Shown: positions 1 to 64,000 of the stretch, piece by piece
How the letters are laid out: each line of letters begins with the position of its first letter
Position numbering within the stretch: the stretch's first letter is position 1
From: Polyangiaceae bacterium
GTDB taxonomy: Bacteria; Myxococcota_A; Polyangia; Polyangiales; Polyangiaceae
Direction of reading: 5' to 3'
Assembly (NCBI GenBank): GCA_019637265.1
Contig: JAHBVY010000007.1
Span: 62,001 to 126,000, forward strand
DNA length: 64,000 bases
Notes under the pieces: generated by a model
Told to the model about the DNA's origin: nothing
Seen by the model: only the letters and a program-made list of their open reading frames with translations
The model's database searches: none
Position numbers and translations under genes: made by a program

Positions 1-94
1 GCTTCCGGCTCTGCGGCTCGAGCGCGCTCCGACATACTCACAACCTAACAGACGCAGCCGAGCGCGCCGAACAGCGACGTCGTCACCGTCGCGG
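1..94. other. left-edge flank, no gene seen
   Basis: This 94-bp edge lies downstream of the stop of the minus-strand VWA lipoprotein gene. I see no convincing coding region, terminator hairpin or repeat in it. Confidence 0.5.
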
Positions 95-1453
95 CTAGAG
101 GCACCCCTCCGCGATGCGGACCTGGGTGAGCGCCGTCTCGAGCTGGGCTTGGGTCGTCGCGACCCAAGGGGCCCCGGTGCCGCCCGCCTCCGCCACGGTG
201 TCCAGGTTGAGGGTGCCCAGCGTCACCACGTAGGTCTTGATCTGGGGGCTCCCTTGCGTCCCTTGCAGCGCCGCCGCGGTCACGCTCTCCACGTCGTTCC
301 GCGTGCACCCGGTGGGGTCACCGTCAGTCACCACGACCACCGACGTGCGACGCGCTCTCTGGGCAGCGCTCGACCTCGCGTACTGGACGGCGCCGCGCAG
401 CGCCGCGGTGAGCGGCGTGGTGCCGCCCGTGGCTTCGTTCTCCCCGAGCTCCGTCACGATCAAGGACCGCGTGGCGCCGAGCGGGCCGATGTGGACGGCG
501 GGGCGCATGTAATCGGACATCTCGCAGGAGTCCTTGGCCCCACCGTACACACCGAGGCAACCAAAGAAGGAGTAGCAAGGGCCATACTCCCCGCAGTCGT
601 TGTCGGTCTGGCAGGTGGACGGCACCGAGGGGGGCACGGCGAAGTCCACCGGGAACCAGCCGAGGCCCACGCCGGAGCTCGAGGCCGCCGAGACGTTGAC
701 GAAGCTGGTGACCGCGCCTCGCAGCGTCGCCCAGCGGCCCTCATCCACCATGGAACCTGACCGATCGAGCAGCAGGTAAAGATCCCCACAGCTGCCCGCA
801 CCACCACTGCCGCCGCTGCCTCCCGAGGCACCGCTGCCGCCGGAGGCGCCAAAACCGCCCGAAGCGCCGCTGCCGCCCGAAGCGCCGCTGCCACCGAGCC
901 CGCCCGAGGCCCCGGAGCCGCCGAAGCCACCGGACGCGCCAAAACCACCCGAGGCCCCCGAGCCGCCAGCCCCACCCGCGCCGCCTGCGCCCCCGGTGCC
1001 CAGGTCGTGGCAGGTATTTTCCAGGCAGAATTGACCCGCGCCGCAGTCCTCACTGGTGATGCACGGGTAGCAGCGGCGGAGCGCCGGGTGGCACACCTCC
1101 CCCAACGGACAGTCCAAGGAGTTCTGGCAGTCGGTCACCTCACGGCAATTCCCGGCCAAGCACTCGTGACCGTCCTCGCAGTCCTCCGCGCCGAGGCACT
1201 GAGCACAACGGCCACGCAGCTTGTCGCACAAGAGGCCGAGCGGCGTGCACTCGCGATCGGAGACACACGGCGTCACCCCACCGCCACTGCCGCCGCTGCC
1301 GCTCGAGGCACCACTGCCACCCGAAGCGCCCGAGCCACCCGAGCCGCCCGTACCGGCGGCACCCGCGGCGCCTCCTGGCCCGCTCAAGTTCTTGTCGGCC
1401 GAACCACACCCGACGGCCAACGCCGTAAGCCCCACCAGCACCCAGCTCCTCAT
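95..1453 (-). CDS. VWA-domain lipoprotein with Gly/Ser linkers and a Cys-rich region
   Basis: 452 aa. I chose the ATG at 1453 because it opens directly into a lipoprotein signal peptide with lipobox LAVGC (Cys16); the frame is open upstream but that part looks non-coding. Order: signal peptide 1-16, Gly/Ser/Ala linker about 25-59, a region of repeated Cys-x-x-Asp/Glu-Cys type motifs about 62-150, a second Gly/Ser/Ala/Phe linker about 153-215, then a von Willebrand factor A domain with the MIDAS motif DRSGSM to the C-terminus. VWA domains bind ligands through a metal ion. Together with the Cys-rich region this suggests an envelope-anchored adhesion or binding protein facing periplasm or surface. 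The architecture is common in Myxococcota; the ligand is unknown. It is divergent from the DUF2169 gene and probably not part of the T6SS. Confidence 0.85.
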   Translation of the reverse strand: MRSWVLVGLTALAVGCGSADKNLSGPGGAAGAAGTGGSGGSGASGGSGASSGSGGSGGGVTPCVSDRECTPLGLLCDKLRGRCAQCLGAEDCEDGHECLAGNCREVTDCQNSLDCPLGEVCHPALRRCYPCITSEDCGAGQFCLENTCHDLGTGGAGGAGGAGGSGASGGFGASGGFGGSGASGGLGGSGASGGSGASGGFGASGGSGASGGSGGSGGAGSCGDLYLLLDRSGSMVDEGRWATLRGAVTSFVNVSAASSSGVGLGWFPVDFAVPPSVPSTCQTDNDCGEYGPCYSFFGCLGVYGGAKDSCEMSDYMRPAVHIGPLGATRSLIVTELGENEATGGTTPLTAALRGAVQYARSSAAQRARRTSVVVVTDGDPTGCTRNDVESVTAAALQGTQGSPQIKTYVVTLGTLNLDTVAEAGGTGAPWVATTQAQLETALTQVRIAEGCL

Positions 1454-1631
1454 CGCCCCGTGATACCACCACCGGTCGCCTCGCACCCCTCCCAGCGCGA
1501 CATTTCCGTCCGGCTCGGCGCGCGACGCTTCGGGGCGCTCTCCAGCGGCGAGCGGCGGCTCGAGCGCGCCCCCATGACGCGCAGCGCCGGCAGGCGCTCT
1601 CCAATACTGCCAACGCCGCACGGCGGAGCCC

Positions 1632-1650
1632 TTCCAACCCCCAAAACCCG
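1632..1650. repeat. partial copy of the CCAACCCCCAAAA dispersed repeat
   Basis: This stretch carries the CCAACCCCCAAAACCCG part of the element found complete near 8615 and 22931, but lacks the GGTGCCGTC arm. It sits in the divergent gap between the VWA lipoprotein and DUF2169 genes. Confidence 0.6.
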
Positions 1651-1688
1651 ATCCCCTGAGAATGGTGCGAAAGCGAGCCCACCTCGAC

Positions 1689-1694
1689 TACACT
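1689..1694 (+). promoter_or_regulatory. -10-like box TACACT just before a GTG start
   Basis: TACACT lies 6 nt upstream of the GTG at 1701. The spacing would put the transcription start at or next to the start codon, as for leaderless mRNA. The same arrangement recurs at many genes in this window. I see no convincing -35 box. Confidence 0.45.
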
Positions 1695-1700
1695 CGCCCC

Positions 1701-2741
1701 GTGGATCAGCCCCCGATCGACAACGAGACGGAGTTCATCGCTCACCCGCAGCTCTTGATGGATAAAGACGGCGAGAAGCTGGTCACCATCGTCAAGGCGA
1801 CCTGGGAGCTCGTCGATCCGAGCGCCGGGCTGGAGCTCGCGTCGGAGGAGCGGATGCGGCCGCTCTGGTTCGCGGACGTGCCCTGGGGCAAGCCGGAGAT
1901 CGCGAGCATCGCCTACCCCGCGGACGTTTGCCTACGGAAACCGGGCACCGACGTGATCGTGGTCGGCACGGCGCACGCGCCCGACGCAGCGCCCACGCCG
2001 AGCTTCGACGTGCTGGTGCGCGTCGGCGCGCTCTCGAAGGCGCTGAAGATCTTCGGGCTCCGGGTGTGGGAGAAGGGCGGCTCCGGCCTCAGTGAGGCGC
2101 GGCCGCTGACCCAGCTCGACCTCAAGTACGATCTAGCTTGGGGGGGGTTGGACGACACCGATCCGGAGCGCGTCGTGGAGGAGAGCCGGAACCCGGTGGG
2201 GATGGGCTGTGTGCGCGACGGCAACCAGCTGACGCACCAAGCCGCGCCGCAGATCGAGGATCCGGCGTTCCCCATCAAGCACTTCAAGACCGCGCCGCCG
2301 CCCGCTGGCGTCGGCGCCATCGGGCGCAACTACGAGCCTCGGCGACAGTACGCCGGCACTTACGACGAAGCCTGGCAGGAGCTCCGCGCGCCGCTGCTCC
2401 CCGCGGATTTCGACGACCGCTTCAACTCCTGCGCCTCCCCCGGGCTGTGCTCGCCGGTGCCGCTGCGCGGCGGAGAGTCAGTGCAGCTGCTCAATTTGCT
2501 GCCCGGCGGTGGGGTGACCTCCTTCAACTTGCCGCGCGCGGCGCTGGAGATCGACTTCGAGGTGGATGGCCGTGAGCCGCTCACGGTTCGGCCCATGCTC
2601 GACACCGTGCTGATCGACGTGCTCGCGGTGAGCCCCGACAAACCGCTCGCGGTGGAGATGGTGTGGCGCGCCCACACCTTGGCGCCGCGGCGCATGAAGG
2701 ACTCGCGCGTCATCGTCCGGGAGGCGGCGCCCGGTGTTTGA
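1701..2741 (+). CDS. DUF2169 family protein, probable T6SS effector adaptor
   Basis: 346 aa from the GTG at 1701; an ATG at 1662 in the same frame would add 13 residues. I prefer 1701 because homologues begin near the 'NETEFIAH' segment and because a TACACT box lies 6 nt upstream. The protein opens with DUF2169-type features: an N/xTxF-like start, 'TIVKATWEL', and later 'PxGMG' and 'NRAPYDQQ'-equivalent regions. DUF2169 proteins are one of the known T6SS adaptor families; in Agrobacterium one helps load a PAAR/DUF4150-linked effector. The DUF4150 effector at 10179-11246 is therefore an attractive client (inference). It is first in a tight run with the following ORF, the ketosynthase-like gene and the TPR gene. 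Confidence 0.8.
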   Translation: MDQPPIDNETEFIAHPQLLMDKDGEKLVTIVKATWELVDPSAGLELASEERMRPLWFADVPWGKPEIASIAYPADVCLRKPGTDVIVVGTAHAPDAAPTPSFDVLVRVGALSKALKIFGLRVWEKGGSGLSEARPLTQLDLKYDLAWGGLDDTDPERVVEESRNPVGMGCVRDGNQLTHQAAPQIEDPAFPIKHFKTAPPPAGVGAIGRNYEPRRQYAGTYDEAWQELRAPLLPADFDDRFNSCASPGLCSPVPLRGGESVQLLNLLPGGGVTSFNLPRAALEIDFEVDGREPLTVRPMLDTVLIDVLAVSPDKPLAVEMVWRAHTLAPRRMKDSRVIVREAAPGV

Positions 2742-2880
2742 GATCGACGTCAACCCGCGCATAGGCAATTCGCCTGACGCCGTGTGCCCGAGCAGCGCCG
2801 CGCGCCCGAGCGGCTGCGTGCTCACCTCCTGGTCAGTCAGTTTCGCTGACGTGATGCGTAACTGCCCGGAGGCGCCATGA
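2734..2880 (+). CDS. possible 48-aa protein overlapping both neighbours
   Basis: A GTG-initiated frame of 48 codons. Its start lies inside the last codons of the DUF2169 gene (GTG 2734, stop of that gene 2739-2741) and its TGA overlaps the ATG of the next gene as ATGA (2877-2880). Such double overlap suggests translational coupling, and third positions are mostly G/C. The predicted peptide starts MFEIDVNPRIGNSPDA and matches no family I recognise. Its 3' half contains the GTCAG...CTGAC palindrome seen across the window, so the frame may be partly built from a repeat. It could also be an untranslated spacer that is open by chance. Confidence 0.4.
   Translation: MFEIDVNPRIGNSPDAVCPSSAARPSGCVLTSWSVSFADVMRNCPEAP
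2832..2858. repeat. GTCAGTCAG...CTGACGTGA palindromic element
   Basis: GGTCAGTCAGTTTCGCTGAC is an imperfect inverted repeat with GTCAG and CTGAC arms. The same arms recur at 5889-6024, 36870-36953, 42143-42248, 48484-48655 and 52407-52518. Confidence 0.6.
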
Positions 2881-4031
2881 AGACCCTCGCCGTCATCTCG
2901 GGCGTCGGCGCCGTGACCAGCCTGGGGCTGACCGCGCCGCAGACCGCCTTCGTCTACCGCACGGGCCACGTGGGGATGCGCGAGTCCGCGCTGCTGGACC
3001 AAGCAGGCGAGAAGATCACGCTGTGCTCGGTGCCCACGCTCGATCCTTGGCTCGCCGGCGAGGCGCGCCTGATCCAGCTCGCCCTGCCCGCCCTGGAGGA
3101 GGCCCTGGGCCAGCTGGGCGAGCACGCGAAGAGCCTCAGGATCAAGGTGTACCTGTGCGTGGACGAGTGGCTCGCCGCGCCGCGCTCGCCGGCGGACAAC
3201 GCGGCAGCGGGTCAGCTGCCCGCGCAGCGCGTGGCGTCCGCGCTCTTGTTCCGCGCTCGGAGCCTCGCCCACGAGAACGTCACCATCGAGACCCGCGCGG
3301 ATGGCCCTGGCGCGCCGGGCCTGTTCCTCGAGCAGGCCTGGGAGCTCCTGAACGTCAACGCAGCTGACGTGATCGTCATCCTGGCCGTCCATTCGGACTA
3401 CGACCCGCTCATCGTGTCCGAGCTGGAGCAGCGCGGCCGGCTCTTCTCCTCCGATCACCTGGACGGCTTGATCGGGGGGGAGGCGGCGGCTTGCTTGCTC
3501 CTCACCACACCGCGCACGGCGTCCAAGCTGGGGCTCACGCCGCACGTCGCGATCCACAGCGTGGGCACGGCCTATGAGCGCGCGCGCCCGGACAACGACG
3601 ACTCCGCCTACGAGGCAGCGGGGCTGACCGTGGCGTCGCGGCGCGCGCTGACGCCGCTCACCGAGGCCAAGCTGAAGTGCGGCTGGCTGCTCGCCGACGC
3701 CACCTACGAGATGCGCGAGGTGTACGAGTGGCAGGCGCTGGTCACGCGCAGTCAGCGCGCCCTGGAGCTGCCCCAGCAAGGTGACTTCCCCGCGCACCGC
3801 CTGGGGCACCTCGGCGCGGCGGCGATCCCGGTGCTCCTCACGCTGATCTTCGAGGCGTACCGTCGGGGCGCGGCGCCGCACCCCCGCGCGCTCTTGTACG
3901 CTGGCAGCGACGCGGGGCTACGCACGGTGTTGGTCGTCTCTCAACCTGACGACTCCAAGCGCGCGCTGGAGCGACAACAGGGCGGCCCACCGCCGCCCGT
4001 CGCCTCGACGGACGGCGCCAAGACGGCGTGA
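2877..4031 (+). CDS. ketosynthase-like (thiolase-fold) protein lacking the active-site Cys
   Basis: 384 aa; a GGAGG Shine-Dalgarno sequence lies a few bases before the ATG. The N-terminus 'VISGVGAVTSLGLTAPQTA' matches the start of beta-ketoacyl-ACP synthases. A middle segment 'LIGGEAAACLLL' corresponds to the E-G-A-A region of those enzymes, and a late 'HRLGHLGAAA' corresponds to the conserved GHxxGAAG stretch. The nucleophile motif (A-C-S/A-S) has no equivalent: the aligned part reads 'ETRADGPGAPG'. It is thus probably a non-catalytic thiolase-fold protein. It lies between the DUF2169 adaptor and a TPR gene, 3 nt before the latter, which points to an assembly or adaptor role in T6SS effector handling rather than fatty-acid synthesis (inference). 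Confidence 0.7.
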   Translation: MKTLAVISGVGAVTSLGLTAPQTAFVYRTGHVGMRESALLDQAGEKITLCSVPTLDPWLAGEARLIQLALPALEEALGQLGEHAKSLRIKVYLCVDEWLAAPRSPADNAAAGQLPAQRVASALLFRARSLAHENVTIETRADGPGAPGLFLEQAWELLNVNAADVIVILAVHSDYDPLIVSELEQRGRLFSSDHLDGLIGGEAAACLLLTTPRTASKLGLTPHVAIHSVGTAYERARPDNDDSAYEAAGLTVASRRALTPLTEAKLKCGWLLADATYEMREVYEWQALVTRSQRALELPQQGDFPAHRLGHLGAAAIPVLLTLIFEAYRRGAAPHPRALLYAGSDAGLRTVLVVSQPDDSKRALERQQGGPPPPVASTDGAKTA

Positions 4032-4034
4032 GCC

Positions 4035-5864
4035 ATGTCGGCCGTGGACGAAGCTTCGAGCGAGGCCAGCTCCCTCCAGCGGACCCATCAGCTCGCGCTC
4101 ACCGCGCTGGCCGCTGGGGAGCTGCCGCGCGCCGCGAGCCTCACCCTCACGCTGCTCCAGCAGCAGCCGCTCAACGTCGCGTACCAAGCGCAGCTCCGGC
4201 GCGTGATCGCGCTGAGCCCCGACCCCATCGCCCTGGCGCCGCTCACGCAGCCGATGGAGCTCGATCAGGCGCTGCTCCACGCCTTCATCCTGGCTGAGCT
4301 GGGGCGCCACGCGGACGCCGCCGGGCTCCTGCTCGACGTGCTGGGCGCGGTGCCGGGGCACCCCACCTGGGTTTGGCTGGTCACTTGGGTGCGTGAGCTG
4401 ACGCCCATCGCGCTGCGCGAGTCGATCGGCGGCCTGACGCGGCGACTCGCGGTGGCGGCCAACGTCGCGCGCACCAGCCTCGGCGTGCCTGGGCTCGGCC
4501 CCTTGCTCCAGATCACGCGGCTGCTCGCGGAGCGCGCGCCCGAGGAGCTCGAGCTCCAGCTGTTCGAGATCACCCTGCTGCGCCAGGCGGAGCGGCCGCT
4601 CGAGGCCGCCCAGCGCGCCCGCGCCTGCCGTGAGCGCACACCGAGCTGGCGCTCGGAGATCGCCTACGCGCAAGCCCTACGCGAATCCGGCGAGCTCGAG
4701 CTCGCGGCGCAGAGCCTCGAGCGCGCCACCCAGCATGAGCCGAGCGAGCTCAGCACCTTCCTCGATCTCGGCGACGCCCTGCTCAGCCTCGGGCGCCCCC
4801 CCGAGGCGCTCGCCGCGTACCGAGCCGCGCTGGCGCTCGAGCCAGATCATCCCTGGGCCACCTCCAGCGCGCTGGCCGCAGACTATTTCCTTGGAGAAAC
4901 ATCGAAGCTCGACGCGCTGGTGGAGCGCGCGGACGCAGGCGACGCGCGGGCGAGCGCCCTCATCGGCGCGCTGTTCCACCCGCCCTGGGTCAGCTCCCTG
5001 CCGCTGCCGCTCGACCCCGAGCTGCTCGCGCTCTCCGCCGCCATCGAGGCGCTCAAGCAGCACCCCGCCGAAGCCACCGCAGAGGAGCCCGCCCAGATCC
5101 GGCTGGAGCTGGCGCAGCTCGGCGCCCCGAGCCTCCAGCTCGGCTTCGTGCTCGGCGCGCGGCTGCTCGGTCACCAGGCGAAGCTGACCCTCGCCATCCG
5201 CCACGTGCCGAAGCCCGACCCACGGCAGGTCGCGGGCCAACCGCTGTTCAGCGTCTGGCGCTACCACGGCACGTCCCCCGCCGCCGCGGTGCCCCCGCCG
5301 AGCGGCGAGCTCAGGCCCCTGATCGAGGCGCTAGCCAGGTGCCCTTACGACCTCGACGCCTGGGCCAACCACGCCGCCGAGCTGAGCCGCTCCCTCCCGC
5401 CTACCTGCGTGGGCGAGCTGTTGTCCTCCCTGGTGCACATCCACCCGCCGAGCACCGACTCCGGCGTGGAGGCGCTGCACCCGATGGACTGGGTCCAGCG
5501 CGTCCAAATCGCGGCGTGCCTCTTGATCGCCCAGCTGGAGACCTCCTGGGAGGGGACGGTGCGCGAGGCCGCGCTCAGCTCGCTCTGCGACGGCCCCATC
5601 GACTGGACCACCAACGCCGCCCTGGTGGCGCTCGCCAGCGTCGCGCGGCGCGAGCCCCAGCACGAGCCGCACGTGGCCGCGCTGTACCAGCGCGTCTACG
5701 ACCGCCTCCCCACCGACGGGAGCTTCAGCTGCGTGCTGCACCCGCTCGCGAGCCTGTGGGCGAGCCTCCCCGGCACCTCACCCGAGCTCCGCGGCCGGTT
5801 GTACTCGCTGCGCGCCCGGGTCGAAGCCGCGCTCCGCCGCGCGCGGGCACAACAGCAGCGATAG
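4035..5864 (+). CDS. TPR-repeat protein of the T6SS accessory operon
   Basis: 609 aa, Ala/Leu-rich and helical. It begins 3 nt after the stop of the ketosynthase-like gene, so translation is likely coupled. Clear tetratricopeptide repeats lie around residues 190-290, for example 'LGDALLSLGRPPEALAAYRAALALEPDHPWA' (quoted in pieces: LGDALLSLGRPPEALAAYR and AALALEPDHPW). No signal peptide or membrane segment is seen, so it is probably cytoplasmic. TPR proteins are protein-binding scaffolds; next to DUF2169 and upstream of a T6SS effector it may serve in effector loading. The exact partner cannot be read from the sequence. Confidence 0.75.
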   Translation: MSAVDEASSEASSLQRTHQLALTALAAGELPRAASLTLTLLQQQPLNVAYQAQLRRVIALSPDPIALAPLTQPMELDQALLHAFILAELGRHADAAGLLLDVLGAVPGHPTWVWLVTWVRELTPIALRESIGGLTRRLAVAANVARTSLGVPGLGPLLQITRLLAERAPEELELQLFEITLLRQAERPLEAAQRARACRERTPSWRSEIAYAQALRESGELELAAQSLERATQHEPSELSTFLDLGDALLSLGRPPEALAAYRAALALEPDHPWATSSALAADYFLGETSKLDALVERADAGDARASALIGALFHPPWVSSLPLPLDPELLALSAAIEALKQHPAEATAEEPAQIRLELAQLGAPSLQLGFVLGARLLGHQAKLTLAIRHVPKPDPRQVAGQPLFSVWRYHGTSPAAAVPPPSGELRPLIEALARCPYDLDAWANHAAELSRSLPPTCVGELLSSLVHIHPPSTDSGVEALHPMDWVQRVQIAACLLIAQLETSWEGTVREAALSSLCDGPIDWTTNAALVALASVARREPQHEPHVAALYQRVYDRLPTDGSFSCVLHPLASLWASLPGTSPELRGRLYSLRARVEAALRRARAQQQR

Positions 5865-5888
5865 GCCGCGGCCTTCCCTGCGATATCA

Positions 5889-6024
5889 GTCAGTAACACT
5901 GACGCTCTATTGTCAAACAGGTACACTGACGTTGAGCGCTCCGGCGCGCGGCCGCGCGACATAAGGCAGCAACACTGACAATCCAGTGTCAAACCGATGC
6001 GCTGACGTTGAGCGCTCCGGCGCG
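5889..6024. repeat. two tandem 58-bp copies with CTGAC palindromes between convergent genes
   Basis: Copy 1 spans about 5891-5948 and copy 2 about 5967-6024. Each begins CAG(T/C)AACACTGAC, has a central TGTCAAAC and ends CTGACGTTGAGCGCTCCGGCG. Eighteen bases separate them. They fill the gap between the convergent TPR and HEAT genes, so they may act as a bidirectional terminator or mRNA end structure (inference). Confidence 0.75.
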
Positions 6025-6038
6025 CTACGAATCGCGCC

Positions 6039-8084
6039 CTACGAGCGCCGTGACGGCGTGGCCCACGCCCCGGGGCGGCCGCTCGCGGCGCGCGCCTTGG
6101 GCTCCCACATCGCGAGCGCCGCCTCTTGGCGGTACACCCACTGGTCCACGTCGAACGCCACGTAGCTCCCCGTCCTCGAGATGAGCTCCTCTTGCAGCAC
6201 GCGGCGCTCCCCAGGCGTACACGGCGCGGCGTCGAGCTCGTTCCACGACACCAGGGGGCTGTAGGGCACGCCACGGCGGTAGCGGGTGCCTGGCGTGAAG
6301 CGCGCGCCGTTGTCACGCCACCAGCGGTGCCAACGGTTGAAGTCCGTGGTGGGCAGGAGCACCAAGTCCGGCGAGCCAGGGTCTGGCAAATCGCGCGGAT
6401 CGCTCACCGCCTTCGCGAGTGGCTCGGCAGGCTCACCGGTGTTCGGCTCGGGCGCGGGTGGCCCCTCCAGCTCCTCCGGCGGCACCTCCACCTCGATGAA
6501 GAGCCCCGCGCGCGTGAGGCGCTCCAGCGCCAGCGCCGCGGCCTGCGCGAGCGCCTTGTCCTTCCCTTTGAGCACCTGCATGAGCGGCTCGATGAAGCGC
6601 GCGTCCCCGGCCCACCCCAGCGCGGCGATGACCCCCTCCGAGGGGGCCTGACCGAGCTCTTGATACAGGAGCTCCGAGTCCTGCTGACTCCCGAGCGCCC
6701 CCAAGCGCACGTGAGCCTCGAGCGACAGCTCCGAGGTGAGATCTTGGTGCAGCACGTGGCTGAGCCGCGGATCGCCCGACACCGTCATCGCGCGCCACAC
6801 CGCGCGGCGCACGGCGCTGCCCGGCAGGGTCAGGGCGCGCGTGATCGCCGCCTGCGTCCCGGGGTGCTTGGCTGCCGCCAGCGGGAACAGCGCCGCCGCG
6901 ACCAGCTCCGGCTCCGCTGCGGCGGCTCCCCAGGCGAGCTCCTCCGGCGTCGCCGCGCCGTGGTGCGCCAGCACCTCGAGCCCGAGCGCGCGGTGCGCCG
7001 GCGTTGGATCGTGGAGCAGGCGCCGCGCGACGGTGACGGCGTGCGGGTGCGCGGTGAGCCTGAGCGCCCGCGCGAACTGGGCGCCCGCCTCCGGATCAGC
7101 CGTTACCACACGGTAAAAAGCGCGCTCCGCCGCGGCGAGCGCGTCACGCCCCTCCAAGCTGCCGAGGATCATGGTGATGGCGAACACCCGGAACGGCTCC
7201 GGCGCCGGAGACTCCACCACCCAGCGCTCGAGCTCGGTGAACGCCGGCGGGCCCAGCGCGACGATGGCGTCGATGGCGCTCAGCATGCGCTGATCGAGGA
7301 TCTCCATGCCACGCCACGGCTCGTCCAAGAAAGGCAGCCGCGCCATGCCCACCATGGTCACCTCCTCGAAGCACAGCCGCGCGCTCTGGCGGAGGAACTC
7401 ATCCGCGCTCTGCTGCGGCAGCGGATCGCGCGCGAAGCCCGGCGGGGGCTCGGGGCGCTCCGGCTCGGGGCGCGGCGGGCGCTCGGCCTTCGGCTGCCGC
7501 TCCTTGGCGCGCTCCTGGCGCTGCGCTGCGCGCTCCTTGAGCGCCTCCATCGTCTGCTCCAGCGCATCGAAGTCGGTCGGCTGCGGGAGCGCGGGCAACG
7601 GGGCCTCCGTCACCTCGGGCGCGGGCAGCGGTGGGAAACGCCAACACGGGGTGAGCCGAGGCCGCGTGACGCGGTGGAGCCGAGGCAAGCGTAGGCTCGC
7701 GAGCTGCTCGCGCGGCGGCGAAGGCGGGAGGTAGACGCGCGCCGCGATCAGCTGCGTCGCCTCCGCGAGCTGCTGGCCCGCCTGAGCGAAGCGCTCCGCC
7801 ACCCCGGCCAAGACCGGATCGACCTCACCCCGCGCCGCGAGCACCGACCGCGCGCGCTCCAGGTGACCGAGCCCGAGCGGCAGCGCCTTCGCCGGATCGA
7901 CCTCACCGTCGTAAGCCAAGAGCAGCTGGGCGTGCGCTTCCGTGAGGTCGTGCTCCACCGGAGCGAAATCCAGCCCCGGAGCCGCCGCCACCTCGATGGA
8001 CCGACAGCTCACCCGCAGCACGCTCAGCGCCACCTCGATGCGCTCGCGCCACGCCTCTTGTCCTTCGATCGCAGCCGCCTGCAT
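6039..8084 (-). CDS. HEAT-repeat protein, resembling the T6SS-associated TIGR02270 family
   Basis: 681 aa. Helical N-terminal region about 1-130, a Pro/Glu/Arg-rich linker about 165-225, then helical HEAT-like repeats about 230-520, for example 'ARRLLHDPTPAHRALGLEVL' and 'AALGWAGDARFIEPLMQVL'. The C-terminal domain is rich in Trp and Arg ('RWHRWWRDNGARF', 'GTRYRRGVPYS', 'WNELDAAPCTPGERR'). This layout resembles TIGR02270-type proteins found in T6SS loci, which have a shorter linker. No signal peptide; probably cytoplasmic. The ATG at 8084 has a TATACA box 7 nt upstream. Divergent from the small gene at 8153. Function unknown; a scaffold in the effector-loading block is likely. Confidence 0.75.
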   Translation of the reverse strand: MQAAAIEGQEAWRERIEVALSVLRVSCRSIEVAAAPGLDFAPVEHDLTEAHAQLLLAYDGEVDPAKALPLGLGHLERARSVLAARGEVDPVLAGVAERFAQAGQQLAEATQLIAARVYLPPSPPREQLASLRLPRLHRVTRPRLTPCWRFPPLPAPEVTEAPLPALPQPTDFDALEQTMEALKERAAQRQERAKERQPKAERPPRPEPERPEPPPGFARDPLPQQSADEFLRQSARLCFEEVTMVGMARLPFLDEPWRGMEILDQRMLSAIDAIVALGPPAFTELERWVVESPAPEPFRVFAITMILGSLEGRDALAAAERAFYRVVTADPEAGAQFARALRLTAHPHAVTVARRLLHDPTPAHRALGLEVLAHHGAATPEELAWGAAAAEPELVAAALFPLAAAKHPGTQAAITRALTLPGSAVRRAVWRAMTVSGDPRLSHVLHQDLTSELSLEAHVRLGALGSQQDSELLYQELGQAPSEGVIAALGWAGDARFIEPLMQVLKGKDKALAQAAALALERLTRAGLFIEVEVPPEELEGPPAPEPNTGEPAEPLAKAVSDPRDLPDPGSPDLVLLPTTDFNRWHRWWRDNGARFTPGTRYRRGVPYSPLVSWNELDAAPCTPGERRVLQEELISRTGSYVAFDVDQWVYRQEAALAMWEPKARAASGRPGAWATPSRRS

Positions 8085-8091
8085 CTCGCCG

Positions 8092-8097
8092 TGTATA
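8092..8097 (-). promoter_or_regulatory. -10-like box TATACA before the HEAT gene
   Basis: On the minus strand TATACA is followed by 7 nt and then the ATG at 8084. This fits the leaderless-promoter pattern seen at other genes in the window. Confidence 0.45.
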
Positions 8098-8152
8098 TCA
8101 CCGTGCGCGCCGCGCCGCGCGCGGGTTCCCTACGCGATGCGAGGGTGCCAAA

Positions 8153-8599
8153 ATGGCCGCGATGCGGCAGCAGCTCGATCTGGCGACCTACGCGAGGCTG
8201 CTCGCGACCTTCGCCCACGACCCCACCACGCGCGAGCCCCTGCTCGCCGCGCAGGGCCTGACGGAGGACGACTGGCTGGCCATCGACGAGCACTGGCAGG
8301 ACGCGCTCGACGCCGAAGGCGAGGAGGAGGAGGTGGAGGGCCACGTCGCCCCGCTGCTGATCGCCTTCGATCGCGCCTTCAGCGAGGCCCAGCAGCAGCT
8401 CGCGGGCGCGCCGCTCGACTTGAACCGCTACCTCGAGGTGCTGCAGCGCCTACGAGCGGGCCACGACCTGACCCAAGCGCTGGCGGAGGCCGGGATTGGG
8501 CTCAGCCGCTACTTGGTCAGTCACGCTCACTGGGCCCGACGCGCGCAAGAGGATGAGGCGGTGCGCGAGGCGCTCCAGGGTGGTGAGTCGAAGGACTGA
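8153..8599 (+). CDS. small protein with two copies of an unrecognised W-containing domain
   Basis: 148 aa from ATG 8153. A second ATG at 8162 has a CAAAAT box 7 nt before it and may be the true start. Two similar segments, about 8-83 and 88-142, share the pattern L-x-L-x-x-(Y/F) ... A-x-x-G-(L/I) ... W. The longer first copy closely parallels the N- and C-terminal domains of the protein encoded at 8858-10123. No signal peptide or membrane helix; acidic. I do not recognise the family. Its place between a HEAT protein and the PAAR-like effector suggests a T6SS accessory role (inference). Confidence 0.65.
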   Translation: MAAMRQQLDLATYARLLATFAHDPTTREPLLAAQGLTEDDWLAIDEHWQDALDAEGEEEEVEGHVAPLLIAFDRAFSEAQQQLAGAPLDLNRYLEVLQRLRAGHDLTQALAEAGIGLSRYLVSHAHWARRAQEDEAVREALQGGESKD

Positions 8600-8857
8600 G
8601 GCGCGCAGGCTCACGGCGCGGTGCCGTCCAACCCACAAAACCCGGACCTCCCGTAAGGAATCGTCTCGGTGACCCCGCACTCTACTGGCGCAGCGCGAAC
8701 GCTCCCTATGTTTCCCCGTGGAAATGTATGGGCTCGGCGGGCTCGGGCGCAGGGGGTTTGGCGGTGCGCCGCATGACTGCGCAGCGTACGCGCACCGCGG
8801 CGCTGGCTGCCGCCACGAACGATGAGCCACGCGACGCGCGGCGACGCTCAGACCCGC
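8600..8857. other. convergent intergenic gap
   Basis: The gap between two convergent genes holds one full copy of the GGTGCCGTCCAACCC repeat near 8615-8644. Beyond it I see no gene or clear terminator. Confidence 0.5.
8615..8644. repeat. GGTGCCGTCCAACCC(A/C)CAAAACCCG dispersed repeat, forward copy
   Basis: It contains GCGGTGCCGTCCAACCC followed by ACAAAACCCG. Full copies also occur at 22931 (forward) and at 15601, 43103 and 53548 (reverse). Confidence 0.75.
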
Positions 8858-10123
8858 TCAGCGGCTGTACATGGTGCGGAAGTGGCGCAGCGCGGACTCG
8901 TAGCGCTCGTGGTACGTCGCGAGGTCGGCGCCGCCCAGCTGGAGCTTGTGGCTCCACGCTTGCTGCACCGCTTGCCAGGTCGCAGCGTCGCCGATCCCGT
9001 ACTTGGCGAGCGCGCGCTCGACGTGCTCCGGCACCACCGCGATCTCCGCGCTGAGCATGGCGTAGTCCCCGAGGGACAGCTCGGGCACGTAGGCCGCGCT
9101 CGCAGCAGGGGCCGACGCCGGGACGGGTGGCGCGGCCTCCGCCACGAAGTAAGCACCCGCACCGCTCGGGGGTGGCGTCACCAGCGGCGCTGGCTCCGCA
9201 GGGACGAAGTAAGCGCCTGCACCGCTCGGGGGTGGTGTCACCAGCGGCGCTGGCTCGGCAGGAACGAAGTAAGCGCCTGCACCGCTCGGGGGTGGTGGCG
9301 TCACCAGCGGCGGTGCGGCGGGCACACCCGCGACGGGTGGGGGGGTGACGAGTGGTGGTGGCGGCGGAGCCCCCAGGCTCGGGGGTGAGGGGTACGCACC
9401 CTCCGCGCTGGGTGGTGCATGAACGACGGGGGGCGCGGCTGGAGAGGCGCCGTAACCCGGCGTGACGAACGGTGGGCTGGTGGGCTCGGGTGAAAAAGCG
9501 CCCACGACGGGCGGCATCGGCGGCACACCCGCGACGGGCGGCATCGGCGGCACGCCTACGACGGGCGGCATCGGCGGCACACCCGAGGTGGGCACGGGTG
9601 GCTCGACGGCCGGAGGCGGCACCAGCGCCGCGCCAGCCATCGGTGGCATCGGCGGCACGCTCGCTGGCATCGGCGGCACCCCAGGCATCGGCGACGTGGC
9701 GACCGCGGGCATCGGTGGCGCGGCCGAGGTCGCCAAAGGAGGAGAAGTGACGAGCGGTGGGGGAGCTGGCTCCGCCTGCCAGCGTAGGTACTCCCAGTCC
9801 GCGGGCTGCTCCGGCCCTGGAGCCGCATTGTACCCTGAAGCCGCGTTGGGAAGCGGCGCTGCGGTGGAGGTGAGCGGGGCGGACTGCAAGCCGAGCTGCC
9901 GCTCGGCCTCCAACCGATACTGAAGAAACCACTGAGTGTAGCGGTGAAACAGCTCGTAGTTCTGCCGCTGCACCTGCTCCGCCAAGTTGGCGAGCCAGGT
10001 CGAGAGCTCCGCCTCCCACTCCGCCTGACCGAGGCCCGCCTCGCGCAGCACGGCGTCTCGAGGCAACCCCGCGTCGAGCCGAGCCGAGACGGCGGCGAAG
10101 TTTTCGAGTGACAGGGAGCTCAC
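8858..10123 (-). CDS. Pro-rich linker protein flanked by two copies of the W-containing domain
   Basis: 421 aa, GTG start near 10123. Residues about 4-78 ('LSLENFAAVSARLDAG' onward) and about 345-418 ('LSLGDYAMLSAEIAVV' onward) are mutually similar and match the domain in the neighbouring 148-aa protein. Between them is roughly 260 residues of Pro/Val/Ala/Met repeats: a 9-residue MPPVxGVPP-type unit and a 20-residue PPPSGAGAYFVxAEPAPLVT unit, the latter in three nearly identical copies. No signal peptide or membrane segment. The form, two folded ends joined by a long disordered linker, suggests a tether or scaffold. It is divergent from the PAAR-like effector gene, 55 bp away. Family not recognised. 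Confidence 0.7.
   Translation of the reverse strand: MSSLSLENFAAVSARLDAGLPRDAVLREAGLGQAEWEAELSTWLANLAEQVQRQNYELFHRYTQWFLQYRLEAERQLGLQSAPLTSTAAPLPNAASGYNAAPGPEQPADWEYLRWQAEPAPPPLVTSPPLATSAAPPMPAVATSPMPGVPPMPASVPPMPPMAGAALVPPPAVEPPVPTSGVPPMPPVVGVPPMPPVAGVPPMPPVVGAFSPEPTSPPFVTPGYGASPAAPPVVHAPPSAEGAYPSPPSLGAPPPPPLVTPPPVAGVPAAPPLVTPPPPSGAGAYFVPAEPAPLVTPPPSGAGAYFVPAEPAPLVTPPPSGAGAYFVAEAAPPVPASAPAASAAYVPELSLGDYAMLSAEIAVVPEHVERALAKYGIGDAATWQAVQQAWSHKLQLGGADLATYHERYESALRHFRTMYSR
9143..9300. repeat. 60-bp in-frame tandem repeat, about 2.5-3 copies
   Basis: Near-identical sequence recurs with an exact 60-bp period (compare 9144, 9204 and 9264), encoding a 20-residue Pro/Gly/Ala unit in the linker of the 421-aa protein. 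Such arrays change length easily by recombination. Confidence 0.8.
9505..9592. repeat. 27-bp in-frame tandem repeat, about 3 copies
   Basis: The unit ACGGGCGGCATCGGCGGCAC recurs every 27 bp and encodes the 9-residue MPPVxGVPP unit of the same linker. Degenerate copies continue to about 9710. Confidence 0.75.
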
Positions 10124-10162
10124 TATCTGGCGCCTTCGCTAACCAATCGCGGAAAGCACTGA

Positions 10163-10168
10163 TACCCT
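10163..10168 (+). promoter_or_regulatory. -10-like box TACCCT before the effector gene
   Basis: TACCCT ends 10 nt before the ATG at 10179. It is slightly further away than in the other examples but still leaves almost no 5' leader. Confidence 0.35.
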
Positions 10169-10178
10169 CGGAGCGCGG

Positions 10179-11246
10179 ATGGGTAAAGTAACCGCTTGCA
10201 AGACGGACTGCGTCACCAAGAAGTCCGGCCACAACTGCGTGGGCATGGCGGTGAGCGTGTGCACCACGCCCGCCGCGCCGAGCCCCATCCCGCTGCCGTA
10301 CCCCACGACCGGCACGGTGGCAGAGGGCATCACCGACCAGGCGATGCGCACCAAGATCACCGGCGCCGACGTGATGACCGTCGGCTCCGTGATGAGCAAG
10401 TGCCACGGTAACGAGCCGGGCACCTTGAAGGAGGTGGTGAGCCTGAACACCGCCGGCCCGAGCTTCCCCATCATGGGCGCGCCCACGGTGCTCATCGAGC
10501 TGGGCATGGCGGGCATCACCGGCAGCCCAGGGATGATGAACAAGGGCATCACCGTCGGCGGCGGGGGCAGCGCCAGCGGCGCGGGCGGGGGTGCGGGCGG
10601 GGGTGGCGGAGGTGGTGGCGGCGCCGGAGGGCCTTCGGGCTCGGGGCCCCAAGGGCCATCCGGCGGTGGCGGGAGCGGCGGCGGCGGGAGCAACAGCGCC
10701 GCGGCGCCGCCCCCCGCGGGCGTCAGCCAGGAGGAGGCCGACTTGGCGGCAGCGCCAGGCAACAGCCCGGAGCAGATCGCCGCGCGGCAGAAGTTGGCGG
10801 ACGCGTTCTACGCGGAGAACTGCCCAGGCATGACGCCTGCCCAGATCGCGCAGCACACGGCGGGCATCGATATGAACGAGCCGGTGCGCACCGTCACCAT
10901 CCCCCCTGGCGGCGGCGGGCCGAACGGCGACCAGCTCTACCAGTGGGAGCACCCAACTTGGGGGACGGGTCAATACTTCGCGTCCGACCCCAACACGACC
11001 CCGTCCGAGCTCGGCATCAACAATCGGGTCTTGGTGGATGGCGAAGGGAACACCCCCGCCCGCGTCGCGCCGCGGCAGCAGCACTCCTACACCGCCTCTG
11101 AGGATCAGCCCGCGGTGGGCCTCCAGAGCACCGCCGCGCCGGTGACGGACACCTGGTCGCACAGCGGGGAGCCGAAGGAGACGACCGGCGGCGGCACCCA
11201 GACGTTCATTCCACGCGGCAATCAAGGCGGCGTGGGCCGAAGCTAA
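10179..11246 (+). CDS. T6SS effector: PAAR-like DUF4150 domain + Tse6-type (Ntox46) toxin domain
   Basis: 355 aa. Residues 1-125 are a DUF4150 PAAR-like domain ('CKTDCVTKK', 'PIPLPYPTTG', 'GSVMSKCHGNEPGTL', 'SPGMMNKG'), which caps the VgrG spike. A Gly/Ser/Pro-rich linker spans about 128-170. The C-terminal part from about 185 carries the order of motifs of polymorphic toxin type 46, the class of the P. aeruginosa Tse6 toxin: 'GIDMNEPVRTVTIPPG', 'LYQWEHPTWGTGQYFA', 'PSELGI', then STAAPVTDTWS (317-327) and 'GGGTQTFIP'. Tse6 destroys NAD(P)+ in target cells; the same activity is inferred here. Unlike Tse6 there are no hydrophobic transmembrane segments and no adjacent DUF1795 chaperone gene. 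The immunity gene follows 15 nt downstream. Confidence 0.85.
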   Translation: MGKVTACKTDCVTKKSGHNCVGMAVSVCTTPAAPSPIPLPYPTTGTVAEGITDQAMRTKITGADVMTVGSVMSKCHGNEPGTLKEVVSLNTAGPSFPIMGAPTVLIELGMAGITGSPGMMNKGITVGGGGSASGAGGGAGGGGGGGGGAGGPSGSGPQGPSGGGGSGGGGSNSAAAPPPAGVSQEEADLAAAPGNSPEQIAARQKLADAFYAENCPGMTPAQIAQHTAGIDMNEPVRTVTIPPGGGGPNGDQLYQWEHPTWGTGQYFASDPNTTPSELGINNRVLVDGEGNTPARVAPRQQHSYTASEDQPAVGLQSTAAPVTDTWSHSGEPKETTGGGTQTFIPRGNQGGVGRS

Positions 11247-11261
11247 GGTCTAGACACTCCC

Positions 11262-11567
11262 ATGCCGCAGCCCAACCTCATCCAGAGCAAGCTCACCTGG
11301 CGCTTCATGCTCCAAGACGCGAAGAAGCGCACCGAACAGATGCTCAAGGTCGATCCGGACTGGCAGCTCGCCAAGGTGATCTCGCGGCAGCTGGAGTTCA
11401 TGGAGGAGTGCACCCGGGGCGAGCGCTCACCGACCCCGGAGGAGGCGGGCCGCATCACCATCGGCCCCATCGGCGCCAAGAACTTCGAGGAGAGCGATCC
11501 GGAGTATGCCCAGTGGCTCGGCGAGCTCGAGTACGCCTTCCGCGTGACCTGGTCGCGGCTGCCTTGA
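11262..11567 (+). CDS. Tsi6-like immunity protein
   Basis: 101 aa, probably all-helical and cytoplasmic. Length and pattern fit the Tsi6 immunity family, which binds and blocks the Tse6 NAD(P)+ glycohydrolase. The most telling segment is 'ITIGPIGAKNFEESDPEY', which corresponds to the conserved L-x-G-x-I-x-x-K-x-F-x-x-x-D-P stretch of Tsi6. It directly follows the effector gene, 15 nt after its stop. TAGACA at 11251 lies close to the ATG and could provide separate low-level expression, useful for immunity without effector synthesis (inference). Confidence 0.82.
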   Translation: MPQPNLIQSKLTWRFMLQDAKKRTEQMLKVDPDWQLAKVISRQLEFMEECTRGERSPTPEEAGRITIGPIGAKNFEESDPEYAQWLGELEYAFRVTWSRLP

Positions 11568-11710
11568 GTCGGCAGCCAAGCTGACTTGACGCTGCCTCGA
11601 CATGGCAACCACGATACGGCAGCCAAGCTGGCTTAGCTGCGCCTGCCTCGTGATACGGCAGCCAAGCTGACTCAACCGCGGCCGCCTCGAGTCGGCAGCC
11701 GAGCTAACTT
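11566..11710. repeat. four degenerate copies of CGGCAGCC(A/G)AGCT(G/A) with inverted arms
   Basis: Copies start at 11570, 11617, 11656 and 11693. Between them lie GCTGCC/GCCTGCC segments complementary to CGGCAGC, so each unit can fold into a hairpin. The array fills the gap between the convergent immunity and outer-membrane protein genes and may act as a transcription end region. Confidence 0.7.
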
Positions 11711-11715
11711 GGCCG

Positions 11716-13353
11716 CTAGCGCTGCCAGCGACGGGGGAGGTCGACGTACAGCACCGCGCCGCCCTTCAAATCCGTGTGGTAACGCATCTTCGGCTCGCGG
11801 GCGCCGCCGCGCATCGCCACGTGCACGATCAGGCGGCCCTCGAGCGGCTCCAGCGTCACGCCCACCAGCGCCGAGTCGGGATCGTCCCGGCGCTGCCCCA
11901 GGCGGTTCCTCGTGTCCGCCGTGATCTTCACGTCGTTCAGCTGGTAGCGCACGCTGGTGCCGGCCCCTGACGAGGAGAGCTCCACCGGCCCGCTCAGCTC
12001 GATCACCACGCGCTCGGTGCCATCATCCAGGCGGACTACTTGGGCAGAAGTGATGACTATTTCGTGCTGGCCGTCGGGGCGCACCGCGTGCGCTGGGCAG
12101 CCGCCCGTTCCAGCGCCGCCCGCCTCGTCGGGGCAGGCGTCGTACTCGTCCACCACGCCGTCACCATCGGTGTCCAAGTCGGGCTCCGGGCAGCCATTTT
12201 CGGTGGGGCCGCCGCTCCGCGCGAAGCCTGCCACCGTGGGGCAGTGATCGCGCCAGTCAGGGATGCCGTCATTGTCGAAGTCGAAGTAGAGCTTGGGGCA
12301 GCCGATGCGCGCCTTGTCGCTCTCGGGGCGCATGGGCCCAGGATCCTCCGGGCAGGCATCCAGCTCGTTGACGATGCCATCGCTGTCCGTGTCGCCCCAC
12401 TCGTCACCCAAGTCCGCTTGGGGCTCGTGGCCAGGGGAGTAGGCGACGCTCAGCACGCCGCGCGTCGCGGAGCCTGGGGTTTGACTGAGGCCGGGGCCGA
12501 GCGCCGCGCCGAGCACGATGTCACCCGCGCGGTACTTCAGCCCGAACAGCGCGCCGCCCGGGGTGGTGCGCTGCTGCAACGGCTCACCCAGCTCCGGATT
12601 CAGGAGCGTGCTGGCGTAGAGCTCCGCGCCGAGCTGGAGCTTGTCCTCCGCGAGCAGCACACCGAGCCCACCGCTCATCGTGGCCGAAGGCCCAATCTCC
12701 AGCGAGCCCGAGTTGAACTCCTTGCGGTGCAGGTAGCCGCCGGAGAGCGCGTAGATCACCGGGCCGAGCCGGCCGCTCACGAGCAGCTTCGGGTTGATGC
12801 GAAACTCCCCGTCACCCGCCAGCTCCTCTTCACTGCCGATGGGCAGCCACGCGTCCACGCCGAGGGCGAGCGCGATGGGGTCGTTACGATGCCCCACCAG
12901 GTTGAGCCGCGCGCCGAGCCGAGGGTCCGCGAGCACCCCGCCGCCCGGCTCATTCGGAGCGCCTACCTGACCATCCTGGTAAGGCACGAAGGGGATGTCG
13001 AGGTTCACCATCACTCGCTCCTTGATGGCGAGGCTCACGTCCGCGTGCAGGTAGAACTGGTACTTGTTCACCCGGCGCTTCTCGGCGGTGACCGAGTCGA
13101 TGCGGACCAGCGGCGGCGAAAACGCCCAACTGCCGAACGCCATCGCGTGGACGTAGGTCTCCCCCACCGCGGCGTCGGGCGCAGCGAAGAACCAGTCACC
13201 GGCCGGCGCGGGCCACAGCGTCTGCAGCGAGAAGCCCTCCGAGAAGGGCGCGTCGAGCGACTCTTGCGCCAGCGCGCTGCTCGAGCCCAGGAGCACCGGC
13301 GCCGCGCTGGCCAACCCGACGGCCCAGGGCAAGAAGCGGCGGAGGACGTTCAT
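11716..13353 (-). CDS. outer-membrane beta-barrel protein with thrombospondin type 3 repeats
   Basis: 545 aa with a signal peptide ([10 protein letters not shown]... ending ALAQE near residue 31). Residues about 35-315 are rich in alternating beta-strand patterns, as in outer-membrane barrel/transporter proteins. Residues about 320-415 hold three Asp-rich thrombospondin type 3 motifs ('[15 protein letters not shown]', '[15 protein letters not shown]', '[15 protein letters not shown]') that bind calcium. The C-terminal ~120 residues ('[13 protein letters not shown]', '[20 protein letters not shown]') look like an AMIN-type beta domain, which binds peptidoglycan or secretin complexes in other proteins; this part is a tentative call. 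Not an OmpA C-terminal domain. Role unknown; common type in Myxococcota. Confidence 0.75.
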
Positions 13354-13471
13354 CTTGAATCCATCGAAGCCAAGAGGCGTGAGCGAACCTTAGTCGAGGT
13401 TGACCCGCGCGAGATGAAAACGACGACGCGCGCCCGCTTGTTGGCCCGGGCGGCTCGCGACTGGCAGGCGC

Positions 13472-14476
13472 TCACCCACCCTCACCCGACTCGAAGACCC
13501 GCCCCCAAAGCGAGGGCTCGCTCTCGAGCAGCTCCCCCTCCACCAAGGTGAAGACGCGCTCGAGCTCCGCGCGTCGCAGCATGCGACCCATGGAGTCCTC
13601 GGCGACCACCTGCTCCTGCACGCGGATCCGGTTCGCCTCGAACTTCGGCGACGAGCTCAGGCGGTAGGTGATGGCGCCGCCCATCCCGGGCTCCGCGTTG
13701 CGCGCCACGCCGACGCGCTCGAGCGGCACCTGCGCCGCGAGCTTCAGCTGCCCCTGACGCGGTAAGAACACGTGAAGCAGCGTCTCGCACGGGCGGCTCG
13801 AGCCTTCGCCCTCCGTGCAGCCCTCGGCTTGCACCGTCGGGATCACCTCCGAGCCCATGCGCTCGATGCGGAGCTTGGAGCGCTCCGCGGGCCCGCGGTA
13901 CACGCCCACGCCGTAGGCCTCCGCGTGATCGGGTAAGGTGCGCACCAGCGCGAGCGCGCCGCCGGCAGTTCCATCTGGAAATGCTTGGGTGCGGAGCCAC
14001 ACGAGCCGGAGCCGGCTCCCCCCGGCGCCGAGCACCACGTCACCTTCTTTGATGCGGAACGGCCAGCCACGGAGCGCCCGACTGCCGCTCAAGGTGGGGG
14101 AGTCGTAGACGCCACGACCCGCGCAGTCGCGCGCGTTCTCGGGCAGCTCCTGACGCCGCTCGTCGAAGCTCGGGAACACCAGCTTCCAATACTGCTCCTC
14201 ACGCAGGCTCCGGCTCGCGCTGGATGTCTTGCCCTGAGGCGGGAGCCGCAGCACACAAGCGGGCACCGGCGCGACGCGGCGCGTCAAGTCGCCATCCAAC
14301 GAGCGAGGGATGCGGGCGGTGCAGCCCGTCTGCGTGAGCCACAAGCCCCCCAGCGCGGCGAGGGTGCCGCACCACGCCAGCCTGCCCACCCCGCGACGCA
14401 CGAGCCCCGGCTCGAGACACGCCCGCTTCCCCCCAAGGCCTCTCGCGAAGCCACCTGGACCGCCGCTACGTCGCAT
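13472..14476 (-). CDS. putative lipoprotein of unknown function
   Basis: 334 aa from the ATG at 14476; an in-frame ATG 13 codons upstream (14515) is less likely. The N-terminus has several Arg, a hydrophobic run 'LAWCGTLAALGGLWL' and a lipobox-like TQTGC, so it is probably exported and lipid-anchored, although Gln at -3 is unusual. The rest is a mixed alpha/beta soluble domain with 'DVVLGAGGSRLRLVWLRT' and 'LERVGVARNAEPGMGGA'. No family recognised. It precedes the OMP gene on the same strand with a 118-bp gap and is divergent from hcp across a long regulatory region. Confidence 0.65.
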   Translation of the reverse strand: MRRSGGPGGFARGLGGKRACLEPGLVRRGVGRLAWCGTLAALGGLWLTQTGCTARIPRSLDGDLTRRVAPVPACVLRLPPQGKTSSASRSLREEQYWKLVFPSFDERRQELPENARDCAGRGVYDSPTLSGSRALRGWPFRIKEGDVVLGAGGSRLRLVWLRTQAFPDGTAGGALALVRTLPDHAEAYGVGVYRGPAERSKLRIERMGSEVIPTVQAEGCTEGEGSSRPCETLLHVFLPRQGQLKLAAQVPLERVGVARNAEPGMGGAITYRLSSSPKFEANRIRVQEQVVAEDSMGRMLRRAELERVFTLVEGELLESEPSLWGRVFESGEGG

Positions 14477-14667
14477 GACAACGATACTCTGCCCGCGGCA
14501 AACCGCCCGGTACAAGAAAGCCGCCGTGCTCCCGGCCGACGCGACGCGATGCCAGCCGTCACGCGGACCGCGTCACGCGAAAACGGAGGCCACGCGCGCG
14601 GGCGGCCTCGTGGTCTGCGAACCGTCCGTTGGTGCTCGCCACACGGCTACCTGGAGAAGCGCAAAGA

Positions 14668-14690
14668 ATTGCACAATGCAATGATTTGCA
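14668..14690. promoter_or_regulatory. probable activator-binding site: overlapping TTGCA/TGCAA palindromes
   Basis: ATTGCA-CAA-TGCAAT (14668-14682) is a perfect inverted repeat, and TGCAA-TGAT-TTGCA (14677-14690) overlaps it, giving three half-sites. The centre lies about 125 bp before the predicted sigma-54 start, within the usual range for an enhancer-binding protein. No such activator gene is in the window. Confidence 0.6.
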
Positions 14691-14776
14691 CACATCGGGT
14701 GCGCCAAACTGCAGTCGTTCGCGCGTGGCGCCGGGCGCACTCTCAAAAACGCCTTGGAAGTATCTCACTCTGAGCT

Positions 14777-14792
14777 TGGCACATGCGCTGCA
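14777..14792 (+). promoter_or_regulatory. sigma-54 promoter for hcp
   Basis: TGGCACATGCGCTGCA matches the -24/-12 consensus TGGCAC-N5-TTGCW with exact spacing and one T-to-C change. The start point would be near 14803, giving a leader of about 170 nt to the hcp ATG. Sigma-54 control of hcp operons is known in other T6SS. Confidence 0.75.
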
Positions 14793-14801
14793 TTAGGCTG
14801 C

Positions 14802-14821
14802 GCGTCGCTTGGGGGCGACGC
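14802..14821 (+). promoter_or_regulatory. 5'-terminal stem-loop of the hcp leader
   Basis: GCGTCGC-TTGGGG-GCGACGC is a perfect 7-bp stem located right at the predicted transcription start. A 5' hairpin could stabilise a highly expressed mRNA (inference). Confidence 0.5.
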
Positions 14822-14922
14822 AACGACGACAACAGGCCAACCGACGCATCGCGCCAGGATCGCTAGCGGGTCGCTACGAAGCGCACCAGTCGACGCTGAC
14901 GGGGTGAGTCAGGCAGGGGTGT

Positions 14923-14942
14923 GAGTTTCAACATGGAAACTC
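14923..14942 (+). promoter_or_regulatory. hairpin 30 nt before the hcp start
   Basis: GAGTTTC-AACATG-GAAACTC is a perfect 7-bp inverted repeat with a 6-nt loop. It lies just upstream of the ribosome site (GAGGGA) of hcp and could be a protein or RNA target for translational control. Confidence 0.45.
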
Positions 14943-14971
14943 GCCCATAACCAAGGATCGAGGGACACAAC

Positions 14972-15496
14972 ATGGCATTTGATACACTCGGCAAGGTGAA
15001 GTTCAAGACCCAGGGCGACGGCAAGCAGGAGACGTGGCGTACGGGCGAGGGCCAGAGCTACACCGACTTCGCCGGCAAGTTCGAGGTCATCGGCTTCAAC
15101 TGGGGCATCCTCTGCCCCAAGGATCCGGGCAGCGGCGCTTCGGCCGGTCGTCGTCAGCACCAGCCCATCGCCTTCACCAAGAACTGGGGCGCCTCCACGC
15201 CGCAGTTCTTCCAGGCGGCTGCGCGCAACGAGACCATCGAGGAGATTGGCTTCGAGTTCTTCCGCACCGACGGCGAGGGCAACCAGGTCGTGTACATGAC
15301 CATCGTCGCGAAGAACGGCTCGGTCTCGAGCATCAAGTATGGGACCGGCACCGGCAAGGGCGACGCGGGGATCTCGCGCGTGGCGGCCACCCAGTACGAC
15401 CTGATGGAGAGCGAGACCATCGAGGTGGTGTTCGAGGACGTCACGATCACCCACGTCATCGAGGGTGTCGAGGCGACGGACTCCTGGCGTAGCTGA
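14972..15496 (+). CDS. hcp: T6SS inner-tube protein Hcp (TssD)
   Basis: 174 aa, a usual Hcp length. 'GQSYTDFAGKFEVIGFNWG' near residues 28-46 and the later 'HQPIAFTKNWGASTPQFFQA', 'VVYMTIVAKNGSVSSI' and 'ETIEVVFEDVTITH' fit the Hcp beta-barrel that stacks into hexameric rings to form the secreted tube. GAGGGA lies 8 nt before the ATG. It has its own sigma-54 promoter and ends at a strong terminator (15551-15575), so it is a single-gene unit, fitting the high demand for Hcp. Downstream lie tssE, tssF and tssG on the same strand. Confidence 0.95.
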   Translation: MAFDTLGKVKFKTQGDGKQETWRTGEGQSYTDFAGKFEVIGFNWGILCPKDPGSGASAGRRQHQPIAFTKNWGASTPQFFQAAARNETIEEIGFEFFRTDGEGNQVVYMTIVAKNGSVSSIKYGTGTGKGDAGISRVAATQYDLMESETIEVVFEDVTITHVIEGVEATDSWRS

Positions 15497-15550
15497 TCGG
15501 CAGCCAAGGCATCTCGACCTGCTGGGCTGGCGCCGCGTGAGCAGCGCCCT

Positions 15551-15575
15551 GGCTCGGCGGGTCGAGCCCGTTTTT
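15551..15575 (+). terminator. Rho-independent terminator after hcp
   Basis: GGCTCG-GCGGGT-CGAGCC forms a 6-bp stem followed by CGTTTTT. It lies 55 nt after the hcp stop. Confidence 0.8.
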
Positions 15576-15582
15576 GTGCCTC

Positions 15583-15620
15583 GAGTTTGGTTTGGGGGCT
15601 GGGGGTTAGACGGCACCGCG
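15583..15620. repeat. dispersed repeat, reverse copy (GGGGGTTAGACGGCACCG)
   Basis: GGTTTGGGGGCTGGGGGTTA followed by GACGGCACCGCG is the reverse form of the GGTGCCGTC(C/T)AACCCCC element, preceded by a second G-rich block. It lies between the hcp terminator and tssE. Confidence 0.75.
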
Positions 15621-15729
15621 TTGGGGCGCGCCTGCGAGCGTTTCCGCAGTGAATTGCGCTCGAGTCAGCTCGAGTAGCGCGCGCCTTCATCGACGCCGCC
15701 AGCTGGTTTGGCGCGAGCATGGAGCATGG

Positions 15730-15735
15730 TAGGCT
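15730..15735 (+). promoter_or_regulatory. -10-like box TAGGCT before tssE
   Basis: TAGGCT is 6 nt upstream of the tssE ATG; TTGGCG at 15708 could be a -35 with a 16-bp spacer. Since hcp ends at a terminator, tssE-tssF-tssG need their own promoter. Confidence 0.45.
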
Positions 15736-15741
15736 GCGGGC

Positions 15742-16149
15742 ATGCGCGGTCACACGCTGCTCCGCCGGGTGCAGAACCCCGAGTACGCCGTCGCGCGGCG
15801 CTCTGTCTCCGAGCACGAGATCCGGAGCAGCATCCTGGAGCACCTGCGCCTCATGTGCGGCACGCGCATGGGCTCCATGCTCACCTGCCCCGACTTCGGC
15901 GTGATGGACCCGAGCGATCTGGTGCACGCGTTCCCTGACGCGACCACCCTCCTCGCGCGGTCGCTGCGGGTCACCATCGAGACCTACGAGCCTCGGCTCC
16001 AGAACGTGCGCGTGAGGTTCGTCGCCGACGAGGAGGTCGACCTCGTCCTGCGCTTCGAGGTCTCCGCGCAGATCGCGCACGAGGGGAGCAAGGTGCCGAT
16101 CTCGTTCGAGACCGCGCTGGACGCCACGCGCCAGCTCAGCGTGCGCTGA
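15742..16149 (+). CDS. tssE: T6SS baseplate protein TssE (gp25-like)
   Basis: 135 aa, the usual length for the gp25/lysozyme-like baseplate subunit. 'EYAVARRSVSEHEIRSSILE' fits the start of the fold, followed by 'HLRLMCGTRMGSMLTCPDFG' and 'DLVHAFPD', then 'IETYEPRL' with the conserved Glu of the gp25 family. It helps lock the sheath onto the baseplate wedge. It heads tssE-tssF-tssG, with 45 nt before the tssF start. Confidence 0.92.
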   Translation: MRGHTLLRRVQNPEYAVARRSVSEHEIRSSILEHLRLMCGTRMGSMLTCPDFGVMDPSDLVHAFPDATTLLARSLRVTIETYEPRLQNVRVRFVADEEVDLVLRFEVSAQIAHEGSKVPISFETALDATRQLSVR

Positions 16150-16194
16150 TCCCCAACCCCCCGCCCTGCCCTTTGAAGTAGGATTCGCCGCGGC

Positions 16195-17964
16195 GTGTTC
16201 AACAAATACTACCAAGACGAGCTCGCCTACCTGCGGCAGCTCGGTAAAGAGTTCTCGGAGGCGTACCCGGCGCTCGCCCCCATGCTGGCGGATCGGGGTA
16301 GCGACCCCGACGTGGAGCGCCTGCTGGAGGGCGTCGCCTTCCTGACCGGGCGCATCCGCCAGAAGCTCGACGACGAGGTCCCGGAGCTCATCCTAGCGAT
16401 CGCGGGGCTGCTCTTCCCTCACCTCACGCGGCCGCTCCCCGGCGCCACCATCATCGAGCTGGAGCCGCTCCCCAACGTGGTGCGGGAGCGGAAGATGGTT
16501 CCGCGCGGATCTGAGTTCGCGAGCATCCCGGTGGACGGCACGCCGTGCCGCTTCACCTCGTGCACCGACTGTGAGGTGGTGCCCTGGAGCATCAGCGACG
16601 CGCGGCTCGAGGCGCTCCCTGATGGTGGGCAGCAGCTGCGGATCGACTTCCGCTGCCCTTCGGGGGTCGCGGTGGAGGCCGCGGCGCCAGAGCGCCTGCG
16701 GCTGCACTTCACCGGGGACCCGCGGACCTCGCTGGGGCTCCTGCACTGGATCCACGAGCACACGCGCGACGTCGCCTTGATCGAGGCGAACAAGCTCGGG
16801 GGCCGCGAGCAAGAGCTCTCGCTCGGCAAGCGCGCCGTGACGCCGGTCGGCTTCGACGAGGAGGAGGAGCTATTACCGTATGGAGATCTAGCCTTCCCCG
16901 GCTTCCGGCTGCTGGAGGAGTACTACGTGCTCCCTCAGAAGTTCGCCTTCATCGACATCAGCGGCACCCGGCGGCTCGCGGAGCTGAAGCCGGAGATCCA
17001 GGACTTCGCCATCGCGATCCGCTTCGACGAGCCGCTCACCGGCGCCCCGCAGGTGACCCGCGACTCGGTGAAGCTCCACTGCTTCCCCGCGATCAACCTG
17101 TTCAAGACGACGGCCGAGCCGATCCGGCTGAACCACAACCGCGAGCAGTTCTTGGTGCGCCCCGCGGGCCTCGCCCCAGGCGCGGGCGAGGTCTACCAAA
17201 TCCTCGGGGTGGAGGCGATCACCCGCGGCGCGAGCGAGCGGGTGCAGGTCCCCAGCTTCTTCGACTTCACCAGCACCGGCGGCACCGGCGCCACCGGTCA
17301 GGTCTACTACTCGACGCACCTCCGGCCCGCGGTGGTGGGCGAGGGGGTGGACATGATGATCTCCTTCGGCACGCCGGAGAACAGCGGCGTCCTGCCTCAG
17401 GCAGATTTACTGTCGATTGACCTCCTGGCGACCAACCAGCGGCTCGCGAGCGCCCTGCGGGTGGGTGAGCTGCGCGTCCCCACCCCGAGCTCGCCCGCCT
17501 TCTCCAAGTTCAAGAACCTGTCCGCCGTCACCACCCACGTGCCGCCGCCGCTCGGGCGCGATCTGCACTGGCGAGTCACGGCGCACGCGGCCATGAACCT
17601 CCGGAGCCTGGCGGAGAAGAACACGCTCCGCGCGATGCTCGGCGTGTACAACCTCCACGGCTTGGTCGATCGCCAAGCGGCGCGCGCCAACGAGCTCCGC
17701 ATTCAAGCGATCTCCGACGTCAAGGTCACCCCGCAAGAGCGCCTCTACCGCGGCGCTCCCGTCCGCGGGCTCCGCGTGGACATCTACCTGGACGAGAGCG
17801 GCTTCACGGGGGACGGCGATTTGTTCCTGTTCGGGGCCATCTTGGATCGCCTGTTCGCCACCTACGTCTCGATGAACTCCTTCACGACGACCACGGTGCA
17901 CGGGGTGCAGTCCAAATTGAGGTTCGAATGGCCGGCGCGCAGCGGAAACCTGACGATTCTCTGA
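16195..17964 (+). CDS. tssF: T6SS baseplate wedge protein TssF
   Basis: 589 aa, GTG start at 16195. 'FNKYYQDELAYLRQLGKEFS' followed by 'YPALAPMLADRGSDPDVERL' is the hallmark N-terminus of TssF, and 'VPELILAIAGLLFPHLTRPL' matches the family. TssF and TssG form the baseplate wedge with TssE and TssK. No signal peptide. Its 3' end overlaps tssG by 37 nt, consistent with coupled translation and fixed stoichiometry. Confidence 0.95.
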   Translation: MFNKYYQDELAYLRQLGKEFSEAYPALAPMLADRGSDPDVERLLEGVAFLTGRIRQKLDDEVPELILAIAGLLFPHLTRPLPGATIIELEPLPNVVRERKMVPRGSEFASIPVDGTPCRFTSCTDCEVVPWSISDARLEALPDGGQQLRIDFRCPSGVAVEAAAPERLRLHFTGDPRTSLGLLHWIHEHTRDVALIEANKLGGREQELSLGKRAVTPVGFDEEEELLPYGDLAFPGFRLLEEYYVLPQKFAFIDISGTRRLAELKPEIQDFAIAIRFDEPLTGAPQVTRDSVKLHCFPAINLFKTTAEPIRLNHNREQFLVRPAGLAPGAGEVYQILGVEAITRGASERVQVPSFFDFTSTGGTGATGQVYYSTHLRPAVVGEGVDMMISFGTPENSGVLPQADLLSIDLLATNQRLASALRVGELRVPTPSSPAFSKFKNLSAVTTHVPPPLGRDLHWRVTAHAAMNLRSLAEKNTLRAMLGVYNLHGLVDRQAARANELRIQAISDVKVTPQERLYRGAPVRGLRVDIYLDESGFTGDGDLFLFGAILDRLFATYVSMNSFTTTTVHGVQSKLRFEWPARSGNLTIL

Positions 17965-18992
17965 CGCTGGACCTGGCGCGCCACGGCAGCCGGTACTCCT
18001 TCTTTCAGGCGGTGCAGCTGCTCCATCGCTTGTCGCCCAACCTGAAGCCGGTGGGCGACATCGGGCCGCCGGACAAGGAGGTCGTCCGCTTCCGCTCCAA
18101 CCCGGCGCTCAAGTTCTCCGCTGGGGACATCGAGATCATCGAGGCGCCGACCGAGGGCTCGGTGCGCAAGGCGATGGTCGTCACCACGAACTTCCTGGGG
18201 CTGGTGGGCGCGACCTCGCCGCTCGCGTTCCGCTTCACCGAGACGGTCATCGCCGCGGAGCAGAACGACGACTTCGCCCTCACCGAGTTCTACAACATCT
18301 TCCACCACCGGCTCTTGAGCCTGTATTTTCGCGCGTGGAAAAAATACCGCCTGGCGGTGGGCTTCCGCTCCGATGGGAGCGACCCGTTCACGCGGCGCGC
18401 GCTCGCCTTCGTGGGGGTGGACCCCGGCGCGAGCACCCCCGCAGGCGGCCTGCCGCCGCGGCTCTTGCTCACGCTGGCGCCCATCTTGGCGCAGCGGTCA
18501 CGCTCGGCGCGCACCCTGACCATCGCGCTCCGGCGCCTGCTGCCCGGCGCGGGGATCGAGGTGCAGTCCTTCGTGGAGCGCCTCGTGCGGATCCCACCGG
18601 ACCAGCGGGTGAGGCTCGGCATCGCGAACAGCACGCTGAACGGCGACTTCACCATCGGGGCGCGCGTCTCGGATCGTTCCGGGCGCTTCCGCGTGAAGAT
18701 AGGCCCGGTGGACTACGAGGACTTCGAGGCGCTGATGCCGGGCGGCGAGAACTACCCGGTGCTGCGCCAGGTGGTGAACCAGTTCACGCGCGGGGTGCTC
18801 GAGCCAGAGCTGGAGGTGAGCCTCGCTGAGGATCAGTCGCCGCGGTTTCAGCTGGGCAACCGCCGGGGCGCCCTGCTCGGCACCACCACCCAGCTCGTCA
18901 CCCGGCGCACCAAGCCGATGCGGATGCGCGTGGTGCTGGCGCAGGACGCGCGCGACGCGGTGCCGCACTTGGTGCCGGACTTCGAGGATTGA
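17928..18992 (+). CDS. tssG: T6SS baseplate wedge protein TssG
   Basis: 354 aa. The start region 'YSFFQAVQLLHRL', then 'VRFRSNPALKFSAGDI' and 'FLGLVGATSPL', with 'DFFNIFHHRLLSL'-like sequence ('FYNIFHHRLLSLYFRAWKKY'), identify TssG. It binds TssF in the wedge (usually 2 TssF:1 TssG). It starts inside tssF, and ends the plus-strand tss operon; a shared bidirectional terminator lies downstream. Confidence 0.95.
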   Translation: MAGAQRKPDDSLTLDLARHGSRYSFFQAVQLLHRLSPNLKPVGDIGPPDKEVVRFRSNPALKFSAGDIEIIEAPTEGSVRKAMVVTTNFLGLVGATSPLAFRFTETVIAAEQNDDFALTEFYNIFHHRLLSLYFRAWKKYRLAVGFRSDGSDPFTRRALAFVGVDPGASTPAGGLPPRLLLTLAPILAQRSRSARTLTIALRRLLPGAGIEVQSFVERLVRIPPDQRVRLGIANSTLNGDFTIGARVSDRSGRFRVKIGPVDYEDFEALMPGGENYPVLRQVVNQFTRGVLEPELEVSLAEDQSPRFQLGNRRGALLGTTTQLVTRRTKPMRMRVVLAQDARDAVPHLVPDFED

Positions 18993-19029
18993 GCGCCGCC
19001 TTGACTGCTGGGCGCGGAGACCGCGACCA

Positions 19030-19068
19030 AAAAGCAACGCGGCCACCCTGGTGAGGCGGCCGCGTTAC
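19030..19068. terminator. bidirectional hairpin between tssG and tssC
   Basis: AACGCGGCC (19036-19044) pairs perfectly with GGCCGCGTT (19058-19066). On the minus strand the stem is followed by GCTTTTT, making a Rho-independent terminator for the tssC operon. It may also stop plus-strand transcription from tssG. Confidence 0.8.
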
Positions 19069-19107
19069 CGTGTGCCGAGCCCGAGGGCTCAGCGAGCCTG
19101 AGGCGGC

Positions 19108-20592
19108 TCAGGTCTTGTCGAGCTTACCCACCAAGCTCAGGGTGAAGAACGCACCCATGTACTTGAAGTGGGGGCGCACCTGCATGCCCACCTTGTACCA
19201 ACCTGCGTTGCCCGGCACATCCTCCACGGTGATCTGTGCCTTGCGCAGCGGGCGCCGACCGCGCACCTGCGCCGTCACGCCGTCCTGATCGGCGACGTAC
19301 TGACCGATCCACTTGTTGAGCTCGCGCTCCAAGTCCCCGCGCTCCTTCCAGCTGCCGATCTGCTCGCGCTGCATCACCTTCAGGTAGTGGGCGATGCGGC
19401 AGGTGACGAACAGGTAGGGGAGCTGGGTGCCGAGGCGGTAGTTCAGCTCCGCCTCCTTACCCTCCGCCGACTGACCAAAGTTCTTCGGCTTCTGGGTGGA
19501 GTTCGCGGAGAAGAAGCAGGCGTTGTCTGAATCCTTGCGGAAGCAAAGTGGGATGAAGCCCTCCTCGCTCAGCTCGAACTCACGACGCTCGGAGATGAGC
19601 GTCTCCGTGGGGCACTTGGTCTGGACCTCGCCCATCGCCTCGTACTGATGGAGCGGCATGTCCTCCACCGTGCCGCCCGACGCCGGGCCGATGATGTTGG
19701 GACACCAGCGGAACTTGGCGAAGCTGTCAGCGATGCGCGTGGCCATCGCGTGCACCGCGTTGCCCCACAGGTACTTGTCGTGCTGCCCGATGACCTCCTC
19801 GTTGTAGTTGAAGGTCTTGGCGGGCACCGTCTCCCCGCCGTACGGGAGCCTCAGCAAGAACCGCGGCATCACCAGACCCACCGACCGCGCGTCCTCGGAC
19901 TCACGGAACGACTGCCACTTCGCGTACTGCGGCCCCTCGAAGATGGACTTCAAGTCCTTCAGCTTGGGGAGCTCCGTCCAAGACTCCTCACCGAAGAACT
20001 TGGGCGAAGCCGCGGCGAAGAACGGCGCGTGAGCCATCGTCGCGATGGCGGCGCAGTTCTGGAGCAGCGCGATGTCCTGCGGCCCCGGGTTGAACTCGTA
20101 GTTCGCGAAGATGGCGCCGTAGGGCTTGCCGCCGAACTGACCGTACTCCTCGGTGTAGGCGATGCGGTAGAGGCCGCTCTTCACCAGCTCCGGGGCGTCC
20201 TCGAAGTCCTCCATGAGGTCGTCCTTCGAGCAGTTCAGGATCTCGACCTTGATGTTCTCGCGGAAGTTCGTGCGATCGATGGTGAACTTGAGGCTCCGCC
20301 AAGCGCTCTCCAGCTTCTGGAAGGCGGGATCGTGGAGGATCTCGCTGACCTGATCGGAGAGCTTGCGGTCGATCTCCGAGATGAGGCTGTCCACCAGCCC
20401 CTTGTCGATCTTCTCGTCCTTGTACTTCGGCGTGATGAGCTCGCTGATCAGCGCTTGCACGCCAGCCCTCGCCACCGCGTAGCCATCATCCGACGGCTTG
20501 ATCTTCGTTTCCGCGAGGATCGACTCGAGGAGGCTCCCCTCGGTCGTCTCGGTCGCCGCTGCTCCCCCCTGGGCGGATTGCTCTTCACTCAT
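19108..20592 (-). CDS. tssC: T6SS sheath large subunit TssC
   Basis: 494 aa, normal TssC length. 'AFQKLESAWRSLKFTIDRT' near residue 90, 'YGEFGGKPYGAI'-type sequence ('YGQFGGKPYGAIFANYEF'), 'IGQHDKYLWGNA' and the C-terminal 'VGMQVRPHFKYMGAFFTLS' are TssC signatures. With TssB it builds the contractile sheath around Hcp. It follows tssB by 2 nt and is the last gene of the minus-strand operon, ending at the hairpin at 19030-19068. Confidence 0.95.
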   Translation of the reverse strand: MSEEQSAQGGAAATETTEGSLLESILAETKIKPSDDGYAVARAGVQALISELITPKYKDEKIDKGLVDSLISEIDRKLSDQVSEILHDPAFQKLESAWRSLKFTIDRTNFRENIKVEILNCSKDDLMEDFEDAPELVKSGLYRIAYTEEYGQFGGKPYGAIFANYEFNPGPQDIALLQNCAAIATMAHAPFFAAASPKFFGEESWTELPKLKDLKSIFEGPQYAKWQSFRESEDARSVGLVMPRFLLRLPYGGETVPAKTFNYNEEVIGQHDKYLWGNAVHAMATRIADSFAKFRWCPNIIGPASGGTVEDMPLHQYEAMGEVQTKCPTETLISERREFELSEEGFIPLCFRKDSDNACFFSANSTQKPKNFGQSAEGKEAELNYRLGTQLPYLFVTCRIAHYLKVMQREQIGSWKERGDLERELNKWIGQYVADQDGVTAQVRGRRPLRKAQITVEDVPGNAGWYKVGMQVRPHFKYMGAFFTLSLVGKLDKT

Positions 20593-20594
20593 GG

Positions 20595-21089
20595 TCAGCC
20601 TTCCTCTCCACCGAGGCCGAGCTCGGCCAGCAGCTTCTCGCGCGACTCGCCGTCATCGAGCAGCCCCTGGATCCGCTTGCGGAACGCCGGGACGTTGCCG
20701 AGCGGGCCCTTGAGCGCCGTGAGCGCGTTGCGCAGATCCATCAGCTTCTTCAGCTCCGGCACCTGCTCCACGATGGCGTCGGGGCCGAAGTCTGCGAGCT
20801 TCTTGAACTTCAAGTTCATGCTGAGGCTCGCGCCCTCGTCGCCGGACAGGCGATCGGGCACGGACATGGTGAGCCCCAGATCCTGGCTCCCCAGCACCTG
20901 CTCGAAGTTGTCCTTGTCGACGTTGATTGGCTTGCGCTCCTCCAAAGGGCGCGAATCGGGACGACCGGTGTAGTCACCCACGAAGAGCATCTTGAGCGGG
21001 AGCTCGACCTCCTCCTGAGCGTCACCAGTCGCTGGTTTGTACGTGATGTTCACGCGCTCTTGAGGCGCTACCGAACCTTCTTTCCCCAT
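20595..21089 (-). CDS. tssB: T6SS sheath small subunit TssB
   Basis: 164 aa. 'RVNITYKPATGDAQEEVELP' followed by 'LKMLFVGDYTGR' is the typical TssB start, and 'LKFKKLADFGPDAIVEQVPE' then 'LKKLMDLRNALTALKGPLGN' are conserved. It interlocks with TssC in the sheath. Downstream of tssA by 85 nt and coupled to tssC. Confidence 0.95.
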   Translation of the reverse strand: MGKEGSVAPQERVNITYKPATGDAQEEVELPLKMLFVGDYTGRPDSRPLEERKPINVDKDNFEQVLGSQDLGLTMSVPDRLSGDEGASLSMNLKFKKLADFGPDAIVEQVPELKKLMDLRNALTALKGPLGNVPAFRKRIQGLLDDGESREKLLAELGLGGEEG

Positions 21090-21174
21090 CGACTACTCCG
21101 TGTTGGACCTCGGTAAGGTGACCTTGCGGGACCCGACAGACGACCTGCCTATCGGGCGACCCTCGACGCCGAGC

Positions 21175-22800
21175 TCAGCCCGCGAGCGCTATCGCCGCGG
21201 CTGGGTCGAGCCGGCAGAGCTTATCAAAAAGAGTCGCGAACTTCGCGACTTCCTCAGCGTCCTTAGCGTCTTTGTTCAGGCAGCCCAGGAGGCTCGAATA
21301 GACCCGCGCCGCGAGCTCCGGCTCCCAGGCCTCCAGGCCGTGGCGCTCGACCTCCAGCGCCAAGCCCTCCAATATCGGCCGGGCCACCGATTTTTGGCTC
21401 CCCTGGAGCGCGAGCCGGGCCACCGAGAGCCGCGCCCGGAAGCGGGTCCGGGCGTCCGCCCCGCGGTTGGCCAGGGCCAGGGCCACCCCCAGCCCGTCGC
21501 TCACCTGCCCGCTCGACACCATGGATTTCGCCTGCTCGAAGCGCTCAGCCAGGGCTTGATCTTCCTCGCTGGCCGCCGCTGCCGCCGCGTTCCCACCGCC
21601 CCCACCACCCCACTTGGCGGCCTCCTCCTCGAGCCAGGCTTGGGTGCCCGCGTCGGCGAAGGCCTCGCCGTCGGCGAACTTCAGATCCTTCAGGGTGGGC
21701 AGCATGCTGAGCAGGTGCACCACCTCGCGCCCCACCACCTCCCGGGCGTTCGCGTACTGCGGGCCCAGCTTGTCGAGCGCCAGCGCGGCGTAGCGCTGGC
21801 AATCGAGCCAGAACAAGTGCTGGGCGCTGTAGTCCTCCATCGTCTCGAGCAGCTGCATCCAGCTCTCGCTGGCGAGGAGCGTCTCGATCCGCTTGCGCTT
21901 GTCCGGGGTGGGGGGGGGCAGCCGCGTCTTGCCGCCCTCGTTCGGCGGCGGGTTCTGCAGCGCCATCCACAGCGAGGCGCGGTGGATGCGGTAGCCGTGC
22001 ACCTTGGTGGCGTCCGCCTGGCGCACGAAGCGCGCGACGGCGCGGAGCGTGATGCCCACGTCGCGCAGGGTGCGCGTGACCTCCTCAGGGGAGCTGACCT
22101 GGGTAGGCAGCTGACCTGACGCAGCCATCGGCGCCGGCGCCGCTTGAGCCGGGGACGCTGATGGCTGGGCTTGAGCCGGCTGGGCCTGCGCGGGCGACGG
22201 CGCGGCTTGTGGTGGCGGCGCGGCCGGCTGCTCCGCGGGGACCTCGCGCGTCTTGTTGCGGAGCACGCCGCGCAGGCCACCCATCCCGGAGTAGTTCTCG
22301 CCCAGCTTTTCCGTAAGGAAATCGTCCAGCTCGCCGTACAGCGCCTCGCACAGCGCCAGCGCCTCGCGGTCGGCGGCCTTCGGCGTGTACCCCGCGAGCG
22401 CTACCTCGGATTGATCCGAGATCCACGAGGCGAGGTTGCCGCGCGCGCGCGCGCGCTTCAGCGGCGGATACATCGCGTCCCAGTGGGCGCGGCCCACCTC
22501 CAGCATGCCGAGCATCCCCTCGGCGAGACCCTGGGGCCCCGACTCCACCATCAGCGCGACGGTGCGCCAGGCGCTGAGGCGCAGATCCTTCGTCTTGGTC
22601 TTGAGCAGCTCCTCGCTGCCGCGCGCCACCTGACCCCAAGCGGGCTGCGCGCCATCGAGCGACCCCAGCTTGTCGATCTCCGCCTTCACGACCTCGAAAT
22701 CGGGCTCGTAAGAGGCGTCGATCCCTTGCGGCTCACCGCCGGGGATCGCCGCGACGAGGGGTGCGATCTTCTCTGTCAGCGTCGCTCGCAGGTCCGCCAT
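21175..22800 (-). CDS. tssA: T6SS assembly protein TssA
   Basis: 541 aa. The N-terminal ImpA_N domain is clear ('PIPGGEPQGIDASY'-type sequence read as 'AAIPGGEPQGIDASYEPDFE', then 'AWRTVALMVESGPQGLAEGM'). The middle holds a Gln/Pro/Ala linker near residues 205-235. The C-terminal 'SVARPILEGLALEVERHGLE' and 'WEPELAARVYSSLLGCL' match the VasJ-type end of long TssA proteins. TssA primes baseplate and tail polymerisation. The linker DNA contains AGCTGACCTGAC sequence like the window's palindromic repeats. Confidence 0.92.
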   Translation of the reverse strand: MADLRATLTEKIAPLVAAIPGGEPQGIDASYEPDFEVVKAEIDKLGSLDGAQPAWGQVARGSEELLKTKTKDLRLSAWRTVALMVESGPQGLAEGMLGMLEVGRAHWDAMYPPLKRARARGNLASWISDQSEVALAGYTPKAADREALALCEALYGELDDFLTEKLGENYSGMGGLRGVLRNKTREVPAEQPAAPPPQAAPSPAQAQPAQAQPSASPAQAAPAPMAASGQLPTQVSSPEEVTRTLRDVGITLRAVARFVRQADATKVHGYRIHRASLWMALQNPPPNEGGKTRLPPPTPDKRKRIETLLASESWMQLLETMEDYSAQHLFWLDCQRYAALALDKLGPQYANAREVVGREVVHLLSMLPTLKDLKFADGEAFADAGTQAWLEEEAAKWGGGGGGNAAAAAASEEDQALAERFEQAKSMVSSGQVSDGLGVALALANRGADARTRFRARLSVARLALQGSQKSVARPILEGLALEVERHGLEAWEPELAARVYSSLLGCLNKDAKDAEEVAKFATLFDKLCRLDPAAAIALAG

Positions 22801-22930
22801 GGCGCGGTCACGCTAGCTCAGCGCAGCCAGCGTACCTAGTAGAAACGCGTGGCGCTCGAGTCGGTGAGCGCCGCCGAAAGCAGGCAGCTCTAACGCGGTG
22901 GCAAGAGCACGAGCGCCGTGAGTGGGTTCT

Positions 22931-22960
22931 CGGCGCGGTGCCGTCCAACCCCCAAAAACC
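22931..22960. repeat. dispersed repeat, forward copy
   Basis: CGGCGCGGTGCCGTCCAACC followed by CCCAAAAACC is the cleanest copy of the element. Its inverted partner GGGGGTTTGGGGGTTTGG lies at 23033-23050, just after the tagF stop. Confidence 0.8.
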
Positions 22961-23032
22961 GCATCCCTGCGCCGTGTTCTATGCGCGTGACGAGCGCTGG
23001 ATGATCTTCGGCTGCCGTGAACGGACGAGCGA

Positions 23033-23050
23033 GGGGGTTTGGGGGTTTGG
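23033..23050. repeat. G-rich inverted partner of the 22931 repeat
   Basis: GGGGGTTTGGGGGTTTGG is complementary in pattern to CCAACCCCCAAAAACC at 22945-22960 and could pair with it in the transcript, or form a G-rich structure alone. Confidence 0.55.
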
Positions 23051-23070
23051 CATGGCGCTACCCGCGGCGT

Positions 23071-24021
23071 TCAGGCGCTCAGTGCGTAGAGCAGCTGCGT
23101 GATCGGCGCCTGGAGCTCACGCAGCCGCTCGGCCACGTGCGGCGGCAAGCGCGCGTGGATCGACTCCGTGGAGGCGCGCGGCTGGCCCACCAGATCACAC
23201 ACGTGATCACTGTCGGGGTCCGGCGACCACAGCTCGGCCAACGAGCTGACCGGGGTGGCGCCCAGCTGAATCAAGAGCTGCCCTCCCCCAGCCGCCGCCG
23301 ACCAGAACGCGGTGGGGGTGGTCTGTCGCCAGCGAGCCACGCGCCGCGTGACGTCGATCCAGAACGCCGCCGAGGCGATACCCCCCGCTCCCAGCGGCAG
23401 CCGCGCCGCGAGCGGGGTGTCCATCGGCTCCTGCCCCAGCATCGGCGCCACGCATTGGATCAGGGTGTCGATGGCGTGCGCCGGGCCCGCCGAGCTCGGG
23501 TCACCATAGGTCACCCCGAAGGGGGTGGAGGTGGGGGTGCCCTGAGCCCACTCGGCGTACTCCGTGGCGTGGGTCGCCAGCTGATCGATGCGCGGCGCCG
23601 CCACCCCAGCCACCGCCGCGCGGAACGCCTCCGGGCTCAGCGTCGGCGCCGCGTGCAGGATTTCCCCGGCGTGCTCGAGGAACTCCCCGAGGAGCAGCGG
23701 CGCCACGTGCGGCGCGCCCGCCAAGATAGGTCCTGGGATCTGACAAAAGATGACGATGGGGAAGCGGCGCCCCACCCGATCGCGGCTCGGCGCGATCACC
23801 CCGGCGATCACCGAGATGGCCTGCGCGGAGGCGGGCGGCCGGTAGACGAAGCCGTGAGGCGCGCCAGCGTCGAAGTCGGCGGCCCAGCTCGCGCGCCGCG
23901 AGCCGCCGTACACCATGCCCTGCTCCACCCAGCGCTCGAAGCCGCTCGCTGGCTCACCGGCGACACCGCCGCGCAGGAAATCTCCCGCGCTCGGCAACTT
24001 CCCGAAGTAGCCAACGATCAC
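23071..24021 (-). CDS. tagF: T6SS regulator TagF
   Basis: 316 aa. The N-terminal TagF domain is recognised by 'GYFGKLPSAGDFLRG', 'FERWVEQGMV' and 'SRDRVGRRFPIVIF'. TagF is a post-translational repressor of T6SS that acts through the FHA protein and baseplate; a TagH-type FHA gene is present at 34728. The kinase/phosphatase pair PpkA/PppA that often accompanies it is absent from the window. It lies between tssM and tssA in the long minus-strand operon. Confidence 0.9.
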   Translation of the reverse strand: MIVGYFGKLPSAGDFLRGGVAGEPASGFERWVEQGMVYGGSRRASWAADFDAGAPHGFVYRPPASAQAISVIAGVIAPSRDRVGRRFPIVIFCQIPGPILAGAPHVAPLLLGEFLEHAGEILHAAPTLSPEAFRAAVAGVAAPRIDQLATHATEYAEWAQGTPTSTPFGVTYGDPSSAGPAHAIDTLIQCVAPMLGQEPMDTPLAARLPLGAGGIASAAFWIDVTRRVARWRQTTPTAFWSAAAGGGQLLIQLGATPVSSLAELWSPDPDSDHVCDLVGQPRASTESIHARLPPHVAERLRELQAPITQLLYALSA

Positions 24022-24119
24022 GCGCGCCTCACACCCGCCCGCTCATGCACCACGCTCGAGTCTCCTTGCTCGCTCTCGAGCGACCTCGCTCTCGACGACG
24101 AAGCATGCGCCCATCGTCG

Positions 24120-27100
24120 CTAGCGGGCGATCACTCGAGGGCAATCGTAGCCCAGGAACAGCGCCGGTGACAGGCCGCGATCGCGCTTCGAAGGCTTGAA
24201 GTCGAGCTTGATGTGCGCGTCCCGCGAGCGGACGTACCAGGTCACCACCACCGTGGGCACGCCCTGCGCCTGACCACCCGCGGTCCCCGACTCCACGCTC
24301 GCCGCGGCGTCGATCAGCCGGTAGATGCCGAAGTCGCCCGGGCGGTTGATCTCCTCGTCGAGCCCGCTGTAGCCGCGGATGCGGACGCGCGCGCCGCGGG
24401 CCTCCGCGTCCTTCGCGGGCCACTCGGCCTTGAGCCACTGCGCCGGGTGGTTCTTGTAGGTGTGCGCCACGCCGTCGATCTCGATCGACACCTCACTGAC
24501 ATCTTCACTGACCGAGTGCAGGTTCACCTCGAAGCTCACCTTCGGATCTTCTCCGCCCGAGAACACCGCCGCGCTGATCTCCGCGCCGCGCGTGAGGCAC
24601 TTGCCGAGGAAGTCCGGCGTGTAGCCGACGCTCGCCCCGAAGCGCCTGACCGGCGTGAAGGCGTTGCCGTTGCGGCGCAGCGACCCTTGCAGGTTCTCCG
24701 TGTAGAAGCTCCAGAGCAGCCCGCTGCCCGGCTTGAAGAACTCGGTGAAGTCGGCGAGCGACGCGTCACGCTGCGTGCGCACGAAGGGGTAACGATCCGC
24801 GAGGGTGTTCCGCCACACCGTCCACACGTTGGGCTCCCACAGGCCACCCGCCGCGTTGCCAGCGCCCTTCATCACGCCGGCCCAAGCGAAGGAGATCGGG
24901 CGCATGAGCAGCGGTGAGAGCAGCGCGCGGGTGCCCGTCGTCTGGTTGCTGAGCAGCCCGCTCACGCGACGGAACGTCGCCTCGAACTCGCTGACCACCG
25001 CGGTCGGGTCCGGGGAGGCGTCTCCATCGCGCAGATCGGTGAGCACGCCCACGAGCTTGGACAGCATGCCCTGGTACTCCGCGAGGTCGGTCGACGCCGC
25101 CGCGGCCTCCGGGTCGTTGCCCGGCTTCGGCACCCCGAAGTCCACCAGCGGCTCGAAGTAGAGCTCCACGGGGCTCTTCGGGCGCTCCGGCTTCGGCGGC
25201 GCGCCGGACTGCTGCGAGAGCAGCTTCTGCTGTAGCCGACGCTTGGTGTGCTCCAAGACGGACTCCACCAAACCCGCGAGCTCCCCCTCGCTGATGTCGA
25301 GGCGCGTGTTGTCACCGAGCGTCGAGAGCAGGCGCTTGTACGGCCACTCGGGCTCGCTCAGCGCGGACAGCTCCTCGAGCGATTGGACGGCGTCCTGAGG
25401 CTCGTCCACCTGGATATCGCCGATGAAGCGCCTCCACTCCTGGGTGTAGCGCTGGAAGTACACGCGGCGGACCTCCTTGAACAGATCCTCGTCCGCCTCC
25501 TTGGCTAGCCGCTTGGCCTCCGCTTCGCTGTAGATCACCCACGGCTCACCAGCGACCTTCCCCTTCTCGTCGCCGAGGAGCTCCCGCACCTGCTCCCAGC
25601 CCCTCGCCGTGTAGACGCCACGCACGACCAGCCCTTCGCTAGCCCTCACGAACTGCTGGACGGAGCCGACGAACACCTGCTTGTGCTCGATGTCGTCGGC
25701 CCTCACCTGACGCTCGAGCCAATCGACGATCTGCTCGGCGCGGGATCCGCGCCGGAGCATGCTGCGCGCGGTCGTGACTTGCGCGTCGTTCCGCTCCCAC
25801 GCCGGCACCTCCCCGCGCTTCATCAGGTCGAGGTAGTAACGAGCGTGAGGCGCCAACGCGTCGGCCTCGCTCGGCGCTCCCATGGCCTTCGCCCACGCCT
25901 CGGCCAGCGGCTTCTCCGCCCACTCTGGATCGAGGTGCTCCTTGGGGTTCGTGAGCATCAAGTAGAGCTTCAAGCGGGCGTAGCGCTCGTCGTAGTCCGC
26001 GTTGAGCTGCCGCGGATCGTCGGAGTCGCCAGCCACCCGCCGCACGATGTCCGCTTCGAGCCCCTTTTGCGTCGGCTGCTTCAGGCCGCGCTCGATGGAC
26101 CCGACGTAGACGTCACGCAGCGGCCCGTAGAGCGTGTCGCCCGTGTACATCCCGAAGCCCATCGCGGTGGGGGCGCCCTCTTCCTTCCAGGTGTCCAGCC
26201 GCTTCAGCTGAGCGCGGATCGAGGTCAGGCTAGCTGCCTTCTCGGAGACCCGCCCGGGCCCGCTCCAGTCCACTTGGGCGGCGCCCTCCGCGACCGTCGC
26301 CACCTCCTTCACGAGCCCACGGTTCCGCTGGAAGGTGCAGGAGCTCGGGACGAGGAGCATCACGGCGAGGAACACCGCCGAGACGCCGAGCGCCACCCGG
26401 TACAGCCACTGACGACGCATCTCGCGGCGGGTGCGCGCCGCGATGTGTTGATCGGGGAACACCACGCGCCGGAACATATCGGTGACGAAGTAGCTCTTCG
26501 GCTCCGTCGGTGTCTCCGGGCCGAGGCGCGGCGGCAGGCCGAAGGCGCGCGCCAAGCTGCCGAGGACACGATCCACCGGGCTGCCCTCTTGCGTGCCGCT
26601 GGAGAAGTAGAAGCCGCGGAAGATGGGCTGATCGTCCTGCGTCGTCTGCTCGAACATCGCCGAGATGAAGTCCGCCAGGCTCGCGCGCAGCGCGTTGAAC
26701 TCCATCGGGAACTGGATCACCCGATCGCGGATCTCCTTCTTCTCCCTCCCCACGCGGTTCATGGCGCGGGCGTGGACCTGAGAGACGAGCAGCTGGAACT
26801 CCTCCTCGAACAGCTCCTCCGCCTTGCGACGCGTGGCCAATTCCAGCGGGAAAGTCGCGCCGAACACGCGGTCGCGATCGCTCTTCTTCAGGTCGTTGAA
26901 GAACTCCACGAAGCCGGCGACGAGATCGACCTTGGTGAACATGACGTACACCGGGACCACCATGTCGAGGCGGTTCTGGAGCTCGTCGATGCGCGCCCGC
27001 AGCGTACGCGCCATCTGCGTGGTCTGCTCCTCCGTCTGCTCCAGGAGGTCAGCTGCACTCACCGCCACCAAGATGCCGTTCACGGGGCGCTTGGAGCGGA

Positions 27101-27683
27101 AGCGACGCAGCAGATCGAGGAAGGCGAACCACTCCGGCTGATCATCGCCTTGCGTGGCGTAGCGACCGGCCGTGTCGAGCAGGATCGCTTCGTTGGTGAA
27201 CCACCAGTCGCAGTTGCGCGTCCCCCCAACCCCCTTCACCGATCCGCCGGTGGCGTCGAGGAGCGGGAAGTTCAGCCCCGAGTGGCGGAGCGCCGTCGTC
27301 TTCCCCGAGCCCGGCGGCCCGACGATCATGAACCAGGGCAAGGTGTAGAGGGCGTTCTGCCCGCGGTCCCCGAGGCGGCTCTGCTTGAGCGCCGTGATCC
27401 CGCGCTGGACCTGCGCCTTCAGCTCGATGATCTCCGCGCGGCGGTCCGGCGCGGTGAGCGCCGCCTGCTGCTCGGTCTGTTTCAGGATTTCACGCTCGAG
27501 GGCCCGCGCCGCCGCTCCCGCGCGCCAGCGACGGTAGAGGAGCACACCCCCGACCAACAGCACCACGGCTGCCGAGAGCCCAACCTGCCCCATGAGCGGG
27601 ACTGGGATCCCCAGCGCCCGGAGCACCCACCCCCCCCCCCAGATCAGGAGGAGCAGCAGAACAGCGAAGATCCAAAGCCACAT
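24120..27683 (-). CDS. tssM: T6SS membrane-complex protein TssM (IcmF)
   Basis: 1187 aa, normal IcmF size. Two transmembrane helices lie near residues 4-22 and 35-52, the Walker A motif GPPGSGKT at about 122-129, 'VGGTRNCDWWFTNEAILLDTAG' (Walker B part: EAILLDTAG) follows, and a third membrane helix lies near 428-452. The large periplasmic part ends in the TssM C-terminal beta domain that binds TssJ. TssM with TssL and TssJ forms the trans-envelope channel. Located 21 nt after tssL. Confidence 0.95.
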   Translation of the reverse strand: MWLWIFAVLLLLLIWGGGWVLRALGIPVPLMGQVGLSAAVVLLVGGVLLYRRWRAGAAARALEREILKQTEQQAALTAPDRRAEIIELKAQVQRGITALKQSRLGDRGQNALYTLPWFMIVGPPGSGKTTALRHSGLNFPLLDATGGSVKGVGGTRNCDWWFTNEAILLDTAGRYATQGDDQPEWFAFLDLLRRFRSKRPVNGILVAVSAADLLEQTEEQTTQMARTLRARIDELQNRLDMVVPVYVMFTKVDLVAGFVEFFNDLKKSDRDRVFGATFPLELATRRKAEELFEEEFQLLVSQVHARAMNRVGREKKEIRDRVIQFPMEFNALRASLADFISAMFEQTTQDDQPIFRGFYFSSGTQEGSPVDRVLGSLARAFGLPPRLGPETPTEPKSYFVTDMFRRVVFPDQHIAARTRREMRRQWLYRVALGVSAVFLAVMLLVPSSCTFQRNRGLVKEVATVAEGAAQVDWSGPGRVSEKAASLTSIRAQLKRLDTWKEEGAPTAMGFGMYTGDTLYGPLRDVYVGSIERGLKQPTQKGLEADIVRRVAGDSDDPRQLNADYDERYARLKLYLMLTNPKEHLDPEWAEKPLAEAWAKAMGAPSEADALAPHARYYLDLMKRGEVPAWERNDAQVTTARSMLRRGSRAEQIVDWLERQVRADDIEHKQVFVGSVQQFVRASEGLVVRGVYTARGWEQVRELLGDEKGKVAGEPWVIYSEAEAKRLAKEADEDLFKEVRRVYFQRYTQEWRRFIGDIQVDEPQDAVQSLEELSALSEPEWPYKRLLSTLGDNTRLDISEGELAGLVESVLEHTKRRLQQKLLSQQSGAPPKPERPKSPVELYFEPLVDFGVPKPGNDPEAAAASTDLAEYQGMLSKLVGVLTDLRDGDASPDPTAVVSEFEATFRRVSGLLSNQTTGTRALLSPLLMRPISFAWAGVMKGAGNAAGGLWEPNVWTVWRNTLADRYPFVRTQRDASLADFTEFFKPGSGLLWSFYTENLQGSLRRNGNAFTPVRRFGASVGYTPDFLGKCLTRGAEISAAVFSGGEDPKVSFEVNLHSVSEDVSEVSIEIDGVAHTYKNHPAQWLKAEWPAKDAEARGARVRIRGYSGLDEEINRPGDFGIYRLIDAAASVESGTAGGQAQGVPTVVVTWYVRSRDAHIKLDFKPSKRDRGLSPALFLGYDCPRVIAR

Positions 27684-27704
27684 AGCGTCTCCGACGCCAT
27701 TTCA

Positions 27705-28379
27705 TTACTTTGGGCTGGTCTGGGCAAAGTTCTGCATGCTCTTTGCGGCACTATCTGCGTTCGTGCTCACAATCACGCGCAAGACGACGAACGCGACCAC
27801 CGCGAGCCCAATGACAGCCACGCTGACCGCCACGATGGGCGCCTCACGCCGGACGACGGAGCGGGCCCCACCCGCGAGCTCGCCGTGCGGGCTCAGCTGA
27901 TCGCTGCGGGGCAGCGAACGGGACAGCCGCGCCCCGACGCGCTCGATGATCGGCGCCAGGCCCTCGCCCCCGCGCACCGCGTACTGGCCCTGAAACCCGA
28001 GCGTGAGGCACAGGAAGTAAATCTGCAGGACGTGGACGCGCTGAGGCTGCGCCTCGAGCCGGTCCATCCGCGCAAAGAAGCCCTCGCCCGCCGTGTTCTC
28101 GTTGAAGTACATCAGCTGGAGCGGCCGGCTCATCCACTGCTGCCGGCCTGGCCACTCCGAGCGCAAGATCTGCTCGTCGATGAAGGCGCAGAGCGCGTAC
28201 TTCGCCTCCATCACGTCTTCATCCGGGATGCGCGCGCCGCGCGCCTTGTCCGCCATCTGATCGAAGACGCCCGAGATGCGCTGGCTCAGCACGTCCGCCG
28301 GCGGCAGGTCACGCGCGGCGCCGAGCTGGGTGGCGAGGGTCAAGGCGTCTGCGCAGGCCCAATACATCTGCTCGATCAT
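27705..28379 (-). CDS. tssL: T6SS inner-membrane protein TssL (DotU)
   Basis: 224 aa, a short TssL. The cytoplasmic hook domain has 'AKYALCAFIDEQILRSEWPG', 'MYFNENTAGEGFFARMDRL' and 'IYFLCLTLGFQGQYAV'; a single C-terminal helix ('AVSVAVIGLAVVAFVVLRVI') anchors it. It has no C-terminal OmpA-like peptidoglycan-binding domain, so peptidoglycan anchoring must come from another protein, perhaps the LysM-like/transglycosylase-like protein encoded at 33255. Confidence 0.92.
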   Translation of the reverse strand: MIEQMYWACADALTLATQLGAARDLPPADVLSQRISGVFDQMADKARGARIPDEDVMEAKYALCAFIDEQILRSEWPGRQQWMSRPLQLMYFNENTAGEGFFARMDRLEAQPQRVHVLQIYFLCLTLGFQGQYAVRGGEGLAPIIERVGARLSRSLPRSDQLSPHGELAGGARSVVRREAPIVAVSVAVIGLAVVAFVVLRVIVSTNADSAAKSMQNFAQTSPK

Positions 28380-28430
28380 GACAGGCCTCGAGGCGGTGGG
28401 GACGGCAGGGGACGAGTGACCATGATGCCC

Positions 28431-29783
28431 TCAGAGGTTCTCTGGATCGACCGCGTAGAGCGAGAGCTCGACCGCTCGCGGCTCGAGCGGCTGGTAGATG
28501 GCGATGGTCCCAGTTCCTTGGATGTCGGTCCAGTATTCGGGGGTCTTGTGGACGCGGAAGAACACCACGCCAGGGCGGAGCGGTAGCGCACCCGGCGGCT
28601 GGTACTCGAGCTCGAGCCGCGCCCCGTTGATCGCCGAGTTCAGGATGGAGCCCACCTGGGACCAGCTGGCGATCTTCGAGAGCTTGGGGAGCCGGTCGCG
28701 GAGCTGCCCCTCCGGCAGGCTCCCCTTGGCCGCCAGGAAGAACTCGTAGCGCATGAGCGAGCCGTCCTCGATCTTCCCGAGGTACATCCCGTCCTCACGG
28801 CGCTGCATCGGCACCTCCACGTAGCGCTCGGCGATCACGGCGTCGAGCAGCGCCAAGACCCGCGCGAAGAGCCGCTCGAAGGTGTCCCCGAGCTCGAGGT
28901 AGTTGAACTTGGGGATGTCCGTCGGGTCCGCCTTGACCGCGAACGTGCAGAGCTGACCGATGAGCTGCGACAAGGTGATGTACACCTGCTCCGGGTGGGA
29001 GCGGCCCTGATCGACGTAGTGCGCGATCACCGGGATGAAGTTGTTCAGCGTGCTCAGCAGCCAGAACTTGGCGACGTCGCTCGCCTGGAAGTCGATGGCC
29101 GCCTCGGAGCGCTGGCGCCGCGAGGCCGCCAGGCTGCGCTGCCGCGCGGTCATGTTCTCCAGCACGTGCCGGAGCCCGGTGGTGAGGAACGGCGCCGCGC
29201 CGATCCGCAGCACCGGCGGCACGTAGGTGCGCTTGGCGATGATGGCGCCGGTGTTGCTGCGCATGAGCACCGCCACCTTGATCGAGTCGAAGGACTCGCG
29301 GCGCTCTTCACCGAACAGGATCCGGACGTTGGCGCGCGCCCAACCGAAGCTCTGCTCGTTGGAGCCGGTGTTCACGTCGTACACGCGCCCCGTCTCCTGA
29401 GTGAAGCGCGTGAGCGCGTTCGGCTTGTCCTCCAGATCGACGTTCGGCGCGGTCTCGTTCTCTTGTGGTAACGCGATGAACACGTCGAGCGATTGCATCT
29501 GCGGGGTGAACACCTCGCCGATATCGCGCAGCGGGGCGTCCCCCGAGCGGTCCCCGCAGCTGACGGGTGTGCCGTCGGGCAAGATGGCGGACAACTGGGT
29601 GAGCTTGAGCTGCCCGGCGCCGAGCGCCCGCTCATCGAGCTGGATCTCGGTGACGCCCCACACGTAGGGCGAGCTCGCGGACAGCCGCCGATCCAGCAGG
29701 CGCTCGTGGTAGGCGTCCAGCTGCTGGAAGTGGTGCTGGGTGATGAACAGGCCCTCTGTCCAGACGGGCTTGCGGATGCTCAC
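28431..29783 (-). CDS. tssK: T6SS baseplate connector TssK
   Basis: 450 aa. The start 'KPVWTEGLFITQHHFQQLD' is diagnostic, as are 'ALGAGQLKLTQLSAILPDG' and 'PNVDLEDK' (in the N-terminal shoulder) and 'PEYWTDIQGTGTIAIYQP' near the end. TssK trimers connect the baseplate wedge to TssL/TssM. It follows tssJ by 4 nt and precedes tssL by 51 nt. Confidence 0.95.
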   Translation of the reverse strand: MSIRKPVWTEGLFITQHHFQQLDAYHERLLDRRLSASSPYVWGVTEIQLDERALGAGQLKLTQLSAILPDGTPVSCGDRSGDAPLRDIGEVFTPQMQSLDVFIALPQENETAPNVDLEDKPNALTRFTQETGRVYDVNTGSNEQSFGWARANVRILFGEERRESFDSIKVAVLMRSNTGAIIAKRTYVPPVLRIGAAPFLTTGLRHVLENMTARQRSLAASRRQRSEAAIDFQASDVAKFWLLSTLNNFIPVIAHYVDQGRSHPEQVYITLSQLIGQLCTFAVKADPTDIPKFNYLELGDTFERLFARVLALLDAVIAERYVEVPMQRREDGMYLGKIEDGSLMRYEFFLAAKGSLPEGQLRDRLPKLSKIASWSQVGSILNSAINGARLELEYQPPGALPLRPGVVFFRVHKTPEYWTDIQGTGTIAIYQPLEPRAVELSLYAVDPENL

Positions 29784-29787
29784 GTTC

Positions 29788-30411
29788 TCAATCTCCCGGG
29801 GTCGGTGCGGCCTTGGCGGGCGCCTTGGCCTGCGACTCTACCGCCTGAACCCTGCCCTCAGGAACGTCCTCCGCGTGCTCGATGCCATCTTCCACGCGTG
29901 ACTCGTCGATCCACACGTAAAACTCCGGGTTCGGGGGGGGGCCGCCGTCCTCCCCCTTGAGCCCGCAAGCCCCCTCGCTCGGCGCGGGCGGCAGGTCGAA
30001 CACGGTGTACCAGCTGCGCCCCTTGGGGGTACGGAACAGCCCGGCGGCGGCCACGTGCTGGGCCTTGTCGTCGCGCTCGAACTTCAACTGGGTGCGCGTG
30101 CTCGGGTAGATGGGCAGCTCCTCGCCCTTCACCAGGTCGTCCCCGAGCGTCTCCGTCTCCTCACGCCACACCTGCTCGAACGAGGCGTTGTGGATGCTGA
30201 CGTCGTTCGCGAGCTGATACACGCGGAGCTGCACCGGGCGCGGCTCTCCGTTGGGTGCGCGGTTGGTGTCCCCAGAGGAGATGATGTGCAGCGTCACCTC
30301 CTGGAACTTGCAGTTGTCCGGCTCCTTGATCGGGAGCACGGTCGGTGAGCACGCCGAGCTCATGAGCCCGGTGAGCCCCGCTGCGACCCAGAGCGGAAAG
30401 CCTCGCCTCAT
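29788..30411 (-). CDS. tssJ: T6SS outer-membrane lipoprotein TssJ
   Basis: 207 aa. A lipoprotein signal with lipobox MSSAC at about residue 21 is followed by a TssJ beta-sandwich ('VTLHIISSGDTNRAPNGEPR', 'PVQLRVYQL', 'GLFRTPKGRSWYTVFDLPP'). The C-terminal ~45 residues are an acidic, Ala-rich tail beyond the usual domain. TssJ sits in the inner leaflet of the outer membrane and binds TssM. It starts 7 nt after the clpV stop. Confidence 0.92.
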   Translation of the reverse strand: MRRGFPLWVAAGLTGLMSSACSPTVLPIKEPDNCKFQEVTLHIISSGDTNRAPNGEPRPVQLRVYQLANDVSIHNASFEQVWREETETLGDDLVKGEELPIYPSTRTQLKFERDDKAQHVAAAGLFRTPKGRSWYTVFDLPPAPSEGACGLKGEDGGPPPNPEFYVWIDESRVEDGIEHAEDVPEGRVQAVESQAKAPAKAAPTPGD

Positions 30412-30418
30412 ACGACTC

Positions 30419-33148
30419 CTACCCCTTCTCGCAGGCGATCTCGCCCGCCTCGTCCAGCACCAGGCGCATCACGCCGAGCTCCTCGCCATCGGCGATGCTG
30501 CGGAGGATCTCGCTGGAGACCAGCGGCATCACCGTCCCGCGGAGGATGTGGTCCACGTTGCGCGCGCCGCTCTCCACCTCCTGGCAGCGAGCCGCGATCG
30601 CGTCCACCACGTCGTCCCCCACCTCGAGCCGCAAGCCGTGAGCCGCCTCCGCGCGCTTCACGATGCCGCCGAGCTTCATCCGCGCGATGCCCTTCAGCGC
30701 GTCGGGGCGGATCGGGATGTAAGGCACCACGGTCATGCGCGCGAGCAGCGCCGGCTTGAAGTGCGCGCTCAGCGTGGGCTTGATGAGCGCCGTCAGCTCC
30801 TCGTACTCAGGGAGCTCTTCATCGGGCGCCGCGCTGGTGGTGATGAGGTCGGTGGCCAGGTTGCTGGTCAGGATGATGATGGTGTTCTTGAAGTCCACCT
30901 CACGCCCCTCACCGTCGCTCAGCGTGCCCTTGTCGAACACCTGGTAGAACAGGTTGAGCACCTCTTTGTCGGCCTTCTCCACCTCATCGAGCAGCACCAC
31001 CGAGTAAGGGCGATGGCGCACCGCCTCGGTGAGCACGCCGCCCTCCCCGTAGCCCACGTAACCTGGCGGGGAGCCGATCAAGCGCGACACCGTGTGCCGC
31101 TCTTGGAACTCGCTCATGTTGATGGTGACGACGAAGCGCTCACCACCGAACAGCAAGTCCGCGAGGGTGAGCGCCGTCTCCGTCTTACCGACGCCGCTCG
31201 GCCCCACCAGCAAGAACACCCCGAGCGGCGTGTTCGGCGGCTTGAGGCCCGAGCGCGCCGCGCGCACCTCACGCGCGATCGCCGCGAGCGCCATGTCCTG
31301 ACCGCGCACGCGACCCCGCATGCGCTCCTCCAAGTGGACGATGGCATCGACATCGTCCTTGACCATCTTCCCCACCGGGATGCCGGTCCAGTCAGCGACG
31401 ATGGAGGCCACCGCGGACTCATCCACGTCCGCCGCCACCAGGCGATCTTCCGGCTTGATCGCGCGCAGCCGATCGAGCTCCTCGCGCAGGCTAGCCCGGA
31501 GCTCCTCCACGTTCACCGGTGCGGCTTCGCTGGAGCCGCCCTCGGGCGCCGCGCCCTCAGCGGCTTCACTGGCTTCACCCGACGCTGCCTCACCGTCTGG
31601 CGTGGCCTCGGCGGGCGGCGCCGTCGCCTCGGCGATCTGCGTGCGCAGCGCGTCGATGCGCGTCGTGATCTCACGCTGGGCCGCGACCTTGGCGGCCAGC
31701 TCCTCCACCTGCTGCGACAGCTCCTCTTTGCGAGCCACCGCGGCCGCGCGCTCGTCCGCGGCGCGCACGATACCCGCGCTGTCGTCGCGATCCATCGCGG
31801 CGAGCTCACGCTCCACCGCCGCCAGCTCCGCGCGCGTGTCCTCGAGCACCGCCGGATCGGCGTTGCGCACCAGGTTCACGTAAGCAGCGCTGGTATCGAG
31901 CAGGTCCACTGCCTTGTCCGGCAGCTGACGCCCGCTGATGTAGCGGCTCGAGAGCGTCACCGCGGCGACCACCGCCTCGTCGCGGATCACCACGCCGTGA
32001 GACTCCTCGAACTTGGGGGCCACCCCTCGGAGCATCACGGTGGCGACCTCCACCGAGGGCTCACCGCAGTGCACCGGCTGGAAGCGACGCTCGAGCGCCG
32101 CGTCCTTCTCGAAATACTTCTTGTACTCAGCGTAGGTGGTCGCCGCCACGGTGCGCAGCTCGCCGCGCGCCAGCGCTGGCTTCAGCAGGTTGGCCGCGTC
32201 GCTGCCGCCCGCCGCGCCGCCGGCGCCGATGATCGTGTGCGCCTCGTCGATGAACAAGATGATCGGGGTGGCGGAGCTCTTCACCGCCTCGACCACGCCC
32301 TTCAAGCGGTTCTCGAACTCACCCTTCATCCCCGCGCCCGCCTGCAGCGCGCCGAGATCCAGCGAGAGCACCCGCACGTTCTTGAGCTGGTCAGGCACAC
32401 TGCCTTCGACCACGCGCTGGGCGAGCCCCTCCACCAGCGCCGTCTTCCCCACGCCCGCCTCACCGACGATGATCGGGTTGTTCTTGCGGCGCCGCACCAA
32501 GATCTCGATCATCTGCCGGATCTCGCGCTCGCGTCCGAAGATCGGATCGAGCTCACCGTCACGCACGCGCTGGGTGAGGTCCGAGGTGAAGCGCTGAAGC
32601 GGTCCGTCACCCGGACTACCTGCCGGGCCACCCGCGGCGGGCGCGCCCGCCTGGGCGGAGGCGGCCTGCTGCGCTGCCTCGCCGCTCATCGCGGCGATCA
32701 CCGGCAGGTCTTTACGGAGCTCGTCGCGCGGGATCTGCTCGAGCGCCTGGAGCTCCACCGGCAGGTAACGGTTCGGGGCCTGAATCAAGCGCACGAGGAG
32801 CGCGCCGGAGCGGAGCAGCCCCTCACCCAGCTCGGTGGACGCGTACACCCAGCTGTCCTGGATCCACTCGAGGAGCAGGGTGCTGAACGTCGGCTTGCCC
32901 GGGTTACCGGACTTCATGTCGCCGACGGTGCGCCCCACCGTGGCGCGCAGCACTTCAGCGTTGACGTTGTAGTGCGCGAGCGCCGACACGACGTCGCTCT
33001 GAGGGTCGTCCAAGAGCGCCATCAGGACGTGCTCGACCGTCACCTCATAGTGGCGGTGCGACACGCAGCTCGAAGCCGCAGCCTCGAACGCCTTGGTGCA
33101 AGTGGAGTTCAGCTTCCGTAGCAGCGTACGCGGGTCGGCAATCAGCAT
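30419..33148 (-). CDS. clpV: T6SS sheath-recycling ATPase ClpV (TssH)
   Basis: 909 aa, Clp/Hsp100 family. N-terminal domain about 1-160, an Ala/Gly linker about 160-182, first AAA+ domain with Walker A GEAGVGKT at 229-236, middle coiled-coil region, and second AAA+ domain with GPSGVGKT near 645. The middle region carries an extra Ala/Glu/Pro-rich insertion around residues 508-546, not typical of ClpV. ClpV unfolds contracted TssB-TssC sheaths. AGGGA lies 7 nt before the ATG. It heads the run clpV-tssJ-K-L-M-tagF-tssA-B-C. Confidence 0.95.
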   Translation of the reverse strand: MLIADPRTLLRKLNSTCTKAFEAAASSCVSHRHYEVTVEHVLMALLDDPQSDVVSALAHYNVNAEVLRATVGRTVGDMKSGNPGKPTFSTLLLEWIQDSWVYASTELGEGLLRSGALLVRLIQAPNRYLPVELQALEQIPRDELRKDLPVIAAMSGEAAQQAASAQAGAPAAGGPAGSPGDGPLQRFTSDLTQRVRDGELDPIFGREREIRQMIEILVRRRKNNPIIVGEAGVGKTALVEGLAQRVVEGSVPDQLKNVRVLSLDLGALQAGAGMKGEFENRLKGVVEAVKSSATPIILFIDEAHTIIGAGGAAGGSDAANLLKPALARGELRTVAATTYAEYKKYFEKDAALERRFQPVHCGEPSVEVATVMLRGVAPKFEESHGVVIRDEAVVAAVTLSSRYISGRQLPDKAVDLLDTSAAYVNLVRNADPAVLEDTRAELAAVERELAAMDRDDSAGIVRAADERAAAVARKEELSQQVEELAAKVAAQREITTRIDALRTQIAEATAPPAEATPDGEAASGEASEAAEGAAPEGGSSEAAPVNVEELRASLREELDRLRAIKPEDRLVAADVDESAVASIVADWTGIPVGKMVKDDVDAIVHLEERMRGRVRGQDMALAAIAREVRAARSGLKPPNTPLGVFLLVGPSGVGKTETALTLADLLFGGERFVVTINMSEFQERHTVSRLIGSPPGYVGYGEGGVLTEAVRHRPYSVVLLDEVEKADKEVLNLFYQVFDKGTLSDGEGREVDFKNTIIILTSNLATDLITTSAAPDEELPEYEELTALIKPTLSAHFKPALLARMTVVPYIPIRPDALKGIARMKLGGIVKRAEAAHGLRLEVGDDVVDAIAARCQEVESGARNVDHILRGTVMPLVSSEILRSIADGEELGVMRLVLDEAGEIACEKG

Positions 33149-33254
33149 CTGTTTTCCCTGCTCGTTGAGGCCTGCCCACGGAGGTCAGCTCCGAGGGCGG
33201 CCGACGATAGCCGAAGCGGCCAGGGAGCCACACCCCTTGCTGTCTCGAACTGCA

Positions 33255-34610
33255 TCATCGGCCCCCTGGCTCGGGCGCCGAGCTCGCCAGGTCCGCCCAG
33301 TCGCTCTGCTTTTTGGGCGCGCGCCGTGGAGCGGGCGTCGGCGCGGCGGGGACCTCAGGCGCGCGAGCTGCGGGAGCTGGTGCCGGAGCGGGCGCCGCCA
33401 CGGCGGGTGGCGCGACGAGCGAGGGGAGCAGCCACGGATCACCGCCCACCACGGGGCTGGGATCCGGCGCGGCGATGCGCGGGAGCTCATCGCGCCCCCA
33501 GTCGAAGCTCGAGGGCACCCGGCGGTGCATGGCGTCGGCGCCGTAGCCGCTCATCACCTGCGCCATCAACAGCCGCGCGCGCCCGGCGCTGCCCGAGGGC
33601 ACGTAGACGCTGAGATCACGGGTGATGCTCGGCACGAACTCACTCAAGATCGCCGGGTTGAGCGCGCGGATCTGATCGAGGCTGGTGCCCGCGGCGCGCG
33701 CGAGCAGTGACAGGTCGGTGCCCGCCGGGACCTGCAGCCGGGTGGGGTAAACCGGCGCGTCAGGCTGCACGTGACCGAGCTGAAACGCCTGCTGGTTCTT
33801 GAGCACGACCGCCGTCGCGATCACCAGCGGCACGAACTCACGAGTCGAGCGCGGCAAGGCGCCCGAAGCGACCTCCCAGAACGTCGTCTCACCGATGTCC
33901 GGCACGCGCGACACCGTGGCGTCCCCAGCGTGGTGCGCCGCGAGCGCGAGCTCCCACGTCCCGTACTTCTGGTGCAAGTCGGCCAGGCGCCGCGCGACGG
34001 CGCGCGTCGCGAGCTCCACGTCGCGCCGCTCGTCGTAGTTCGGCTTCACCGTGAGGCCGTGCAAGACCGCTTCGGTGGGTGAGAGCTGCCACAGCCCCGC
34101 GTCGCCACGGCTCGACACCGCGCCCGGTTGAAACCCGCTGGACGCGAAGGCCACGTAGACCAGATCTTCAGGCAGCGCGTACTCGCGCAGGATCTGCAGC
34201 ACCAAGTGCGCGTAACGGCCGCTCACCTTGAGCGCCTCCTCCACGCGCCGCCGCCGCCCGGCGTCCTGAATCAAACCCTGGATGTGCTGCTCCACCTCCG
34301 TGCGGTACTCGACGTGGAGCGCGGGGAGGCTCAGCCCCTCGGTCCACTTCGGGTACCCTCGCTCCAAGGTGACGCGCTCTTCCGGCGTCGCCCCGCCGTA
34401 CTCCGGTCCCCGATCCAGCGGCGCCTCCACCGCCTCTTCGGGCTCGGGCGTCACCTCGGGTAAGGCGTGCGCCGCGACCACGGCGGGCCGCTCCTCGAGC
34501 GTCGCGCTGGGAGGTGGCGGCGCGCTGGCAGGCCTGGCCACCGCGAGTCCCCCCCCGACGACCAGGCCGGCCACCACGGCGCAGGCCTTGGCTACGGCTT
34601 GACCCTGCAT
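33255..34610 (-). CDS. MltD-like transglycosylase-fold protein lacking the catalytic Glu, with LysM-like domain
   Basis: 451 aa from the ATG at 34610; the longer open frame upstream overlaps the divergent FHA gene and is not coding. A hydrophobic N-terminus (7-27) suggests export or anchoring. Residues about 95-285 match the MltD-type SLT fold ('YALPEDLVYVAFASSGFQPG', 'AGLWQLSP', 'YDERRDVELATRAVARRL', 'LAAHHAGDATV'). The catalytic Glu of the E-S-x-F motif is Ser157 here, so lytic activity is unlikely. A LysM-like segment follows ('VPAGTDLSLLARAAGTSLDQ'). The C-terminal ~70 residues are Pro/Ala-rich. Next to clpV and with a TssL that lacks an OmpA domain, it may anchor the T6SS to peptidoglycan (inference). 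Confidence 0.75.
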   Translation of the reverse strand: MQGQAVAKACAVVAGLVVGGGLAVARPASAPPPPSATLEERPAVVAAHALPEVTPEPEEAVEAPLDRGPEYGGATPEERVTLERGYPKWTEGLSLPALHVEYRTEVEQHIQGLIQDAGRRRRVEEALKVSGRYAHLVLQILREYALPEDLVYVAFASSGFQPGAVSSRGDAGLWQLSPTEAVLHGLTVKPNYDERRDVELATRAVARRLADLHQKYGTWELALAAHHAGDATVSRVPDIGETTFWEVASGALPRSTREFVPLVIATAVVLKNQQAFQLGHVQPDAPVYPTRLQVPAGTDLSLLARAAGTSLDQIRALNPAILSEFVPSITRDLSVYVPSGSAGRARLLMAQVMSGYGADAMHRRVPSSFDWGRDELPRIAAPDPSPVVGGDPWLLPSLVAPPAVAAPAPAPAPAARAPEVPAAPTPAPRRAPKKQSDWADLASSAPEPGGR

Positions 34611-34714
34611 GCGGCTAACCTCGCACACCCGCCGAGGTCGGTAGAAATAACCAACGAAATCTCTGGCGGCGGCCGCCCGCATGGCGGCATCTGGCCGGTC
34701 GCGACCCCCGCTGA

Positions 34715-34720
34715 TAGAGT
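34715..34720 (+). promoter_or_regulatory. -10-like box TAGAGT before tagH
   Basis: TAGAGT lies 7 nt before the GTG at 34728, again the leaderless pattern. It also decides the start: the open frame runs back to 34467 but the coding pattern and this box favour 34728. Confidence 0.5.
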
Positions 34721-34727
34721 CCGAGCT

Positions 34728-36023
34728 GTGTCGGCGGGTTACGGCGTACGTGTCACCAACACGAAGAATCAGTCCAGCTTGGAGCGGCGCTTCCCCAAGC
34801 TGCCGATCCGGATTGGTCGTAACGCGCTGAACGATCTCCGGCTCGATCTGCCCTTCGTCTCCGATTTCCACGCGGTGATTGAGCTGCAAGACGGGCAGAT
34901 CATGCTGCGAGACCTGGGCAGCACCAACGGCACGGTGCTGCGCTCGACGGGCCGGCTGCAGCCGAACCAGGTGATCGGCCTCCAGGAGCACAACTACGAG
35001 TTCGCCATCGTCTCGGTGGTGTTCACCATTTTCCGCACGGAGGTGGAGGTCGCCCCCACCAGCGGGCACCCCCCGCTCGGCGTCGCCAGCTACGCCTCCA
35101 CCGGCATGGGCGGCCCGCCAGCGCCCGCCGCCGCGGATCAGCTCACGCCCTACGCGAGCTACCGGCGGGCCTTCACCGAGCTGATGACCAGCATAGGCGA
35201 TCAGATCGGCCGCTACCCTCCCGAGCAGCGGGTGCCGGCGCTCCAAGCGATGGCGCGTGAGATGCCTGCGCTGCTCCAAGAGCCTGATTTTCAGCGTTTG
35301 GCGGCCTCGCTCGGCTCGCCCATCCCGCACGCGCCGCAGAGCACCACGCGCGAAGAGGCGGTGGCGCTGCAGGGCTTGAAGGAGCTCGCCAGCCGCCTGG
35401 TGCCGAGCCGCGGCGCCCCTGAGTCGGTCGATGACTTGGTGCTGTTCCTGACCAAGCTGCAGGAGGTGCTCAGCATCTTCTTGCAGACGTTCGTGCCGCT
35501 CCGCGACGGCTACCGCCAATTCCGTTCCGACATGGAAATCAGCGGCTCCGTCGACGTCGGGCGCTCCTCCCAGGTGGTGAGCCGCGCCAAGTCGGCGGAG
35601 GAGCTGGCCACCGGGCTGCTGGACTGGCGCACCCCGGTCTCCGACGCGCCGCGGGAGATCGAGGGGACCCTGGCGGACCTCATGACGCACCACATCGCGA
35701 TGATCAACGGCGTGATGCAGGGGGTGAAGTCGCTCCTCAAGGAGCTCAGCCCGGCGGCCATCGAGCGCATGCTCGACGACCCCAACGCGCGCAAGCCGGA
35801 GGGCATCACCGTGGGCCCGTTCCGCTTCAAATCGCTGTGGAAACTGTATGAGCAGCGCTACGGTGACCTGACCAGCGAGGAGAAGCACGTCTTCTCGCTG
35901 CTGTTCGGCGACGCGTTCGCGCAGGCCTACGGCCGCTACCAAGGCGGCAGCCGGATGGCGACGCGTCACCTCGGCGTCGTCGGCCCCGGCGCCGGCCCCT
36001 TCAACCCGGGTACCACGCGCTGA
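34728..36023 (+). CDS. tagH: T6SS-associated FHA-domain protein (TagH type)
   Basis: 431 aa from GTG 34728. An N-terminal FHA domain spans about 20-100 ('PIRIGRNALNDLRL', 'DLPFVSDFHAVIEL', 'RDLGSTNGT'), with the GR, S-x-x-H and S-T-N-G residues of phosphothreonine recognition; the S-x-x-H serine is present as 'SDFH'. A linker is followed by a long C-terminal helical domain about 190-415 typical of T6SS FHA proteins, ending 'FSLLFGDAFAQAYGRY'. FHA proteins receive a threonine-kinase signal that switches T6SS on. No kinase is in the window. It is divergent from the transglycosylase-like gene, 117 bp apart. Confidence 0.88.
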   Translation: MSAGYGVRVTNTKNQSSLERRFPKLPIRIGRNALNDLRLDLPFVSDFHAVIELQDGQIMLRDLGSTNGTVLRSTGRLQPNQVIGLQEHNYEFAIVSVVFTIFRTEVEVAPTSGHPPLGVASYASTGMGGPPAPAAADQLTPYASYRRAFTELMTSIGDQIGRYPPEQRVPALQAMAREMPALLQEPDFQRLAASLGSPIPHAPQSTTREEAVALQGLKELASRLVPSRGAPESVDDLVLFLTKLQEVLSIFLQTFVPLRDGYRQFRSDMEISGSVDVGRSSQVVSRAKSAEELATGLLDWRTPVSDAPREIEGTLADLMTHHIAMINGVMQGVKSLLKELSPAAIERMLDDPNARKPEGITVGPFRFKSLWKLYEQRYGDLTSEEKHVFSLLFGDAFAQAYGRYQGGSRMATRHLGVVGPGAGPFNPGTTR

Positions 36024-36193
36024 GCATCGCGCGATGCGTCTCGTCCCCGACCTGGACTCGTGCGCTCATGCTCCCGCCCAGCCGCCGTCCTGATTTTCAT
36101 GGGGATCGGGGGGTTGGCGTCCGGCGGGCGTCGCCTGCTCCCACCTCGCAACAATCTTGGCCCAACGGGGGGTGGGCTCCAATCATACTCGTG

Positions 36194-36847
36194 ATGCGAA
36201 AGAGCCTGGCACTCAGCTTTGCAGGTCTGGTGGCGCTGTTCGCCACGTCCGCCTCCGCGCAGACCCCTCCCCCGCAGCGCAACGAGACGTGGGGCACGGT
36301 CTCCACCATCACCGCCGTGGGATCCTTGGGCTTCGAGGCGGTGATGCCGCGGCTGTTCTACTCCGACCCGGAGGCGACCGTCGGCTGGAAGGCGCGCTGG
36401 CACGTCTCCGTGATCGCGCCGCTGCTCACGTTAGGTGCCCTGACGCTCTTCAACGAGGAGGTGCTGAAGGACGCCTTCGAGGGTGACCGCCCGGGTTGCG
36501 ACGACTCGAACCGGGGTGGCCCTGGCTGTGAATCCTTGGGGATGCCCTCTTCCCACAGCTTCGCGGCGTTCTCTGGGCTGGGCCACGGCGGCGCGGTGTT
36601 CCTGTTCGACACCACCAAGTGGAGCCGGGGGCGCTTCAACGGGGGCAGCCTGGCGGGGCACATCGGGGTGCCCCTGGTGCTCAGCGTGATCACCGCCGTC
36701 GGGCGCGGCGCAGGGGACTACGAGTCCGCCGATCAAATCTTGCTGGGCGGTGGCATGGGCCTCGGCTTCGGCTTCCTCACGGGGATGACCTACGCGCTGA
36801 TGGCGCGCCCGGAGTGCGGCTACACCGGCGCGATGATCTGCTGGTGA
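36194..36847 (+). CDS. PAP2-family (phosphatase-fold) protein with degenerate third motif
   Basis: 217 aa from ATG 36194, with a signal peptide ending at SASAQ (about residue 22). Motif 1 K-x6-RP is K92-P100 (KDAFEGDRP) and motif 2 is PSSH (118-121), as in type 2 phosphatidic-acid phosphatases. Motif 3 (S-R-x5-H-x3-D) reads GRGAGDYESAD and lacks the histidine that forms the phospho-enzyme nucleophile. There are several hydrophobic stretches. Either activity is lost or another residue substitutes. It lies just after tagH, but a T6SS link is not evident. Confidence 0.75.
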   Translation: MRKSLALSFAGLVALFATSASAQTPPPQRNETWGTVSTITAVGSLGFEAVMPRLFYSDPEATVGWKARWHVSVIAPLLTLGALTLFNEEVLKDAFEGDRPGCDDSNRGGPGCESLGMPSSHSFAAFSGLGHGGAVFLFDTTKWSRGRFNGGSLAGHIGVPLVLSVITAVGRGAGDYESADQILLGGGMGLGFGFLTGMTYALMARPECGYTGAMICW

Positions 36848-36869
36848 ACGAGGCGTTCCCCGAACCGAG

Positions 36870-36953
36870 GTCAGCCTGACGTGATTCGGAGCGCTTCTCG
36901 AGAGAACATCCGAGCTGACGTTTTACCGAGACACACAGTTGAGCTGACGTTCC
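36870..36953. repeat. three CTGACGT motifs in the gap before a lipoprotein gene
   Basis: GTCAGCCTGACGTGA at 36870, GAGCTGACGTTTT at 36912 and GAGCTGACGTTCC at 36941 belong to the CTGAC palindrome family. Confidence 0.55.
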
Positions 36954-36980
36954 CCCCTGAAGTGCGAAGTCGAGCGGAGC

Positions 36981-37595
36981 ATGGCTAAGGCGAAGTTTCT
37001 GATGGCGGTGATGCTGCTCTCCGGTGCGGGGGCGGCGCTGGGTGGCTGTGATACGGAGTGCCCCGAATCCGCCTCCACCTGCCCCGCCAACTGCCCGCCC
37101 ATCCACGGGATGGAGCACCCGGGCGCCGGCACCTGCCTCACCTCCGCGGTGGTGGTCAGCTGCCAGGGCCGGCGGGACGCGAAGAAGAGCACGGAGCCCG
37201 GCTGCATTCGCCTGAAAGATCCGAAGAAGCTCACGGTGTACCGCCTCGCCTCACTCACCGAGGAAGCGTGGCTCACCGATGAGGACAGCCTCTTCGAGCC
37301 GTGCCCCGACAACGTGCGCGCCCGCGCGCTGGCAGCGGACACTTGCGACGAGTGGGCCATCGCCGACGCCAGCGCCGACCCGCCCGAGGCCGGCCCAGAC
37401 GGCTCCGCCGGCGCGGCGGGTCAAGGCGGCTCGGGCGCAGCGGGTCAAGGTGGCTCGAGCGCCGCCGGCCAAGGTGGCTCGGGTGGCTCGGGCGCGGCGG
37501 GCGGGTCTGGCGCGACCGGAGGCGCGGGCGCCGCAGGCGGCGCGGGCGCGGCGGGAGGCGCTGGGGGTACGGGCACGGCAGGCGACGCGGGGTAG
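36981..37595 (+). CDS. small lipoprotein with a Gly/Ala/Ser-rich C-terminus
   Basis: 204 aa. A lipobox LGGC ends the signal peptide (Cys23). Residues 24-125 hold about ten Cys ('CDTECPESASTCPANCPP', 'CLTSAVVVSC', 'CPDNVRARALAADTCDEW'), so a disulphide-bonded domain is likely. From about 135 the chain is a repetitive GGSGAAGQ/GGAGAA tail of about 65 residues. The first half contains all that could be functional; no family recognised. Similar lipoproteins with low-complexity ends are abundant in Myxococcota. Confidence 0.7.
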   Translation: MAKAKFLMAVMLLSGAGAALGGCDTECPESASTCPANCPPIHGMEHPGAGTCLTSAVVVSCQGRRDAKKSTEPGCIRLKDPKKLTVYRLASLTEEAWLTDEDSLFEPCPDNVRARALAADTCDEWAIADASADPPEAGPDGSAGAAGQGGSGAAGQGGSSAAGQGGSGGSGAAGGSGATGGAGAAGGAGAAGGAGGTGTAGDAG

Positions 37596-37619
37596 CGGCG
37601 CGACCGCCGCTCACGGTCG

Positions 37620-38558
37620 CTACTTCGCTGCTGCGCGGCAGCGGTCGGCGCCGAGCACCACGTGCACACCGCGCCCGGTTGGGATCTGACGCTCGAGCGC
37701 GAGGCGCATGGACTCCGTCCCGGCGAACACGTCCACGTGGCGCCCCTTCACCCACAGCCCGCGATCTTCGGCGACGAAGCACCCATCGTGCACCGCACCA
37801 CCGGGCAAGGTCAGGCCATCGAACTCAGGCAGGTACACCAGCGAGCCGAGCGGCACCTCGGACGGGTCCACCGCAAGGCTGCGCAGCGCGTTGATCGGCT
37901 TACCTAGCGCGCCGCGTCCCCATGGGAAGCGCGCCGCGTCGAGCTTGTCGAAGCACAGCTGTTGCCCCGTCTTCTCACAGCGCGTCGCGCAGGCGCAGCC
38001 GCGCTTCGCGAAGCTCACCGTCTCACCGCTCGAGAGCAGCCCGCTGCCCTGCACGCACAGCCGTTGATAGAACTCACCCGGCACCTCCGCGACCTCACGG
38101 CACGAGGCGTCGTGGAGCGGCACCGCGCCGCCACCCGGCAGCGCCGCCTGATGCGGGAAGTCGTAGTAGGTGTTCTTGAAGCGCCCGAGCGCGCGGCCCC
38201 CAGCGGCACCGCTCGGCAGCGGCGCAGCGTCCCGCGAGACCTCAGGAGCGCGCTCCACACCCTCGGTGACCTCACCTGGCCGCATCGACTCATCAGGCTC
38301 GGCGACGCCCGAGCTCGACTCCGGCGCCACGTCATCACCCTGAGCCCTCGGCGCTTCACTGGAAGCCTCCGCACCTCCAGGCGCCCTACCCCGCGCCGCG
38401 AGGAAGGCGGGCGTATTCCGCCACTCGTCCTCGGGCGCGATCAGCGGCTCCGCCCACCCCGAAGCGCCCGGCCCACAAGCACCGAGCGCCCACACCCCCA
38501 CCAACCACCCAAGCTGCACCGCTCGCATCCACGCAGCCATGCCAGCAGCCACACCCAC
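37620..38558 (-). CDS. 3D-domain lipoprotein (double-psi beta-barrel)
   Basis: 312 aa from 38558; ATGs at 38540 and 38528 would give a more standard signal peptide. Lipobox LGAC. An acidic, Ser/Ala/Pro-rich region lies about 40-120. The C-terminal third has the three-Asp '3D' domain seen in MltA and YabE ('VPLGSLVYLPEF', 'HDGCFVAEDRGLWVKGRHVD', 'VFAGTESM'). In MltA this barrel holds the active-site Asp. No MltA barrel domain I is visible here, so a peptidoglycan-related role is likely but lytic activity is uncertain. Convergent with the preceding lipoprotein gene. Confidence 0.75.
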   Translation of the reverse strand: MGVAAGMAAWMRAVQLGWLVGVWALGACGPGASGWAEPLIAPEDEWRNTPAFLAARGRAPGGAEASSEAPRAQGDDVAPESSSGVAEPDESMRPGEVTEGVERAPEVSRDAAPLPSGAAGGRALGRFKNTYYDFPHQAALPGGGAVPLHDASCREVAEVPGEFYQRLCVQGSGLLSSGETVSFAKRGCACATRCEKTGQQLCFDKLDAARFPWGRGALGKPINALRSLAVDPSEVPLGSLVYLPEFDGLTLPGGAVHDGCFVAEDRGLWVKGRHVDVFAGTESMRLALERQIPTGRGVHVVLGADRCRAAAK

Positions 38559-38712
38559 GGGCCAAACTTGCCGCGCGCTAGGACGGCGAACGGTTCACCG
38601 TTGGTCGTCCTCGAATCAGCAACTTTCGCTGTGGGAAGGGAAGCAGCGCCGAGCAGAGGACCAGGGAAACTGATCGCCGCGCTAGGGGGCTGCGCCGGGG
38701 CGCCGACTTCGG

Positions 38713-38718
38713 TATGAA
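38713..38718 (+). promoter_or_regulatory. -10-like box TATGAA before the TssBC-fusion gene
   Basis: TATGAA is followed by 6 nt and then the ATG at 38725, matching the leaderless pattern of the window. Confidence 0.4.
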
Positions 38719-38724
38719 GCCGGC

Positions 38725-40653
38725 ATGACCGGAGAGCGGCAGGGTGGCATCGCGGGTTTTGGGGTGGGCTTTGGCAGCGGGGCGGGGGCGCAAGGTCACC
38801 GTGATGGTGGCGCGCCGGAGGAGGCGAGCCCGCGCGGGCCGCTGCGGGTCGTCGTGGTCAGTCAGGTCACCGCTCAAAGTGAGGTCTCGACGGGGCCTGA
38901 GCCGCTGGTCGCCGTCCGGCGACTCAGCCGCGCGGAGTTCGACCGCGTGTTCACGGAGCTCGCGCCGAGCCTCGCGTTCGAGCTCGAGACGCAGGTGGTG
39001 GACAAGCCGCTCCGGGTCGATCTCCGCTTCGAGCGCCTCAAGGCGCTGAAGCCCCAGAGCCTGGTCGAGCAAGTGCCCGCGCTGCGCGCCCTGGTCGACG
39101 CGAAGCGCATCATTCAGCACTTGATCGAGGGGCGGGTTGGGCAAGGCGCGGCGCGGGACCAGCTCGCGCGGGTGCTGCCTGCGGGGCGCTTCAATGACGA
39201 TCTGTGTCGCGAGCTGGCGGGAGCGGACGCCGCGCCTCACGCCGCCGCGAGCGCGCCTTCATCCGCTACGTCCGCTCCCGGGGCGCCGCCCGCGGCGCCC
39301 CCCGCTGGGGGCGGTTTGGATGCGCTCCTGGCGCAAGTCGACATCGCGCCCAGCGCCGAGCCCGGCGGAACCGGCGTCACGCAGCAGGCGCCCACGGCGT
39401 CCAACGCGAGCGCCTCGGCGCTGGTGTCTGCCGTGGCGCGCGCCGCGGTGGGGAAGAAGTCGGGCAGCGGTGGGTCCACCGCGGAGCGCGCCTTGACGAA
39501 GATCGAGGGCCACTTCCAAGCGCTGCTAGGCGCCATCTTGAGGCACCCGGAGGTCCAACGCCTGGAGGCCACCTGGCGCGGCCTGTGGCTGCTCTTGGAG
39601 CGCGCGAACCTGGGCGCCGGCGTGGAGCTCGACTTGCTGCCCGCGGGTGACGGCACGGAGGGGATCAGTCAGGCGCTCACCCGACTCGCGGCGCGCGAAG
39701 GGATCCACGAGGCGGAGCGCGCTCCGGTGGATCTCATCGTCGTGGATCGCGAGGTGAGCGCGAGCCAGCACGATCTCAAGGCGCTCGAAGCCTGGGCCAC
39801 GCTGGCCGAGCTGATGCGCGCGCCGATCGTCACCGCCGGGAGCCATGAGCTGGTGGGCGTGGATCAGCTGCGCGAGCTGTCCTTCTCCGAGCGGCGTCAC
39901 GCGGGCTCCACCGATCCGCGCGCCGTCGCGGCGCGCGCCGTCGCTTCACGCGACGCGGCGCGCTGGGTGTGCCTGACCTTGAACCGCGCGCTGGTGCGCT
40001 CGGCCTACACGGAGGAGACGGCGCGCACGAAGGACATTCGCTTCACGCAAGACCCAGCGCTGCCCGGCGCCCACGTCTTCATCCGCGGCTACTGGGTGGT
40101 GGCAGCGCTGGTGATGGAGAGCTTCGTGCGCACGGGCCTCGGCACCGACATCACCGGTCAGGGTGGCGTACTGGCTAATCTGCCGGTGCACGAGGTGGAG
40201 GACCGCGGCGAGCGCGCGGCGATCCCGGTGGAGGTGTTCATCTCGAGCGAGTCGCAGTCCGAGCTGGCGCGCACCGGCGTCGCGGCGCTCGGCTGCGCGC
40301 GCAACCGCGACCTGGTGGTGCTGAGTCACGCGCCCGTCTTCTACCGGGAGCCGAGCCAGACGGGCGGCGACGCCCGGCCCGCAGAGCTCAGCCTGGCTGA
40401 CCAACTGTTCGTCGGGCGCTTCTCCCATGCGGTGGAGATGGTGGCCGCCGCCATCCCCTCTCACACCCCGGCTCGCGCGGCGGGCGAGGTCGCGCAGATC
40501 GCCCTCTTGGATTTCTTTCGGAATCCACCGCCCGTCGGCCCCGAGGTCGAAGCCACGGTGGAGAACGGCAACCTGATCGTCACCGTCCGGCCGCGCCGCT
40601 TCGCGGGGATCGGGCTGGGTGAGGTCACCCTGGCCGCGCCGCTGGGGAGGTGA
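38725..40653 (+). CDS. TssB-TssC fusion sheath-type protein
   Basis: 642 aa. Residues about 40-170 align in order with the TssB of this locus: 'PLRVVVVSQVTAQSE' with 'PLKMLFVGDYTGRPD', 'LRVDLRFERLKALKPQSLVE' with 'LSMNLKFKKLADFGPDAIVE', and 'QVPALRALVDAKRIIQHL' with 'QVPELKKLMDLRNALTAL'. An Ala/Pro/Gly linker spans about 172-260. Residues about 265-642 are TssC-like: 'HPEVQRLEATWRGLWLLLER', 'DIRFTQDPALPGAHVFIRGY', 'TGVAALGCARNRDLVVLSHA', and the end 'VTVRPRRFAGIGLGEVTLAA'. The first ~20 residues of TssB and part of the TssC N-terminus, which interlock neighbouring subunits, are reduced. Separate tssB and tssC genes exist at 19-21 kb. It may be a modified sheath ring, a cap or a variant-sheath subunit (inference). 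A TPR gene follows 60 nt later. Confidence 0.82.
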   Translation: MTGERQGGIAGFGVGFGSGAGAQGHRDGGAPEEASPRGPLRVVVVSQVTAQSEVSTGPEPLVAVRRLSRAEFDRVFTELAPSLAFELETQVVDKPLRVDLRFERLKALKPQSLVEQVPALRALVDAKRIIQHLIEGRVGQGAARDQLARVLPAGRFNDDLCRELAGADAAPHAAASAPSSATSAPGAPPAAPPAGGGLDALLAQVDIAPSAEPGGTGVTQQAPTASNASASALVSAVARAAVGKKSGSGGSTAERALTKIEGHFQALLGAILRHPEVQRLEATWRGLWLLLERANLGAGVELDLLPAGDGTEGISQALTRLAAREGIHEAERAPVDLIVVDREVSASQHDLKALEAWATLAELMRAPIVTAGSHELVGVDQLRELSFSERRHAGSTDPRAVAARAVASRDAARWVCLTLNRALVRSAYTEETARTKDIRFTQDPALPGAHVFIRGYWVVAALVMESFVRTGLGTDITGQGGVLANLPVHEVEDRGERAAIPVEVFISSESQSELARTGVAALGCARNRDLVVLSHAPVFYREPSQTGGDARPAELSLADQLFVGRFSHAVEMVAAAIPSHTPARAAGEVAQIALLDFFRNPPPVGPEVEATVENGNLIVTVRPRRFAGIGLGEVTLAAPLGR

Positions 40654-40700
40654 GCGGGCGCGCCCAAAGCGAAACCCACCCAGCGGAGGCGGCGCTCGTG

Positions 40701-40706
40701 TAGCAT
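40701..40706 (+). promoter_or_regulatory. -10-like box TAGCAT before the TPR gene
   Basis: TAGCAT ends 7 nt before the ATG at 40714, suggesting that the TPR gene has its own leaderless promoter besides any read-through from the fusion gene. Confidence 0.45.
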
Positions 40707-40713
40707 CCGCCCC

Positions 40714-42150
40714 ATGTCGACCGAGTGGGCGTTCGTGAAGCTGGAAGACAAGGTGGCGCGGCGAAACGGGATGCCGAACCAAATCCCGGTGCCGAAGGCG
40801 GAGTTCGAGCAGCTCGCGGAGCGGGGGCTCGACGGCGCCAAGGTGCGCAAGTGGATCGGCGAGTTCATGCAGCTGGCCCCTGGCTCTTGGCGCCAACAAA
40901 ACAACGAAATCGCCTCGCGCTACGACGCCTTCCTCGCCAAGGGGATGCACTGGGACAAGGCGCAGAAGGCCTTCCAGAAGGGCGACAGTGAGGGCGCCAT
41001 CAAAGCGCTCAAGATGATCACGCGGGTGGATCGTCAGGACGCCGCCGCACAGCTCAACCTCGCGATGGCGCTCGGCGCCGCGGGGCAGTACCCGGAGGCG
41101 CTCCAGGCCTTCGACGCCATCAGCGACGTGTGCCAGGGCGATCCGGAGTATCACGTGGCGCGCGGCAACGTGAACACGGCGCTCGGCAACCGCGACGACG
41201 CGACGGCGGATTTCGCCGATGCGCTCGACGCCAAGCCGGACTGCAAGCCCGCGATGGACGGCCTGGTGACGCTCGGCGTGCTCACGCGCGTCTATGAAGA
41301 TCCCAAGGACGCCGCGAGCCTCACCTACGTGCGCGCGGACTTGCTCCCCGCTTACTTCACCGAGCTGTGGGACGCCGCGGAGCGCGACCTCGACTACTAC
41401 CTCGAGCAAGTCGCCTACCACGAGCTCGAGCGGCGCTGGCCCCTGGTCGTCGCCGCCGCCGAACGCGCGCTCGAGGCCGCTGGTGGCTCTCAAGATCGCG
41501 CCGCCGCGGCGCGGATCGCCGCGCTCCACCTGAGCGGCGATGAGCGCGCCGAGGCCGAGGCGCGCGCCTACCTCGAGGCCCACCCGGGCTCGGTGCCGGT
41601 GCTGGTGGAGCTCAGCCGCGTGCTCGGGCCGCGCACCGACGCGGGCCGGGAGCTCTTGGATCGCGCGCTCGGCGCCGATCCTGGCGATCAGCAAGCGCTC
41701 ACGCTCCGCTTCTGGCCCGAGACACCCGACGACCTGCAGCAGCTGCACGCCGCGCTGCCCGCGCTCGAGGCGTTCGCCGCCGAGCACCCGGAGGTGGCCG
41801 GCACCCAGCGCAGCGTGGCGCGCGCCTGGCAGAAGCTCCAGCGCGACGACGCGGCGCTCGAGCGCTACCAGCAGGCGATCGCGCTAGCGCCCGACGACGA
41901 CGACCTGCGGAGCGAATACTGGGCCGAGCTCGGGCGACTGCAGCGCTGGGAGGCGCTGCTCGAAGACGCCCAATCGCTGGGCGACTTGTCCCAGCGCTCT
42001 TGGCAGCTCCGCTGGTGCGAGGCAGAGGCCTACGCAGGGCTCGGCAAGCAAACGGAGGCGCGCGCCGCCTTCACCGCCATCAACCACGACGAGCGGCTCT
42101 TGGTGGATATCCGTCGCCGCGCCAAGCGCGCGGCCGAGCGCGGTCAGTGA
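40714..42150 (+). CDS. TPR-repeat protein next to the TssB-TssC fusion
   Basis: 478 aa, no signal peptide. The N-terminal ~75 residues form a distinct domain ('WAFVKLEDKVARRNGMPNQI', 'QLAPGSWRQQNNEIASRYDAF'). From about 85 on, TPR units are clear ('AFQKGDSEGAIKALKMITRV', 'LAMALGAAGQYPEALQAFD', 'WQKLQRDDAALERYQQAIAL'). The position directly after the TssB-TssC fusion suggests a partner or assembly factor of that protein (inference). No enzyme motif was seen. Confidence 0.7.
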   Translation: MSTEWAFVKLEDKVARRNGMPNQIPVPKAEFEQLAERGLDGAKVRKWIGEFMQLAPGSWRQQNNEIASRYDAFLAKGMHWDKAQKAFQKGDSEGAIKALKMITRVDRQDAAAQLNLAMALGAAGQYPEALQAFDAISDVCQGDPEYHVARGNVNTALGNRDDATADFADALDAKPDCKPAMDGLVTLGVLTRVYEDPKDAASLTYVRADLLPAYFTELWDAAERDLDYYLEQVAYHELERRWPLVVAAAERALEAAGGSQDRAAAARIAALHLSGDERAEAEARAYLEAHPGSVPVLVELSRVLGPRTDAGRELLDRALGADPGDQQALTLRFWPETPDDLQQLHAALPALEAFAAEHPEVAGTQRSVARAWQKLQRDDAALERYQQAIALAPDDDDLRSEYWAELGRLQRWEALLEDAQSLGDLSQRSWQLRWCEAEAYAGLGKQTEARAAFTAINHDERLLVDIRRRAKRAAERGQ

Positions 42151-42248
42151 CAGCCAGTCAGTGCCGCTGAGCGGTCAACGACAGTCAGCGCCACTGAGCG
42201 GCCAGTGACAGTCAGTCAACGACAGTCAGTCAACGCCACTGACTACCC
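42143..42248. repeat. cluster of CAGTCAG...CTGA(C/G) palindromes
   Basis: The motifs CAGTCAGTGCCGCTGAGCGG, CAGTCAGCGCCACTGAGCGG and two further CAGTCAGTCAACG blocks are packed into about 100 bp, starting at the TPR stop codon and running towards the 3' end of the convergent lipoprotein gene. Confidence 0.75.
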
Positions 42249-42295
42249 CGCGTCGCTCCGAGAGGCGCGGGTCATCGCGGTGGGTGCACGAAGCG

Positions 42296-42928
42296 CTACA
42301 GCTCCTGATACCCACCCGGGATCACGAACAGGTCATCCGCGCCGGCGATCATCAGCTCACCCCAGCAGGCGAGCTTCGAACGCACCGCGAAGTACACCAC
42401 CTTCTCGGTGTTGCCGATCGGGCCGAGCACCGCGAGGTTGGAGCGGTGCACGCCCCACGTACCGGGTCCGTGCTGGAGGATCGCCTCGTGCAGATCGCGC
42501 CCGGCAGCCTGGGGCGAGTCGAGGATCGCGACCCGGAGCCGCACGCTGCTCTTCCCCTTCCCCGTGAGGTCCAGGTAAACCAGATCGCTGCGACGCTGAG
42601 TGACCTGCACCTTGAAGCCGCGCTGCTGGAGGAACTGCACCAGCGACGCGTAGCTCAGGCGGTCGTGGTCCGGCTTGAGATCGAAGCCTTCACAAGCCTT
42701 GGGCGCGAGCCTCAGCTCCCCCGGGCTCATGCTGCCCGAGGGCTTGTCGAAGCCCTCGGTGTTGTCCCGCGCGTAGCCGCGGTGGGTCTCCTTCAGGTAC
42801 ACGGCCTGACTCGAGCCGCACCCGAGCAGGCCCCAGGCCATGGAGAGCAGCGCGCCGCGGCCGATCCACCGGAGCACCCTGAAAGCTCGGGGCTGCGGTG
42901 ACCTAGTGGGAGTCGAGAGCACGCTCAC
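42296..42928 (-). CDS. putative lipoprotein of unknown function
   Basis: 210 aa from the GTG at 42928; the frame is open further up to 43087 but that part overlaps a dispersed repeat and is unlikely to be coding. The chosen start gives an Arg-rich n-region, a hydrophobic run 'GALLSMAWGLLGC' and lipobox LLGC. The body has 'KPDHDRLSYASLVQFLQQRG' and 'LAVLGPIGNTEKVVYFAVRS', a soluble mixed alpha/beta domain. No family recognised. A TAGCCT box lies 7 nt before the GTG. Confidence 0.65.
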   Translation of the reverse strand: MSVLSTPTRSPQPRAFRVLRWIGRGALLSMAWGLLGCGSSQAVYLKETHRGYARDNTEGFDKPSGSMSPGELRLAPKACEGFDLKPDHDRLSYASLVQFLQQRGFKVQVTQRRSDLVYLDLTGKGKSSVRLRVAILDSPQAAGRDLHEAILQHGPGTWGVHRSNLAVLGPIGNTEKVVYFAVRSKLACWGELMIAGADDLFVIPGGYQEL

Positions 42929-42935
42929 GGGCGCG

Positions 42936-42941
42936 AGGCTA
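42936..42941 (-). promoter_or_regulatory. -10-like box TAGCCT that supports the GTG start at 42928
   Basis: On the minus strand TAGCCT is followed by exactly 7 nt and the GTG. Without this box the longer upstream frame could be mistaken for the N-terminus. Confidence 0.5.
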
Positions 42942-43063
42942 GCAAAGGCCGCTCGGCAACCCGAAGAAACCGGCCAAAGCGGTGAGCGTGGAGCGGCACC
43001 CGGTGTGTCGCCGCTCAGCGCCGCGCAGCGCCGAGTTGGCTCCACCGAGCGTCGCCCGATGCT

Positions 43064-43122
43064 CCCCAACCCCCAAAAATCCCTCACGCAAGAGCAGGAG
43101 GGGGGGGTTAGACGGCACCGCC
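43064..43122. repeat. dispersed repeat as an inverted pair
   Basis: CCCCAACCCCCAAAAATCC (43064-43082) faces GGGGGTTAGACGGCACCGCC (43103-43122) across about 20 bp. The right arm is a full reverse copy of the element; the left arm is its C-rich half. The pair lies in the divergent gap between two lipoprotein genes. Confidence 0.75.
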
Positions 43123-43199
43123 ACGCGCGTCCTCCTACGCAGCGCCCGGCGCCGCCCCAATCAAGCGCTACAACTTTGCCCGCCGAACGCGCGCCTCGC

Positions 43200-43205
43200 T
43201 AACCT
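43200..43205 (+). promoter_or_regulatory. -10-like box TAACCT before a lipoprotein gene
   Basis: TAACCT is 7 nt upstream of the ATG at 43213, with TTGCCC at 43176 as a possible -35 (18-bp spacer). This is the best two-box example of the leaderless pattern. Confidence 0.5.
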
Positions 43206-43212
43206 CGCCGGC

Positions 43213-43857
43213 ATGAGCCCGCTTCGGTTCACGGCCCCATTCGCCCTGCTGCCCCTGACCGCTTGGATCGCAGCCGGTTGCGCCTCGGGCCCCGACCCGA
43301 TCGCCTTCCAAAACGAGGTGTTCTACGCCTACGACCAGCTCGACGGCAGCGACCTCAGCCGCTTCGAGCAGCGTTACCCCCCGCTCGACCTCGAGACGCA
43401 GGCGCCGGGGTACATCGGGGTCGGCGTGCTCACCTCCAACGTGCGCTTCTCGCGCCCCAAGAACTGGCAGATCCGCTCGGCGAGCAACCGCCCCCAGGCG
43501 CGCTTCATCGAGTACATGAGCCCTGACCAGTACCTGTTCGCCATCTACGAGCGGCTGGAGTCGTCGTGGGATCCGTGGCGCACGGTGATGAAGCGCTACG
43601 AGCGCGACGTCACCAAATCCGGAGGGAAAATCCTGGCGCCGCCGGTCGGCATGGCAACTTACAATGCGCAAGGCCGCGCCTACCACGTGGAGCGCCCGGT
43701 CGCCGCGCCGAAGGAGCCGCTCATGAGCAAGACCCGCGAGTACCTGGTCCGCAGCGACCAGCGCATCTTGCTCGTGCAGGTCGTGTACCAGGGGGAGTCG
43801 ATGCGCAGCATCGAAGATCAGGTGATGCGCGCGATCCAGACCTTCCGCGTCTACTGA
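43213..43857 (+). CDS. putative lipoprotein of unknown function
   Basis: 214 aa from ATG 43213. Signal 'FTAPFALLPLTAWIAAGC' with lipobox AAGC. The mature part has no family I recognise; it includes 'GYIGVGVLTSNVRFSRPKNW' and 'YLFAIYERLESSWDPWRTVM' and ends 'IEDQVMRAIQTFRVY'. The pattern, a compact alpha/beta domain with a late helix ending in '(A/S)IQTFR', resembles periplasmic domains that handle 'PsbP/Mog1-like' folds, but this is only an impression. It precedes lgt by 73 nt. Confidence 0.65.
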   Translation: MSPLRFTAPFALLPLTAWIAAGCASGPDPIAFQNEVFYAYDQLDGSDLSRFEQRYPPLDLETQAPGYIGVGVLTSNVRFSRPKNWQIRSASNRPQARFIEYMSPDQYLFAIYERLESSWDPWRTVMKRYERDVTKSGGKILAPPVGMATYNAQGRAYHVERPVAAPKEPLMSKTREYLVRSDQRILLVQVVYQGESMRSIEDQVMRAIQTFRVY

Positions 43858-43930
43858 GCCTGCCGGGTTTGAGCGCTGCACGCCTCGTGCTAGGAGCCAC
43901 CCCGCCAACCCCCAACCGAAGCGAGCCCGC

Positions 43931-45229
43931 GTGCCCTCCTTGACCTGGGACGTCGATCCCATCGCCTTTCAGTTCGTCCTCCCGTTCCTGCTCAAGTACG
44001 TGTTGTACGGGGTGGCGGCGGCGGGGCTGGTGTCCGCGTTCCTCGCGTACCGCGCGAAGCAGTCGCCCGCCTTCGGGCTGGTGCTCGCGGCGGCGGTGAT
44101 CGCCGCGTCGTTCAAGTGGGGGGACCTCCAACCCAACGTCGAGATCCGCTGGTACAGCCTGCTGTTCGTTGGGGTGTTCCTCGGCGGCTACGCGCTGCTC
44201 CGCTGGCAGATCGTGCGCGGCGGTGGTGGGGAGGAGGAGGCCGGCGACTTCATCGTCTACGGCGTGCTCGGCGTGCTGGTGGGCGCGCGGCTCGGCCACG
44301 TCTTCTTCTACGACCTGGAGCGGTTCCTCACGAATCCCGCCATGGTGGTGGAGATTTGGACAGGGGGCCTGGCGAGTCACGGCGCGGTGATGGGGCTCAT
44401 CTTCGTGATGTGGCTCTTTACGCGGCAGCGCGGGATCCCCTTCTTGGAGGGGGCGGATCGCTTCGCCTTCAGCGCGGCGCTGGGCGCCACCTTGGTGCGG
44501 GTGGGGAACCTCCTGAACTCGGAGATCGTCGGGCGCGTGGTGCCCGACCAGAGCTGGGGCTTCCGCTTCCCGCGCTTCGACGTGGGGGCGGAGGTGGTGC
44601 CGCTCCGCTACCCCACGCAGGTCTTGGAGATCGCCCTGGGCCTCATCATCCTGGCGGCGCTCTACTTCGTCGATAAATCCGCGGGGAAAGAGCAGCGGCC
44701 GCGCGGCCTGTTGATCTCGGTGTTCTTCGCCATCTACTTCCTCGGCCGCTTCCTGATCGAGTTCTGGAAGGAGTACCAGATCGCCGGGGGTGACCACACC
44801 GGGCTCACCATGGGTCAGATCCTCAGCCTGATCCCCTTCGCGCTCGGCGTGTACGGCATCTACTGGGCCACGAGCCAGCAGCTGCCCGTCGGCTGGCAGC
44901 GGACGGACCTCCCTGAGGAGGAAGAGGAGCTGGACGAAGAGGAGGAGGCCGCCCGCGAGGAGGCGCGGCGCCGCGCGGCCAAGCGGCGCGCCAAGCGCAA
45001 AGCGCAGCGTGAGGCGGAGAAGCAGGCCGCGAAGACGAGCAGCCAAGCCGACGATAGCGCCAGCGAAGACGACGAGGACGACGCGCCAGCGAAGCCCGAG
45101 GCGAAGCAGGCGAAGACCAAGAGCGAGTCGCCTGACGAGCCAGCCGACCCGAGCGACGAAGACAGCGACCCCCAGCGCGAAGACGAGGACGAAGCGGACG
45201 ACGAGCCGAGCTCGAAGCCGGGCGCATGA
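43931..45229 (+). CDS. lgt: prolipoprotein diacylglyceryl transferase Lgt with a long charged tail
   Basis: 432 aa, GTG start. Seven or so membrane segments, with 'VGARLGHVFFYD', 'GGLASHGAVMGLIF' and the Lgt signature 'VRVGNLLNSEIVGR', then 'HPTQ'-equivalent 'RYPTQVLEI' and 'FLGRFLIEFWKEYQ'. Lgt transfers diacylglycerol to the lipobox Cys, the first step of lipoprotein maturation; the window encodes many of its substrates. The enzyme is normally about 280-300 residues. Here a highly charged Glu/Asp/Lys/Arg-rich tail of about 90 residues follows the last helix. The gene overlaps the GNAT gene by 4 nt (ATGA). Confidence 0.9.
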   Translation: MPSLTWDVDPIAFQFVLPFLLKYVLYGVAAAGLVSAFLAYRAKQSPAFGLVLAAAVIAASFKWGDLQPNVEIRWYSLLFVGVFLGGYALLRWQIVRGGGGEEEAGDFIVYGVLGVLVGARLGHVFFYDLERFLTNPAMVVEIWTGGLASHGAVMGLIFVMWLFTRQRGIPFLEGADRFAFSAALGATLVRVGNLLNSEIVGRVVPDQSWGFRFPRFDVGAEVVPLRYPTQVLEIALGLIILAALYFVDKSAGKEQRPRGLLISVFFAIYFLGRFLIEFWKEYQIAGGDHTGLTMGQILSLIPFALGVYGIYWATSQQLPVGWQRTDLPEEEEELDEEEEAAREEARRRAAKRRAKRKAQREAEKQAAKTSSQADDSASEDDEDDAPAKPEAKQAKTKSESPDEPADPSDEDSDPQREDEDEADDEPSSKPGA

Positions 45230-45804
45230 ACAAGGGGGACGGCTTCGAGACCGCCCGCCTGATTGCCCGCCCTTGGCGGTCGGACGACGTCGAAGCCGCC
45301 TTCGCCCTGTACGGTGACCCGGAGGTGGTGCGCTACCTCGGCACCGAGCCGATCCCGAGCCTCACGCAGATGGGCCTCCAGCTGGAGGCGATGATGGCGC
45401 GCAGCGGCGCCGCCTCGCGCGGCCTCGGGGTGTACGCCGCGGAGGAGCGCGCCACCGGCGAGGTGGTGGGGACGCTGCTCATCAAGCAGCTGCCCGACGC
45501 CGAGGGAGCGCTCACGAGCGACATCGAGATCGGCTGGCACCTGAAGCGGAGCCACTGGGGCCAGGGCTTGGCGACGGAGGGCGGCCGCGGCCTGCTCGAC
45601 TACGGCTTCCACGTGCTCGGCTTGGATCTGCTCCACGCCGTGCTCGAGCCCGAGAACCTGCGCTCGCTCGCGGTGGCCGAGCGCCTGGGGATGCAGCGCC
45701 GCGGGCAAACGAAGCGCTTCTACCGAGGGCTCCTCGTGGAGTGGCTCAGCTTGGACCGCGAGGCCTTCCTCGCTCAGCCCCCGAGCACGTCACGGATGGT
45801 GTAG
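45226..45804 (+). CDS. GNAT-family N-acetyltransferase (RimJ/RimL-like)
   Basis: 192 aa. 'ETARLIARPWRSDDVEAAFA' and 'YGDPEVVRYLG' match the start of RimJ/RimL-type GNAT enzymes, and 'IGWHLKRSHWGQGLATEGGR' is the acetyl-CoA-binding motif A region (Q/R-x-x-G-x-G/A). It acetylates an amine using acetyl-CoA; the substrate is unknown. It is coupled to lgt by an ATGA overlap. Its last 31 nt overlap the 3' end of the convergent dapB. Confidence 0.85.
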   Translation: MNKGDGFETARLIARPWRSDDVEAAFALYGDPEVVRYLGTEPIPSLTQMGLQLEAMMARSGAASRGLGVYAAEERATGEVVGTLLIKQLPDAEGALTSDIEIGWHLKRSHWGQGLATEGGRGLLDYGFHVLGLDLLHAVLEPENLRSLAVAERLGMQRRGQTKRFYRGLLVEWLSLDREAFLAQPPSTSRMV

Positions 45805-46562
45805 CGCCCCGGCGCGCGGCCCACGGTGAACCAAGCCGCGCGCACCGCGCCGCGCGCGAACAGCGCGCGATCCGTCGCGCGATGCGTGAGCTCGATGCGC
45901 TCGCTCGGCCCCAAGAGGTAGGCCGTGTGGTCCCCCACCACGTCCCCGCCGCGCACCCCGAACACCCCGATTTCATCCGACTGGCGCGCCCCGACCAAGC
46001 CGTCACGGCCGCGCACCTCACGCGCCTCGGGGCGCACCTGCTTCACCGCTTCGGCCAGGCGCACGGCGGTGCCGCTCGGCGCGTCCAGCTTCTTCCGGTG
46101 GTGGAGCTCCACCAGCTCCACGTCGAAATCCGGCCCCAGCCGCCGGAGCGCCAGCTCGAGCAGCTCCGCCAGCACCTGCACCCCGAGGCTCATGTTCGGC
46201 GCCCACAGGACGGGCACCTGACTCGCTGCCTGTGACAGCGCGTGCTCCGCCGCCGCGTCGAGCCCCGTGGTGCCGCTCACCAGCGCCACGGAGGCGCGCG
46301 CAGCCAGCTTCGCGAGCGGCGCCACCTGCGAGGCGACCGAGAAGTCGATCACCACCTGTGCACCCAGCAGCGCGGCGCTCACGTCCTCCGAGATCTCCAC
46401 GCCGAGCGGCCCCACCCCCGCCACCTCCCCCGCGTCGCGCCCCAGCGCCGCGTCCCCCGCGGCGCACACCGCGCCCACCAGGGTGATCTCCGGCTGCTCC
46501 GAGATCACCCGCACCACGCTCTGCCCCATGCGCCCGGTGACGCCGTGAATCGCGAGCTTCAT
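45774..46562 (-). CDS. dapB: 4-hydroxy-tetrahydrodipicolinate reductase DapB
   Basis: 262 aa from the ATG at 46562. The NAD(P)-binding loop GVTGRMG (7-13) and the catalytic segment ELHHRKKLDAPSGTA with His154-His155 and Lys158 are intact. It reduces the DapA product in the lysine/diaminopimelate pathway, needed for peptidoglycan. Its start overlaps the dapA stop (ATGA), so the two are co-translated. Its 3' end overlaps the convergent GNAT gene by 31 nt. Confidence 0.95.
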   Translation of the reverse strand: MKLAIHGVTGRMGQSVVRVISEQPEITLVGAVCAAGDAALGRDAGEVAGVGPLGVEISEDVSAALLGAQVVIDFSVASQVAPLAKLAARASVALVSGTTGLDAAAEHALSQAASQVPVLWAPNMSLGVQVLAELLELALRRLGPDFDVELVELHHRKKLDAPSGTAVRLAEAVKQVRPEAREVRGRDGLVGARQSDEIGVFGVRGGDVVGDHTAYLLGPSERIELTHRATDRALFARGAVRAAWFTVGRAPGRYTIRDVLGG

Positions 46563-47455
46563 CGTTCCCCGAGTTCCTCCAAGATCCCCGAGATGAGCGC
46601 CACCGTCGCCTCCCCCACCGGGAGCAGCGGCGACCGCAGCCGCGCCTCCCCCTGCCCCAAGAGCGCGAGCGCCGCCTTCACCGGCGCCGGGTTCGGCTCC
46701 TCGAACATCGCCGCGTGGAAATCTAGCAGCGCGAGGTGCCGGGCGCGCGCCTCCTCGAGCCGCCCCTCGAGCATCAGTCTGGGCACCTGACTCACGCGCT
46801 GCGGCAGCGCGTTGGCGCTGACGCTGATGACGCCGCGCGCCCCCACCGCCATCATCGGCAGCGTCAGCGCGTCGTCCCCGCACATCACCGCTACTCGCTC
46901 ACCCGCCTTGGCGAGCAGCTGCTGGCAAGCCAGCACGTTACCGCTGGCGTCCTTCACCCCCACCACGTTGGGGCAGCGATCGAGCAGCGTGAGCTTGCTC
47001 GCCAAGCTCAGCGAGACCCCGGTGCGTGAGGGGATGTCGTAGAGCACCACGGGGCCCGGCGCCGCCTGGGCCACTATTTCCACGTGGTGAACCAGGCCCG
47101 CTTGGGAGGGGCGGTTGTAATACGGCATCACCAGCATCACCCCGCTCGCGCCGAGCTCGAGCGCGGCGATGGAGCGCTGCTTGGTGTCCTCCGTGTCGTT
47201 GCTGCCAGTGCCCGCCAGCACCGGCACCCGGCCGCGCGCCACCTGCACCGCCAGCCGGATCAGCTCTCGCTGCTCTTCGTCACTGAGCGTCGGCGTCTCC
47301 CCGGTGGTTCCGCACGGCACCAGACCCACGCCGGCCGCCGCCTGACGCTCGAGCAGCGCCTGGTAGCGCTCGTAGTCCACCGCGCCCGACGCCGTGAACG
47401 GCGTCACCACCGCCGTGAAGGTGCCCTCGAGCTTCAACTCCGCTGCGCTAGCCAT
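46559..47455 (-). CDS. dapA: 4-hydroxy-tetrahydrodipicolinate synthase DapA
   Basis: 298 aa, normal length. 'GTFTAVVTPFTASGAVDYER' is the typical start; 'GTTGETPTLSDEEQ' binds pyruvate; Tyr139 and the Schiff-base Lys168 (VGVKDASGN) are in place. It condenses pyruvate with aspartate semialdehyde. Upstream lies the repeat array that separates it from rsmB; downstream it is coupled to dapB. Confidence 0.95.
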   Translation of the reverse strand: MASAAELKLEGTFTAVVTPFTASGAVDYERYQALLERQAAAGVGLVPCGTTGETPTLSDEEQRELIRLAVQVARGRVPVLAGTGSNDTEDTKQRSIAALELGASGVMLVMPYYNRPSQAGLVHHVEIVAQAAPGPVVLYDIPSRTGVSLSLASKLTLLDRCPNVVGVKDASGNVLACQQLLAKAGERVAVMCGDDALTLPMMAVGARGVISVSANALPQRVSQVPRLMLEGRLEEARARHLALLDFHAAMFEEPNPAPVKAALALLGQGEARLRSPLLPVGEATVALISGILEELGER

Positions 47456-47521
47456 TCCAGGCCCGAGGGTTTCACTCAGCGCGCGCGAGAGCGCAAGGGG
47501 GCGCCCAGCTCGGGTCGCTAC

Positions 47522-47710
47522 GTAGGGGCAGGCCCCCGTGCCTGCCCTTCACTCAACGCGGCGTCAGGCAGGCGAGCGTGTAGGGGCAGGCCCCCGTGCC
47601 TGCCCTTCACTCAACGCGGCGTCAGGCAGGCGATCGTGTAGGGGCAGGCCCCCGTGCCTGCCCTCCGCCGTGCCTGCCCTTCACTCAACGCAGCGTCAGG
47701 CAGGCGATGA
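47522..47710. repeat. 58-bp tandem array that duplicates the 3' end of rsmB
   Basis: Units starting at 47523, 47581 and 47639 each hold the hairpin GGGGCAGG-CCCCCGTG-CCTGCCC followed by TCACTCAACGC(G/A)GCGTCAGG. The last unit's second half is the real 3' end of rsmB (stop at 47685); the other copies are downstream duplicates of that tail. The third unit has an extra partial CCTGCCC insert. Confidence 0.85.
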
Positions 47711-49367
47711 AGTAGCCATCGGTGTCGTGCGCCGCGGGGTGCAGCCGGAGCTGCTCCTGCTCAGGGCCGAGCCAGGGGAGCCAACGCGACGCGAAGGGGC
47801 GCGGCGTGAGCACGTCTCGAACGCTCGCGAGCACCGCCTCGGCCTCCGCCTCGAGCACGCTGCACACGGCGTACACCAGCACCCCACCGGGGCGCAGGCG
47901 CGTGGCCGCGTTGCGTAAGATGGACGCCTGGAGCGCGCCCATGCGCGCTGGATCGTCAGGCTGCAGCCGCTCGGCGATCTCCGGGCGACGCCGTAAGGTG
48001 CCGGTGCCGGTGCACGGCGCGTCCACCAGCACCCGATCGAAGCCCGCCGGGAGCTCCCCCACCCCCACGCTCAAGTCCACCAGCGCGGTGCGCGGCGCCG
48101 GGAGCCCGAGCCGCCTGAGCTCCGCCTGGAGCGCGCGCAACTTGCCCGCGTGCACGTCGCTCGCCCACAGCTCCCCGGCGCCCGCCATCAAGTCCGCGAG
48201 CAGGCTCGTCTTCTGCCCACGACCCGCGCACGCATCGAGCACTCGCTCCCCCGGCTCCGGGGCGAGCGCCAGCGCGATCACCTGCGCGCCCTCCTCCTGC
48301 ACCACGAACTGCCCCTCGGCGTAGCCCGGCAGGCGCCGCAAATCCCCCGCGCGCGGCGGGCGGCGCGCGAGCGGCGACACACGGCCGCGCGGCGCCGCCG
48401 CGAGCCACTCGGCCTGCTCCCCAGGTGAGACCCGAAGCCGCAGCGACGGCGCGCCCAACCCGGCGCTCACCGACCGCGCCTCATCCGTCAGCTCACCCAA
48501 CTCAGCTACCGCGCCTCCGTCCGTCAGCCCGTCTGACTCACCCGTAGCACCAGTCTGCTCATCTGGCGAATCGGCTCCCAGAGCCACCCCCTCATCAGTC
48601 AGTTTACCTGACGAATCGACTCCTAAAGCCTCATCAGTCAGTTCACCTGACTTAACCGCGGCGCCACGACCCGGCGGCGCCACCAGCGCCCTCGCTCCGG
48701 CCTCCCCCACGGCGGCGACCAGCGCCTCACGCAGCCACGGCGCCAGGGAGTCGAACGCCGCCAGCGAAGCGTCCAGCCGAGGCCGCTCCGCCAGCCGGCG
48801 CAACACGGCGTTCACGAAGCCACCCACCCGCGCGCCGCGCGCCGCGCGCGCCGCCGACACCGCGTGATCCACCGCGGCGTGCGCCGGCACCCGCTCGAGC
48901 ACCAGCAGCTGATAGGCCGCCACCAACAAATGCCCCATCAGCACGTGGTCCCGCGCTGGGAGCTTGCTCGCCAAGCGCTCGAGCTCGCGGCGCAGCGCCC
49001 CTTGAAGCCGCAGCGCCCCGTAGCAGAGCTCCGTCGCCAGCGCGCGATCCCGCGCGCCGAGCCGAGGCAGCGCCAGGAGCTCCGCGTCCAGCGCCGCCGA
49101 AGCGAACGCGCCATCGCGCAGCACCCGCGTGACCACCCGCGCCGCCACGTCCCGCGCGCCCTCCGCGCGCGGCGCAGCCTGGGAGGCGCCGCGCGCTTTT
49201 TTCCCTACGGGATCACCACCACCCTCCTCACGCGGTGCTCCGCGGCGTCGCTCAGCGGCGCCAGGATTTCGACGTTTCCCGGCGGAATCATTCGCCGCAC
49301 GTGGCGGCGAGGCGCCGCGCGCCTTGCCCCTCCCGGAGCCACCACCCGCCTGAGGCTTCGTCGTCAT
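47685..49367 (-). CDS. rsmB: 16S rRNA (cytosine967-C5)-methyltransferase RsmB with a repeat-derived insert
   Basis: 560 aa versus about 430 usual. The first ~70 residues are a basic low-complexity extension. A NusB-like domain follows (about 72-200), then an insert of about 60 residues near 235-300 made of LTDE-type repeats, then the Rossmann methyltransferase with 'VLDACAGRGQKTSLLADLM', 'VLVDAPCTGTGTLRRRPEI' and 'YAVCSVLEAEAE' (both catalytic Cys present). The insert is encoded by GTCAG...CTGAC palindromes (48484-48655). The ATG overlaps the rseP stop by 4 nt, so they are coupled. Confidence 0.92.
   Translation of the reverse strand: MTTKPQAGGGSGRGKARGASPPRAANDSAGKRRNPGAAERRRGAPREEGGGDPVGKKARGASQAAPRAEGARDVAARVVTRVLRDGAFASAALDAELLALPRLGARDRALATELCYGALRLQGALRRELERLASKLPARDHVLMGHLLVAAYQLLVLERVPAHAAVDHAVSAARAARGARVGGFVNAVLRRLAERPRLDASLAAFDSLAPWLREALVAAVGEAGARALVAPPGRGAAVKSGELTDEALGVDSSGKLTDEGVALGADSPDEQTGATGESDGLTDGGAVAELGELTDEARSVSAGLGAPSLRLRVSPGEQAEWLAAAPRGRVSPLARRPPRAGDLRRLPGYAEGQFVVQEEGAQVIALALAPEPGERVLDACAGRGQKTSLLADLMAGAGELWASDVHAGKLRALQAELRRLGLPAPRTALVDLSVGVGELPAGFDRVLVDAPCTGTGTLRRRPEIAERLQPDDPARMGALQASILRNAATRLRPGGVLVYAVCSVLEAEAEAVLASVRDVLTPRPFASRWLPWLGPEQEQLRLHPAAHDTDGYFIACLTLR
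48484..48655. repeat. in-frame GTCAG...CTGAC palindromes inside rsmB
   Basis: Copies include CATCAGTCAGTTTACCTGAC near 48592 and CATCAGTCAGTTCACCTGAC near 48630, plus decayed versions near 48484, 48521 and 48556. The clearest unit is about 39 bp. They keep the reading frame and encode LTDE-like peptides between two RsmB domains. Confidence 0.8.
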
Positions 49368-51040
49368 CCGACGAGCCCCTTCACCTCGCTCACGATCACG
49401 TCCCAGCGCTTCTCCACGTCGTTCTTGAAGGCGACCGCCATCAGCAAGAGGAGCACCGCCATCCCCAAAATGTGCGCTACCTCCCTCACCCGGAGCGGCA
49501 AAGGCCGGCGCAGCACCCCCTCGATGGTGAAGAAGAGCAGGTGCCCACCGTCGAGCACCGGGATCGGTAAGAGGTTGATCAGCCCCAGGTTGATGCTCAA
49601 GAAGGCCATCACCCAGATGAAGTAGTCCGCGCCCTTACGCCGCTCCTGGCCCGCCACCTCATAAATCGTGATGGGCCCTGACAAACTATCGAAGCTGAGC
49701 CTGCCCTGCACCAGGCGCACCATCGCCACCACCGTGAAGCGGGCCACCTTCACCGTCTCGTCCACCGCCTTGCTCAGCGCGTAGCGGATCGGCCGTGGGT
49801 GCTCCACGCGCTCCTCCGGGGCGTAGGGCACCCAGTGCTGCACCCGCAGCACGTAGCGCGCGAACGTCTGCCCGTGTTGATCGGTGAAGTCCTCCCGCCG
49901 CATCTGGAAGGTGCCGGAGGCGACGCGCCCGTCGCGCGCCGAGAGGTACTCGATGCGATGCGGGCGATCGGGCTCCCTCAGCACGCGCTCACGGAAGGTG
50001 GACCACGCCGGCACGTCCTCCCCATCGAGCCGCACGATCTTGTCGCCCGGCCGCAGGCCGGCTTTGTAAAGGTAGCTGTCTTCCGGGACGTGCGCCGCGT
50101 ACAGGTCGGCGGTCTCGATGCCGGTGCGCGACAGCACGTCGGTGCCGTTCGGGTCGGGGGTGAGCGCCACCACGCCGGAGTCGTAGACCGCCATCTCCGC
50201 GAGGCCGCCCAGCGCGCCCGAGAGGATGATGGGGCGCATGTAGGTGACGGGCACCGTCTGCTCCGTGGCCTCGCTCAGCGCCGCCTCGAGATCCATGTAG
50301 CGGCGCACCGGCACGCCGGCCACGTGGGTCACCAAGTCGAAGGTGCGCAGGCCCGCGCGGTGCGCCGGGCTCCCTGGCTCCGGCACACCGATGACCGGCG
50401 CCGGTGAGCTCGGGCCGATCCCCACGGTGCCGAAGCGCTCCACCATGTCGAGCTCACCGCGCTCGAGCGTCTCCTCCGCGAGCACCTCCACGTCGATGTG
50501 CTTGTTGTCGCGGAACACCTTGAACCGCAGCACCTTGCCCGGGTTGTTGTGGATGATGCGGCGGATCTCGTCGAAGGTGCCGACCTCCTCTCCATCCACC
50601 GCCATGATGCGATCACCCGGACGCAGCTTGCCTTCCGCGGAGTGCCCCGGCAGCACCACGCCCACCGTCGGCGGCAGGAACGGCCCGGCGCTCACGAACA
50701 CCGAGAAGTAGAGCAGCACCGGGAACAGCAGGTTCATCACCGGCCCCGCCAACACCACCAAGATGCGCTTGTAGAGCGCGAGCGACTCGAAGGTGCGCCC
50801 ACGGTCCTCCGGGAGGACGATGTCGTTCTTCGTCGCCTCCAGCATCCGCACGTAGCCGCCGAGCGGGATGAGGCCAATGCAATACTCGGTCTCCCGGCCG
50901 CGGATCCGTAAGATCTTCGGACCAAAGCCGAGGCTGAAGGTGATGACCTTCACCCCGAACGCCTTGGCGAACAGGAAGTGCCCCAGCTCGTGGACGAAGA
51001 TCAGCGGGCTGACCAGGACAATGAGATAGACGAGATCCAT
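49364..51040 (-). CDS. rseP: site-2 zinc metalloprotease RseP
   Basis: 558 aa. The zinc motif HELGH (His17-His21) sits in the first membrane helix, and the second motif 'NLLPIPVLDGGH' is near residues 490-502. Two or more PDZ domains lie between ('TVGVVLPGHSAEGKLRPGDR', 'AGLRTFDLVTHVAG', 'AGLRPGDKIVRLDGED'). RseP cleaves anti-sigma factors and leftover signal peptides within the membrane. It is longer than the ~450-residue E. coli enzyme, with an extra PDZ-like segment. Coupled to rsmB by overlap. Confidence 0.93.
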   Translation of the reverse strand: MDLVYLIVLVSPLIFVHELGHFLFAKAFGVKVITFSLGFGPKILRIRGRETEYCIGLIPLGGYVRMLEATKNDIVLPEDRGRTFESLALYKRILVVLAGPVMNLLFPVLLYFSVFVSAGPFLPPTVGVVLPGHSAEGKLRPGDRIMAVDGEEVGTFDEIRRIIHNNPGKVLRFKVFRDNKHIDVEVLAEETLERGELDMVERFGTVGIGPSSPAPVIGVPEPGSPAHRAGLRTFDLVTHVAGVPVRRYMDLEAALSEATEQTVPVTYMRPIILSGALGGLAEMAVYDSGVVALTPDPNGTDVLSRTGIETADLYAAHVPEDSYLYKAGLRPGDKIVRLDGEDVPAWSTFRERVLREPDRPHRIEYLSARDGRVASGTFQMRREDFTDQHGQTFARYVLRVQHWVPYAPEERVEHPRPIRYALSKAVDETVKVARFTVVAMVRLVQGRLSFDSLSGPITIYEVAGQERRKGADYFIWVMAFLSINLGLINLLPIPVLDGGHLLFFTIEGVLRRPLPLRVREVAHILGMAVLLLLMAVAFKNDVEKRWDVIVSEVKGLVG

Positions 51041-51110
51041 GCCCGAGGGTCCCTGGGGACTAGCACAGGCTCGCTAACGCGCCGATCTGTTTGCCGCGCG
51101 GCACATGGAC

Positions 51111-51116
51111 TACGCT
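51111..51116 (+). promoter_or_regulatory. -10-like box TACGCT before the thioesterase gene
   Basis: TACGCT lies 8 nt before the ATG at 51125. The gene is divergent from rseP with an 84-bp gap. Confidence 0.4.
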
Positions 51117-51124
51117 CCTCCGCC

Positions 51125-51616
51125 ATGGAAGCCCATGGTAAGCCGCCTCGCGCGAGCCGCGTGAGCGTGAGCCAGCTGATGTTGCCGGAGCACGCCAACG
51201 CCTGGGGCAAGGTGCACGGCGGGCTGATCATGAAGCTGGTGGACGAGTGCGGCGGCATCGCCGCCATGCGCCACGCGCAGCGCCCCTGCGTGACGGTGGC
51301 CATCGACTCGATGACGTTCCAGTCCGCGGTGGAGGTGGGGCAGGTGCTGTGCTGCGACGCGCTGATCACCTACGTCGGCCGCACCGCGATCGAGATCACG
51401 GTGGAGGTGCACGCGGAGGATCCCATCGCCGGCTGCGTCACCCACACCAACACCGCGCAGGTGGTGTACGTCGCCATCGACGACGCCGGGCGCCCCACCC
51501 GCGTCCCCGATCTCCTGCTGGAGACCGACGAGGACCGCGCCCGCTGGGAGACAGGGAAGCAGCGCCAAGAAGCCCGAGTTGCCGCACGGAAACAAGCCAA
51601 GCGCGCCGGGCGCTGA
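51125..51616 (+). CDS. acyl-CoA thioesterase, hotdog fold
   Basis: 163 aa from ATG 51125. 'VSQLMLPEHANAWGKVHGG' followed by 'LIMKLVDECGGIAAMRHA' is the N-terminal half of a hotdog acyl-CoA thioesterase of the BACH/YciA type, with the catalytic-region Asn/Asp (HANAWGKVHGG and VDECGG). 'VTVAIDSMTFQSAVEVGQVL' follows. It hydrolyses acyl-CoA to free acid and CoA. The C-terminus is a basic Arg/Lys/Ala helix. Confidence 0.88.
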   Translation: MEAHGKPPRASRVSVSQLMLPEHANAWGKVHGGLIMKLVDECGGIAAMRHAQRPCVTVAIDSMTFQSAVEVGQVLCCDALITYVGRTAIEITVEVHAEDPIAGCVTHTNTAQVVYVAIDDAGRPTRVPDLLLETDEDRARWETGKQRQEARVAARKQAKRAGR

Positions 51617-51900
51617 GCGACACCACGCGCGATTCAAGCTGGCTGGTGAGGTCGATGCCGCTCGCGCATCGGATCAGCCCGTGGATTTTCGGGTTTGGGG
51701 GGTTCGTAGCGTCGTGGCGGCGCGGAGCGGCGCTAGAGGCGCCGCATGCACTAGGAGGTCTGCGTAGGGGCGGCCCCCCGTGGCCGCCCTAACGAGCGCC
51801 GCGCGGTGCGCTGCGAGAGGCCCCGGTTGTCCGCGTAGGGGCGGCCCCCCGTGGCCGCCCTAACCCTTGCGCGCGGCGCCTCGAGCGCTACATCGCGCGG
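51617..51900. other. intergenic region with repeat hairpins
   Basis: It holds a G-rich remnant of the dispersed element (GGGTTTGGGGGGTT at 51691) and two GTAGGGGCGGCCC hairpins. No gene seen. Confidence 0.55.
51764..51864. repeat. two identical GTAGGGGCGGCCCCCCGTGG hairpins
   Basis: Identical 30-bp copies lie at 51764-51793 and 51835-51864. GGGCGGCC pairs with GGCCGCCC around CCCCGT. The same plan, with CAGG in place of CGGC, is used in the array next to rsmB at 47522. Confidence 0.85.
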
Positions 51901-52233
51901 GTGCGAGGCGAATTGCAGATCGTGCTGACGAGCCTGGTCGCGCGCACCGAGGCGGAGCTGAGCCTGAGCCAGGTGGCTGAGGCGCTCGGAGACCTCGCGG
52001 TGAGCCACGAAGACATCGACTGGCTGATCGGCGAGCTCGAAGCGCGCGGCTTCACGGTGGACGTCCCGGGTGGCGTCGGCGGCATCGAAGCGCTCCGCCG
52101 CGTGCTGAGCAGCGCGCGGGCGTTGAAGGGCCAAGGTGAGCGCGCCACGCTGCCGCGGATCTGCGAGCACAGCGGGCTGAGCCGCGAAGCGGCGCTCCGC
52201 GGCCTCGCGCTCGCGCGCGTGCTCGGGCGCTGA
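51901..52233 (+). CDS. small protein with a sigma-70 region 1.1-like domain
   Basis: 110 aa, GTG start, six nt after a TACATC box. Residues about 7-52 ('VLTSLVARTEAELSLSQVAE', 'HEDIDWLIGELEARGFTVDV') resemble region 1.1 of primary sigma factors: a short helical domain ending in the I-D-x-L-x-x-x-L-x-x-x-G-I-x-V pattern. No DNA-binding sigma regions follow; residues 60-110 are another small helical segment. It might bind RNA polymerase or DNA as region 1.1 does, but that is inference; it may equally be a generic winged-helix-like fold. Confidence 0.55.
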   Translation: MRGELQIVLTSLVARTEAELSLSQVAEALGDLAVSHEDIDWLIGELEARGFTVDVPGGVGGIEALRRVLSSARALKGQGERATLPRICEHSGLSREAALRGLALARVLGR

Positions 52234-52403
52234 CGAGCAGCCACGGGCACCGCTCGACGCACCCCCCGAACACCAGCCGCTCAGGGCACCCTCTGACAGC
52301 GACGCTCGCCCCAAACGCGAGCGACACCGAGCGCCGCGCGGCGTGAGCCAACCCCCTGCCCTGCCCCCCAAGGGCGCAGTCCCCTGCGCCCCACCTCACC
52401 TCA

Positions 52404-52518
52404 CGACATCAGGCGCACTGACTTCATATCTCACGACGCCGCAAAGCACACACATCAGGCACGCTGACTTCATGCTCCACGACACCGAGAAGCGCCTACA
52501 TCAGGTGCGCTGACGTCA
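52404..52518. repeat. 46-bp tandem repeat with CATCAGG...CTGACTTCA, three copies
   Basis: CATCAGGCGCACTGACTTCA at 52407, CATCAGGCACGCTGACTTCA at 52453 and CATCAGGTGCGCTGACGTCA at 52499 are spaced 46 bp. The array lies at the 3' end of the minus-strand cNMP-binding gene; the last copy runs into its stop codon region. Confidence 0.8.
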
Positions 52519-53379
52519 CAGCACGACGTCGAGCATCTGGAGCCGCGTCAGGTGCCGCTCCAGCGCCCCGGCGTAGTCGTCGATCAGCGGATCCAAGTCG
52601 ACCACCACCTCGGCCTCCGTCACGGCGTCCACCGCGCCGGAGAGCGGCAGCTCCAGATCGGGCGCCGCCAGCACCCCGGTGAAGCTGTCCCCCACCGCGA
52701 GGCTCACCTGCCCGCGCTCGAACACCAGGCGCTCGTTGCTGATGGCGCGCACCGCGTGCTCACCGTCGTTCAGCCGCACGCGGGTGGGCAGCGCCGGGCT
52801 CGGCTCCACCACGTAGTGCCCCTTCTTGTTCTGCTCGATGAGCGCGTCGATCTCCTCGAACAGCTGATCGTGGAGCGGCGTGTCCTCGCTCTCGAGCAGC
52901 GCCTCGCGCATGCGCTTCATCGCCTTCTGCGTGACGATCAGGTTGCTGCGCATCTCCTCCAGCCGCCGCTGATCGCGCCGCACCTTCGCCGCCACCAGCG
53001 TGAGCAGGTTGTAGTGGAACGGGAAGGCCACGTCCCCGTGCTGCTCGAAGAAGTCCATCAGACTGTCCAAGCTCGCGCCGAGCAGCACCGCGCGCGTCTT
53101 CGCTCGCGCCGCCATGCTGCGAGGGCCCCGCGTCACCGCGCCCAGCTCACCCAGCGGCGCCACCGGCCTCAGCACGAAGACCTCCGCCTCCCCATCGAGC
53201 AGCGACACCTCCCCCTCGATCAGCAGCTCGAAGCGCTCCGACACCGCGCCGGCACGGAACACCCACTCCCCCGCTTCGACGGTGCGCGTCTCGAAGGCCT
53301 GAAGCAGCTCCGCGAGGTGCGCTTCGGTGATGTCAGCGAACAGGGGCAAGCGCCGCAGCTCGGCGGGGGCAACAGTCAT
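52516..53379 (-). CDS. cyclic-nucleotide-binding-domain protein
   Basis: 287 aa from the ATG at 53379. GGAG lies 8 nt before it, while the ATG at 53388 directly abuts the GGAG, so the later start is favoured. Residues about 1-115 are a cNMP-binding (CAP-like) domain ('LRRLPLFADITEAHLAELLQ', 'GEWVFRAGAVSERFELLIEG', 'PLGELGAVTRGPRSMAARA'). A helical region follows (about 120-190), and then a PilZ-like or barrel domain ('PALPTRVRLNDGEHAVRAIS', 'FTGVLAAPDLELPLSG'). No helix-turn-helix is evident, so it is probably not a CRP transcription factor but a sensor or adaptor. Confidence 0.75.
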   Translation of the reverse strand: MTVAPAELRRLPLFADITEAHLAELLQAFETRTVEAGEWVFRAGAVSERFELLIEGEVSLLDGEAEVFVLRPVAPLGELGAVTRGPRSMAARAKTRAVLLGASLDSLMDFFEQHGDVAFPFHYNLLTLVAAKVRRDQRRLEEMRSNLIVTQKAMKRMREALLESEDTPLHDQLFEEIDALIEQNKKGHYVVEPSPALPTRVRLNDGEHAVRAISNERLVFERGQVSLAVGDSFTGVLAAPDLELPLSGAVDAVTEAEVVVDLDPLIDDYAGALERHLTRLQMLDVVL

Positions 53380-53388
53380 CTCAGTCAT

Positions 53389-53885
53389 CTCCAGGGTTTG
53401 GGGGCTCGGCGGCGCCACGAAGCACCAAGCCAGCCCACGTGACGGGAGGCTACCCGCGGGGCGCCCCCCTGCGCCAGCCATCGCCGCGCGCTGCGCGTCG
53501 CTCTGCCGCCTCGATGACGACGGCGCTCCCAGGCGAGTGGGTTGGAGGGTTGGGGGTTGGACGGCACCGCGCCATCCACCCCACCGCGCGCCCGCGATCC
53601 GAGGCGCTGAGCTTCCGTTGTGAGCGGATCCTGGGAGCGACGCTCGCGGATGCCAAACGGCTGACGCTGCCCGCCGGGGCTGGCATGGCCCGCCGCGTGG
53701 TACTAGCCTCGCGGCAGCCGGGCTCACCCCGCGCGCGCCCCGAAGCGGCGCTCGACGCGAGAAAATGTCGCCCGGCGGAGCACCTGGCCCGGCGCGCGAC
53801 GCTCGCCACGCCACCCCACGCGACCGTATCAAAGAGCAAGCTGCTTGGTCTCGCCGAGGACGAGGACTAGAGGAGCGGAGACATC
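53389..53885. other. 497-bp gap before secA with dispersed repeats
   Basis: Two parts of the dispersed element are present: GGGTTTGGGGGCTCGGC at 53394 and a full reverse copy at 53548-53573. Open frames exist here but none has coding character. The final 100 bp should contain the secA promoter; GAGCGGAG precedes the secA start. Confidence 0.6.
53548..53573. repeat. dispersed repeat, reverse copy
   Basis: GGTTGGGGGTTGGACGGCAC followed by CGCGCC is a complete reverse copy of the GGTGCCGTCCAACCCCCAA element. Confidence 0.75.
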
Positions 53886-56800
53886 ATGCTGACCTGGGTA
53901 GCGAAGAAGTTGTTCGGCACGGCAAACGACCGCGCCATCAAGAAGATTCAGCCACGCGTGGAGGCCATCAACGCCCTCGAGCCCGCGATGAAGAAGCTGA
54001 GCGACGCGGAGCTCAAGGCGAAGACCGCCGAGTTCAAGCAGCGGCTCGACAACGGGGCCACGCTGGACGACCTCCTGGTGGAGGCCTTCGCCGTGTGCCG
54101 CGAGGGCGGGCGCCGCGCGCTGAAGATGCGCCACTACGACGTCCAGCTGATGGGCGGCATGGTGCTCCACTCCGGGGCCATCGCCGAGATGAAGACCGGC
54201 GAGGGTAAGACGCTGGTGGCGACGCTGCCCATCTACCTCAACGCGCTCGAGGGCAAGGGCGTGCACTTGGTCACGGTCAATGACTACCTCGCCACCCGCG
54301 ACGCGGAGTGGATGGGGCGGCTCTACAATTTCCTGGACCTCTCCATCGGCACCATCGTCAACCAGCAGAGCGACGCCGAGAAGCGCCGCTCCTACAAGTG
54401 CGACATCTGCTACGGGCAGAACAACGAGTTCGGCTTCGACTACCTGCGGGACAACATGAAGTTCTCCGCGCTGGACTACGCCCAGCGCCCGCTGAACTAC
54501 GCCATCGTGGACGAGGTGGACTCGATCCTCATCGACGAGGCGCGCACGCCGCTCATCATCAGCGGCGCCCAGGAGAACGCCAGCGACAAGTACCGCGTGC
54601 TGAACGAGATCATGCCGCGGCTGCGCATGGATGAGCACTACATCGTGGACGAGAAGGGCTGGAGCGTCAGCCTCACTGACGATGGCGTGGACCTGGCGCA
54701 GCGCCTGATCGGCGTCAGCAACCTGTACGACCCGACCAACCTGGAGACGCTGCACATCCTGAACCAGCTGCTCCGCGCCCACACGCTGTACAAGCGCGAT
54801 CAGCACTACATGGTGAGCCGCGACGGCAAGGTGCTCATCATCGACGAGTTCACCGGCCGCGTGCTCGCAGGGCGGCGCTGGAGCGACGGCCTGCACCAGG
54901 CGGTGGAGGCCAAGGAGAACGTGCCGATTCAGGAAGAGAGTCGCACCATGGCGACCATCACCTTCCAGAACCTGTTCCGGCTCTACAAGAAGCTCGCCGG
55001 CATGACCGGCACCGCCCAGACGGAGGCGGCGGAGTTTCACGCGACGTACAAGCTGGAGGCGGTGGCCGTCCCCACCAACAAGCCGATCCTCCGGGTGGAT
55101 GACGAGGACGTCGTCTACAAGACGGAGCGCGAGAAGTTCACCGCCGTCATCAACGAGATCATCGAATACTCGGAGGCGGGGCGCCCGGTGTTGGTCGGCA
55201 CCACCAGCGTCGAGAAGAGCGGCGCCATCAGCCGCATCTTGAAGAAGAAGAAGGTGGAGCACCACGTGCTCAACGCCAAGCACCACGAGAACGAGGCCTA
55301 CGTGGTGGCGCAGGCGGGGCGCCGCGGCGCCATCACCGTGAGCACCAACATGGCCGGCCGCGGCACGGACATCTTGCTCGGCGGCAACCCGGAGATGCTG
55401 GCGCGCCTGGAGTTCAAGGAGAAGGGGCGGGAGCCTGACGTCGAGCCGGAGGAGTTCGCCGAGCTGGTGAAGCGCTATGAGCGCGAGTGCAAGGTGGAGC
55501 ACGACGACGTGCAGGAGCTCGGCGGCCTGCACATCATCGGCACCGAGCGCCATGAGTCGCGCCGCATCGACAACCAGCTGCGCGGCCGCGCCGGCCGCCA
55601 GGGTGACCCGGGCTCCAGCCGGTTCTACCTCTCGCTGGAGGACGACCTGATGCGCATCTTCGCGGGGGACCGCGTGAAGACGCTGATGGACCGCATGGGC
55701 ATGCCGGATGACGAGCCCATCGAGCACCCCTGGGTGACGAAGAGCGTGGAGAACGCGCAGCGCAAGGTGGAGGAGCGCAACTTCGACATCCGCAAGAACG
55801 TCCTCGAGTACGACGACGTGATGAACGCGCAGCGCAAGACGGTGTACAGCCTGCGCCAGCAGCTCCTGCTCGGCCGCTACGAGCCAGAGGAGCTGGATGA
55901 GCTGGGCAAGCCCACGGGTAAGCCGCGCGCGGTGCCGCTGGACGAGTCGATCACCGCCAAGATTGAGCCGGTGGTGGCGCAGCTCGTGAATATGTTCGCG
56001 GACGAGCCGCTCCAGACCTTGGACAAGGACGACACGCCGCGCCCCCCCAAGCGCAAGGAGCTGAAGAAGGTCAAGGCGCTGGTCGAGCTCGAGTCGCTCC
56101 AGCACGAGATCTACCAGATGTGGGGCGTGAAGCTCGACATCGAGGGCCCCGACGCGAAGAAGCGCGCCCCGGTGGAGACCTACGACGAGATCGTGGCGCT
56201 GGTGAGCGCTGGTCTCAGCGAGCAGCGTGAGCGCTTCCTCGACCTGCTCGACCGCGTGGTGAGCGCCATCGTGGAGGAGAGCTGCCCGCCCAACCGCCAG
56301 CCGGAGGACTGGGACTGGAAGGGCATCGAGCAGGCGTTCCGGGAGCACTTCAAGGTCGAGCTCGACATCGACCTCACCCAGTACAGCGACGTGGAGACGC
56401 TGGTGCAGGTGCTCTACGAGCGCGCGGAGAAGGAGTACCTGAGCCGCGAGGAGAGCATGGGCGTGGAGACCACGCTGCGCCTGTTCCGCCACCTGTACCT
56501 CGAGGAGATCGACCGCGCTTGGGTCGAGCACCTGTCCAACATGGAGCACCTGCGCGACGGCATCGGGCTCCGCGGCTACGGCCAGCGCGATCCGAAGAAC
56601 GAGTACAAGAAGGAGGGCTACGACCTCTTCGTCAACATGATGGCGCGCGTGTCGAGCAGCGTGCTGGAGCGCGTGTTCAAGGCGCACATCCAGCGCACGG
56701 AGCAGCTCGCCCAGATGGAAGCCGAGGCGGAGCGGCGCCATCAAGCAGAGCTGGAGGCCGCCGTGGCGCGCCACTTGGGTGAAGCGGGCGGTGAGGGCGA

Positions 56801-56919
56801 GGGCGCCGCGCCGGTGCCGCCCCCCGCCGCCGCCGCCCCCAAGATCGGCCGCAACGACCTGTGCCCCTGCGGCTCGGGCAAGAAGTTCAAGAAGTGCCAC
56901 GGCGCGGCGCTCGAGGACG

Positions 56920-56942
<23 letters not shown>
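53886..56942 (+). CDS. secA: preprotein translocase ATPase SecA
   Basis: 1018 aa. '[17 protein letters not shown]' holds Walker A (MKTGEGKT near 103-110) and '[20 protein letters not shown]' the DEVD box. '[20 protein letters not shown]', '[10 protein letters not shown]' and '[16 protein letters not shown]' are conserved helicase motifs. The C-terminal linker is Ala/Pro-rich and ends with the zinc/SecB site '[13 protein letters not shown]'. SecA drives protein export through SecYEG. A GGAG ribosome site precedes the ATG. Its tail overlaps the next gene by 23 nt. Confidence 0.97.
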
Positions 56943-58110
<1,168 letters not shown>

Positions 58111-58128
58111 CAGTACGGGGGACTGACG

Positions 58129-58617
58129 ATGCAGCCGTATCAACCGCCGAGCGAGCGCGCCGAGGTGGCGGCGCCCGAGGAGCCCGGGGACGACATCGAG
58201 CTCGCGCGCGCGGGCGGGCTGGTGAAGCTCGCCACCGGCGCCCTGCTGCTGACGGGGATCCTCAGCGTGCTCTTGGTGCTGCAGATGCTGCTCGGCTTCC
58301 GGGTCACCGGCATCCTGCGCGTGCTGTTGTACCTGATCGGCGTGCTCGGCCTGGGCTGCGCCTTCCTGGGCCTGCAGGTGAGCCGCCTCCGCGCCTGGAG
58401 CGCGGGGCCGGCGATCGCCGTCGCCATCACCCAGCTGGTCGCCCTCTCGCTGTGGGCGCTGATGTCGCTGCTCAGCTTGGTGTTCAGCCTGCTGCTCCCG
58501 CTCGCGGCGCTCGCCTCCGTCGTCGCCGCCGTGGCCACCCCCATGGCGCGCGCCGATCTGCTGCGCGCCGCCAGGGCGCGGGCGCGCCTCGCCGCGGCTG
58601 GCCTCCGCCTCTCCTGA
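58129..58617 (+). CDS. small membrane protein of unknown function
   Basis: 162 aa. A charged N-terminal ~30 residues is followed by three or four membrane helices ('LATGALLLTGILSVLLVLQM', 'ILRVLLYLIGVLGLGCAFLG', 'AIAVAITQLVALSLWALMSL', 'VFSLLLPLAALASVVAAV') and a basic Arg/Ala-rich end. It follows the protease gene by 18 nt and precedes the patatin gene by 8 nt. No family recognised. Confidence 0.7.
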   Translation: MQPYQPPSERAEVAAPEEPGDDIELARAGGLVKLATGALLLTGILSVLLVLQMLLGFRVTGILRVLLYLIGVLGLGCAFLGLQVSRLRAWSAGPAIAVAITQLVALSLWALMSLLSLVFSLLLPLAALASVVAAVATPMARADLLRAARARARLAAAGLRLS

Positions 58618-58625
58618 AGGATCCC

Positions 58626-59378
58626 GTGACGCACACCACCCTCGCCGACTGGCTACGCCAAGCGCCCTTCGGCCTCACCCTGTCGTCCGGCTTCTTCGGG
58701 TTCTTCGCTCACACCGGGGTGCTGGCCGCGCTGGAGGAAGCAGAGCTCACGCCCGCCTGCGCGTCGGGCTCCAGCGCCGGCGCCTTGGTCACCGGCCTGT
58801 GGGCAGCTGGGATGACGAGCGTCGCGATCGAGGATGAGCTGCTGCGCCTCCAGCGCGAGCACTTCTGGGATCCGGGACTCGGCCTGGGTGTGCTGCGCGG
58901 CCGCCTGTTTCAGGCCAAGCTCGCCGCGCTGCTGCCGGTCGAGCGCTTCGAGATGTGCCGCGTGCCGCTCGCCGTGAGCGTGTTCGACGTCCGCACGCGG
59001 CGCACGGAGGTGGTGCAGAGCGGCGCGCTCGAGCCGGCGATCCGCGCCTCGTGCACGCTCCCCGTGCTGTTTCAGCCCGCCTGGGTCGGGGGGCGCCCGC
59101 TGCTCGACGGTGGCATCCTCGATCGCCCCGGGCTCGCCGGCATGAGCCACCCGAGGGTGCTCTACCACCACCTGAGCTCACGTTCGCCTTGGCGGCGCGC
59201 GAAGGCGCTGGCGCTCCCGGAGCGCCCCGGCTTGACCTCGCTGGTGCTCGACGGGCTGCCGCGGGTGACCCCGTTTCACCTCGAGCGCGGGCGCGAAGCG
59301 CTCGTGCGCGCACGCGATGCCGCGCGGCGCGCCCTGGAGGCGCCCATCGTGGACGGCGTCGCGCGGCAGCGCTCGTAG
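58626..59378 (+). CDS. patatin-like phospholipase
   Basis: 250 aa, GTG start with AAGGA five nt upstream; the frame is open earlier but overlaps the membrane-protein gene. 'CASGSSAGALVTGL' holds the GxSxG nucleophile Ser near residue 47, and 'PLLDGGILDRPG' holds the catalytic Asp (DGG/DGA motif). The N-terminal oxyanion loop, usually G-G-G-x-R/K-G, reads 'LSSGFFGFFAHTG'. Patatins release fatty acids from lipids. It ends 22 nt from the convergent LuxC-like gene; release of free fatty acids would suit the neighbouring LuxE/LuxC pathway, but the genes are not in one operon. Confidence 0.82.
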   Translation: MTHTTLADWLRQAPFGLTLSSGFFGFFAHTGVLAALEEAELTPACASGSSAGALVTGLWAAGMTSVAIEDELLRLQREHFWDPGLGLGVLRGRLFQAKLAALLPVERFEMCRVPLAVSVFDVRTRRTEVVQSGALEPAIRASCTLPVLFQPAWVGGRPLLDGGILDRPGLAGMSHPRVLYHHLSSRSPWRRAKALALPERPGLTSLVLDGLPRVTPFHLERGREALVRARDAARRALEAPIVDGVARQRS

Positions 59379-59400
59379 CCGCTTGGCGGCGCGGCGCTCG

Positions 59401-60525
59401 TCACAGCCGCTCGCCCTCGCGGCTGACCCGCCGATCCACCGGGCCATCGAGCGGGGGCCGCTGCATCATCCCCACGCGGCAATGCCGCGCCTTCGGCAGC
59501 GCGCGCTGGGCAGCGGCGACGAGCGCCGGTGGCCCCTCCACGCTGAGCGTCGTGAGGTGCGGCCTGAGCTCCGCGAGCACCGCCAGCGGATCCGAGGTCC
59601 GCGCCAGGTGCAGGTGGCGCCCCACCGGTGGCAACATCACGCGCCCTTGCCAATCCACCCCCACGCAGCCCTTACCAGCGAAGCAGAGCTCCCCCGCGTA
59701 GGCCATGGTGTCACGGTACAGCGCCACGTCCGCGGCTTCATCGGCGGACAGCGCGCCGCGCGGCATGCGCGCCTCGAGCGCGGACAGCGCGCGCCCGAGC
59801 TCACGCCCCAGGGCGCTCACGATTTCATCAGGCGCATTGACCAATACCAAGCGCGGGCTGAGGCAGCCGCGCTGATCGAACACCGCGACGTCGCGCGCCA
59901 AGAGCTCGGCGTAGCGCGTGAGGCTTCGTGGGGCGCCGCCTGGGAGCAGCGCGGGCTCCCCAGCGCACGGCTCCTCCCCCCGCGCGTCGGCCGCCGGCTC
60001 ACACACCGCCACGCCAAACCCGAAACCATGCGCGTGGAGCACCACCCCGGCGGCGAGCTCCGCCCTCAAGCTGGCGAGCGTGGAATCGTCTCCATACGCG
60101 AACAGGTGATCCCCAGGGCGCGGCACCAGCTCGCTCATGATGCGGAAGGCGCCGCCGCTCGCCTCCGAGAGCAGCTCGAGCATCAGCGGCTCCCGCCGTG
60201 ACGCGCGCGCGAACACCTGCGGTGAGGCCGCCAGGCCCAGCGCCAGCGCGCGCAGCGCCGCCACGAACACGTTGGCGCTGAGCAGCACGTGAGCGCAGGG
60301 GACCTCGGGCACGCTGGCGCACAGCGCCGCGATCTCGGCGTCCGTCGCGTCGACCTCCAGGTGGTGCTGGAGCGCGTACTCGACGCCCTCCGGGCTGAGC
60401 CCAGTCAGCGCCGGCAGCTCGGCCCGCGCGCGTCGACCGAGCGGGTGCTCTGGATCGACGATTTTCCGCGCGGCATCGAGCAGCGCCCTCACCCGCGCCG
60501 CGCGCTCGGGCGTCCCCGCGCTCAC
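59401..60525 (-). CDS. LuxC-type acyl-CoA/acyl-protein reductase
   Basis: 374 aa from the GTG at 60525, shorter than LuxC of bioluminescent bacteria (about 480); the N-terminal region is reduced. 'VFDQRGCLSPRLVLVNAPDE' contains the conserved nucleophilic Cys of the LuxC family, preceded by 'YGDDSTLASLRAELAAGVVL' and followed by 'AYAGELCFAGKG'. It reduces activated fatty acyl groups to aldehydes with NADPH. The GTGA overlap with the LuxE-like gene shows coupled expression. No luciferase (luxAB) genes are nearby, so light production is not implied. Confidence 0.83.
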   Translation of the reverse strand: MSAGTPERAARVRALLDAARKIVDPEHPLGRRARAELPALTGLSPEGVEYALQHHLEVDATDAEIAALCASVPEVPCAHVLLSANVFVAALRALALGLAASPQVFARASRREPLMLELLSEASGGAFRIMSELVPRPGDHLFAYGDDSTLASLRAELAAGVVLHAHGFGFGVAVCEPAADARGEEPCAGEPALLPGGAPRSLTRYAELLARDVAVFDQRGCLSPRLVLVNAPDEIVSALGRELGRALSALEARMPRGALSADEAADVALYRDTMAYAGELCFAGKGCVGVDWQGRVMLPPVGRHLHLARTSDPLAVLAELRPHLTTLSVEGPPALVAAAQRALPKARHCRVGMMQRPPLDGPVDRRVSREGERL

Positions 60526-61727
60526 GCGGGCCTCCCCGGCGCCAGCAGCGACTCGAACGAGAGTGAACAGCCCCGCGAACGACTCCCGCGGCGCCGCCCG
60601 AGCAGCTGCACGCCGCCCGACTCGTCGCGCCGCACCAGGTCTTGAGTGAGCACCGCGACCGCGGAGTCCACGTTCGCCAAGTCGACTATTTTGGCGATGC
60701 CCACCTCGCCGCGCGGCGTGGGCTTGAGCGTCGCGGGGTCCACCGGGACCACCCGCAGCCACGGCGGCTCCAAGTACACCCCGGGCGGCCCCGAGAGGCC
60801 GGAGCCCGGCAGGCTCCCTTCGTAGAGCTGCGACGAGAGCTCGGTCATGCCGTACTCCCCCACGACCTGCTCCTCGGGGATACGAAACACGCGCGCCACG
60901 CCCTGGGTCAGCTCACCGCGCGTCACCTCACGGCTCCGCCCCTTGAAGCCGCCCGTGAACATCACCACGGTGCGGCGCGGCGCGGGGATCTGCGCGCCAG
61001 CGAGCGCCTCGAGCAGCGCCACCAAGGCGAACGAGGTCGCCAATAGGAGCAGCGGCTCTTGGCGCTCGAGCGCCAACCGCGCCGCGCGCTTCAGGCCCTC
61101 CACATCGACCCCCGCGGGGCTCGCGAGCCAGCGCGCGGGGGAGGCGCCATCGAAGGCCGCGCCGTGGGGCGTGAGGCTCAGCGCGCGGCCATCCCAGCAG
61201 CGCATGAACAGCTGCATCATGTGACCGAGCGACGAGCCGGGCGTCGACGACGGAGGCGGCGCCAACGCCACCACCACCTTGGGCCCGATGGGTCGCGCGC
61301 TATCTTGAAACACCGTGAGCGCGCGCCAACCGTAGGCGACCGCGAGCTCATCGTAGGTCGCGAGCGTGCGCAGCGCGTGCTCCCCGCTGACGCCCGAGGT
61401 GGTGCCGCTGGTCTCGAAGCGCGCCACGTCGAGGGAGGCAGGGTGAACCGCGACGCGCGTCAGTCGAAACACCTCGGTCGGCACCCCCACCAGGCTCTCG
61501 TAGCGCTCGAGCAGCACGCCGCGCGCCTCGACCAGGCGCTGGTAGCCCGGGATGTGCTCGGCTTGGAACCGCGCGATGGCCAGCGCGAGCGCCTCGAACT
61601 CGCCCGCCTCCGGTGGCTGCTCGAGGCTCGCGCGCGCGAAGCGCCGCACCCGCTCGTGGAGCGCCTCCGACTCGGCGACGACGGGCGACACCTCATCACC
61701 CGTCGCCAGCGTGGGCTCGATCTTCAC
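60522..61727 (-). CDS. LuxE-type acyl-protein synthetase
   Basis: 401 aa. 'RFETSGTTSGVSGEHALRTL' (from about 103) is the adenylate-forming motif of LuxE, and 'VVGEYGMTELSSQLYEG' is the conserved G-x-T-E-L region. It activates a fatty acid with ATP and passes the acyl group to a LuxC partner. It overlaps the genes on both sides by 4 nt, giving a strictly coupled aminotransferase-LuxE-LuxC operon. Confidence 0.87.
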   Translation of the reverse strand: MKIEPTLATGDEVSPVVAESEALHERVRRFARASLEQPPEAGEFEALALAIARFQAEHIPGYQRLVEARGVLLERYESLVGVPTEVFRLTRVAVHPASLDVARFETSGTTSGVSGEHALRTLATYDELAVAYGWRALTVFQDSARPIGPKVVVALAPPPSSTPGSSLGHMMQLFMRCWDGRALSLTPHGAAFDGASPARWLASPAGVDVEGLKRAARLALERQEPLLLLATSFALVALLEALAGAQIPAPRRTVVMFTGGFKGRSREVTRGELTQGVARVFRIPEEQVVGEYGMTELSSQLYEGSLPGSGLSGPPGVYLEPPWLRVVPVDPATLKPTPRGEVGIAKIVDLANVDSAVAVLTQDLVRRDESGGVQLLGRRRGSRSRGCSLSFESLLAPGRPA

Positions 61728-63130
61728 GGGGCCACAGCTTGAAGGGCGCGCGGCAGCTCCGCAACGAAGGCCTCGAGCTGCTCCTCGGCGATGGTGAGCG
61801 GCGGCGTCAACACCAGCACGTCGCGCTCACCGCCGCCCGTGGAGGTGATGTAGCCGCGCTCGAGCAGCGCCTGCGCCAGCTGCGCCGCCCTGCCGCGCGC
61901 CCCGCGCCGTGCTCCGATGTGCTCGGCCTCAGCATCCGCCTCACCCGACGCCAAATCGATGCCCCACATCATCCCGCGCCCGCGCACCTCGTACGGTAGC
62001 CCCGCGCGCTCGAGCGCCGCTCGAAGCCAGCCCCCGAGCTCGGCGCCGAGCGTCGCCGAGCGCTCGATCAAGCGCTCGCGCCGCAGCACGTCCAGGGTGG
62101 CGATGGCGGTCGCGCAGGCGAGCGGCGCGCCCGCGAAGGTGGCCGTGTGCACCACCTCCGTCGCTTGACGCCAAGCCGCCATCACCTCGCGGCGGCCCAC
62201 GCAGGCGCTGATCGGCAGCCCTCCGCCGAGCCCCTTCCCCAGGCACACCAGATCCGGCGTCACCCCCTGCGCCTGACTCGAGAAGAGCTCCCCCGCGCGC
62301 CCCAGCCCGGTCCAGATCTCGTCGGCGATGAGCAACGCACCTGACTTTTTAGTCAGCCCGGCCAGCTCCGTCAGGAACTCTGACGGTGGCACCAGCACCC
62401 CGCCTCGCCCGAGGATCGGCTCTACGATCACGGCGCCCACGTCGCCCCGCATGAGCTCGAAGCGCGCCTGCTCCAGGCTCTGATCCATCGCCTCCACGTC
62501 GCCTGGATAGGGAACGAAGCGCACGCTGGGGTTCAGCTGGGCCGCGAACGGCGCGCGGTAGCCGTCGCGGAGCGAGGTCACCGCGAGCGGGCCATACGAG
62601 AGCCCGTGGTAGCCACCGCGGAAGGCGAGCACCCCCGGCTTGCCCGTCGCGAGCACCGCCGTCTTGAGCGCCGCGCTCACCGCGTCCGCGCCGCTCTGCC
62701 CCAAGATCACCTGCGCGCCGGGCTCCGGGAACAGCCGCGTCAGGCGCTCGCACAGCGCCACCTTGGCCTCCGCGGGGTAGACATCGCCGAGCGCCTGCGT
62801 CAGGCGCTCTGACTGGAGCGCCAACACCCGAGCGACGTGCGGGTGACGATGCCCGATCAGCTGCGCCCCGAAGCCCGCCGCGAGATCCACGTAGCGGTTG
62901 CCGTCCACATCCAGCACGTTGGCGCCGAAGGCCGTGGAGTACACCACGCCGCTCCGCTGGCGCGGCCGCCGCAATTCGTCAGCCTCGATCACCTGCCCCA
63001 TCGGCGCCGCGAACTCGGCGTGACGGATCAGCCAAGTGCGGGACTGCGGCCCTGGGGGGCGCACCTGGATCACCGGTAAATCGCAGCCCGGGCGCGTCTC
63101 CGGGGGGAGCGGGATTTCGCTGAAGCTCAT
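61724..63130 (-). CDS. class III PLP-dependent aminotransferase
   Basis: 468 aa. 'VVYSTAFGANVLDVDGNRYVD' (start of the class III fold, quoted as 'ANVLDVDGNRYVDLAAGFG'), 'FRGGYHGLSYGPLAVT', 'LLIADEIWTGLGRAGE' with the cofactor-binding Asp, and 'LVCLGKGLGGGLPISA' with the Schiff-base Lys near residue 298. Class III enzymes move amino groups between amines or omega-amino acids and ketoacids or aldehydes. Coupled to LuxE/LuxC, it could aminate a fatty aldehyde to a fatty amine (inference). First gene of the operon. Confidence 0.88.
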   Translation of the reverse strand: MSFSEIPLPPETRPGCDLPVIQVRPPGPQSRTWLIRHAEFAAPMGQVIEADELRRPRQRSGVVYSTAFGANVLDVDGNRYVDLAAGFGAQLIGHRHPHVARVLALQSERLTQALGDVYPAEAKVALCERLTRLFPEPGAQVILGQSGADAVSAALKTAVLATGKPGVLAFRGGYHGLSYGPLAVTSLRDGYRAPFAAQLNPSVRFVPYPGDVEAMDQSLEQARFELMRGDVGAVIVEPILGRGGVLVPPSEFLTELAGLTKKSGALLIADEIWTGLGRAGELFSSQAQGVTPDLVCLGKGLGGGLPISACVGRREVMAAWRQATEVVHTATFAGAPLACATAIATLDVLRRERLIERSATLGAELGGWLRAALERAGLPYEVRGRGMMWGIDLASGEADAEAEHIGARRGARGRAAQLAQALLERGYITSTGGGERDVLVLTPPLTIAEEQLEAFVAELPRALQAVAP

Positions 63131-63194
63131 GGTGGCGTAGCTCAGTCAGGGGCGCGCTCGCGCTGGGAGCAGGCCCCGCCTGCGACACGAAGCG

Positions 63195-64000
63195 CTAGAA
63201 GCAGACGCGATTTCGCCCGCCGTTCTTCGCTTCGTACAGCTTCCCGTCGGCGCGCGCCACCAGCTCCGCCGCGCCCTGATCACCCTCGGCCAGCTCCGCG
63301 CAACCGATGCTGACGGTGAGCGGGATTTGCTCGCCTTGAAACGCGAAGCGGTGCTCCGCGACCAGCACGCGGATGTCCTTCATCAGCGTCACGGCGGCGG
63401 CCAGCGCCGTCTCCGGCATGACGATGGCGAACTCCTCACCACCGTAGCGCGCGAAGATGTCCTCACCGCGGATGCGGCTCTGCACCACCCGCGCGAGCTC
63501 ACGCAGCACGTGATCCCCCGCCAGGTGACCGAACTGATCGTTGATGCGCTTGAAGTAGTCGATGTCGAACATCGCGAGCGCCAGCGGCCGATGGTGCCGC
63601 CGCGCGCGCATCAGCTCACGCTCGAGCGCTTCGTCCAGGTACCGCTTGTTGTGGATCTGCGTCAGACCATCCACGATGGTCATCCGGTAGATCTCCTCGT
63701 GGTACTTGGACTCGGCGTCGGCGCCGCTCAGGTACTTGAAGATGGTCGGCCCCACCTTGATCCGGTCGTTGTTGTCGAGCGCCGTCTCGACCAAGGCCCT
63801 CACCTGCCGCTCGTTCAGGTAGGTGCCGTTGGTGGAGTTGTTGTCCAGCATCACCCAGCGCCCCGCGCGCCGCAGGAACTTGACGTGCTCCCGCGACACC
63901 GAGTCACCCTCCAGCACGATCTCACACTCCGCCTTGCGCCCGACCACCGTCGGGTTGTCCTCCAGCACGAAGCGCTTGCCGAGCAGCATCGGCTCCTTGG
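63195..64000 (-). CDS. FHA-GGDEF diguanylate cyclase (5' end outside the window)
   Basis: At least 264 aa; an ATG at 63989 preceded by AAGGAG could start it, but the frame stays open to the window edge and the FHA domain would lose its first strand, so the gene probably continues beyond 64000. FHA domain: 'VVGRKAECEIVL', 'SVSREHVKFL', 'NSTNGTYL'. GGDEF domain: 'FDIDYFKRINDQFGHLAGD' and 'RGEDIFARYGGEEFAIV', with active GGEEF and an inhibitory RxxD site (RGED) five residues before it. It makes c-di-GMP under control of a phosphothreonine signal. Confidence 0.9.
   Translation of the reverse strand, partial: KEPMLLGKRFVLEDNPTVVGRKAECEIVLEGDSVSREHVKFLRRAGRWVMLDNNSTNGTYLNERQVRALVETALDNNDRIKVGPTIFKYLSGADAESKYHEEIYRMTIVDGLTQIHNKRYLDEALERELMRARRHHRPLALAMFDIDYFKRINDQFGHLAGDHVLRELARVVQSRIRGEDIFARYGGEEFAIVMPETALAAAVTLMKDIRVLVAEHRFAFQGEQIPLTVSIGCAELAEGDQGAAELVARADGKLYEAKNGGRNRVCF

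Follow-up and report, generated by a model that had tools for sequence, protein, structure and literature searches.

A T6SS-linked MltD-type protein of Polyangiaceae as a putative pseudo-lytic transglycosylase

A type VI secretion system (T6SS) cluster in the window, as the whole stretch of 64,000 nucleotides analysed here is called, contains a gene for an MltD-type protein in which the catalytic Glu of motif I is replaced by Ser157. Judged from its sequence, the protein is best classed as a putative pseudoenzyme derived from MltD-type proteins and not as a functional member, the catalytic residue being absent. The reading that we prefer, and regard as moderately probable, is a selected pseudoenzyme that would attach to peptidoglycan at the T6SS assembly site and leave it uncut. 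How the T6SS passes through the cell wall is an open question in most bacteria. An MltD-type enzyme within the T6SS cluster was identified in two families of one order, with Glu lost in one genus and the fold under strong constraint, which makes it a natural experiment separating cutting from binding. The Glu form and the Ser form, found at the same gene place, are a clean pair for comparison; if the Ser form were needed for T6SS assembly, the dedicated part would be wall contact and not wall cutting. MltD itself is not known to be part of a T6SS cluster.

The gene is located on the minus strand, with its start ATG at 34608-34610 and its stop codon at 33255-33257, and encodes 451 aa, exactly where the initial annotation had placed it. 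It lies just upstream of clpV, tssJ, tssK, tssL and tssM on the same strand. The T6SS genes identified in the window were tssA, B, C, F, G, J, K, L, M, clpV and hcp. The main features are the following:

33255..34610, minus strand: T6SS-linked MltD-type protein of 451 aa, putative pseudo-lytic transglycosylase (Pfam SLT, 6e-16; NCBIfam MltD, 8e-24; model against MltD 8rhe, Z 26.3)
34521..34610, minus strand: putative Sec-type signal sequence, residues 1-30, with an A-S-A cleavage site and without a lipobox Cys (sequence, by eye)
33906..34175, minus strand: SLT domain, residues 146-235 (Pfam SLT, 6e-16; pLDDT about 90-98; 87% identity within the genus)
34140..34142, minus strand: Ser157 codon (TCC), at the catalytic Glu position (alignments, codon comparison)
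34101..34103, minus strand: Asp170 codon, newly acidic here (the residue is Ala in 42 of the 44 clade rows with Glu)
34071..34073, minus strand: Glu180 codon, newly acidic here (the residue is Thr in 40 of the 44 clade rows with Glu)
33930..33935, minus strand: His226-His227 codons, replacing Tyr-Asn of motif IV, AYNxG (alignments)
33561..33743, minus strand: first LysM-like domain, residues 290-350 (beta-alpha-alpha-beta in the model; aligned with MltD up to residue 351)
30419..33148, minus strand: clpV (tssH) (domain match)
29788..30411, minus strand: tssJ (domain match)
28431..29783, minus strand: tssK (domain match; single copy found in the genome)
27705..28379, minus strand: tssL, 224 aa, DotU domain only (Pfam)
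24120..27683, minus strand: tssM (domain match)
34467..36023, plus strand: FHA protein (TagH-like), divergent neighbour of the MltD-type gene (domain and profile matches)
36068..36847, plus strand: PAP2-like membrane protein, whose position next to the FHA gene is conserved in related clusters (match below the Pfam cut-off)

Active site and fold

The best NCBIfam model for the window protein is MltD (8e-24, well under the cut-off of that model) and the nearest solved structure found by search is MltD 8rhe (2.6e-22). The window protein shares with Pseudomonas aeruginosa MltD (PDB 8rhe, 8rhf and 8rhi) the fold and the order of SLT followed by the first LysM, with 27% identity over 248 aligned residues; it differs in having Ser157 where the P. 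aeruginosa enzyme has the catalytic Glu, and in lacking the second LysM that the title of 8rhf records for that enzyme. Residues 157-160 are S-S-G-F, Ser157 being aligned with the Glu of V-I-E-S-A-Y in P. aeruginosa MltD. In an alignment named A2, Glu occupies column 157 in all 59 other rows and Asn occupies column 227 in the same 59 homologues, this Asn being His in both genomes of the window genus. A2 comprises 59 homologues on named public contigs from the 80 loci of one scan (21 were omitted by choice). The scan used peptide patterns over residues 168-177 and 218-226; this choice favours the pattern in the A2 counts at 170, 174, 175, 219 and 226 and leaves those at 157 and 227 unbiased.

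Ser157 is present in both genomes of the genus (2/2, one of them 82% complete, and the only two from which Ser is known), encoded by TCC in the window and by TCG in the sister genome. Since these codons differ and any TCN lies at least two substitutions from GAA or GAG, neither chance nor a sequencing error is enough to explain Ser157, and a frame error was likewise rejected. Motif II (GLxQ) is present as G-L-W-Q at 172-175, Y-D-E-R-R-D is retained at 192-197, and the groove residues W174, Q175, R195 and W219 are retained; motif IV (AYNxG) reads AHHAG in the window protein and AFHAG in the sister genome. The MltD alignment and the Glu of all A2 rows bear out what had been proposed at first, namely that the Glu of E-S-x-F had become Ser157 while its flanking motifs were kept. 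Missed at that stage were the groove changes A170D, T180E, Y226H, N227H and E255S and the absent C-terminal LysM. Genus-specific differences, taken from the 68 columns with a uniformity of 90% or more among the 44 Glu rows of the clade described below (residues 88-351), comprise E157S, A170D, M177S, T180E, Y226H/F, N227H and E255S, among others. D170 and E180 are acidic in both genomes of the genus, and an acid was identified at these positions in none of the 44 Glu-type rows.

These changes bear on a rival explanation, that the protein is still an enzyme with Asp170, Glu180 or His227 as a substitute acid/base in a rebuilt active site. The two fixed acids, the His in place of an Asn invariant in A2 and the fact that the strongest constraint falls on the SLT domain are in its favour; however, in the mechanism of MltE, according to the excerpt of its description consulted, a single Glu acts first as one and then as the other of acid and base (PMC5841429), and several motif residues have changed together in the window protein, as expected after loss of catalysis. 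We consider this explanation doubtful. A bolder version, in which Ser157, Asp170, Glu180 and His227 (fixed in 2/2 genomes) form a new active site carrying out a different wall reaction for the T6SS, such as the removal of a wall modification or a hydrolysis replacing the transglycosylase cut, is very improbable. According to the preferred reading, of a binder that does not cut, the Glu-driven cut would be impossible for the Ser157 form. Cutting can be supplied elsewhere in the genome, since the other four SLT proteins (4/4) retain the Glu within the E-S of motif I.

The AlphaFold2 model of the window protein has pLDDT block means of about 90-98 over residues 91-350 and superposes on P. aeruginosa MltD 8rhe over 248 residues (Z 26.3, rmsd 2.1, first LysM included), the alignment rows used for the model carrying Glu and thereby pulling it towards the MltD shape. 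Structure prediction had been suggested as a check, and the MltD fold is intact in the model. The structural match to MltD extends to residue 351 and the model contains a LysM-like beta-alpha-alpha-beta arrangement at residues 290-337, by which the LysM-like segment noticed initially appears to be real and a peptidoglycan-binding domain, as in T6SS accessories such as TagL, TagV or evolved TssL, is predicted. The second, C-terminal LysM, which most relatives retain, does not appear in the aligned tail of the window protein and is gone in both genomes of the genus; wall binding would be weakened by this loss. The second C-terminal LysM is likewise absent from a Glu-type member (L008 / L091, genome G061).

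Relatives in the order and selection

An initial contig scan with the window protein alone as query found no relatives. Those described here were obtained by searching 108 genomes of the family and 183 genomes of the order; in these searches a high-scoring clade stands apart from the housekeeping MltDs. The clade comparison comprises 48 genomes, 46 from the same family and two from another family of the order; they were picked by score, with G055 and G158 picked by synteny, and the clade counts exclude the housekeeping rows L002, L076, L085 and L086. A search across the phylum covered 377 genomes, an even sample of a larger group, and none of the matches listed from outside the order scored up to G159.

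Linkage to the T6SS cluster is shown for most members of this clade, though not for all: clpV was identified on the fetched stretch in 41 of the 48 genomes and FHA also in 41, and the FHA/SLT/clpV synteny is conserved. The genomes without clpV on the stretch are G028, G051, G056, G059, G062, G065 and G068. The G065 stretch contains tssJ-tssM and that of G028 only a piece of a sheath-like gene; for G051, G062 and G068 the contig is 3.6 to 7.1 kb long; in G056 and G059 core T6SS genes were sought in 16 kb and none was found. It is highly improbable that the protein belongs to the cargo of the T6SS, as an SLT-domain effector, and not to the machine. Effectors with lytic-transglycosylase activity do exist, Tse4 being one in the consulted excerpt of a review (PMC10433429), but the window protein has a Sec-type signal sequence (by eye), proximity to clpV in those 41 genomes, a LysM architecture resembling that of housekeeping MltD, and no catalytic Glu.

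The motif I residue is Glu in 44 of the 48 genomes, Ser in two and Asp in two, and Ser at 157 was identified only in the window genus, in both its genomes. Among the 41 genomes with clpV on the stretch the counts are Glu 37, Ser 2 and Asp 2; Ser as the rule in homologues beside clpV, a check proposed by the initial annotation, was therefore rejected. A tree of 52 rows contains two changes from Glu, with support of 100/100 for the Ser pair and 100/99 for the Asp pair, and a branch of 0.91 changes per column leading to the window genus. Because 44/48 keep Glu and Ser occurs in one genus only, Glu is almost certainly ancestral and its loss to Ser local to the genus. The clade ancestor was very probably an active, T6SS-dedicated lytic transglycosylase with Glu, and the tree and the alignments indicate that the active site has decayed at least twice in the clade. 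The Asp lineage is also without the motif II Gln and the motif IV Asn, and a third member, which keeps Glu, shares both losses. This second decayed lineage of T6SS-linked MltD-type proteins (L013, L016 and L021, from genomes G083, G082 and G081) has D-G-G or E-G-T as motif I, GIWK or GVWH as motif II and AYGxG as motif IV.

The two genomes of the genus were also compared part by part. Identity is highest in the SLT domain (86.7%, dN 0.099, dS 1.40, dN/dS about 0.07), followed by the LysM-like part (78.3%, dN 0.143), the clpV part (74.4%, dN 0.211, from a gene portion on a short contig), the whole MltD-type protein (66.5%, dN 0.273) and the C-terminal tail (53.5%, dN 0.427). The dN/dS values are rough because dS is 1.1-1.9 across all compared parts, near saturation. 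The SLT domain is thus the best-kept part of the window protein, above the clpV part too. Gene decay, by which the gene became functionless after the loss of Glu and is on its way out, would fit the lost second LysM and the long branch to the genus, but the frame is open in both species, synteny is kept, and the identity and dN/dS of the SLT domain argue that the gene is not dying; decay is an improbable explanation. For an SLT domain that seems to have stopped cutting and is nevertheless more conserved than clpV, the simplest account is a different function.

Role at the secretion site and known systems

The T6SS membrane complex must pass the cell wall, and T6SS clusters do not usually include genes for enzymes that cut it, according to the excerpt of the review (PMC10433429). 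The window protein would originate from a T6SS-dedicated periplasmic lytic transglycosylase of MltD type whose Glu is kept in most relatives, the Glu-type forms probably opening the wall for the TssJLM complex. The form of the window genus would be exported via its Sec signal, would still be MltD-folded and would probably still bind glycan strands by the groove (W174, Q175, R195 and W219) and the remaining LysM. Its most likely action would be a non-cutting contact with peptidoglycan at the T6SS assembly site, as a scaffold or clamp; in an alternative form it would be a placeholder guiding a housekeeping transglycosylase, the latter doing the cutting. Published T6SS wall strategies and the single-Glu mechanism of MltE are the reasons for reading the Glu forms as wall openers and the Ser form as a component that contacts the wall but no longer cuts it.

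The clamp suggested by the initial annotation may be one form of the non-cutting binder, beside which a shield, a scaffold or a recruiter may be considered. The non-enzymatic peptidoglycan role in general agrees with the T6SS linkage, the loss of Glu, the retained fold and LysM and the strong constraint on the SLT domain; the expectation of Ser beside clpV and the argument from TssL did not stand. TssL is without an OmpA domain, as had been said, but in every one of the 13 stretches that allowed a measurement it is 217-230 aa long, counted from match start to stop, and in 12 of these stretches the SLT protein has Glu, so that a short TssL does not discriminate and gives the clamp no specific support.

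Four known systems were compared, the first three as presented in the excerpt of the review (PMC10433429). MltE of enteroaggregative Escherichia coli is a lytic transglycosylase serving T6SS assembly; it has a housekeeping role, is stimulated by TssM and acts through its cutting activity, whereas the window protein is encoded in the cluster and lacks Glu. TagX of Acinetobacter is peptidoglycan-directed and T6SS-cluster-encoded, like the window protein, but is an endopeptidase; with Ser157, the window protein lacks the intact catalytic residue expected of a wall-opening enzyme in the role of MltE or TagX. TagV of Serratia (SH3b) and TssL with a fused peptidoglycan-binding domain are accessory T6SS peptidoglycan binders, the kind of role proposed here, although their domains are other than those of the window protein and the TssL of the window is short. 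Finally, AgmT of Myxococcus xanthus is a transglycosylase coupling an envelope machine to the wall; unlike the window protein it is MltG-type and requires its own activity, according to the excerpt consulted (PMC11444678).

In that same excerpt AgmT-EAEA, with its catalytic residues replaced, is argued still to bind peptidoglycan and yet does not connect the gliding machine (PMC11444678). In that system binding alone was of no use to the machine. This is an argument against a merely inactive connector and keeps two rivals in play, the altered enzyme and a shield or regulator. In the latter, a dead enzyme occupies the glycan strands round the secretion site and limits cutting by housekeeping transglycosylases. 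AgmT-EAEA was itself suggested to block active lytic transglycosylases from the wall, in the excerpt (PMC11444678), and the groove aromatic residues are retained in the window protein; the data presented here do not separate a shield from a scaffold. The shield is unlikely on balance, though it has to be weighed seriously. Among the publications listed by searches on inactive or pseudo lytic transglycosylases and on T6SS-linked transglycosylases in myxobacteria, judged by title and abstract start, no such case was found, a result that is weak beyond that scope.

Other genes of the cluster

Most FHA relatives align only from about residue 85 of the annotated ORF onwards, and the true start of the FHA gene is probably near 34728. 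A relative of the PAP2-like protein was identified on 18 of the 48 fetched clade stretches, many of which are too short to show one; a lipid phosphatase is, to our knowledge, an unusual part of a T6SS cluster. At 38725-40653 on the plus strand a 642-aa fusion is encoded, with a TssB-like part (residues 39-163) and a TssC-like part (residues 255-533), which coexists in the cluster with separate canonical tssB and tssC. Relatives of this fused protein gave matches on 6/48 fetched clade stretches. A few kb beyond the fused gene, at 43931-45229 on the plus strand, a prolipoprotein diacylglyceryl transferase (Lgt) is encoded.

Follow-up and report, generated by a model that had tools for sequence, protein, structure and literature searches.

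A natural TssB–TssC fusion as a candidate non-contracting protomer of the type VI secretion sheath

In a 64,000-nucleotide stretch of DNA (the window), we identified a gene for a fused TssB–TssC sheath-like protein of 642 aa (38725–40653, + strand) from Pfam matches, profile–profile matches and orthologues. The fusion was counted in 45 genomes from one class of predatory soil bacteria, where it forms one clade. Homology places the protein in the sheath superfamily, but as a variant that we call neither TssB nor TssC, because it lacks two defining features of a contracting type VI secretion system (T6SS) sheath subunit. The explanation we favour, with slightly less than even confidence, is that the fusion is an accessory protomer of the ordinary T6SS, which would join the TssB/TssC tail without contracting and serve as an end ring or a brake.

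A conserved fusion gene in a genome with one T6SS

The reading frame is open from the ATG at 38725 to the stop at 40653. Residues 39–163 (38839–39213, +) match Pfam T6SS_VipA (PF05591; E 3.9e-13, 49.9 bits against a curated cut-off of 24), and residues 255–533 (39487–40323, +) match Pfam VipB, the TssC N-terminal domain (PF05943; E 1.5e-37, 129.8 bits, cut-off 27); PF18945 had no match in the protein. This bears out a sequence-only reading of the window, which had proposed TssB-like and TssC-like halves in one chain with an Ala/Pro/Gly linker and had staked the first half on a TssB profile hit at residues 40–170. The NCBIfam models TIGR03358 (51.7 bits) and TIGR03355 (112 bits) scored below their equivalog cut-offs of 97.25 and 271.5 bits, so the two halves are homologous to the canonical proteins but divergent. 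By profile–profile alignment (hhalign), the TssC half corresponds to residues 15–475 of the 494 in canonical TssC (E 2e-44) and the TssB half to residues 25–158 of the 164 in canonical TssB (E 7e-18). Against sheath chains in the PDB, the fusion profile gave E-values down to 3e-49 (TssC) and 4e-15 (TssB), and the TssB halves of clade III, which are weak in Pfam, still matched TssB by hhalign (E 6e-9). An AlphaFold model of the fusion, computed with four rows (the fusions of the window and of congener contig L004, and the window TssC and TssB), had a pLDDT of 45, and the interfaces are therefore inferred from alignments.

The fusion gene is real. Full-length orthologues occur in dozens of genomes, their start codons agree with the annotated start, and dN/dS between the window fusion and its congener is 0.28/1.04 (∼0.27). 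Rapid divergence and an N-terminus truncated in the draft congener contig L004 would fit a decaying pseudogene or an assembly artefact, but that idea, to which we give practically no credence, is refuted by conservation: besides the dN/dS, 45 genomes have open frames of full or nearly full length, and invariant residues are present.

As the earlier reading had stated, the same window has separate tssC (19108–20592, −; TIGR03355, 696.9 bits) and tssB (20595–21089, −; TIGR03358, 181 bits) genes; both score above the cut-offs. It encodes TssA, B, C, E, F, G, H, J, K, L and M, Hcp, TagF and an FHA protein. Tests of the window proteins did not identify a VgrG, and the system that had been called complete therefore comprises 12 of the 13 core genes. 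Elsewhere in the window, a gene for a protein with PAAR-like and Ntox46 domains (10179–11246) is followed by one for a 101-aa Tsi6-like protein (11262–11567), probably a T6SS effector and immunity pair. Only two proteins in the whole genome match PF05943, the canonical TssC and the fusion, which indicates a single T6SS; the fusion would then work with that T6SS or alone.

Among 97 relatives searched, ∼20 further full-length fusions were found at 31–64% identity, and a wider profile search of the class added ∼19 more; the alignments used here hold 44 proteins (26 + 18). A phylum-wide sample of 141 genomes, searched with a profile from clades I and II alone, contained no fusion outside the class. 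A related-locus search of genome contigs yielded one locus only, and of 239 plasmid records that match part of the fusion, none reaches 80% coverage. Trees of the TssC half, built with 24 fusions and again with 37, separate all fusions from the other sequences by a branch that has 100% SH-aLRT support. A single origin is likely, although not proven, from these trees, in which the root was not inferred and some branches are long. Fusion distances track those of canonical TssC across 21 genomes (Mantel r 0.82, p 1e-4) and are ∼6 times larger, i.e. the fusion evolves ∼6 times faster. From these distances, the fusion probably descends vertically with its T6SS under looser constraint.

Six genomes have a T6SS of the same type without the fusion, and two of these (G021 and G059) are complete, each in one contig; the fusion is therefore dispensable. 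In four other genomes the fusion occurs without canonical TssC, which we do not take as a sign of replacement, because these are drafts and in those that were read the fusion contig is cut near the cluster. A 1195-residue frame in G052 (L064:9474–13061, −) has TssB-like residues 632–745 joined directly to TssC-like residues 755–1181 and is possibly an independent TssB–TssC fusion without a long linker. TssC-like paralogues without an adjoining TssB were also seen (L095:1654–2997 in G021, L096 and L101 in G050, L063:9065–11158 and L094 in G039), some of them without the N-terminal ClpV helix and one with ∼250 extra N-terminal residues.

Sheath elements kept and altered in the fusion

In a T6SS sheath, the N-terminal strand of TssB and the C-terminal strand of TssC extend to the ring on the baseplate side (PMC5924787, PMC5813253). 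The sequence-only reading held that the interlocking ends of the fusion were shortened, which is correct for the N-terminal TssB arm, altered or absent in the fusions, but not for the C-terminal end. There, alignment with canonical C-termini and the profile–profile match place an acceptor β-hairpin and a C-terminal donor strand at about residues 607–642 (40543–40650, +), a sequence-level assignment, and the low-confidence model has strands at 607–613, 616–622 and 634–639. The TssB helix that binds TssC also remains hydrophobic at the contact sites defined in PMC3840085. Retention of the contact helix, TssC fold (with E93, R97 and R397 kept in 44/44 fusions), acceptor hairpin and C-terminal strand fits a protomer that could pair its two halves and join the lattice.

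The Ala/Pro-rich linker contains a ClpV-binding-like motif, LDALLAQVDIAP (39313–39348, +). Within it, LDALLAQVDI aligns by hhalign with LLESILAETKI at the N-terminus of canonical TssC, and the form [L/I/V]-D-A-[L/I]-[L/F]-x-x-[V/A]-[D/E]-[L/I] recurs in the majority of the class's fusions. The motif resembles known ClpV-binding peptides, namely LLDEIM of VipB (PMC4239648) and SVYASLFEKINL of enteroaggregative E. coli (EAEC) TssC1 (PMC5048182).

The N-terminal arm differs from that of TssB. In 43/43 canonical TssB proteins, exactly 12 residues separate the end of the N-terminal strand from the core, whereas in the fusions a Gly-rich, alternating-hydrophobic motif lies anywhere from 12 to 94 residues before the core, and the handshake strand at fixed spacing is gone. 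In the window fusion, this motif is GGIAGFGVGFGSG-like and replaces the strand at approximately 38740–38778 (+). It is kept in nearly all clade I and II orthologues, which rules out that the strand is simply missing there, and most clade III and IV fusions are without it. The motif is doubled in one protein (G045, L050:8982–11192), and a similar one stands at the C-terminus of two others (G061, L065:11457–13244; G094, L139:8306–10093). Such a distribution would be expected of a portable binding motif.

Residues required for contraction are known from Vibrio cholerae (background also in PMC5924787). With the VipB substitution D333A, sheaths still assemble but can no longer contract, and at least two residues added to the N-terminal linker of VipA have the same effect; such contraction-blocked subunits are dominant, co-assembling with wild-type sheaths and poisoning them, and low levels of a blocked subunit cut killing 100-fold (PMC5797969). 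A third substitution, VipB K223A, blocks assembly (PMC5797969). We mapped these positions by an ungapped alignment of VipB with the window TssC (VipB number = window TssC number − 2); near D333, the alignment is without gaps from the conserved PTE to the next Leu. At the D333 position, 49/53 canonical TssC proteins have an acidic residue and the other four do not, whereas only 2/44 fusions have one (Fisher p 4e-20, from related and thus non-independent sequences). Similarly, E336 is Glu in 52/53 canonical TssC proteins versus 0/44 fusions, and K223 is Lys or Arg in 41/53 versus 4/44. The window fusion has Ser at the D333 position and Ala at K223. In clades I and II, an acidic residue is often found one position after the D333 site and might compensate for the loss.

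Loss of the D333 and E336 charges together with the fixed N-arm spacing counts in favour of a non-contracting protein, although the D333 and linker effects may not transfer from V. cholerae to the fusion. Loss of K223 counts the other way for the accessory protomer, since it might keep the fusion out of the sheath.

Gene neighbourhoods and a TPR protein

The fusion gene lies among T6SS genes in several arrangements. In clade I, it adjoins FHA and PAP2 genes and, in some genomes, also relatives of a putative lipoprotein of the window (13472–14389, −), which has no Pfam match and whose relatives stand directly beside the fusion in other genomes. Clade II fusions mostly adjoin canonical tssC directly, with exceptions in G020, G039 and G047, where ∼13–210 kb separate the two; their neighbours in this clade include genes for homoserine dehydrogenase, Asp/Glu racemase, phosphoglucomutase and isocitrate lyase, by appearance ordinary local genes. 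The clade III order is tssH, FHA, lipoprotein, fusion, with a Ser/Thr kinase gene as well in some genomes. An FHA gene adjoins the fusion or lies near it in clades I and III and in G177; the recurrent neighbour corresponds to the FHA-domain T6SS protein of the window (34467–36023, +; PF20232 and PF00498). Four genomes of another family have the order tssB-tssC-tssA-fusion-hcp, whole or in part.

These neighbourhoods link the fusion with the building of the sheath and, in some lineages, with T6SS control through the FHA/kinase branch. The tssA-fusion-hcp order favours a role in assembly or at the distal end, and the FHA and kinase neighbours favour control.

Sixty bp downstream of the window fusion, a gene (40714–42150, +) encodes a 478-aa protein with TPR domains (Pfam), a likely functional partner. 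A survey of Myxococcota genomes for the fusion and this neighbour, as the sequence-only reading had proposed, found the former class-wide and the latter in 20/21 genomes with a clade I or II fusion versus 1/68 others (Fisher p 1e-17, uncorrected for relatedness). The one such genome without the TPR gene is G039, where a profile search did not find it either. Relatives with the same T6SS but without the fusion also have no TPR gene, except for G002, an 80% complete draft with the TPR gene and no fusion, and the gene is absent from clade III and other families. In genomes of other genera, the TPR gene and the fusion do not adjoin. On congener contig L004, a protein that looks RCC1-like by eye (3029–4261) is encoded between the fusion and the TPR gene, whereas in the window these two genes are direct neighbours. 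The viral contigs searched held no relatives of the TPR protein. From this co-occurrence, we infer a functional partnership between the TPR protein and window-type fusions.

A proposed role in the sheath and relation to known systems

In the accessory-protomer explanation, the fusion, with TssB and TssC in one chain, would enter the canonical TssB/TssC tail in small amounts and would not contract. It would most likely form a special end ring, at TssA and the distal end or at the baseplate; alternatively, it would act as a brake inside the sheath that keeps it extended until firing. An N-strand that is absent or free in length, combined with a normal C-strand and a normal acceptor, would suit an end ring, or a lock interspersed among the sheath subunits. 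ClpV would extract the fusion along with the rest of the sheath, and in clades I and II the TPR protein may bind it, perhaps via the N-terminal Gly-rich motif. Dosage would be decisive, given the effect of low levels of blocked subunit in V. cholerae. The ClpV-like motif, agreement with the TssC tree, gene order and TPR co-occurrence count for this explanation, and the complete genomes that have the T6SS without the fusion, in which it is not essential, count against it. A broader form, which we hold possible with rather more doubt, is that the fusion is a natural non-contractile protomer throughout the class: built into the tail but without the N-arm spacing and the D333/E336 charges, it would be a lock or static end ring that sets the time and place of contraction, with a dedicated TPR partner in one lineage.

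Several of the same features could be read differently. Fast evolution, loss of lattice and contraction charges (K223 included), a ClpV-like motif in a flexible linker, FHA and Ser/Thr kinase neighbours and a TPR partner would all fit a soluble regulator. Such a protein would mimic a sheath subunit, bind to TssB/TssC, ClpV, TssA or the FHA protein, and set the time of sheath formation or recycling while staying outside the tail. We regard this as unlikely but not negligible, as a mere binder would have no need of the acceptor hairpin, C-terminal strand and TssB–TssC contact helix that the fusion keeps. It is improbable that the fusion is simply an extra sheath subunit, a fused tssB-tssC duplicate that co-polymerises and contracts normally. 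Its full TssB and TssC domain content and its ClpV-like motif are what such a subunit would have, but it retains fold residues while consistently differing in two features on which contraction depends in V. cholerae, there is no clear case in which it replaces canonical TssBC, and it evolves ∼6 times faster.

The sequence-only reading had suggested that the fusion caps, nucleates or modifies the sheath, still the most likely kind of function, or else forms a second structure, to which we now assign low weight. In the latter case, the fusion would homopolymerise into its own non-contractile tube or ring apart from the T6SS tail, in keeping with its two halves in one chain, as in phage and extracellular contractile injection system (eCIS) sheaths, and with its position outside the T6SS cluster in several genomes (G020, G039 and G315). 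Against this, the genome has one T6SS only and no second tube or baseplate set was seen in the window, co-evolution with canonical TssC is strong, and the TssB N-strand needed for mesh knitting is altered or absent.

The accessory protomer bears on how a T6SS sheath stays extended, what forms its ends and what times its contraction; in the published V. cholerae distal-end map, the protein composition could not be assigned (PMC5813253). The fusion is a natural sheath paralogue in which evolution has arrived, across dozens of species, at the sorts of change that stop contraction in laboratory mutants. The existence of TssB and TssC as a single chain is also of use for engineering sheaths and for classifying T6SS in Myxococcota. 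The literature searched, mostly from journals open without subscription, contained no natural TssB–TssC or VipA–VipB fusion and, as anticipated, no functional description of one.

The closest known system is the T6SS subtype i sheath (V. cholerae VipA/VipB; TssB/TssC of PDB 5urw and 5urx), to which both halves are homologous almost end to end. The fusion shares its TssB-then-TssC order and keeps the contact helix, the acceptor hairpin, the C-terminal strand and a ClpV-binding-like motif, but differs in being one chain with an Ala/Pro linker that coexists with the canonical pair, in its changed or absent N-strand and free linker length, and in the loss of acidic D333/E336 and basic K223. Myophage, R-pyocin and eCIS sheaths likewise hold a TssB-like N-terminal and a TssC-like C-terminal part in a single polypeptide; that chain is the main contracting sheath, whereas the fusion is a re-fused T6SS-type TssB and TssC, extra to a canonical sheath. 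PVC and AFP have multiple sheath proteins (PMC8894135), a precedent for several sheath paralogues per tail, but they belong to a different contractile lineage, and the likeness considered here is that of the common sheath fold. TssA/TagA and TagJ are accessory T6SS proteins that act on sheath ends or ClpV recruitment, as proposed for the fusion, and unlike it have no sheath homology. The engineered VipA-N2 to N7 and VipB-D333A variants (PMC5797969) resemble the fusion in having an N-linker of altered length or in lacking the D333 charge; these are laboratory mutants in separate chains, whereas the fusion is natural and a single chain.
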